Source: Nitrosopumilaceae archaeon (GTDB taxonomy: Archaea; Thermoproteota; Nitrososphaeria; Nitrososphaerales; Nitrosopumilaceae). Taken from it: a stretch of DNA of 32,266 nt. The notes under the pieces were generated by a model. That model was not told the origin of the DNA. It saw nothing but the letters and a program-made list of their open reading frames with translations, and did not search any database. The position numbers were made by a program, and so were the translations under genes. How positions within the stretch are numbered: the first letter of the stretch is position 1; each line of letters begins with the position of its first letter. Positions 1 through 32,266 of this stretch are shown here, piece by piece. The stretch spans positions 1-32,266 of the forward strand of contig JASHOW010000072.1 of the NCBI GenBank assembly GCA_030038445.1, read 5' to 3'.

Positions 1-261
1 TCGTCATTCGTCCCTCATTCCCACACTCCGCTAATTGACTAAAGACCAGATTTTGGGAATACATGAATCGTATGATAAAGCGTTGGATAGAGTAGAAGAT
101 AGGTACAGATGGGCAAATTAGGAGTGCTTAAGGTATAAAAATTATTTGATAAGCCAAATCTTACGTTGAAAATAGAATTTGTCTTGCATTTCTTAGAAGA
201 AAATTACAGTGGAAATCTACGCCAATTTTTTATGGTTTGAATGAGGATTGAATAACACGTT

Positions 262-801
262 TTGAAAAAATCCAATCTTTATGTTTCATTATTGGGATTC
301 AATATTTTGGTTATATGCGCGACTTTGCTAATATGGTATTATAGCATAGATTTCACTATAGGAGTCGGTACAACGCCTTCTTATCCACACAGTAATTATG
401 AAATTTACACTGAGACTGAGTTGACAAAATATCCTTGGCTCAAGGACTTGATAGTGAAATATGGTGGCCTTGGAGTATCTTGTGCGCCGTTCAGGGGAGG
501 TGTTTGTGATTTTACAATACCTCCAATGCATATTTATGAAATAAATTCCATAATAGATACCTTACATTTACAAAAAATCTTTGGTGGTCCCTTTGAGCGT
601 ATAGATTACTATCATACATGGTTTGACTATGATGGAAGATATTATGAGATTGCATTACACTATGCAGAAAATTACCTCAATTACTTGGTTTATGATATTG
701 TAATTTGTGGCATAGGCACGCTTGTGATGGTTTTAGTTTGGAAAAAGCTGCAAAATAAACAAAATGCCGTCCATAATTCAACCTATAATTCAAAGTCTTA
801 A
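262..801 (+). CDS. Hypothetical membrane protein with N- and C-terminal hydrophobic segments
   Basis: 179-aa ORF (TTG start); hydrophobic stretches NLYVSLLGFNILVICATLLIWYY and YLVYDIVICGIGTLVMVLVW. Confidence 0.6.
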   Translation: MKKSNLYVSLLGFNILVICATLLIWYYSIDFTIGVGTTPSYPHSNYEIYTETELTKYPWLKDLIVKYGGLGVSCAPFRGGVCDFTIPPMHIYEINSIIDTLHLQKIFGGPFERIDYYHTWFDYDGRYYEIALHYAENYLNYLVYDIVICGIGTLVMVLVWKKLQNKQNAVHNSTYNSKS

Positions 802-892
802 TGATGCCTAGTTAATGCATTGGACCCAGGTATTGAAGTTCAAGGAGATAACAAGTAGTTAACTTTAATTCAAAATGTGAGTAAACACTAGT

Positions 893-1054
893 GTGAAAAA
901 GATAATTGATATTGCAGAGCACAATCATACAGTATATTGTAGTTGCGGTCATAAGTACAAGATATATGAACTACAAGACGGTGAAGTTAGAGAAGTTACA
1001 TGTCCTAATTGCAAAGCGAAGAGAAGAATTGGTAAGCTACAAATGAAAAAATAA
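893..1054 (+). CDS. Small zinc-ribbon protein (53 aa), not in the supplied ORF track
   Basis: GTG start; VKKIIDIAEHNHTVYCSCGHKYKIYELQDGEVREVTCPNCKAKRRIGKLQMKK; CxC...CxxC zinc-ribbon pattern. Confidence 0.6.
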   Translation: MKKIIDIAEHNHTVYCSCGHKYKIYELQDGEVREVTCPNCKAKRRIGKLQMKK

Positions 1055-1238
1055 GATTGACCAACAACCGCACTTAACACGCATATTACACTACCAAAGA
1101 ATTAATAGAACCACAAAAAGCATACTTTAAAAAGTCTTTTTAGATGGAGTTTGATTTCGATTTGCTTAATATACTAAAAATATGAGTATAGCTAAATCTT
1201 AGCAATACAATTTTAGCAAAGATGATCTGCAGCTTTGC

Positions 1239-1700
1239 ATGTCACAGCCAAATTATGCTGGAAATATCATTGTCTCCTTGGCAAATCTCCCAGAATTTCT
1301 TCGTAAACCCATCCTGCAAAAAAGATTATCAGAATTTTTTCCAATGTCTGGAGAAGACAGACAAGAGATCATAAATAACGCGTTACAGGCAGGCCCTACA
1401 ATACAATTTGACAGATTTGCTACTCTGTTTAAGACGTGGCTTGAGGTATTGTGCGATCTATCAGAAGAACAAAGATTTGTGATGTTTAGCACGTATATTA
1501 CAGAGATTGCAAACCATCCTGAAAAGATCATATCATTTAACTTGGATGGAATTTTAGAGATCTATCTGACGCTCACGGATGTACAACAAAACACAGTATC
1601 AAGCACTATCAAAAGAATTGTAAATTCGCTTGACAGCGATTTAAAAAAGCGAATTAGTCTTGTGATTCCGGAGAGAGCTAAGAAGGAAATAGGAATTTAG
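1239..1700 (+). CDS. Hypothetical protein, probably helical, 153 aa
   Basis: Intact ORF with plausible composition; convergent overlap with the next gene. Confidence 0.6.
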   Translation: MSQPNYAGNIIVSLANLPEFLRKPILQKRLSEFFPMSGEDRQEIINNALQAGPTIQFDRFATLFKTWLEVLCDLSEEQRFVMFSTYITEIANHPEKIISFNLDGILEIYLTLTDVQQNTVSSTIKRIVNSLDSDLKKRISLVIPERAKKEIGI

Positions 1701-1996
1701 AGCGGTTTGTCAGGCTTTCGTTGATTCTCGTCTGCAAAATTTATGACATCTCCTTCAGGTGTCATCACTCCGACAAAGACCTTTTCGTATCTTTTAATCA
1801 CTTTACGATGTTCTGGCATAGACATATCTAGCCGCATCTCATTCATGACCATAACCCTGTATTGTTTCCATTCTTCCCAGCACGGAGTACAGCAGGGATA
1901 GGCGGCAGCTACAATATCCAATTCCATACTATCAGGAATTTCCTTTTTGCATTTAGTGCAGTTTTTTGCCATAACAAGGCACCAAAGATTTAGCAA
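1697..1996 (-). CDS. Fe(II)-trafficking/YggX-like protein with an N-terminal zinc-ribbon-like segment
   Basis: CxxC near the N-terminus plus WEEWKQYRVMVMNEMRLDMSMPEHRKVI, resembling the YggX core W..W...Q..LINE..L.M...EHR; true start probably the internal MAKNCTKC. Confidence 0.6.
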   Translation of the reverse strand: MLNLWCLVMAKNCTKCKKEIPDSMELDIVAAAYPCCTPCWEEWKQYRVMVMNEMRLDMSMPEHRKVIKRYEKVFVGVMTPEGDVINFADENQRKPDKPL

Positions 1997-2043
1997 TTTA
2001 TTCTTTTAAGAAAAGATATTAGGGAAATCAGAGAGAATAAGAC

Positions 2044-2250
2044 ATGAAGATCAAATGCCCCAAATGTGATGAGATAGCAGAATTAGGGGATGACTTTTCC
2101 TATGTCAAGTGTTCAAAATGTGATCTAGACATGACTTATGGTGAGTACGTCAGATTTATAGCATACAAGGATGCTAGATACTCTGACGTATTGGGAGATT
2201 ATACAACCGACACTGATGGAAAGGCAGCAGGAACTCTTGATGAGTGGTAG
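2044..2250 (+). CDS. Small zinc-ribbon protein
   Basis: CPKCDEIAELGDDFSYVKCSKCDLDM: two CxxC knuckles. Confidence 0.65.
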   Translation: MKIKCPKCDEIAELGDDFSYVKCSKCDLDMTYGEYVRFIAYKDARYSDVLGDYTTDTDGKAAGTLDEW

Positions 2251-2291
2251 AAAAAAAATAACTACAATACTTAATTAATTTCAGAATCTTA

Positions 2292-2951
2292 GTGCGCTTA
2301 GTGGCGTTTGTATCTAGTACGACTCTTGAGATAGCTCTTAACTTGCTAGGATTTGTTGTTGGACTTGTATTAGGCACTTTTTCATATATTGGATTTAAGA
2401 ATACTGGAAGTCCAACATTGTTTAGGCTAAACATTTCCTTCTTTTCAATTGGGATAGGCTTTGGGGTAGTTGGATTTGGATACATGATAGAGTCATTCAT
2501 ACTAAACTATGCCCAGATTGATAGTTGGATTCAGACGCTTGGAATAGGTATTCAAACTGTAGGGTACTTTTTTATTGCATTTTCACATGGTATCAAATCA
2601 TTTTTTCCAAAATCGCGATATTTCAAATCGATAATATTTCCACTTTTTATCATACCTGGAAACTCAATTGAGCATATTATAAGGTCAATTTCTTTTATCC
2701 TATTGGTATATGGGACGATTGAAACCATTATGTCGTATATGGAGAATAGGAAGAGAAGTACGGTCTTCGTTGCCGCAGGGCTTGGATTACTTGCCTTGGG
2801 CGAATTCCTAGGTTGGTATTCAATCATATTTCCCAAATCAATACTCTATTTCGTCTCGCTTTCTACAAAGATAGTAGGACTTGGCGCCCTATTCATACCA
2901 ATATCTCAAGTTCCCTTAAGAGGAGGTATAAAATTTGGTGGTAGCGTATAG
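2292..2951 (+). CDS. Polytopic integral membrane protein
   Basis: 219 aa, about 7 hydrophobic segments; 3' end overlaps the following wHTH gene. Confidence 0.65.
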   Translation: MRLVAFVSSTTLEIALNLLGFVVGLVLGTFSYIGFKNTGSPTLFRLNISFFSIGIGFGVVGFGYMIESFILNYAQIDSWIQTLGIGIQTVGYFFIAFSHGIKSFFPKSRYFKSIIFPLFIIPGNSIEHIIRSISFILLVYGTIETIMSYMENRKRSTVFVAAGLGLLALGEFLGWYSIIFPKSILYFVSLSTKIVGLGALFIPISQVPLRGGIKFGGSV

Positions 2952-3225
2952 AACCCACATGAGTATCATAGGTGACATCCTCTCAACCACTAGAGATGAG
3001 GCTCCTGACGAGTCTGGTGCAAGTGTAACATACCTAATACGAAAAGCCAATGTCTCATATGGACGACTAGCAAAAATATTGGAAACGTTAGTCCAACAGG
3101 GGCTTTTAGAACAAAGTACATCAGACAGAGCCTGCAAATACAAGATCAGTACTAGGGGTAGAGAGTTTCTACAGGCATACCGTGGATTTAGAGAATTTGC
3201 CGACTCTTTTGGATTAAGAATTTAG
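2938..3225 (+). CDS. Winged-helix transcriptional regulator (ArnR1-like)
   Basis: VVAYRTHMSIIGDIL...LIRKANVSYGRLAKILETLVQQGLLEQ...KYKISTRGREFLQAYRGFREFADSFGL; AGGAGGT about 10 nt upstream of GTG at 2938; paralogous to 9786..10067. Confidence 0.75.
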   Translation: MVAYRTHMSIIGDILSTTRDEAPDESGASVTYLIRKANVSYGRLAKILETLVQQGLLEQSTSDRACKYKISTRGREFLQAYRGFREFADSFGLRI

Positions 3226-3314
3226 TCACTCTCATCTTCAACATCGTCGTATTCATCTTCTACATCATCATCCTCAAATTCATCTTCAAAATCATTTGCG
3301 AAGTCATCAGACAT
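3222..3314 (-). CDS. Extremely acidic 30-aa microprotein, not in the supplied ORF track
   Basis: MSDDFANDFEDEFEDDDVEDEYDDVEDESD; TTTTATA on the minus strand (about 3345-3339) lies about 25-27 nt upstream of the ATG, the spacing expected for leaderless archaeal transcripts. Confidence 0.5.
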   Translation of the reverse strand: MSDDFANDFEDEFEDDDVEDEYDDVEDESD

Positions 3315-3569
3315 CAAGTATTAAGGAAAATATTTTCCTATAAAAGATTTGCAAACGCATGTCATTGTTTATAGTATATATCACATGGCAGGTTCTACCC
3401 AGCCACCACATAAAACACAGATGCTCATACCATCATCATTTACGTATGTTTCTCCACCTGGGGGACACTGACACTGAGGTGTTTATTCATGCATGTACAG
3501 ATATAGGAGATTCAGCTTTATATCATTTTTAGAACAAGAGATAATTTACTATCATTTATCAAACAAATT

Positions 3570-4169
3570 ATGAACATGCCCTGTGATCATAATGGAATCA
3601 TTATGGCATACAATACAGTCAGAAAAGGTGGTATCGTGATTTTTCCCACAGATACTGTATATGGCATAGGATGCGATCCATTTAATGACAAGGCCGTACG
3701 AATGATTTACAGAATCAAGGGACGAGAGGGATCAAAACAACTTCCCGTTCTTGGATTTTCCATCTATGAGATATCAAAGATAGCAGTTTTTGATAAACTT
3801 TCAGAAAAATTTGCTACAAAGTTCTGGCCAGGGCCATTAACACTGATTCTTGACGTAAAAGAGGAGAGGATTGCAGAATCACTGGGGCTTGATAAAAAGA
3901 TAGCAGTACGTGTACCCAGCCATCCATGTACGTTAAAACTGCTCAAAGAATGCAAGTTGCTTGTTGGAACAAGCGCTAATCTTTCCGGTCATCCTCCTGC
4001 AGCAGATCCGAAGGAGATAATTGAAAAATTAGAGGGATACGACATACTCTTGGATGGAGGAAAGATACTAGATCCTGTGGAATCTACCATTGTTGAAGTC
4101 ATGGGGGATAGATTTCGCATAGTACGCCAAGGAAAAATCAGTGAAGAGGAGTTGCTTGCGCTGACTTGA
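3570..4169 (+). CDS. L-threonylcarbamoyladenylate synthase (Sua5/YciO/YrdC family)
   Basis: GGIVIFPTDTVYGIGCDPFN, RIKGREGSKQLPVL, WPGPLTLIL, VRVPSHP, GTSANLSGHPPA. Confidence 0.93.
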   Translation: MNMPCDHNGIIMAYNTVRKGGIVIFPTDTVYGIGCDPFNDKAVRMIYRIKGREGSKQLPVLGFSIYEISKIAVFDKLSEKFATKFWPGPLTLILDVKEERIAESLGLDKKIAVRVPSHPCTLKLLKECKLLVGTSANLSGHPPAADPKEIIEKLEGYDILLDGGKILDPVESTIVEVMGDRFRIVRQGKISEEELLALT

Positions 4170-4687
4170 ACCTGATTGTAACTTGCAGTCGCAATTTTGA
4201 GGAAGAAGCATCTGATGAGATTTTGAATATTTTCCAAGTTTTAGGAGACAATGAAGTTGTAGTAGAAAACAGTAATTTTTCTGGCATAGTTGTAGTTAAT
4301 ACGTTTCTAGACCCCTTTCAAGCAGTAAGTAAGATTAGAATGAAGATTCTTGACGAACCTTGGAGCGTGAGATATTGCCACAGATTCATACCAATCCAAG
4401 AATCTATTGGCACTGGACTTGATGAGATAGTGCAGGCAGTGCAAAAACATGTTAATGATATGCAGCCAAGTGATTCTTATCGAATTACAATCAAGAGACG
4501 CGATTCTGAACTACCTTCCACAGAGATAATTGATGCCATTGCAAAGATTGTGAAAAATAAAGTGTCTCTTGAGAAATACGACTGGAATATCATAGTTGAG
4601 ATTCTTGGAGACATAGTTGGTGTCTCGGTGCTAAAAGAACAGGATATAATAAGCACCCTAAAACTAAAGCGCGATTCAATGGAGTAA
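4166..4687 (+). CDS. THUMP-domain protein (Tan1-like, RNA binding)
   Basis: Starts at an overlapping TTG; NLIVTCSRNFEEEASDEIL...FIPIQESIGTGLDEIVQAVQKHV...YRITIKRRDSELPSTEIIDAIAKIVKNKVSLEKYDWNIIVEILGDIVGVSVLK is THUMP-like. Confidence 0.8.
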   Translation: MNLIVTCSRNFEEEASDEILNIFQVLGDNEVVVENSNFSGIVVVNTFLDPFQAVSKIRMKILDEPWSVRYCHRFIPIQESIGTGLDEIVQAVQKHVNDMQPSDSYRITIKRRDSELPSTEIIDAIAKIVKNKVSLEKYDWNIIVEILGDIVGVSVLKEQDIISTLKLKRDSME

Positions 4688-5455
4688 GACTGCAGATTTT
4701 TCAGCCAAAAGATCCTCAAGCGGCTCTTTTGATATTATGCAGTCAAGTTCTTTCTTTGTTATCTTGAATTCTTTTTTTATGAAATTAGTGTTATCAGGAA
4801 ATGGTATGACTGGTTTTAACATTGGATTGATCTCGGCAACAAGTTTGCCAATTAGAGACTTTTTCCCAATCATTATAAGAATTGAATCATTATCTGTTTG
4901 CAATCCTACTTTACTTATTGCTTCGCTGATCTGCCTACTGCATGCAAATCTCATAAGTATATCAGTTTCAATTTTATTAGAAAGCATTACACCAGACCTG
5001 CTTGCAGCCAGCGATATCTCAATGATCCGCCTTGCATGCTTTACGTTTAGCACATATTTTGATTTGACACCTTGAATGATAACATCCGGGAACCCAGTTC
5101 TCAGACTCTCAAGGAGTTGTATTGGATCAGTGCCGGTCTTTCCTAGTCTTACTACTTCAGCATTGTAACCTAGGATTCCAAGATCAATCCTTGTTTTGTT
5201 GCCCCCGTGTACTATTGGAATTATGCTAACGGTATCTCCATCCTTAAGTGATGTCTCGTTTCCTTGTAAAGCAGATGAATCCACGCCATTTATGGCCACA
5301 AGAATATTCTGCACATCAAACGCTGGCATGTTTTTTGGAACAGAATTCTGAAGAAATACAAGCAGATCAGATACAGTCATGATATTCTTTTCAATTGATA
5401 TACTATCAGACAAGAAAGATCTCTTGGTACCGCCTAGAAGTTTTACTGTTATCAT
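4676..5455 (-). CDS. MoaD/ThiS-like beta-grasp domain fused to a Cgi121-like KEOPS subunit
   Basis: N-terminal VKLLGG...LLVFLQ...ILVAINGVD...LKDGDTVSIIPIVHGG (beta-grasp ending in GG at aa 84-85); C-terminal HARRIIEISLAASRSGVMLSNKIETDILMRFACSRQISEAISKVGL resembles Cgi121. Confidence 0.72.
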   Translation of the reverse strand: MITVKLLGGTKRSFLSDSISIEKNIMTVSDLLVFLQNSVPKNMPAFDVQNILVAINGVDSSALQGNETSLKDGDTVSIIPIVHGGNKTRIDLGILGYNAEVVRLGKTGTDPIQLLESLRTGFPDVIIQGVKSKYVLNVKHARRIIEISLAASRSGVMLSNKIETDILMRFACSRQISEAISKVGLQTDNDSILIMIGKKSLIGKLVAEINPMLKPVIPFPDNTNFIKKEFKITKKELDCIISKEPLEDLLAEKSAVLLH

Positions 5456-5516
5456 GGTTTAAGAAATTAGTTGGTCCAATATGGAATTTTTGGTTTATAT
5501 ATTGTATAGCCAAAAG

Positions 5517-5774
5517 TTAGCTGACTAGCTGTTCTTCCATCTCTTCGGTTTCTTCCACATGCTCTGGCTGCAGAGCCAATGACTCTTTCTCCTGTTGCTC
5601 CTCAAGATCTCTTCTCAAATGAGAAGTAATGTAACCCGCAATCTCATTTTTTAGTCCCTTTGACCTAACGACTGCGACTTCATCAAGTATCTTCTTATTT
5701 TGTTTAAAGTCAATGCCGAATTTTCCCTTATAAGCATCCATTAATTCCGTGGAAATTCGTCTGACTCTATTCAC
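5517..5774 (-). CDS. Ribosomal protein eS17
   Basis: NRVRRISTELMDAYKGKFGIDFKQNKKILDEVAVVRSKGLKNEIAGYITSHLRR matches the S17e pattern. Confidence 0.85.
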   Translation of the reverse strand: MNRVRRISTELMDAYKGKFGIDFKQNKKILDEVAVVRSKGLKNEIAGYITSHLRRDLEEQQEKESLALQPEHVEETEEMEEQLVS

Positions 5775-5806
5775 GTAACCCGATGGGTATAAGGGGTATT
5801 TTATAC

Positions 5807-6562
5807 CTATACGCCTAGATAGGAGTTGGTATTTTCTTCCACGATTTCAAGTGTTTCGTCATACTTCTTGCCAATAATATTGGATGCACAGAAAAGTACG
5901 CTGGGAAGAAAAGTTATTTGTGCAGTCTTGTATCCGAAACATTTTGAAAATCTCACAGGCCCATCTGTCTCCAGCAGGAGCCTGTTGGACTCCGTTTGGG
6001 AAAGAAGGACCTGTTTATCTTTGGAATATATCATGGCAGGGCCATACGAGACGTAACATCCCACATCCATGGCCTTTTGCAGTTGTTTTTTATTTCCCGC
6101 AAACCAGTGTAGCAAGACGCCACCAAGATGATACGATGGAAGAATGGAAAATATTTCCTCCAGTGTTTTTCTGGAATGGATTGATACCGGTTTTTCTAGT
6201 TTTTCAGCCAAAGCCAGCATTTTTTCAAATACATCAACTTGACGATCAAAACCTTGTTTGTCAGAGACATATGTCTTGTCAAGACCAATCTCTCCTATAC
6301 CTGATACTTGACTAGAATTTTCCATTATCAAGTCCACTACTGATTCCAAAATATCATTGGCTTTTTCTGGATGTATCCCAAGGAACGGTAAAACTAGAGA
6401 ATTTTTTTTACCAAGTTCCAGTGTCGCTTTTGAGCTTGCATAGTCCATTGATACACAGCATGCTCTTATCTTCATTTTATCCATGGCCGTAAGGATGAAA
6501 GGCAATTCAGGCTTGAATTCATCATCTGTTAGATGAATATGAGCATCAGTGAGCCAACCCAT
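5807..6562 (-). CDS. TatD-family metal-dependent hydrolase
   Basis: MGWLTDAHIHLTDDEF, FLGIHPEKA, GEIGLDKTY, VSIHSRK, LLLETDGP; start chosen at 6562 rather than the longer ORF start at 6619. Confidence 0.85.
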   Translation of the reverse strand: MGWLTDAHIHLTDDEFKPELPFILTAMDKMKIRACCVSMDYASSKATLELGKKNSLVLPFLGIHPEKANDILESVVDLIMENSSQVSGIGEIGLDKTYVSDKQGFDRQVDVFEKMLALAEKLEKPVSIHSRKTLEEIFSILPSYHLGGVLLHWFAGNKKQLQKAMDVGCYVSYGPAMIYSKDKQVLLSQTESNRLLLETDGPVRFSKCFGYKTAQITFLPSVLFCASNIIGKKYDETLEIVEENTNSYLGV

Positions 6563-6655
6563 GAGTATAACCATCAAAATAGTGTGTATAAATCGATTCC
6601 TAGATGGTCTTTTTTCCACTTGAAGTCTTTTATCGCAGGTGTTTAAAGTTAGAGC

Positions 6656-6877
6656 ATGACAACATCCGAATTTGGTCTTTCTGTAATGTACCGGATCTTG
6701 AAAAAGGCTGGAGCCGATAGGGTAAGTGACGAGTCGGCAAATGAACTAAGAAGGATACTGGAAGAAATAGGCACATCCATTGCCAAAAGTGCAGTAGAGA
6801 TGTCCACACATGCAGGTAGAAAAACAATCAAGGCAGAAGATGTCAGACTAGCTGCAAAACAGTTTTCAAAATTCTGA
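6656..6877 (+). CDS. Archaeal histone (HMf-like)
   Basis: MYRILKKAGADRVSDESANELRRILEEIGTSIAKSAVEMSTHAGRKTIKAEDVRLAAKQF, histone fold. Confidence 0.93.
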   Translation: MTTSEFGLSVMYRILKKAGADRVSDESANELRRILEEIGTSIAKSAVEMSTHAGRKTIKAEDVRLAAKQFSKF

Positions 6878-6918
6878 TCTAAAAGATTTAATTGTTCATA
6901 GGAAACCTTTTTGATTGC

Positions 6919-6990
6919 GGTGAGGTGGCAGAGCGGCTATGCGTTCGCCTGCAGAGCGAATCTATAGGGGTTCGAATCCCTTCCTCACCT
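6919..6990 (+). tRNA. tRNA-Cys (GCA)
   Basis: GGTGAGG/CCTCACC acceptor, TTCGC-CTGCAGA-GCGAA anticodon arm, GGGGTTCGAATCCC T arm. Confidence 0.93.
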
Positions 6991-7046
6991 TTGATATATC
7001 ATAATAACCTACTTTACTAAATATACCAAATTCTACCCGTTTTAGA

Positions 7047-8801
7047 TTGGCCGATAGAAATAATGGATTGCTAGAATACATACCTGGTGCAAGACCGCTT
7101 TTACAACAATCATCCAATGGGCAACCACTGGAAGGGTTTGCTCAAAACATACGAGATAGCGTAAGAGAGTATGCAGAAGACGCACAAAATGAGATTGAAA
7201 AAGGCCATAATTTTCTCCAATGGGTACTTACCAGAGTATTTGAGGCAACAGAAGATGACGCCACAGACGCAATAATTGATGGCCCCAATGATTTGGGCAT
7301 AGACGCATATCTGCCAGTGGATTTTTCTGAAGACAAGATCTATCTTTTCCAGTCAAAATATGGAACTTCGCATTCTATGGAAGCCATTGCCAAATTTAGA
7401 CAGGATGTGCAGAATTTACGCATCAAAGACATCACAAAGATGCGGCCTGAGATTGCCCATCTGGTAACACAAATTCAAGAAAAAAATCTAAAGATTGAGT
7501 GTGTTTATGTTACTGATCAAAAAGTAGATAATGAAAGTTACGAGTCTGTTGACATATACGATATAGATGTAATAATCCAAAAACTTTGGGACAGAATAAA
7601 AAAACCTGCAGTGGGCAAAAAGGCTACAATAAGACTGGAGAGCAAGCTAAGATATCAGGATACTCTGCTTGGGATCCTGAAGCTAAGGGAGTTGACTAAT
7701 TTTGTTACCAAAAACAGGGATTATGTTTTTGAATCCAACATAAGACAGTGGATGCAGTTCAAGACAACCGTAAACAAGGGCCTACGTGAGACATTACAGG
7801 AATCACCTAACAAGTTCTTCTACTATAACAACGGCATAACCATAGTCGTAAATGGCTTTGAAGAACTAGAGGATAACTCTATACTTTTGCATGCACCACA
7901 GATAGTAAATGGTGCACAGACATCTAATTCCGTATTAGATCATGCAAAACGAACCCATAACTTGGAAGGAAGTATAACAGTCACCATAATCAAGGCCGCC
8001 GACGAGATGGACCAGAATAACATTACAAAGTATAGGAATTCCCAAAATGCAGTAAGGGGAAAGGATCTGGTTTCGTTAATGGACTTTCACAAATCAATCA
8101 AATCCCAGATGGAGAATTTCAGGTATTTTTATGAGATACAGGCAGGTTCATTTGATAGCAAGACAAAGTCCCAGCAATCTGAATTTATTGGAGATCCTAT
8201 ATACAACAAATATCTCCCTGACAATCACAAAAAAGTCATTGTTGGTAAGGATGCCATACAGGCCTTTGTGGCTGGAATTGAACAGAGACCTACTGAATCG
8301 TACAGCTCACCTGCACAATTCCTACCAAGAGGGAGCAAGTATGATGAAGTGTTCAATGAGAAGTTAAAAGATGATTATAGACTGTTATTGTATCCATATC
8401 TTGTAAAAGAATACGCAAAAAAAGTTTTGAATTATGGAAAGAAGGGAGGACACAAAACAAAAAGATATGCCACTCTATTTTTTGTTGCAGTTTATTTTAA
8501 AATCCTGCATGAAAAAATACTATGCACCAAGGTAGACTTTAAGGAGGATATTTCAAAGCTAGAGCCAGTCTTTAAGAGCATCAAACTGAACCAGCGAATT
8601 TTGAAGATCACAGATACTGTAGTAACAAAGTTTCTTGAAGATACAGTCGTTGATGATGAAATGACAGCTGCAAATACATATCACAATTTCTTCTCACACC
8701 ATGTCTGGTTAGATTCCATGATACGCGTAATTGACAAGAAGATAAAACAGGAAGAGGAAGACATTATTAATATTCAAACAATAGTACGTGATCTTTTCTA
8801 A
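7047..8801 (+). CDS. AIPR-family protein with a putative N-terminal PD-(D/E)XK-like nuclease region
   Basis: FFYYNNGITIVVNG...APQIVNGAQTSNSV is the AIPR signature; N-terminal NDLGIDAYLPVDFSEDKIYLFQSKYG resembles a D...QxK nuclease core. Confidence 0.82.
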   Translation: MADRNNGLLEYIPGARPLLQQSSNGQPLEGFAQNIRDSVREYAEDAQNEIEKGHNFLQWVLTRVFEATEDDATDAIIDGPNDLGIDAYLPVDFSEDKIYLFQSKYGTSHSMEAIAKFRQDVQNLRIKDITKMRPEIAHLVTQIQEKNLKIECVYVTDQKVDNESYESVDIYDIDVIIQKLWDRIKKPAVGKKATIRLESKLRYQDTLLGILKLRELTNFVTKNRDYVFESNIRQWMQFKTTVNKGLRETLQESPNKFFYYNNGITIVVNGFEELEDNSILLHAPQIVNGAQTSNSVLDHAKRTHNLEGSITVTIIKAADEMDQNNITKYRNSQNAVRGKDLVSLMDFHKSIKSQMENFRYFYEIQAGSFDSKTKSQQSEFIGDPIYNKYLPDNHKKVIVGKDAIQAFVAGIEQRPTESYSSPAQFLPRGSKYDEVFNEKLKDDYRLLLYPYLVKEYAKKVLNYGKKGGHKTKRYATLFFVAVYFKILHEKILCTKVDFKEDISKLEPVFKSIKLNQRILKITDTVVTKFLEDTVVDDEMTAANTYHNFFSHHVWLDSMIRVIDKKIKQEEEDIINIQTIVRDLF

Positions 8802-8813
8802 AAAATTTCTACG

Positions 8814-8889
8814 AAAAGTAGCGGCAGATGGGTGACCGATAGGTCTCTTGCAGGAGGTCCACACTAGCCATCCGTCTACCGCTGCATTA
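8814..8889. ncRNA. Unassigned structured RNA candidate (long hairpin with internal GNRA stem-loop)
   Basis: GCGGCAGATGGGTG pairs with the CCATCCGTCTACCGC region (one C.A mismatch); stem partly extends outward; interior contains ACC-GATA-GGT and CTC-TTGCAG-GAG hairpins. Confidence 0.4.
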
Positions 8890-8948
8890 CTGTATGAAGT
8901 CGGTAGTATTTAACATGATTTTTATTACGAAAAACGAATTTCAGCAAC

Positions 8949-9113
8949 ATGGATGAAGTAAAAAAATGTGGATTATGCAATAATTCCTTGGATCACGAAT
9001 ATCATCCCATGGAGACATGGAATGTCAAAGGTTATTTGTGTAGCAAATGTTATTCCAAAAAGCTCTCTGAACATTATCCAGGTACTCATGAAAGAGTCAA
9101 CAAATCAAACTAA
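8949..9113 (+). CDS. Small zinc-binding protein (54 aa), not in the supplied ORF track
   Basis: MDEVKKCGLCNNSLDHEYHPMETWNVKGYLCSKCYSKKLSEHYPGTHERVNKSN; CxxC...CxxC. Confidence 0.65.
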   Translation: MDEVKKCGLCNNSLDHEYHPMETWNVKGYLCSKCYSKKLSEHYPGTHERVNKSN

Positions 9114-9662
9114 AAACCAACCAGTTTCTATCTTAGATTTATCTGATATCTCCCCTATCCCTGTAGCATATCTCCAGATGTATTGAGCCCTAGTTTTCAT
9201 CATTGTTTTTATTTTGACAAGCGATTCGAGTTCAGAGTGAATGTTTCCATCTGCAGTGGAGCAGGATTCACAAAACTTGCATTTTGGATCCAAAGTTATA
9301 GGCAAAGATTCTATCAACGGATAAGCTCTGCAGGCAAGAGGCCTATCTTGGTATATTTTACATTTATACCCGCCGTGAGGGGACCTATCATTGGTTTCGA
9401 TATCAAGAAAAGGGCATGTGTTTCCATTGGGTTCTTTTCCCATTAGTTGATATGCAAGAATTTCATCTGGCTTGTCGTTTTTTTCTGAGATTCCTATTCT
9501 AGGAGAGATTATTGCCTTGATAGAGTGTTTTTTTGCAAAAAACTCGATTTTTTGCTTCTCGTCTGGTAAAATAAGCACACCTATCTTGCCGAATTTTACA
9601 GATGGATAATATTCTCTTTCTATACAGCATTTAGAACATCCGTCAACACAGGAAAAATCCAA
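9105..9662 (-). CDS. YkgJ-family cysteine-cluster protein
   Basis: MDFSCVDGCSKCCIE, CPFLD, CKIYQDRPLACRAYPL, CKFCESC. Confidence 0.85.
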   Translation of the reverse strand: MDFSCVDGCSKCCIEREYYPSVKFGKIGVLILPDEKQKIEFFAKKHSIKAIISPRIGISEKNDKPDEILAYQLMGKEPNGNTCPFLDIETNDRSPHGGYKCKIYQDRPLACRAYPLIESLPITLDPKCKFCESCSTADGNIHSELESLVKIKTMMKTRAQYIWRYATGIGEISDKSKIETGWFLV

Positions 9663-9785
9663 TGCGATCTAAATACTGGAAAGAGATAAAACTATTTCAT
9701 CAAAGAATTGTATAGAAATTAGAGTGGTGGTTGTGAGAAAGGAGTAATACCCTTATATCACCATTTTATCTTATAAGTACCGAAT

Positions 9786-10067
9786 ATGGTAGCGTATAGA
9801 ACTAGTATGCAGATAGTGTGCGATCTATTAACTGTGACAGAGGAAAGTGGCGCAAATGGCATTAATGTAACAGCACTTCTGACAAAGGCAAACTTATCAC
9901 ATTCAAGACTAGCCAAGTTTATTGAAAACCTAACCGGAGCTGGTCTAATGAACAAAATAGAATTTGATGGCAAAAACACATTTGTCATAACTTCAAAAGG
10001 TAAACAATATCTGGAAACATACATGCAATTCCAGAGTCTAGCCGATTCTTTCGGTCTGGAACTCTAA
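9786..10067 (+). CDS. Winged-helix transcriptional regulator (ArnR1-like), paralogue of 2938..3225
   Basis: MVAYRTSMQIVCDLL...LLTKANLSHSRLAKFIENLTGAGLMNKI...ITSKGKQYLETYMQFQSLADSFGLEL; TTATAAG near 9772. Confidence 0.8.
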   Translation: MVAYRTSMQIVCDLLTVTEESGANGINVTALLTKANLSHSRLAKFIENLTGAGLMNKIEFDGKNTFVITSKGKQYLETYMQFQSLADSFGLEL

Positions 10068-10297
10068 ATTTTCCCCTTAATTTTCAATTTTAAAACAACT
10101 TTTCTTAGTTTAGAAATTAACTAGTTACGATCTCAAAACAGATCGTTTCATTACCAGACAAGTAGCTCAGAGTTGTAATACAATATAGAAGATCAGACTG
10201 CCGTATTTTCAGATAAATACCAGATCAGGTGGGTCAAGTATAAAACAACCGACAGATCTATAAAGGTGCAGATTAGTTATGTCTAAGGGGAGTAGAT

Positions 10298-10393
10298 ATG
10301 ATAGAAGTAGCATGGTGGAAGGGACTAGCAAAGGAACTGGAATTAGACATAGAAGATATTGACGAGAGAAAAGAAAAGAACAAACAATTTTGA
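10298..10393 (+). CDS. 31-aa microprotein, not in the supplied ORF track
   Basis: MIEVAWWKGLAKELELDIEDIDERKEKNKQF; AGGGGA SD-like sequence upstream and TCTATAAAGG TATA-like element at about 10257-10266. Confidence 0.45.
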   Translation: MIEVAWWKGLAKELELDIEDIDERKEKNKQF

Positions 10394-10443
10394 ATTTCAA
10401 AAACCATACCGTAAGATTAGTTTCAGATTTTAAGATTTGATTA

Positions 10444-10517
10444 AGCCTCGAGCGGGATTCGATCCCGCGGCCTAACGCTTACGAGGCGTTCGCTCTACCA
10501 GGCTGAGCTATCGAGGC
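10444..10517 (-). tRNA. tRNA-Thr (CGT)
   Basis: Minus strand GCCTCGA...TCGAGGC acceptor; AACGC-CTCGTAA-GCGTT anticodon arm; CGGGATCGAATCCCG T arm. Confidence 0.92.
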
Positions 10518-10528
10518 ATTGGTTCGCA

Positions 10529-11884
10529 ATGCCATCAGAGTTTATAAAAAGCCTTTGTACTTTGGATGCATTGAAAATATCAATTTCTGGAGTACGTGGA
10601 ATTTTTTCAGACGATCTTAATCTTAAAGACATAATACATTTTTGTCATAATTTTTCACATCTAATAAAATCCAAAAAATGTGTTCTAGCAAGAGATACAA
10701 GGCCGTCAAGTGAGATTCTGTCGTACGTGGCATCCGCTTCTCTGATGGAAAGAGGCATTTCAGTTTACAATCTAGGGGTATCTCCCACGCCAGTTGCATT
10801 CAGAGAATCACGAAGATATGGAAGCGGGATAATAGTGACGTCGTCTCACAATCCCCTAGAGTGGAATGGCCTAAAATTCATCATAGATGGAAGGGGCATC
10901 AATGAAGTAGAGCTTGGGCAACTGCTTGAGAAAAAATCACATTCAAAAACAAAGATTGAGTTGGAATCAAAAATTGATTCAACCTATGTCAATGAAGCCA
11001 TAAAACTGATTGGTAATGTAAGCGGCAAGCCAAAGATTGCCCTGGATATAGGAGGAGGTGCTGCATTTGAAGTAGCTCCATCACTTTTAGAAAAACTCGG
11101 ATGTAAGGTAAAAAAAATAAACAATGTTCCAGGCAAGTCCTTACGTGGGCCAGATCCTACCGCTGACAAACTGTCAGGTCTGACAAGATTATCAAAAAAG
11201 GCCGATATTGGATTTGCGTTTGATTTGGATGGAGATAGACTTGTGGTAGTAAAAGACGGTAAGAAACAAACACCAGATGCCACTTTGGGACTTGGAGTTG
11301 CCAAAGCCCTTGAGATTGGATACAAGAGATTCGTCTTAAGTATTGACACAAGCGTGTCTATTGAAAAATTCATCAATAATGAAGGGGGTCAAGTCAAGAG
11401 ATCCAAAGTTGGCGAGGCCAATGTTGTGGATTTAATGCTAAAGACGAAGTCTCAGGCAGGTGGGGAAGGAAGCAGCGCAGGTTTTATTTTACCTGAATTT
11501 AACATGTGCCGGGACGGATTACTTACCAGCGGCTTGATTGCATCAATGATTGGGACAGACGAATTTTCAGAGATTTCTAAATTCATGGAAGGATATATTC
11601 AGAGAAGAAACAAGATAAACGTCGATTCAAAATTTCATAAAAAAACGATTGAGATACTAACCAAAAAGATGGAAAAGATATCCAGCCAGATCATAACAAT
11701 CGACGGAATAAAATCTATAATCGATGATGATAGTTGGGTGTTAGTCAGGCAATCCAATACAGAACACAGCATAAGAATTTCTACAGAATCAAATGATTTG
11801 AGAAAGATAAAAAACATAGAAAAAGAGGTCACCGAGTTGGTCAACAAGAGTTATGAAGAAGCCAGACGAGATAGAAATCATTAA
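10529..11884 (+). CDS. Phosphohexomutase (phosphoglucosamine/phosphomannomutase family)
   Basis: ISGVRGIF, ARDTRPSSE, VTSSHNPLEWNGLKFI, FDLDGDRLVVV, GGEGSSAGFILP. Confidence 0.9.
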   Translation: MPSEFIKSLCTLDALKISISGVRGIFSDDLNLKDIIHFCHNFSHLIKSKKCVLARDTRPSSEILSYVASASLMERGISVYNLGVSPTPVAFRESRRYGSGIIVTSSHNPLEWNGLKFIIDGRGINEVELGQLLEKKSHSKTKIELESKIDSTYVNEAIKLIGNVSGKPKIALDIGGGAAFEVAPSLLEKLGCKVKKINNVPGKSLRGPDPTADKLSGLTRLSKKADIGFAFDLDGDRLVVVKDGKKQTPDATLGLGVAKALEIGYKRFVLSIDTSVSIEKFINNEGGQVKRSKVGEANVVDLMLKTKSQAGGEGSSAGFILPEFNMCRDGLLTSGLIASMIGTDEFSEISKFMEGYIQRRNKINVDSKFHKKTIEILTKKMEKISSQIITIDGIKSIIDDDSWVLVRQSNTEHSIRISTESNDLRKIKNIEKEVTELVNKSYEEARRDRNH

Positions 11885-12809
11885 AATATTTCAGCGCCGT
11901 TTCGGACAAAGATCAAAATTTGTTCCAGATGACTTGGAGATCTTGTCAATATCTAATAGAAATTTTGCTGTAAAATCTGACATGCTAGTTCAGAGTACAG
12001 ATGTCCCACCAGAAATGAAATTATATCAAATTGCTAGAAAAAGCCTGGTTTCATGCGTTAGTGATTTTGCTTGCAAGGGAGTAAGGCCAAAATATGCCAC
12101 AATTTCGCTTGCCATTCCTCAGGGTTTTACTAGAAAAATGGTGAACAGTTTGGCAGATGGTTTTGCTTTAGCCTCAAAAGAATTCAATGTAAAAATAGTT
12201 GGAGGCGATGTAAATAAAGGAAAAGAGATTGTCATAGATGTCTCCATGTTTGGAATTGGCAATAAAATAATCCGGAGAGGAGGTGCAAGAAATGGCGACG
12301 TTATAATCACCTCTGGACCTTTTGGTTACACTTCATCAGGGTTGAGGATCATACTTCAGAAGCTCAAAGTAGATTCAAAGTTTGCCAAAAGATGCAAGAA
12401 AAATGTGCTTTTGCCCATGCCTAGGCTAGAGTTTGGACTCAAAGCAGCTGGGTATTTTTCCTCATCCATGGACTCCAGCGATGGCTTGTCCATAACCCTA
12501 AATGACATGAGTAATCAAAGTAAGAAGAAATTTGTCATAACAACAGTTCCAACACAAAAGGATGTAGAGGCATTTGCAAAAAAAATGAGAATCAGTCTAA
12601 CAGATCTTGTCTTTTGTGGTGGAGAAGAATACGAGATAGTAGCTACAATCTCCAAAAAGAATCTACGTGTAGTCAGAAATCTTGCGGCTAGGCTTGATGT
12701 TCCTCTTTTTGAGATAGGATATGTCACAAATGGTAGAAATGTTGTTCTCATGGATAAAAAACGAGAAAAAAATGTCAAAAGATGCGGTTGGGTTCATCTC
12801 AGATCCTAA
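11853..12809 (+). CDS. thiL: Thiamine-monophosphate kinase
   Basis: DMLVQSTDVP, SDFACKGVRPKYATISLAIP, VGGDVNKGKEIVIDVSMFG, GDVIITSGPFGYTSSGL, MDSSDGLSITL, FCGGEEYEIVAT. Confidence 0.9.
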   Translation: MKKPDEIEIIKIFQRRFGQRSKFVPDDLEILSISNRNFAVKSDMLVQSTDVPPEMKLYQIARKSLVSCVSDFACKGVRPKYATISLAIPQGFTRKMVNSLADGFALASKEFNVKIVGGDVNKGKEIVIDVSMFGIGNKIIRRGGARNGDVIITSGPFGYTSSGLRIILQKLKVDSKFAKRCKKNVLLPMPRLEFGLKAAGYFSSSMDSSDGLSITLNDMSNQSKKKFVITTVPTQKDVEAFAKKMRISLTDLVFCGGEEYEIVATISKKNLRVVRNLAARLDVPLFEIGYVTNGRNVVLMDKKREKNVKRCGWVHLRS

Positions 12810-12813
12810 TGTT

Positions 12814-12845
12814 TTTTAGTCAACTGTAATAACGGTGGTCTAAAT
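12814..12845. repeat. Direct repeat copy 1
   Basis: TTTTAGTCAACTGTAATAACGGTGGTCTAAAT; differs from copy 2 by one substitution and one 1-nt indel. Confidence 0.85.
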
Positions 12846-12886
12846 TTTTTCCATAATTACTATTTTATTATAGTGTATTTTTTGCC

Positions 12887-14050
12887 TCATCTTTCGAAAT
12901 TATATACAGAACCTTTTCCCAAGTAATTTCCGGTTACGTAGATATCACCGTTTGTGGGATTCACTGCAACAGATGAATCTACCTTATCTGATTCGAGATA
13001 GTTTATCACTTTGTTAGTTTGCCCATCTATCACAGCAACGCGAAACGAACCAGTATAGAGAGTAATAGGGTCTACACCCAATGTAGCATAAACAGTATTG
13101 TTGTTTGTATTTATCGCTATATTCAGGACAGAAAGAGGTATTGTATTAACTACTGAGTCAGTTGTACCATTTATCACTGTCATCCAATCTCGACTGCGGT
13201 TTTCGTCTGACGTTATACATCCTGCACAATCTGCATAAATCAAATCTGTTGATGGATTTACCGCTAGTGTTGCTATGGAAGGTCCGGGAATTGTAGATAC
13301 TCCATGTGGACCTCTCAAACCGATTGTAACATTAGTCAAGATTTTGTCAGTTGCACCATCTATGACAGCAATTTGATATGGTTTTTTGTATCCATATTGC
13401 ACATTGTTAACATATATCCTGTCAGTGTTTGGGTTTACACCTATGCCATAAGAACCCCCGCCGAGTCCTATAATGGTGTCAATAACTTGGTCTGTTCTAC
13501 CATCAATTACGGTGATACCACCATCTCCATAATTCCAATCACTCACATAGATGCGGTTTGTCATTGGGTTTACTGCTATTTGTACAGGCCAAATCTTGTA
13601 TGTTTTACCTCCTTGGAGAGCATTGAAGATCATTTCAGGAGGTTTCTTACCCATATCTGCGATGTTGATATTTTTTATTATTGTATCAGTAACTCCGTCT
13701 ATTACAGCGACTGCATTATCAGCAAGAGGACGAGGATAACTGCTGATGACTACATAGATTTTGTTTGTCATGGGATTTACCACCACGTCCTGTGGTAAAC
13801 CGCCCATAGGAATCTTGTTCAGAGTTTTGTTAGTATGTCCATCAAGCACATAAACAAAGCCTATGAGGTTATTACATACGTACACCTTGTCAGTTACTGG
13901 ATTGACTGCAATCTCTCCAAAATTTGAATCCTGAGGGGTAGCAATTCTCAAACGTTCCGAGGTATGAGGAATTAACAAAATAAACATGCCAAAAGATACT
14001 ACGGCTACAATTCCAATGATAGTAACAATAGAAAGATTCAGAGATTTCAA
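12887..14050 (-). CDS. Secreted/membrane-anchored YVTN-type beta-propeller protein
   Basis: N-terminal hydrophobic segment LSIVTIIGIVAVVSFGMFILLI; repeats of the type VNPMTNKIYV...VIDGxTDxVI. Confidence 0.88.
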   Translation of the reverse strand: MKSLNLSIVTIIGIVAVVSFGMFILLIPHTSERLRIATPQDSNFGEIAVNPVTDKVYVCNNLIGFVYVLDGHTNKTLNKIPMGGLPQDVVVNPMTNKIYVVISSYPRPLADNAVAVIDGVTDTIIKNINIADMGKKPPEMIFNALQGGKTYKIWPVQIAVNPMTNRIYVSDWNYGDGGITVIDGRTDQVIDTIIGLGGGSYGIGVNPNTDRIYVNNVQYGYKKPYQIAVIDGATDKILTNVTIGLRGPHGVSTIPGPSIATLAVNPSTDLIYADCAGCITSDENRSRDWMTVINGTTDSVVNTIPLSVLNIAINTNNNTVYATLGVDPITLYTGSFRVAVIDGQTNKVINYLESDKVDSSVAVNPTNGDIYVTGNYLGKGSVYNFER

Positions 14051-14150
14051 AAGATAGTCTCACTCTTCTTTCAAACCATAAAAAACTAGTGTAGATTCCT
14101 ACCTTAACATTCTTCTAAAAATCAGGCTACTCGTGTATTCTGAACAAATG

Positions 14151-14181
14151 TTTTAGTCAACTGCAATACGGTGGTCTAAAT
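14151..14181. repeat. Direct repeat copy 2
   Basis: TTTTAGTCAACTGCAATACGGTGGTCTAAAT; overlaps the stop codon of 14176..15078. Confidence 0.85.
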
Positions 14182-15078
14182 ACGAATTTTTATCTTATAA
14201 AAGACAATTAATGAAGTAATTCCTATCAATAAAATTGGAATAGCAAGAGGAAATTCTGGCGTTGTTGACGTACCTGTTATAACTATCTCACCATCACTAT
14301 CTTGATAATATAATCCTCCACGCAGAGGAATGTGAATTGTCCGTGTCGTATTAGTAGATTCAATTTCTTGAATCTGAGTAATGTTCCCATCCACCATTAC
14401 AGTAAAAGGTGCATCACTTTGTCCCATTTTTGAATCAAGCAAATTTCTTGGTATCTGTATGTCTGCATAGCTCCATGGTTGTGGCGGAGGAAAATGATAC
14501 AAATGGCTTAGTGTAACAACAAGTGCGGAATTTTTTTCATTCATACTAATATCTTGTATTTCTGGATTACTTTTGTAGTCTATCCAATATATTATTCCAT
14601 CATAGGTCATTTTGTAGGCAAATGTAGGGCATCCGCTACTAGGATCTGGTCCATACCCTCCTATTTCAATAGTCTTCGTAAAGGGCGGTAACTTAATCAA
14701 AATAGTATTGTTGGTTTTTGTTTCAGATGTTACATTGGCATCAGTAAATGTACCATTATTCAACGAAAGTTTTGGCAAGATTCCGGATTGACACATACTT
14801 GCCATAAGTTCAGAAGGAAGAGTCATGGTCAACTCCCCTGAATTAGTACTATTATCAATGTCAATCAATAGAGAATATGAATAATGATTTGTATAGCTAA
14901 GATTTTTCTTGACCTGAATTCCATTAACCGTTGCATTACTTATATCATAATAAATGGCAAACTGTCGTCCACCTACAGATAAACTGTATGCATTTTTAGA
15001 GATAGAGGCATCAACAAAACCTATACTCATTGAAAAAACTAGAGCCGAGATAGCCAATACAGTCAGAAGTAATTTCAT
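14176..15078 (-). CDS. Secreted surface protein with PEF-CTERM-like C-terminal sorting signal
   Basis: N-terminal signal peptide MKLLLTVLAISALVFSMSIGFVDA; C-terminal TTPEFPLAIPILLIGITSLIVFYKIKIRI (PEF motif, TM helix, basic tail). Confidence 0.78.
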   Translation of the reverse strand: MKLLLTVLAISALVFSMSIGFVDASISKNAYSLSVGGRQFAIYYDISNATVNGIQVKKNLSYTNHYSYSLLIDIDNSTNSGELTMTLPSELMASMCQSGILPKLSLNNGTFTDANVTSETKTNNTILIKLPPFTKTIEIGGYGPDPSSGCPTFAYKMTYDGIIYWIDYKSNPEIQDISMNEKNSALVVTLSHLYHFPPPQPWSYADIQIPRNLLDSKMGQSDAPFTVMVDGNITQIQEIESTNTTRTIHIPLRGGLYYQDSDGEIVITGTSTTPEFPLAIPILLIGITSLIVFYKIKIRI

Positions 15079-15190
15079 GAATAACTATACTTTTTTACGT
15101 TAAAAAATTAACCTAATTTTCTTTTACACTATCCAAGCTTGAGCCTATCCTTTTAACAAATGTTTTTTAAACCCGTTATAGAGCTCTGAA

Positions 15191-15595
15191 ATGTTGTCAG
15201 CGCAAGAAACTAAGGAGAAATGGGGTATTGCCCACATTTACAGTAGTTATAACAATACCATCGTGCACATTACAGATATCTCTGGCGGTGAGACGGTGGC
15301 CATCAGCTCTGGTGGAAGACATGTAAACGCAGATAGATACGAATCATCGCCTTATGCAGCAATGAAATCTACTGCAGCTGTGGTAGAGGCTGCTCACGAC
15401 AAGGGCTTTACAGGACTTCACATAAGAGTAAGAGCAGTTGGCGGAGTCGGATCTAGAGTGCCAGGCCCCGGAGCACAGGCGGCCATTAGAGCACTGGCAA
15501 GAGGTGGATTTAAGATTGGAAGAATTGATGATGTGACACCTATTCCTCATGACACAACACGCAAAAAGGGCGGCAAACGAGGAAGAAGGGTCTAG
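15191..15595 (+). CDS. Ribosomal protein uS11
   Basis: [32 protein letters not shown]...[44 protein letters not shown]. Confidence 0.96.
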
Positions 15596-15915
15596 ACCTC
15601 TGTAAACTTTACCTTCACTTTAGCATTATTTTGTTCGAAAAAGTTTGTCATAAAGTAGACAAGTTTTTCTTCGTATTTTTTTCCTTTGGATTTCTCTATC
15701 TTGTCTCCAAGTTTTATTGGCATGGCATACCAAAGCTCACTTTTCAGCAATATTTTGAAAAAAGTCCAGCCAAACCTATGCACTGGTTCGCTGATAAGAA
15801 ATCCGTCCGTTACTTCACAGAGTGATTGCAGTTTATTCATGGCAGAAGAGATGAACTCCAAATCCGTTTCATAGTTTGTGGTTGCGATTTCTAGGAGGGT
15901 TGATCTTCCACTCAT
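15592..15915 (-). CDS. Hypothetical protein
   Basis: 107-aa ORF, convergent overlap with uS11 stop; no recognised motif. Confidence 0.55.
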
Positions 15916-16008
15916 TAATGGGTCACCTGGCAGTCTGCAAAAAGATTCATTTCATTCTTTTAGTCTTACCACGCAATTATAAAATTTGATTTATAGGCAA
16001 TAAATAAA

Positions 16009-16446
16009 CTAAGGATTTTCTGGTTTAACATCCTGATTATCCGAATTAGACGTCTCTCCTTTTAATTTGTCTGACCACGACACCAATTTTCCGTCTTGTT
16101 CAACCTTTATGGTAGTCTGCATTTTGACTCGAATCCCTATTGACCTAAAAAGGGTAAGTAATTTTCCTCCATCAATGACTTCGGCAACTTCTCCAGACTG
16201 GAGTAGTTCTGCAAGTTTTGCTACCACCAATTTAGTTTCTTCTGGAAACTGTGCTTCTGCATTTTCAAGTACTTCTAGCCCACGATAACCAAGCTGCTTG
16301 ATAACAATTTCACGTGGAGATGTGGCAGAAGTTGCTGGTTGCTTTGTCCGTAGTTCTTCTATTTTCTGCTTTTGAGAGAGATTTTTTTGCATCTCAAGCA
16401 GACGTTTTGCTTTCAAGAGTTCTAGCTCCTTGTCTTCCTCACTCAT
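16009..16446 (-). CDS. PDCD5/TFAR19-like DNA-binding protein
   Basis: Basic helical N-terminus, then AEAQFPEETKLVVAKLAELLQSGEVAEVIDGGKLLTLFRSIGI. Confidence 0.65.
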   Translation of the reverse strand: MSEEDKELELLKAKRLLEMQKNLSQKQKIEELRTKQPATSATSPREIVIKQLGYRGLEVLENAEAQFPEETKLVVAKLAELLQSGEVAEVIDGGKLLTLFRSIGIRVKMQTTIKVEQDGKLVSWSDKLKGETSNSDNQDVKPENP

Positions 16447-19412
16447 CCCTTGATGACTCCTATAGGAACCAATTTAGCCACTTTTGTTGCTATTCCCATT
16501 TCATGAGAGACGTTTGCCACTGCATCCACATCTTTGTATGCTTCTGGTGTCTCTTCAACAACGCCTTCTCTGGTAAGGGCTTTTATGAAAATACCTCTAT
16601 CTCCCAAAGATTTTTGAACTTGACTCTCAGTAAAATTACGCCTTGCAGCTGATCTTGACATCATTCTTCCTGCACCGTGTGCAGTAGAACCAAAGCTTAG
16701 GTCCATCGAACCAGGTTTTCCCAAGAGAATCCAGCTTCCCGTTCCCATCGAACCTGGAATAAAGACAGGCTGCCCCAAGTCTCTGTATTTTTGTGGTATC
16801 TCGTCTCTTCCTTTTGGAAATGCCCTTGTTGCACCCTTTCGATGAACTACAACTGAACGCAGTTCACCGTCAACCTTGTGTTTTTCAACCTTTGCTATGT
16901 TATGAGCTACATCGTAGATAAGTTTCATATCCAAATCATCCTCGGTTTGCTTGAAGACCCTTTCAAATGACTTTCTTGTCCAGTGCGTGATCATTTGCCT
17001 ATTGCTCCAAGCAAAGTTTAGTGCTGCAAACATTGCCTTTCTGTAGGATTCACCTTCCTCAGAAGAATTTGGTACACATGCAAGTTCTCTGTCTACTAGG
17101 TTTATCTTGTATTTTTGAAGCGCCTGCTCAGATGTTCGAAGATAATCACTGCATACCTGATGTCCAAATCCCCGCGAGCCACAATGAATCAAGACAGTTA
17201 TTTGGCCTTCGTTGTAAATCCCCATCCTCTTTGCGGCCTCTTTGTCATGAATCTGGTCAACGCGTTGGATCTCAAGAAAGTGGTTACCCGAGCCAAGGCT
17301 TCCCAGCTGCGGAGATCCTCGCTTGCGTGCAGTTTGTGATACCCTACTTGGATCTGCATTTTTTATTTGTCCATTCTCTTCGCATACATCAGCATCATCT
17401 TTTGAACCATATCCATTATCCACGGCCCATTGCACCCCACGTACAAGTACCTCATCAAGATCTGAAGAACTCAGTCTCACAGCTCCTTTTGAACCAACTC
17501 CAGAAGGAATTGATTTGAAGAGGTCAAGTACAAGGTCCTTTAGCTTTGGCCTTACGTCTTTTTCGTCAAGGTTTGTTCTTATCAACCTGACACCACAGTT
17601 TGAGACCACAACGCCATTTGCGATGAAGTTATGGTTATGATCATTAATGGTAAGATCATAAACGTATCCGTCATAATCAATCTCTTCCATGTCTATTATT
17701 TGGTCCCACGCATATCCGTCTCCTATTGAAACTTCTTGCATAAACTCGTTGAAACGTATGACATCCCAAACTCTGGCTGATTTTCTTTCAGACCATATGG
17801 AATGTTCTATAAAGCTTTGAGTAAAGTATTCTCCCTTCAATGTGGCTAAAATCTGTCCAGAGCTTGTTCCACTCAAATACATTTCTCGTGCCGTATTTCT
17901 GGCGTTATCTCTCTGCTCCCTGATAGCACTAGTAAAGTGCAGATATAGTGAAGCAAGGCTTGCCAAAATCTCCTTTTCCTTGTTGTAAAGATATCCTATA
18001 GTACTAAGGAATCTGAGTATATTGTCTGCATTGGATTCTATTCCCAAACGTACTGCCTTTGTAGTGCCTTTCTTGCCGTTGTAAGTATAACCATCCACTA
18101 GTATAGGTTCTGATGTTTTTACACCAAGAGAATCTAGTATTTCTTTTATGTCGTTTGTTATCTCAAATGCATTGTCTAACAAAGTTTCCAGTTTGCTAAC
18201 ACTAAATGTTGGCATGGTGAAATTATATCCATTATTGGAAATTGGTTTTGTAAGATCACCCCCAAAATATGCTGCAACAAAAAGTCTCTTTTGCCACACC
18301 TTGAGAGATTTTATCCATTGCGGTATCCTATATCGCTGGGCAGATCTGTTTCCAGAAGGAACGCCCATTGCGTGTAGAATGACCCGAAATCCTCTGGAGG
18401 ATATCTTTATGGAATGCTCTACGGTCTGGAAAGTAGCTTCTCCATAGTGTGAATTTATCTTGTGATGTCTTTGTCGAGAAATTATAATGGAGTTTATTCC
18501 TAGCCAATTAAGATCACTCTCAATTGATTTGAGATCCTCTAATTTTCCATAGATTGAGACGTATTTGCTCCCTTGAGGGACCGTGCCATCACTCAGTATT
18601 ATTCCGAGAAGCTTTAGTATCCTTGAGAGTTTGTTGCTTGTCGTCTTTAGTTCTGCAAGTCCTAGGCTGCCAAGATGTTTTAGTATCTGCGCTCTGGCAT
18701 TTCCTTTGTCACTTATGCCCATTTCACACATTGACCTGTTCAGATCTTCTACATTGTATATGACATTCTCTGTGGGTTCCAAGTGTTCCAGTCCCTCAAA
18801 TCCATGTGAAACCAGGTTGGTTCCAGCCGACACTAGGCCTGCAGCCACCATGCCTCCGTCAGTAAGCAAAGGATGATCCTTAGTGACTAGTAGTTCTCTT
18901 CCAAACTTTGTAGTTATTTTGAGTATGCGACCATTTTGTTTTTTCTTGAGAAACAGAATCGGTCTTGTCGTTATGGTTGATTTGCTTGGTACGTCAAACG
19001 ATAGAGTAGAGTCATTATTTGCAATCTCAGTTATCTTCTTCCAATTTCGATCTTCAGTATAGACTCTGGTGGACGGATGAAGGCAGTTAATATCGTAGCC
19101 GACACCCCCAGGGCTTATCATTCCCTCTTCTGCGTCCATTGCAGCTACACCGCCTACTGGAAAGCCATATCCCTCGTGACCGTCAGGAAGTACTACTACG
19201 TGTTTTACCACCCCCGGCAAGGTTGAAACGTTTATAGCTTGAGTAATAGTCCTATCAGTTAGCATTTTTTGCATTAATCCTTCATCGGCATATATTGTAA
19301 CAGGAACCTTCATCCCACGAGAAGAGTCTGCCTCTATTCTGTACTCCATGTCTCCTACTTTTTTTGGAATTAACGAAGTCATCTCTTTCTGCGAAAAAAG
19401 GTATTTGGACAC
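16443..19412 (-). CDS. rtcB: RtcB-type RNA-splicing ligase precursor containing an intein
   Basis: N-extein ...LPDGHEGYGFPVGGVAAMDAEEGMISPGGVGYDIN; C-extein CGVRLIRTNL...HCGSRGFGHQVCSDY...FIPGSMGTGSWIL...HGAGRMMSRSAA. Confidence 0.96.
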   Translation of the reverse strand: MSKYLFSQKEMTSLIPKKVGDMEYRIEADSSRGMKVPVTIYADEGLMQKMLTDRTITQAINVSTLPGVVKHVVVLPDGHEGYGFPVGGVAAMDAEEGMISPGGVGYDINCLHPSTRVYTEDRNWKKITEIANNDSTLSFDVPSKSTITTRPILFLKKKQNGRILKITTKFGRELLVTKDHPLLTDGGMVAAGLVSAGTNLVSHGFEGLEHLEPTENVIYNVEDLNRSMCEMGISDKGNARAQILKHLGSLGLAELKTTSNKLSRILKLLGIILSDGTVPQGSKYVSIYGKLEDLKSIESDLNWLGINSIIISRQRHHKINSHYGEATFQTVEHSIKISSRGFRVILHAMGVPSGNRSAQRYRIPQWIKSLKVWQKRLFVAAYFGGDLTKPISNNGYNFTMPTFSVSKLETLLDNAFEITNDIKEILDSLGVKTSEPILVDGYTYNGKKGTTKAVRLGIESNADNILRFLSTIGYLYNKEKEILASLASLYLHFTSAIREQRDNARNTAREMYLSGTSSGQILATLKGEYFTQSFIEHSIWSERKSARVWDVIRFNEFMQEVSIGDGYAWDQIIDMEEIDYDGYVYDLTINDHNHNFIANGVVVSNCGVRLIRTNLDEKDVRPKLKDLVLDLFKSIPSGVGSKGAVRLSSSDLDEVLVRGVQWAVDNGYGSKDDADVCEENGQIKNADPSRVSQTARKRGSPQLGSLGSGNHFLEIQRVDQIHDKEAAKRMGIYNEGQITVLIHCGSRGFGHQVCSDYLRTSEQALQKYKINLVDRELACVPNSSEEGESYRKAMFAALNFAWSNRQMITHWTRKSFERVFKQTEDDLDMKLIYDVAHNIAKVEKHKVDGELRSVVVHRKGATRAFPKGRDEIPQKYRDLGQPVFIPGSMGTGSWILLGKPGSMDLSFGSTAHGAGRMMSRSAARRNFTESQVQKSLGDRGIFIKALTREGVVEETPEAYKDVDAVANVSHEMGIATKVAKLVPIGVIKG
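17598..19085 (-). other. Intein (496 aa) with LAGLIDADG-type homing endonuclease domain inside RtcB
   Basis: Begins CLHPSTRVYTEDRNWKKI and ends DGYVYDLTINDHNHNFIANGVVVSN followed by Cys+1; internal LLGIILSDGTV and FVAAYFGGDLT DOD-like motifs. Confidence 0.95.
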
Positions 19413-19447
19413 AATTTAAATCATGAGTAAAAGACAGGCCTGAGATC

Positions 19448-19579
19448 TTATTTCATTAGTTTGGTGGTATGTCTATAAAGATCGTGTAGTCCTTTACCAT
19501 CAAGAGTAGGTTCTTCATTTTCATTACCGTCTATATCTTCATACAAGACTTTTTTCTCCTCTTTTTTGATCTTGTCCAC
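19448..19579 (-). CDS. Small charged protein (43 aa), not in the supplied ORF track
   Basis: GTG start; VDKIKKEEKKVLYEDIDGNENEEPTLDGKGLHDLYRHTTKLMK; TTTTTTATAC TATA-like element about 25 nt upstream on the minus strand. Confidence 0.45.
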   Translation of the reverse strand: MDKIKKEEKKVLYEDIDGNENEEPTLDGKGLHDLYRHTTKLMK

Positions 19580-19676
19580 ATGCTAACATTCATGCGTGTG
19601 TATAAAAAATTAATGCCAAGCGGATGGTTTGCTGTTTTCAAGTAGATTTATTTTGCTAGTATAGTTTCTTTGATGT

Positions 19677-21038
19677 ATGCCGATACTACCTATTGATGCT
19701 GGGCGTTATGGAACAGACGCCATGAAAGAAATATTTGACGATCAGAAAAAAATATCATACCAACTAGAGATTGAGGCCGCAGTTGCCCAATCTCAGTCAG
19801 AGATAAGCATGATACCAAAAAGTGCAGCTCAGAATATTGCACAAATGGCAAGATCTGGAAAAATCACGATAAAAAGAGTAAAACAGTTGGAGGCAAAAAG
19901 CGATCATGACACAGCGGCATTAGTAGAAGCACTCAGTGAGAAGTGCAGGGAGTCTGCAAGACCTTGGATTCATTATGGTTTGACAAGTAACGATCTTGTT
20001 GACACTAGCAACTCTTTGCAGATTAGAGATGCCATTTCCATCATAGAGCCCAAGATAGCAAAATTAGCCATCATTTTATCAGAGCTGGCAGTAAAATACA
20101 AGAAAATACCTGCCGTGGGTAGAACTCATGGACAACACGCAAGTATAATTTCATTTGGCCTAAAGTTTGCAAACGCAGCATTAGAAATGGCAAAACATGT
20201 TGAAAGAATAGAAGAGATAAAGAAACGAGTTTTAATTTGTAAGACTTTGGGTGTTGTTGGTACTGGATCCCTCATGGGAGCAAAGGCCTTGGAAGTTCAG
20301 AAAAGGGTTGCAAAAAAGCTTGCATTGTTTCCGGCAGATGTAACAACCCAAGTTGTTCCACGCGAAAGATATGCAGAGTATGTCTTTTTGATGGCATTAA
20401 TTGGCTCAACCCTTGAAAAATTGGCTGTTGAGATACGAAATCTCCAGAGAACAGAGATAGGGGAAGTTGCAGAGCCATTTAGAAAGGGTCAGATGGGAAG
20501 TAGTGCAGTACCAGTCAAGAGAAACCCAGTAAAAAGCGAACGCGTCACATCTCTTTCAAAGCTACTACGAAGCCAGATTTCCGTTGCATTTGAGAACATA
20601 CCTCTATGGCATGAACGAGACCTTTCAAATTCTGCCAATGAGAGATTTATTCTTCCAACAACATCCATCCTGCTTGATGAGATGTTAGAAGCAATGACAA
20701 GAACTCTACAAGAGTTATACGTCAATGAAGAAAGAATAAGAAAAAATCTGGAATTCACAATGGGCCAAATCTTTGCAGAATTTGTGCTTGAGGCTCTCAT
20801 AAAGAAAGGAGTACCACGGTTTAATGCATATAGGGACATACAGAGAGTTGCATTTGCTGCATCAGAAAAAGAGACGGACTTTAGAGATGCGGTAAAGAGT
20901 GATGACTCCATATCAAAACACCTTACAGAGGATGAAATAGGCGACATTTTTGTTCCTGAAAACCATCTTGGTGCATCAGAACAGATAATCAGAAACGTCT
21001 ACAACATTGTCAAAAAATCGTGTTCCAAGTTTTCTTGA
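19677..21038 (+). CDS. purB: Adenylosuccinate lyase
   Basis: YGLTSNDLVDTSNSLQIRDA, VGRTHGQHASI, GQMGSSAVPVKRNPVKSE fumarase/aspartase-superfamily signature. Confidence 0.94.
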   Translation: MPILPIDAGRYGTDAMKEIFDDQKKISYQLEIEAAVAQSQSEISMIPKSAAQNIAQMARSGKITIKRVKQLEAKSDHDTAALVEALSEKCRESARPWIHYGLTSNDLVDTSNSLQIRDAISIIEPKIAKLAIILSELAVKYKKIPAVGRTHGQHASIISFGLKFANAALEMAKHVERIEEIKKRVLICKTLGVVGTGSLMGAKALEVQKRVAKKLALFPADVTTQVVPRERYAEYVFLMALIGSTLEKLAVEIRNLQRTEIGEVAEPFRKGQMGSSAVPVKRNPVKSERVTSLSKLLRSQISVAFENIPLWHERDLSNSANERFILPTTSILLDEMLEAMTRTLQELYVNEERIRKNLEFTMGQIFAEFVLEALIKKGVPRFNAYRDIQRVAFAASEKETDFRDAVKSDDSISKHLTEDEIGDIFVPENHLGASEQIIRNVYNIVKKSCSKFS

Positions 21039-21795
21039 CTTTGATCAAGTTTTTGTGAATAAGAGAGCCATACTGTAGTGCTTTTTTCCTCTTTAGTGCA
21101 GAGTCAGGTGGGACTCCAACTGATAATGCCAATTGCCGAATTATGTGTTTTCTGACCAGATCATCTTTGTTTTTTATTTTTTCCTTGATTGGAATTTTCT
21201 TTGCAAAGTCAATAAACTCCTCAGAGAGAAGAGGTTGCAGTATTGTCACGTCAAATTCTGATGATATCATATTTACTGCCTTCATCATTTGTATCTCGTT
21301 GCCAAGCTTTGATTCCATGAGATCTGCAACTGCATTTTCTCCATGTTCTACAACCTCTCGGTATGCATTATAGCCACAAAAGAGCTCGTCAATGCCGTTT
21401 GATGTAAGAACTTTTTTTATGTAATGTTTGTTTGCAAGTTTTGAAACATAGTAAAAGGCTATGCAATTTTCATTCCAGGAAAGATTATCAGTGTTGATTT
21501 TTGACCTGATCTTTTTTGCAACATCCGAAAAGGATTTATCTGGTATTATGTAAACAAGGTGTTTTAATCCCATCAAAGCCGCAATTTTCTTTGAGAATTC
21601 AACATCATGTGAGCCTTCAAATCCAATTGTAAGTAGGGTTACTTCAAAATTCATATCAGAGCAAATTTTGGCCAACAATGAACTATCAACACCACCAGAA
21701 AAAGCCACTCCGATTTTTTTTGATGTTGTAGTATTTTTTGTAGCAAAAAGTATTTGCTCATGGAGACTTGTAAGGAGATTTGACATTCTGTGCAC
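21010..21795 (-). CDS. Asparagine-synthase-domain protein (ATP-pyrophosphatase domain without N-terminal glutaminase)
   Basis: GVAFSGGVDSSLLAKI PP-loop; VLTSNGIDELFCGYNAY. Confidence 0.82.
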   Translation of the reverse strand: MHRMSNLLTSLHEQILFATKNTTTSKKIGVAFSGGVDSSLLAKICSDMNFEVTLLTIGFEGSHDVEFSKKIAALMGLKHLVYIIPDKSFSDVAKKIRSKINTDNLSWNENCIAFYYVSKLANKHYIKKVLTSNGIDELFCGYNAYREVVEHGENAVADLMESKLGNEIQMMKAVNMISSEFDVTILQPLLSEEFIDFAKKIPIKEKIKNKDDLVRKHIIRQLALSVGVPPDSALKRKKALQYGSLIHKNLIKVKKTWNTIF

Positions 21796-21848
21796 TATCG
21801 AATATTTTTGCTATGAGAGTTAAATATAGGGTTCGCTAGGAAAAAATC

Positions 21849-22136
21849 ATGGTACTTGCCAAGCTTACCGAAGACCAGATCAGACAAGAGTTGACTGGCT
21901 TACATGGATGGAGTGTTGTCAATGGCAAACTTCATAAAGACTTTGTTTTTGCAGACTTCATAGATGCGTTTGGTTTTATGAGTAGAGCCGCCATCCATAT
22001 AGAGAAGATGAATCACCATCCAGAGTGGTTTAACGTATATAACAAAATAAAGGTAGAACTTGTGACTCATGATGCAGGCGGAATAACACAAAATGACATA
22101 AACCTAGCAAGGACTCTTGACTCTTTGGCAAAATAG
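21849..22136 (+). CDS. 4a-hydroxytetrahydrobiopterin dehydratase (PCD/DCoH family)
   Basis: [63 protein letters not shown]. Confidence 0.93.
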
Positions 22137-22197
22137 CACTTGCAATGGCAAAACAACCTGTACAGAATTTATATACGGATAGTCTAAAATTTTTCAA

Positions 22198-23019
22198 ATG
22201 CCAAGCGGTTCGGCAATTCTAGATTCGGATTTTCGATATATCGATAAAAAAGGAAACCTCATGAGGAGTAGAACAGAGCTTTCCATAGCTGAGATGCTCT
22301 CATTTCTTGATATGGAATACCAATACGATTACACCGTTACCCTAAGAAATGGAAAAAAAGTACACGTTGACTTTAAAACTGAAAAAGGATTCATAGAGAT
22401 AATTGATAATGAAAACGATATTACAAAATACAAGGAACTAAAGCAGGAAAACCTAGAGATGAAGCTGATTGCAATAGGCCATCCAAAACTTGCGGCCCAG
22501 CTAAAGGAACTTGATGATATTGTACTTTACAAGACAAAAGATGTTCAGACAGGCTCGATTTTCATCGAGGATCCTTCATTTGCATTTGACTATGCACACA
22601 TACTGCCGCTGGTGGAAAAATGCTCAATTCTTCACGGCCACACGTCATCTGTCATGGTAGAACTGGTAGGTGAGATGAAAAATAACCTGCTTGTTGATTT
22701 TGGAGAGGCAAAAAAAATTATCAAGGATGTTATTTTGATCCTAGACCACAAATTCTTCATCAACAAAAAATATCTTGCAAAAGAAGATGATCTACACTAC
22801 AACATTGCATTTGATGGCCCCAAAGGAAGATTCAATCTACAGGTGCCAAAAAATACCACATATCTGTTGGAAGGCGAAGCTACTGTTGAAAACTTGTCAA
22901 CCGAGATAATAAAGCTCCTAGTTCCCAAGATGCCAAAGAACATAGAAGCGGTTGGAGTATACATCTACGAGGGCTATAACAAAGGGGCCCATATTATTTC
23001 ACAGATCTCAAGATCATAG
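22198..23019 (+). CDS. 6-pyruvoyl-tetrahydropterin synthase/QueD-like domain with an N-terminal PD-(D/E)XK-like extension
   Basis: C-terminal FAFDYAHIL...CSILHGHTSSVMVELVGE...LVDFGEAKKIIKDVILILDHKFFIN...TVENLSTEII; N-terminal RSRTELSIAEMLSFLDMEYQYDYTVTLRNGKKVHVDFKTEKGFIEII. Confidence 0.8.
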   Translation: MPSGSAILDSDFRYIDKKGNLMRSRTELSIAEMLSFLDMEYQYDYTVTLRNGKKVHVDFKTEKGFIEIIDNENDITKYKELKQENLEMKLIAIGHPKLAAQLKELDDIVLYKTKDVQTGSIFIEDPSFAFDYAHILPLVEKCSILHGHTSSVMVELVGEMKNNLLVDFGEAKKIIKDVILILDHKFFINKKYLAKEDDLHYNIAFDGPKGRFNLQVPKNTTYLLEGEATVENLSTEIIKLLVPKMPKNIEAVGVYIYEGYNKGAHIISQISRS

Positions 23020-23023
23020 TGGC

Positions 23024-25339
23024 ATGGAACCAAAAATAAAGGAAACAGCATGGAATCCTGAGATTGAGAAGCAGATTTTAAAACAATGGGAAGATGCAAA
23101 GATTTACGAATTCAAGCCACAGGGAGAGATCTTTGTAATTGACACTCCTCCCCCGTATCCATCCGGAAGGCCTTGGCATATAGGAGCTGCTGCCCATTAC
23201 GCTCAGATAGACATGATTGCAAGAACTGCAAGAATGACAGGAAAGAACGTGTTATTTCCAATAGGAATAGATAGAAATGGTCTGCCTGTAGAGATGTACA
23301 CAGAGAAAAAACACAACATACGTATGCATGAGACAGATAGAAATGAGTTTTTAAAATTGTGTGCCACGGCGCTAGATGATCTTGAAGCAGAGATGATCCA
23401 GATAATGAAAAGCTTGGGGCTTAGCGGAAACTTTTCAGAATATTACAGGACAGATTCTGAGCAGTATCGCTCCCTTACACAGGCCACATTCATAGAGTTG
23501 TGGAAGAAGGGACAGGTATACATTGCAAATAGGCCAAACAACTATGACTGGGTAACTGGGACCACCATTGCAGATGCGGAGATAGTCTATGATGAAATTC
23601 CAACGAAGCTAGTTTACATGAAGTTTAAGATAAAAGACTCGGATAGAGTTTTGATCATAGCAAGTACCAGACCTGAGCTTTTGTGCGCATGTCAGGCAGT
23701 GATTGTAAATCCAGAAGATGAAAGATACAGGGATGTTGTAGGCAAGAATGCACAGATTCCTGTCATAAACAGGGAGGTTCAGATAAGGACTCACCCATCT
23801 GCAGAAAAAGAATTTGGTTCGGGTGCAGTTATGGTTTGTAGTTATGGTGATCAGAATGATGTTGCGTTGTTCAGGGAGCTTAAACTGCAAGAAATAGTAG
23901 CTATTGGCAAGAACGGCAGAATGACAGAGGTTGCAGGCGCATATGCCGGACTCAAGGTAAAACAAGCAAGAGAAAAGATAATCGAGGATCTACAAAAACA
24001 GAATTTGGTAGAAAGAATTGAAAATATCAATCACAGGACTCCAATTTCTGAAAGAAGCAAGATTCCAATAGAGATAATCCCAATGGAAGAGTATTATCTA
24101 AAACAAAAAGAATCCATAGAGAAGATCAAGGAACTAGGTTCCAAGATTGTCTTTCACCCATCCATGCACAAACAGATTCTCATGAATTGGCTGGAATCAA
24201 TAACCATAGATTGGCCTATTTCACGAAGAAGGTTTTACGGAACAGAGATTCCCATATGGTACTGTAAAAAATGCTTAGAGCCTCACGTACCAGAGCCTGG
24301 AAAATACTACAAACCGTGGAAGGATCCAAGCCCTATCTCAAAGTGTGCCAAGTGTGATTCAACCGAGTTTGTTGGAGAGGAAAGAACATTTGATACGTGG
24401 ATGGACTCTAGTGTATCTCCCCTTTATGTTTCAAAATATAACCAAGACAACGAGTTTTTCAAAAAGACATATCCTGCAACAATAAGACCACAGTCCAAAG
24501 ACATTGTAAGAACTTGGCTATACTATACAATCCTCAGATGTGAGCAGATTACCGGCAAGACACCATGGAGCGATGCATGGATTATGGGTTACGGTGTTGA
24601 CGAACATGGGGCAAAGATGAGCAAAAGCAAGGGTAATGTAGTAGATCCTCTTCCGGTGATTCAGAAATTTGGCGCCGATACATTTCGGTTTTGGAGTGCA
24701 AGTGAGATAAATCTTGGCTATGACTTTAGATGCTCTGAACAAAAAATTGAAACCACAAAGAAATTTCTAAGCAAGCTCTTAAACATATCCAGATTCCTAT
24801 CAGGACTTCCAATAATCAAAGAGGCCAAGACTACACCTACAGATAATTGGATACTCTCAGAGCTGGACAAGATGGTTTTAGAATGCAAGAAAGGTTTTGA
24901 TGATTACAACTTTTTTGTTCCTTCAACTAGTATTCGTGAGTTTACATGGAACCTGTTTGCTGCGCATTATATCGAGATGGTAAAAGGTCGCGCATATAGT
25001 GGTTTTAGCCAGGATGAACAAAATGCAGCCATATTCACATTACACAAGGTCTTGTCCACATTGCTACTGCTTCTTGCTCCAATAACACCCTTTATCACTG
25101 ACTATCTTTGGCAGATACTGTATTCTGACAAGACAATACACAAGGAAAAGTTTCCGCAGCCAGAAGATCATGAAGACTGGACAAAATTTACAAAACCAAT
25201 TACAGAGTTTAACTCAAACGTATGGAACAAGAAGAAGGAACAAAATCTCTCTTTGAAGGATACTATAGATATGCCCATTCCTGAAGAGCTTCAACAGTTT
25301 GCAAAAGACTTGCAGTCCATGCATAATCTCAAGTCTTAA
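23024..25339 (+). CDS. valS: Valine--tRNA ligase, archaeal type
   Basis: DTPPPYPSGRPWHIGAAAHYAQIDMIAR, WPISRRRFYGTEIPIWYC, KMSKSKGNVVDP; start taken at ATG 23024, since the longer ORF overlaps the preceding gene. Confidence 0.9.
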   Translation: MEPKIKETAWNPEIEKQILKQWEDAKIYEFKPQGEIFVIDTPPPYPSGRPWHIGAAAHYAQIDMIARTARMTGKNVLFPIGIDRNGLPVEMYTEKKHNIRMHETDRNEFLKLCATALDDLEAEMIQIMKSLGLSGNFSEYYRTDSEQYRSLTQATFIELWKKGQVYIANRPNNYDWVTGTTIADAEIVYDEIPTKLVYMKFKIKDSDRVLIIASTRPELLCACQAVIVNPEDERYRDVVGKNAQIPVINREVQIRTHPSAEKEFGSGAVMVCSYGDQNDVALFRELKLQEIVAIGKNGRMTEVAGAYAGLKVKQAREKIIEDLQKQNLVERIENINHRTPISERSKIPIEIIPMEEYYLKQKESIEKIKELGSKIVFHPSMHKQILMNWLESITIDWPISRRRFYGTEIPIWYCKKCLEPHVPEPGKYYKPWKDPSPISKCAKCDSTEFVGEERTFDTWMDSSVSPLYVSKYNQDNEFFKKTYPATIRPQSKDIVRTWLYYTILRCEQITGKTPWSDAWIMGYGVDEHGAKMSKSKGNVVDPLPVIQKFGADTFRFWSASEINLGYDFRCSEQKIETTKKFLSKLLNISRFLSGLPIIKEAKTTPTDNWILSELDKMVLECKKGFDDYNFFVPSTSIREFTWNLFAAHYIEMVKGRAYSGFSQDEQNAAIFTLHKVLSTLLLLLAPITPFITDYLWQILYSDKTIHKEKFPQPEDHEDWTKFTKPITEFNSNVWNKKKEQNLSLKDTIDMPIPEELQQFAKDLQSMHNLKS

Positions 25340-25414
25340 GACAAGTTTACTTCCCTAAAGATCCAGATTCTAAAATATGTCCTTTAATAGTAGTAATTTT
25401 GGATAGTCATGTAA

Positions 25415-26413
25415 TTGAAAGCAGTAGTCATTAGAAAACATGGGGGTCCTGATGTCTTGTCATATGAAGAGATTGACGATCCGCAACCAGTCAAGGGTCA
25501 TGCAATAGTTAGAGTGGACTACTGCGCTGTAAATCACCTAGATATTTGGGTTAGAAATGGCCTTCCCGACAAACAGGTATCTTTTCCTCACGTCTTGGGT
25601 TGTGACATTTCCGGTACACTTGTTGAAGGTTTTGGAAGATTCAAGAAAGGCGACAAGGTGATAGTATATCCGGCCATACAAAGTGGCATACCAAGAGTAT
25701 CGTTTTCCATCATAGGTGGTTTTGGTAGATATCACGGAGGCTATGCCGAACTAGTCAGGGTTCCACAGAAAAACATCGTAAAGAAACCAGACTGGTTCAG
25801 TAGTATAGAGGCATGCGCATTAAATGTATCATACCTTACTGCTTGGAATATGCTCAAGAGATCTGGATGTAAGAAAGGTAACACCATACTTATCTGGGGC
25901 GCAAACAGTGGCGTTGGCTCTGCCGCAATATTGCTTGCCAAGGCAATGGGCCTTAGGATCATAACTGTTGTATCGGACCAGAACAAGGCAGGTCTTGCAA
26001 GAAAACTTGGTGCACATCTTGTAATAGATAGGAGCAGATCCGATGTGATAGTTGAGACCCTAAAGTACACAAATGATCATGGCGTTGATGCCGTAATTGA
26101 TCATGTTGGCGCAAAGACGTGGCCAATAAGCATCGAGATTCTAAAGACAGGCGGAAAAATGATTGCCTGTGGTACTACTACCGGTGCAGAAGCCAATGTG
26201 AACATCAGAGCCTTTTACAGTAAAGAGGCAAGCATAATCGGTGCATATCTGGGTACAAAATCACAGTTGATTGCATTACATAAATTCATGAAATCAAAGA
26301 AGGTAAAACCCATAATTGATAGCACCTTTGAACTCAGAGACATCAAGCTTGCACACAAGAAGATGGAAGGCAGTTCTCAGTTTGGAAAGATAATCCTGAA
26401 GGTCTCTAGCTGA
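25415..26413 (+). CDS. Medium-chain zinc-type alcohol dehydrogenase/quinone oxidoreductase
   Basis: MKAVVIRKHGGPDVLSYEEI, HLDIWVRNGLP, HVLGCDISGTLVEG, ILIWGANSGVGSAAILLAKAMG; TTG start. Confidence 0.88.
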   Translation: MKAVVIRKHGGPDVLSYEEIDDPQPVKGHAIVRVDYCAVNHLDIWVRNGLPDKQVSFPHVLGCDISGTLVEGFGRFKKGDKVIVYPAIQSGIPRVSFSIIGGFGRYHGGYAELVRVPQKNIVKKPDWFSSIEACALNVSYLTAWNMLKRSGCKKGNTILIWGANSGVGSAAILLAKAMGLRIITVVSDQNKAGLARKLGAHLVIDRSRSDVIVETLKYTNDHGVDAVIDHVGAKTWPISIEILKTGGKMIACGTTTGAEANVNIRAFYSKEASIIGAYLGTKSQLIALHKFMKSKKVKPIIDSTFELRDIKLAHKKMEGSSQFGKIILKVSS

Positions 26414-26642
26414 CAAATTCCCTGCAATCACAATCTAAGACTAGGCAGGTGCCTTTTGTTCTTATATGATCATCCATCAGATGTCTGCACTCTGCATTTT
26501 TGCATGTGTGTCTTGTTTTTTCCCTTTGCACAACTCTTTGAGCTATCTCATTTGCCTTTTCTTTTGAATATCCCTTCTTGTCAATGTAGTAATGCACCAC
26601 CCTATTGTACAATTCATTTGGGTCAAACGTATGGCTCATCAT
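26406..26642 (-). CDS. Small cysteine-rich, probably zinc-binding protein
   Basis: CKNAECRHLMDDHIRTKGTCLVLDCDCREF. Confidence 0.65.
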   Translation of the reverse strand: MMSHTFDPNELYNRVVHYYIDKKGYSKEKANEIAQRVVQREKTRHTCKNAECRHLMDDHIRTKGTCLVLDCDCREFVS

Positions 26643-26692
26643 GGATATAATATCACGTTAAAACATTTTAAGTTGCTGAAGTTTGTAAAGCC

Positions 26693-28990
26693 CTAGTGTA
26701 AGAGATTTTCGCTCTGTCTTAATATGTTAAGGGCAGAGCCTGCTTGGAACCAGTTTATTTGGAATTTATTATAGGAGTGGTTTAGCAGTATCTCTTCTTT
26801 TGTACCATCGTCATGATATATGAAAGCATGAAATTGTTTTCCTGGCTGCATCTCTGAGAGTCCTATTATACTAATTCTGTCAGTTTCGCGAATCTTATCG
26901 TAATCAGACGGGTTTGCAAATGTCAATGCAAGTATTCCTTGTTTTTTCAGGTTAGTTTCATGAATTCTTGCAAAGCTTCTTGCTATTACTGATGCACATC
27001 CAAGATATCTTGGTGACATGGCAGCATGTTCCCTGCTACTGCCTTCACCATAGTTATTATCTCCAATTACAACCCATTTGAACCCCTTTTGTTTATACTG
27101 CCTTGCAACAGACGGGAAAGTATCAATAACACCGGTAAGAAGATTTTTTCCTTTTCCTACTTCATTGTTGTAAGCATTGACTGCTCCCAAGAATATATTA
27201 TCACTGATTTTATCAAGATTGCCTCTAAACCGCAGCCAAGAACCAGCAGGTGATATGTGATCTGTCGTGCATTTTCCTTTTGCTTTCAACAGAATTGGCA
27301 AGTCAACAAAATCATTTCCATCCCATTTTAGAAATGGTTCAAGTTTTTGCAGTCTGTCGCTGTTTACAGGAATTGCAACTGCAACAAGATCTGGAATCTC
27401 TGAGGGAGGAACATAGACATCTTTTACATTTTGGAATCCTTGTGGTGGAACTTCTGGAGCCTTTTTTGGTGGCTCTAGTGTGAATTTTTTGCCATCTGGC
27501 GCAGTAACCTGATCTTTTAGTGGGTTAAATGATAATCTTCCTCCGAGTGCAAGAGCTACGATCAGCTCCGGACTTCCTATGAAGTTCATTGTCTCTCTTC
27601 TACCATCGTTTCGTCCCGGAAAATTTCTGTTAAATGATGTAACGATAGTATTTGATTCTCCTTGTTTTAGCTCGGGTCTTCTCCATTGCCCAATACATGG
27701 ACCGCATGCATTTGCCAACACGGTTGCTCCAACCTCCTTTAGTATTTCCATCTGCCCATCCCTTTCTATTGTGGCGCGTATCTGCTCAGAGCCTGGAGTT
27801 ACTAGTAATGGTATCTTTATTCGCAACCCTTTTTCTTTTGCCTGTTCTGCCACATTTGCTGCCCTTGTCATATCCTCATAAGAAGAATTGGTACAGCTGC
27901 CGATTAATGCAACAGAGATGGTATCAAGATAATTATTTTTTTTGACGTCATCTGCAAGTTGTGAGATTGGCCTTGCAAGATCAGGCGTGTGAGGTCCCAC
28001 TACATAGGGTTCAAGTTTTGAAAGGTCGATCTCAATTACCCTGTCAAAATACTTTTCCGGGTTTTGTTCAACATCAGGATCAGCAATAAGTAGATCTTTG
28101 TTAGCGTTTGCAATTTCAGCAATTTTTTCACGTCCAGTAGCTCGAAGGTAAGCTTCCATTTTTCCATCATATGGAAACAATGAACATGTCGCCCCGATCT
28201 CGGCTCCCATATTAGTTATTGTTGCTTTTCCTGTACAACTTATGGTTCGTGCACCAGGACCAAAATACTCTACTATTGCATTTGTTCCGCCTGAAACAGT
28301 AAGCTTTGATGCAACATATAGAATAATATCTTTAGGTGCAGTCCATCCGTTTAGTTCTCCCTTTAGGTTAATGCCAATTCTTTTTGGATACAAAAGCTCC
28401 CATGGAAATCCAGCCATGACTTCAGCTGCATCAAGGCCACCGACTCCCACTGCTATCATTCCCAGCCCGCCTGCATTTGGAGTATGTGAATCGGTTCCTA
28501 TCATCAATCCTCCCGGAAATGCATAATTTTCTAAGACCACTTGATGGATTATCCCTGCACCGGGTCTCCAAAATCCCATGCCAAACTTTCGTGAGGCAGA
28601 TTCGAGAAATTTGTAAACCTCGCTATTTTCATCCAACGCCAATTTTGTATCTTCGTCACTTCCTACCCTAGCTTGTATGAGATGATCACAATGCACTGTA
28701 GTTGGAAGTACAACTCGCTTTAGTCCTGATTGCATAAACTGTAGTATAACCATTTGTCCCGTCACATCCTGCAATGCAACTCTATCAGGCCTGAGAAAGA
28801 CATATGATTTTCCAGATTCCATATTTTTCGTAGTCTCGATCTCTTCTAGGTGACCTGCAAGAATTTTTTCTGCAAGAGTCAGTGGTCTGTTTACTAGTTT
28901 TCTATATTTTGAGATATTTTCTCCTAGTTTTTTGTAGACACCGGAAACAAGCTCAGGAGTTGTCTCTATATCCATGGTAGACGTCTTCAT
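26693..28990 (-). CDS. Aconitate hydratase
   Basis: GTDSHTPNAGGLGMIAVGVGGLDAAEVMAG, IGSCTNSSYEDM, ANACGPCIGQW, NFPGRNDGR, GDNNYGEGSSREHAAMSPRYLG. Confidence 0.94.
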   Translation of the reverse strand: MKTSTMDIETTPELVSGVYKKLGENISKYRKLVNRPLTLAEKILAGHLEEIETTKNMESGKSYVFLRPDRVALQDVTGQMVILQFMQSGLKRVVLPTTVHCDHLIQARVGSDEDTKLALDENSEVYKFLESASRKFGMGFWRPGAGIIHQVVLENYAFPGGLMIGTDSHTPNAGGLGMIAVGVGGLDAAEVMAGFPWELLYPKRIGINLKGELNGWTAPKDIILYVASKLTVSGGTNAIVEYFGPGARTISCTGKATITNMGAEIGATCSLFPYDGKMEAYLRATGREKIAEIANANKDLLIADPDVEQNPEKYFDRVIEIDLSKLEPYVVGPHTPDLARPISQLADDVKKNNYLDTISVALIGSCTNSSYEDMTRAANVAEQAKEKGLRIKIPLLVTPGSEQIRATIERDGQMEILKEVGATVLANACGPCIGQWRRPELKQGESNTIVTSFNRNFPGRNDGRRETMNFIGSPELIVALALGGRLSFNPLKDQVTAPDGKKFTLEPPKKAPEVPPQGFQNVKDVYVPPSEIPDLVAVAIPVNSDRLQKLEPFLKWDGNDFVDLPILLKAKGKCTTDHISPAGSWLRFRGNLDKISDNIFLGAVNAYNNEVGKGKNLLTGVIDTFPSVARQYKQKGFKWVVIGDNNYGEGSSREHAAMSPRYLGCASVIARSFARIHETNLKKQGILALTFANPSDYDKIRETDRISIIGLSEMQPGKQFHAFIYHDDGTKEEILLNHSYNKFQINWFQAGSALNILRQSENLLH

Positions 28991-29054
28991 AATAACCTGA
29001 ATTTAATATAAATCGTCCTAGATACAGGTATAAATCAGAAAAGATTGCTTGATC

Positions 29055-29672
29055 CTAGTTTTTCTTTTGCACCAAGGTGACAAAATACTTGTGTACTGCC
29101 AGATCTGCCGTAAGTTCTGGATGAAAGGAAGTACCAATGACATTTCCTTGTTTTATTGCAACTATTTTCTCATTAAACCTTGAGAGAACCTCTACATCCT
29201 TGCCTATATCAATGACAGATGGTGCCCTTATGAAGACACCACGAAATTTTGATATCCCAATCTTTTCAAGCGAGAGATCTGCCTCAAACGAGTCCTTTTG
29301 CCTTCCAAAGGCATTTCTTTCAATCTTTACATCCAGATGGTCCAGCAATGGTTGTTCCATCTCGCCTACAACCCTGTCTTTTGCCTTCTTTGATAGGAGG
29401 ATCATGCCAGCACATGTGCCCAAGACAGGCATTCCAGAGGCAATCTTTTCTTTGATTTTTTTCAAAGATCCACTAACTAGCGAAAGTGTTCCGATCACGG
29501 TGCTTTCTCCGCCAGGTATAACAAGACCATCAAGATCAGAGATTTGTTCTGGATTTTTTACTTCGCTTACAACACCTTCAATGCCAAGCTCATCCATTGC
29601 CATTCTTGTGGCAGATACGTTTTCTGCAACGTCTCCTTGTATAGAAAGAATCCCTATATTTACACCAGTCAT
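29055..29672 (-). CDS. pdxT: Pyridoxal 5'-phosphate synthase glutaminase subunit
   Basis: [46 protein letters not shown]. Confidence 0.95.
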
Positions 29673-30637
29673 GCAGTGCTTCCTCTTTCCTGCATCCTAA
29701 GTTCTAAATTCTTGGTATCAAGTCCCAGCATAGATTGTCTTTCATCTACCATCTTTTGGGCTTCCTTAACTTTATCAGGATCTTCCCAGAAGGTAGTGGC
29801 TAGAACTACTGCCTGTGCTCTTTCCTTTGCATCGTCAGACTTGAAGATTCCAGAGCCGACAAATATTCCATCACAACCTAATGTCATAAGATATGCGGCA
29901 TCTGCAGGAGTTGAGATTCCTCCTGCAGCAAAGTTTACCACCGGCAACCTACCAAGACTTGCAGTGTCTTCTACGAGTGAGTACGATACTTTGAGTTCTC
30001 TTGCAATACTGACCAGATCCTGTTCGTCACCAGAATCATAAACTGATTTTATGCGTCTTAATTCACTGTTGACATTTTTTATATGAATTACAGCTTCTGC
30101 TACATTTCCAGTTCCAGGCTCTCCTTTAGTTCTTATCATTGCAGCACCTTCCTCTATTCTTCGAAGTGCTTCACCCAGATTTCTTGCACCGTTAACAAAT
30201 GGGGTTGTAAAATCCCATTTCCATATGTGGTGGAATTCATCTGCCGGCGTGAGAACCTCAGACTCGTCAATCATATCAACATCTGTCTCTGCCAGAACTC
30301 TGGCTTCATACACATGTCCAATCCTACATTTTGCCATCACAGGAATTGTTATCGAATCCATTATCTCCTCAATAATTCTAATGCTAGCTGTTCTAGCTAC
30401 GCCTCCAGCTTTTCTTACATCTGCTGGAAGTTTGTCTAAAACCATTACTGCTACTGCTCCAGCATCTTCTGCTATCTGGGCTTGTTCTACTGTTGTGACA
30501 TCCATGACAACGCCATTTTTCAGCATATGGGCAAATCCGCGCTTAAGAGTGGAGGTACCCCTATGTGTTTCAAATGATCCCGTATTTTCCCTAACTATTC
30601 CTTTTGCATTTCCAATATCACCAGAAAGTGGAATCAT
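29669..30637 (-). CDS. pdxS: Pyridoxal 5'-phosphate synthase lyase subunit
   Basis: [65 protein letters not shown]-type segment [19 protein letters not shown] overlap with pdxT. Confidence 0.97.
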
Positions 30638-30784
30638 GTAGTTTGATCGCTTTGAGATCTATTTATTTGGTTCTTGTCAAGTTTAGAATTCGTCTTCAAC
30701 CCAATTTTGGAATCAACTCAGGAATTGGGTATATTTGGCATAAGGCTGTATTTTATTAGTTTTAGGACCAACTTTTTACAGAAT

Positions 30785-31318
30785 CTATTTTGTTATTTCT
30801 TCTATGATATTATCAAGGCTTGATTGTACCTGGGTTACTATTGGCGGGACAAATTCTTGACTGTCGTTCTGGTCTACCCACTGTATATTGACAGTCTTGC
30901 CATCAAGAGTGGCCTGTATTCCATATTTTTCATAATTTGTGGCATCTGGCTTGACTTGGTATATCGTATCTGGAATATCTACAAAGCCCGTCTCCTTTAT
31001 CAAAGATTTTAGTTGCATCGTCTCGTTGTTTGATAGTTGATATTTTATGTCTGGCTGGGAATAGCCATTTTTTGTGAGACTGTACACGGCAGAGCCATCA
31101 TTTTGTATTGTTAAAACCTCCGCAGTATCCGCACCTATACTTTGTGTTAGTCCAAAAGAGACCTTCTCTAGATGCTCTTTTGTATATTGCATAGTCAATG
31201 TGTCTTCAGAGTTTACCGTTGCACTCTGAATCTCTGGTCGTGTCAGCTGTGGCACAACTATGAAGATAGCTGCAAGGATTGGGATGGCTGCCAGTATTAG
31301 CACTATTGGTTTAGCCAT
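30785..31318 (-). CDS. Hypothetical secreted/membrane-anchored protein
   Basis: N-terminal hydrophobic anchor PIVLILAAIPILAAIFIVVPQL. Confidence 0.65.
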   Translation of the reverse strand: MAKPIVLILAAIPILAAIFIVVPQLTRPEIQSATVNSEDTLTMQYTKEHLEKVSFGLTQSIGADTAEVLTIQNDGSAVYSLTKNGYSQPDIKYQLSNNETMQLKSLIKETGFVDIPDTIYQVKPDATNYEKYGIQATLDGKTVNIQWVDQNDSQEFVPPIVTQVQSSLDNIIEEITK

Positions 31319-31471
31319 GATTTTTCAACTAATTCTGCTATGCAAATAAAATAAGACCAACCAAACTTGGTAAAATTCAAACTATCCACAGAGTGGTTTA
31401 GTCGTCATGTCTGCAATAAATCTTCAGAAACTAAGTAAATTAAAATTCAAGTGCATTTATTGACCAAACGT

Positions 31472-31628
31472 GGGGTCGTAGCCTAGCCAGGCATGGCGAC
31501 AGGATAGATCACATGATCACCGCTAAGGGCTCCAGTGGTTCAACTAGCTTCACTGACGAAAGGATGATGTACAGTTTGGAGCTGTAGTGACCCGTGTGTC
31601 GCCGGTTCAACTCCGGTCGGCCCCACCA
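31472..31628 (+). tRNA. tRNA-Trp (CCA) with two putative introns: exons 31472-31500, 31527-31535, 31590-31625 (CCA tail encoded at 31626-31628)
   Basis: Joined exons give GGGGTCG/CGGCCCC acceptor, ACGGG-CTCCAGA-CCCGT anticodon arm, GCCGG-TTCAACT-CCGGT T arm. Confidence 0.85.
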
Positions 31629-31740
31629 TTTTTTAGATCTGCCATTTTAGAGAACAGTTATAAGGAAAAACCAGCTAACTAAAACTGATCAAGTTGGGGA
31701 TAGCTTTTGGTAATTACTATAAAAATGGAGGACTCGAAAA

Positions 31741-32266
31741 TTGAGTCGCGGTAATTTTCCTACATTTGGGGCTTCTAAAACTGGAACATATGTTTCCACC
31801 CTGAAAAACTATAATCTGCCTCCTTTCATTCTTGAAAAGGTCGCAACAGATTGCAAATCAGACCTGGTCAGAAAAGGAAGGATCGAGGAACGTCTGCAGA
31901 GCATGAATGACGCAGCTCTTGAGATTCTTCACAGGGTTTTTGTCGATTGTGAAGAAAATTCTGACGGCACTTATGCCGACTATCGCTTTTTTGCATATAT
32001 TTCCAGCATGTTTCACAAGTGTGAAATTCTTCTAAATGAAAAGATTCCTGGCAACTCTGGCAAGGTTCACAAGATCCCAATTGCAGTAAAAAACAATGGC
32101 ATGTACATTGCGGTGGGTTTTAACAAGTCAAGTGGCGGTCCAATATCAAAGAGGGAAGCAATCAAGTTCTATGATCTTGTAGATGACATTAAGAAAGGAG
32201 AACATGGGAACCAACTCTCAGAAGGAGTGTATGGTTCTTCAGTGGGCTTTGATGGCGAAGCACTTG
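31741..32266 (+). CDS. Hypothetical protein, truncated by window end
   Basis: Open frame from TTG 31741 to the window end: (M)SRGNFPTFGASKTGTYVSTLKNYNLPPFILEKVATDCKSDLVRKGRIEERLQSMNDAALEILHRVFVDC...; GGAGG about 12 nt upstream. Confidence 0.65.
   Translation, partial: MSRGNFPTFGASKTGTYVSTLKNYNLPPFILEKVATDCKSDLVRKGRIEERLQSMNDAALEILHRVFVDCEENSDGTYADYRFFAYISSMFHKCEILLNEKIPGNSGKVHKIPIAVKNNGMYIAVGFNKSSGGPISKREAIKFYDLVDDIKKGEHGNQLSEGVYGSSVGFDGEAL

Follow-up and report, generated by a model that had tools for sequence, protein, structure and literature searches.

The window analysed here, a stretch of 32,266 nucleotides from a Nitrosopumilaceae archaeon, raises the question of why a ubiquitin-like (Ubl) domain ending in Gly-Gly should stand directly in front of a subunit of the KEOPS complex within one reading frame. 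An earlier note on this DNA had offered two readings of this arrangement, a precursor that is cut behind the two glycines and a permanent link between the two halves. The frame, at 4676-5455 on the minus strand, is unbroken, starts with ATG and encodes 259 amino acids. Its parts and its closest neighbors are as follows:

5517-5774, minus strand: ribosomal protein eS17, directly upstream of the fusion (Pfam Ribosomal_S17e, E = 9.6e-18)
5201-5455, minus strand: ubiquitin-like beta-grasp domain of Urm1/SAMP/ThiS type, residues 1-85 (Pfam and Foldseek)
5201-5209, minus strand: His-Gly-Gly motif, residues 83-85, at the domain junction, with a predicted cut after Gly85 (conservation and pLDDT dip)
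4676-5200, minus strand: Cgi121 KEOPS-subunit domain, residues 86-259, and stop codon (Pfam, NCBIfam, Foldseek and CCA contacts)
4166-4687, plus strand: single-THUMP protein (Pfam THUMP, E = 4.3e-10)
3570-4169, plus strand: TsaC/Sua5-family threonylcarbamoyl-AMP synthase, the enzyme of the first t6A step and a convergent neighbor (TIGR00057 over its cut-off, E = 4.2e-49)

To identify the two halves, we compared the protein with sequence profiles and with known structures. Residues 12-85 match the Pfam ThiS profile (E = 4.5e-11), residues 2-85 the Pfam Urm1 profile (E = 4.6e-5) and residues 118-238 the Pfam CGI-121 profile (E = 8.1e-8), all of them above the curated cut-offs. Moreover, the NCBIfam model NF011465 ('KEOPS complex subunit Cgi121') matches the ORF with an E-value of 4.7e-33. 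An AlphaFold model built from 71 aligned fusions shows two folded domains with a mean pLDDT of 91.9 and a pTM of 0.68, the pLDDT falling to 69 over residues 81-90, i.e. at the HGG junction. In this model the Ubl is joined directly to its partner, as the Gly-Gly occupies residues 84-85 and the first Cgi121 strand begins at residue 89. A Foldseek search with the N-terminal half returned Urm1 of T. brucei (2k9x), SAMP1 (2l52), Urm1 of Sulfolobus (4wwm) and MoaD (1fm0), and the top matches of the C-terminal half were Cgi121 chains, including that of the tRNA-bound KEOPS complex 8up5. The ORF at 4676-5455 is a Urm1/SAMP-type beta-grasp domain joined directly to the KEOPS subunit Cgi121. The earlier note, made from the letters alone, had called a MoaD/ThiS-type Ubl, a Cgi121-like KEOPS subunit and a Gly-Gly buried between them; profiles and modelled folds bear out all three calls, and Urm1/SAMP fits the Ubl better as a label than MoaD/ThiS.

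Cgi121 of M. jannaschii contacts the CCA end of tRNA through Phe21, Gln28, Lys56, Met60, Gln71, Ile72, Ile76 and Gly80 (PMC7718258). We mapped the seven from Gln28 to Gly80 onto 81 distinct fused proteins that are 27-72% identical to the window protein. Five of the seven mapped contacts are kept: the equivalents of Gln28, Gln71, Ile72, Ile76 and Gly80 are each present in at least 77 of the 81 fusions (Q128 in 80, Q175 and I176 in all 81, I180 in 77 and G184 in 79), and at the positions of Lys56 and Met60 N and T, respectively, predominate. A C-terminal half of non-KEOPS type is ruled out by the profiles, the Foldseek matches and these CCA contacts. Other parts of the t6A pathway are found in the same genome, namely TsaC and, close together on contig C130, Kae1 and Bud32. 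A second, free Cgi121 was not found in the genome searched.

The gene for eS17 neighbors the fusion in nearly every locus of the family with enough flanking sequence and is likely co-transcribed with it, as has been suggested before (PMC2948915). The THUMP gene, on the opposite strand, and the fusion gene share 12 bases at their 3' ends. The THUMP gene also overlaps that of TsaC by 4 bases, and it probably forms one operon with the latter. Across the family the order histone-TatD-eS17-Ubl-Cgi121 facing THUMP-TsaC is kept, which places two t6A genes side by side.

Two further features of the window were noted in passing. An AIPR-family protein, the name of which refers to abortive infection, is encoded at 7047-8801 on the plus strand (Pfam AIPR, E = 3.2e-55). 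Most loci of the family that have enough flanking sequence carry its gene next to that of the histone, at 70-95% identity, which gives it the appearance of a core gene and not of mobile defence. Beyond TsaC, at 2292-3225 on the plus strand, lies a pair that is also conserved in the family, comprising a membrane protein that weakly matches DUF7521 and, after it, a protein of winged-helix type (Pfam HTH_45, with a weak match to NCBIfam Sso10a).

To see how the fusion is distributed, we searched 201 genomes from the same class for homologues. The full-length fusion is present throughout the window's family, which includes named members such as Candidatus Nitrosotalea and Nitrosopumilus, bar a few shortened or frame-broken matches. 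In one of these, from a metagenome assembly of the window's own genus (G106; L031:561-660 / L093), the fusion is broken, apparently by one extra A in a run of A shortly after the Gly-Gly, either through a sequencing error or through a real recent break. In another (L078) the frameshift falls within the Ubl.

At the junction, His83, Gly84 and Gly85 are invariant in all 81 distinct fusions, and the next residue varies freely: S in 45, A in 11, R in 9, N and G in 4 each, K in 3, T in 2, and M, E and L in one each. Hence the window's HGG followed by N corresponds most commonly to HGG followed by S in its relatives. The mean entropy is 0.44 bits over residues 78-85 as opposed to 2.45 bits over residues 86-105, and the window's glycines 93, 96, 105 and 108 just past the junction are kept in 4-10% of the fusions. 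The earlier note had proposed the conservation of dyad and linker as a check; the dyad is conserved, and the linker after it drifts. None of the three outcomes that the note had named as speaking against its view was obtained. A chance ORF is ruled out by this conservation, given full-length homologues across the family and an invariant HGG. The motif is also retained in fusions from outside the family (L032-L034 and L045), which are placed apart on the tree.

In the other families, ubl and cgi121 are for the most part two genes standing next to each other, and often they share a frame that is interrupted by one or two stops. Most separate Ubls have HGG as their last residues before the stop codon, and some carry tails of one to five residues (e.g. 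S, CL, GN or SPKPA). In one genome (G070) ubl and cgi121 are located far from each other, so that a permanent linkage is not generally needed. Outside the class, 20 loci were drawn from a phylum-wide Cgi121 search; in four of them a Ubl gene immediately precedes cgi121, and in a fifth it lies a little farther upstream. A tree of 110 rows requires the fused label to change six times, in some cases because of two frame-broken records. The simplest reading is that a two-gene cluster would have been fused more than once, i.e. in the whole window family, in some members of a genus from another family and in L045, the last with an unsure position on this tree owing to long branches.

Such a history could suggest that the fusion arose by accidental loss of a stop codon and is neutral, each half working in place and the Gly-Gly being a mere flexible hinge. 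Where both ORFs share a frame one or two stops apart, as in several relatives, stop loss suffices to fuse them, and the repeated change of the label on the tree agrees with this. However, a hinge would not need an invariant His83 together with both glycines while the linker nearby drifts, and without a carrier function of this Ubl the cell's E1 would be left with only its own fused Ubl (see below). We therefore regard a neutral fusion as very improbable.

A second explanation holds that the chain stays whole as a bifunctional subunit, in which the Ubl serves as a docking or regulatory domain within KEOPS that, for example, recruits the E1, the thiolase or the proteasome, or regulates KEOPS by conjugation. 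Its fixation over a whole family and the several fusions on the tree speak for it, as does the fact that KEOPS and the thiolase both act on tRNA; moreover, an earlier study proposed for the fusion that SAMPylation regulates KEOPS or that there is a coordinated action (PMC2948915). The invariant His and both glycines next to an unconstrained linker argue against it, and relatives manage with separate, even distant, genes. The Gly-Gly could nevertheless be kept because an E1 or another partner recognises the tail even in an uncut chain, or because a hinge needs glycines.

We took inventory of Ubls in the window's genome (G000) and in six single-contig relatives (G040, G079, G003, G007, G044 and G022). 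The ThiS profile was applied to five family genomes (G079, G044 and G022 being left out), the Urm1 profile to eight and the archaeal MoaD profile to seven. Above noise, each genome has two Ubl domains, both internal in long frames: Ubl-Cgi121 and Ubl-E1. A free Ubl was not found by these profiles in the window's genome or in the six relatives. Weak matches with E-values of about 0.07-0.3, including a 73-residue frame in G044, were seen as well, and a highly divergent free Ubl could escape the profiles. The lack of a detectable free Ubl for carrier work weighs against an uncut chain, and so does the chemistry, as a Ubl needs an exposed C-terminal glycine for activation by its E1. Taken together, we consider the permanent link unlikely.

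The enzymes that would use and release such a Ubl are present. The window's genome encodes one full-length MoeB/ThiF-type E1 of the ThiF family, which itself bears an N-terminal Ubl (L124:303-1619, minus strand, contig C1). The chain has an internal AGG with SELSSKELERYSRQ behind it. All family sequences inspected retain this AGG, and the Ubl-E1, a fusion reported before, is possibly a second internal-GG precursor. The genome also encodes a tRNA thiolase, for which NcsA and TtuA are the best-matching models. No MoaE was detected in eight family genomes tested, which makes a role of the Ubl in molybdopterin (Moco) synthesis unlikely. Furthermore, there are two Prok-JAB (JAMM) proteins in the window's genome, both with the catalytic motif HSHP-x6-S-x2-D, and each of 13 genomes tested has at least two. 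JAMMs are found also where ubl and cgi121 are separate, so that they do not follow the fusion in their distribution. In one genome of another family (G067) both Ubls are separate genes, at L223:1371-1673 (minus strand) and L224:650-931 (plus strand); they end in GGNSKGYGYG and GGCL, and thus seem to need C-terminal trimming too.

With these data at hand, a cut after Gly85 is the simplest account of the locus, because no free Ubl was detected, an E1 and a thiolase are present, the HGG is invariant and the residue behind it is unconstrained. We consider it probable that the fusion is a precursor cut after the Gly-Gly by a JAMM protease, yielding a free Ubl and Cgi121. Of the two readings of the earlier note, the cleavable precursor is therefore favored over the permanent link, on account of the invariant HGG with its variable next residue, the free Ubl that was not found, JAMMs with catalytic motifs, the Ubls of relatives that usually end at the Gly-Gly, and the precedents described below. 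In detail, a JAMM/MPN+ protease would cut after Gly85 and free a Urm1/SAMP-like Ubl with a C-terminal Gly-Gly, which a MoeB/ThiF-type E1 would adenylate. The freed Ubl would then carry sulfur to the NcsA/TtuA-type tRNA thiolase and might also modify proteins. The freed Cgi121 would join Kae1-Bud32 and bring the 3' CCA end of tRNA to KEOPS for t6A formation. We infer the cut itself, the JAMM responsible and the role of the Ubl in tRNA thiolation, the last from gene content. The tryptic peptide that spans the junction is DGDTVSIIPIVHGGNK, and the semi-tryptic Ubl peptide that ends in HGG is DGDTVSIIPIVHGG.

Cleavage might also be partial, such that one part of the pool is cut for the sulfur-carrier pathway and the uncut rest couples KEOPS to the Ubl supply. 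This fits all sequence data, and MoaX has been seen both cut and uncut in a mycobacterial host; yet nothing in our data sets partial apart from complete cleavage, and we rate it as improbable. Going beyond this locus, we see an even chance that in Nitrosopumilaceae every Ubl sulfur carrier is made internally, as Ubl-Cgi121 or Ubl-E1, so that the whole Ubl pathway would depend on JAMM cutting after Gly-Gly, and one chain would yield the thiolation carrier and the t6A subunit at a fixed ratio of 1:1. Should the cut be real, an abundant group of ammonia-oxidising archaea would lack a genetically free Ubl and would have to process its precursors, which would give its JAMM proteases an essential maturation role. 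The supply of the tRNA-thiolation carrier would be tied to that of a t6A subunit, and the locus would be an archaeal parallel to the ubiquitin-ribosomal protein fusions.

The novelty that the earlier note had implied for the fusion does not hold, as the Ubl-Cgi121 fusion was reported in 2010 in all Thaumarchaea then known (Makarova & Koonin 2010, PMC2948915). As far as its passages on the fusion show, that protein shares architecture, lineage and eS17 neighbor with ours. A word search of the same paper shows no discussion of the fusion's Gly-Gly or its processing, and its passages on the fusion contain neither the missing free Ubl nor the separate-gene families described here. In the literature searched, no further paper on the fusion turned up. 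A MoaD-MoeB fusion in Thaumarchaeota appears in a 2024 survey of archaeal fusions, the main text of which mentions neither KEOPS nor Cgi121 (PMC11237513), and also in the 2010 study (PMC2948915). Like Ubl-Cgi121, this Ubl-E1 has an internal Ubl with a kept Gly-Gly; unlike it, the partner is the activating enzyme. The architecture is thus already known, and the evidence for cutting and the processing reading are new as far as the literature searched shows.

Precedents for the cut come from three systems. In MoaX of M. tuberculosis the cut falls between Gly82 and Ser83, and function requires it (PMC4326299); a Deinococcus JAMM cuts MoaD-MoaE (PMC8832034); and CsJAMM cuts the SAMP precursors of Caldiarchaeum (PMC6043591). 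MoaX and MoaD-MoaE of Deinococcus radiodurans resemble the window protein in that an N-terminal beta-grasp Ubl with a Gly-Gly is joined to a functional partner enzyme. However, the partner there is MoaE, a part of molybdopterin synthase, instead of a KEOPS subunit, and the cut is proven there and inferred here. The Ub and SAMP precursors of Caldiarchaeum, processed by CsRpn11/CsJAMM, share with our case an archaeal Ubl from which a JAMM removes the residues behind the Gly-Gly, but they lose a short tail (nine residues in CsUb), whereas here a folded KEOPS domain follows. Finally, the eukaryotic ubiquitin-ribosomal protein fusions carry an internal Gly-Gly in front of a translation-related protein, as is seen here, and differ in that they consist of ubiquitin, are cut by other proteases and have a ribosomal protein as partner.
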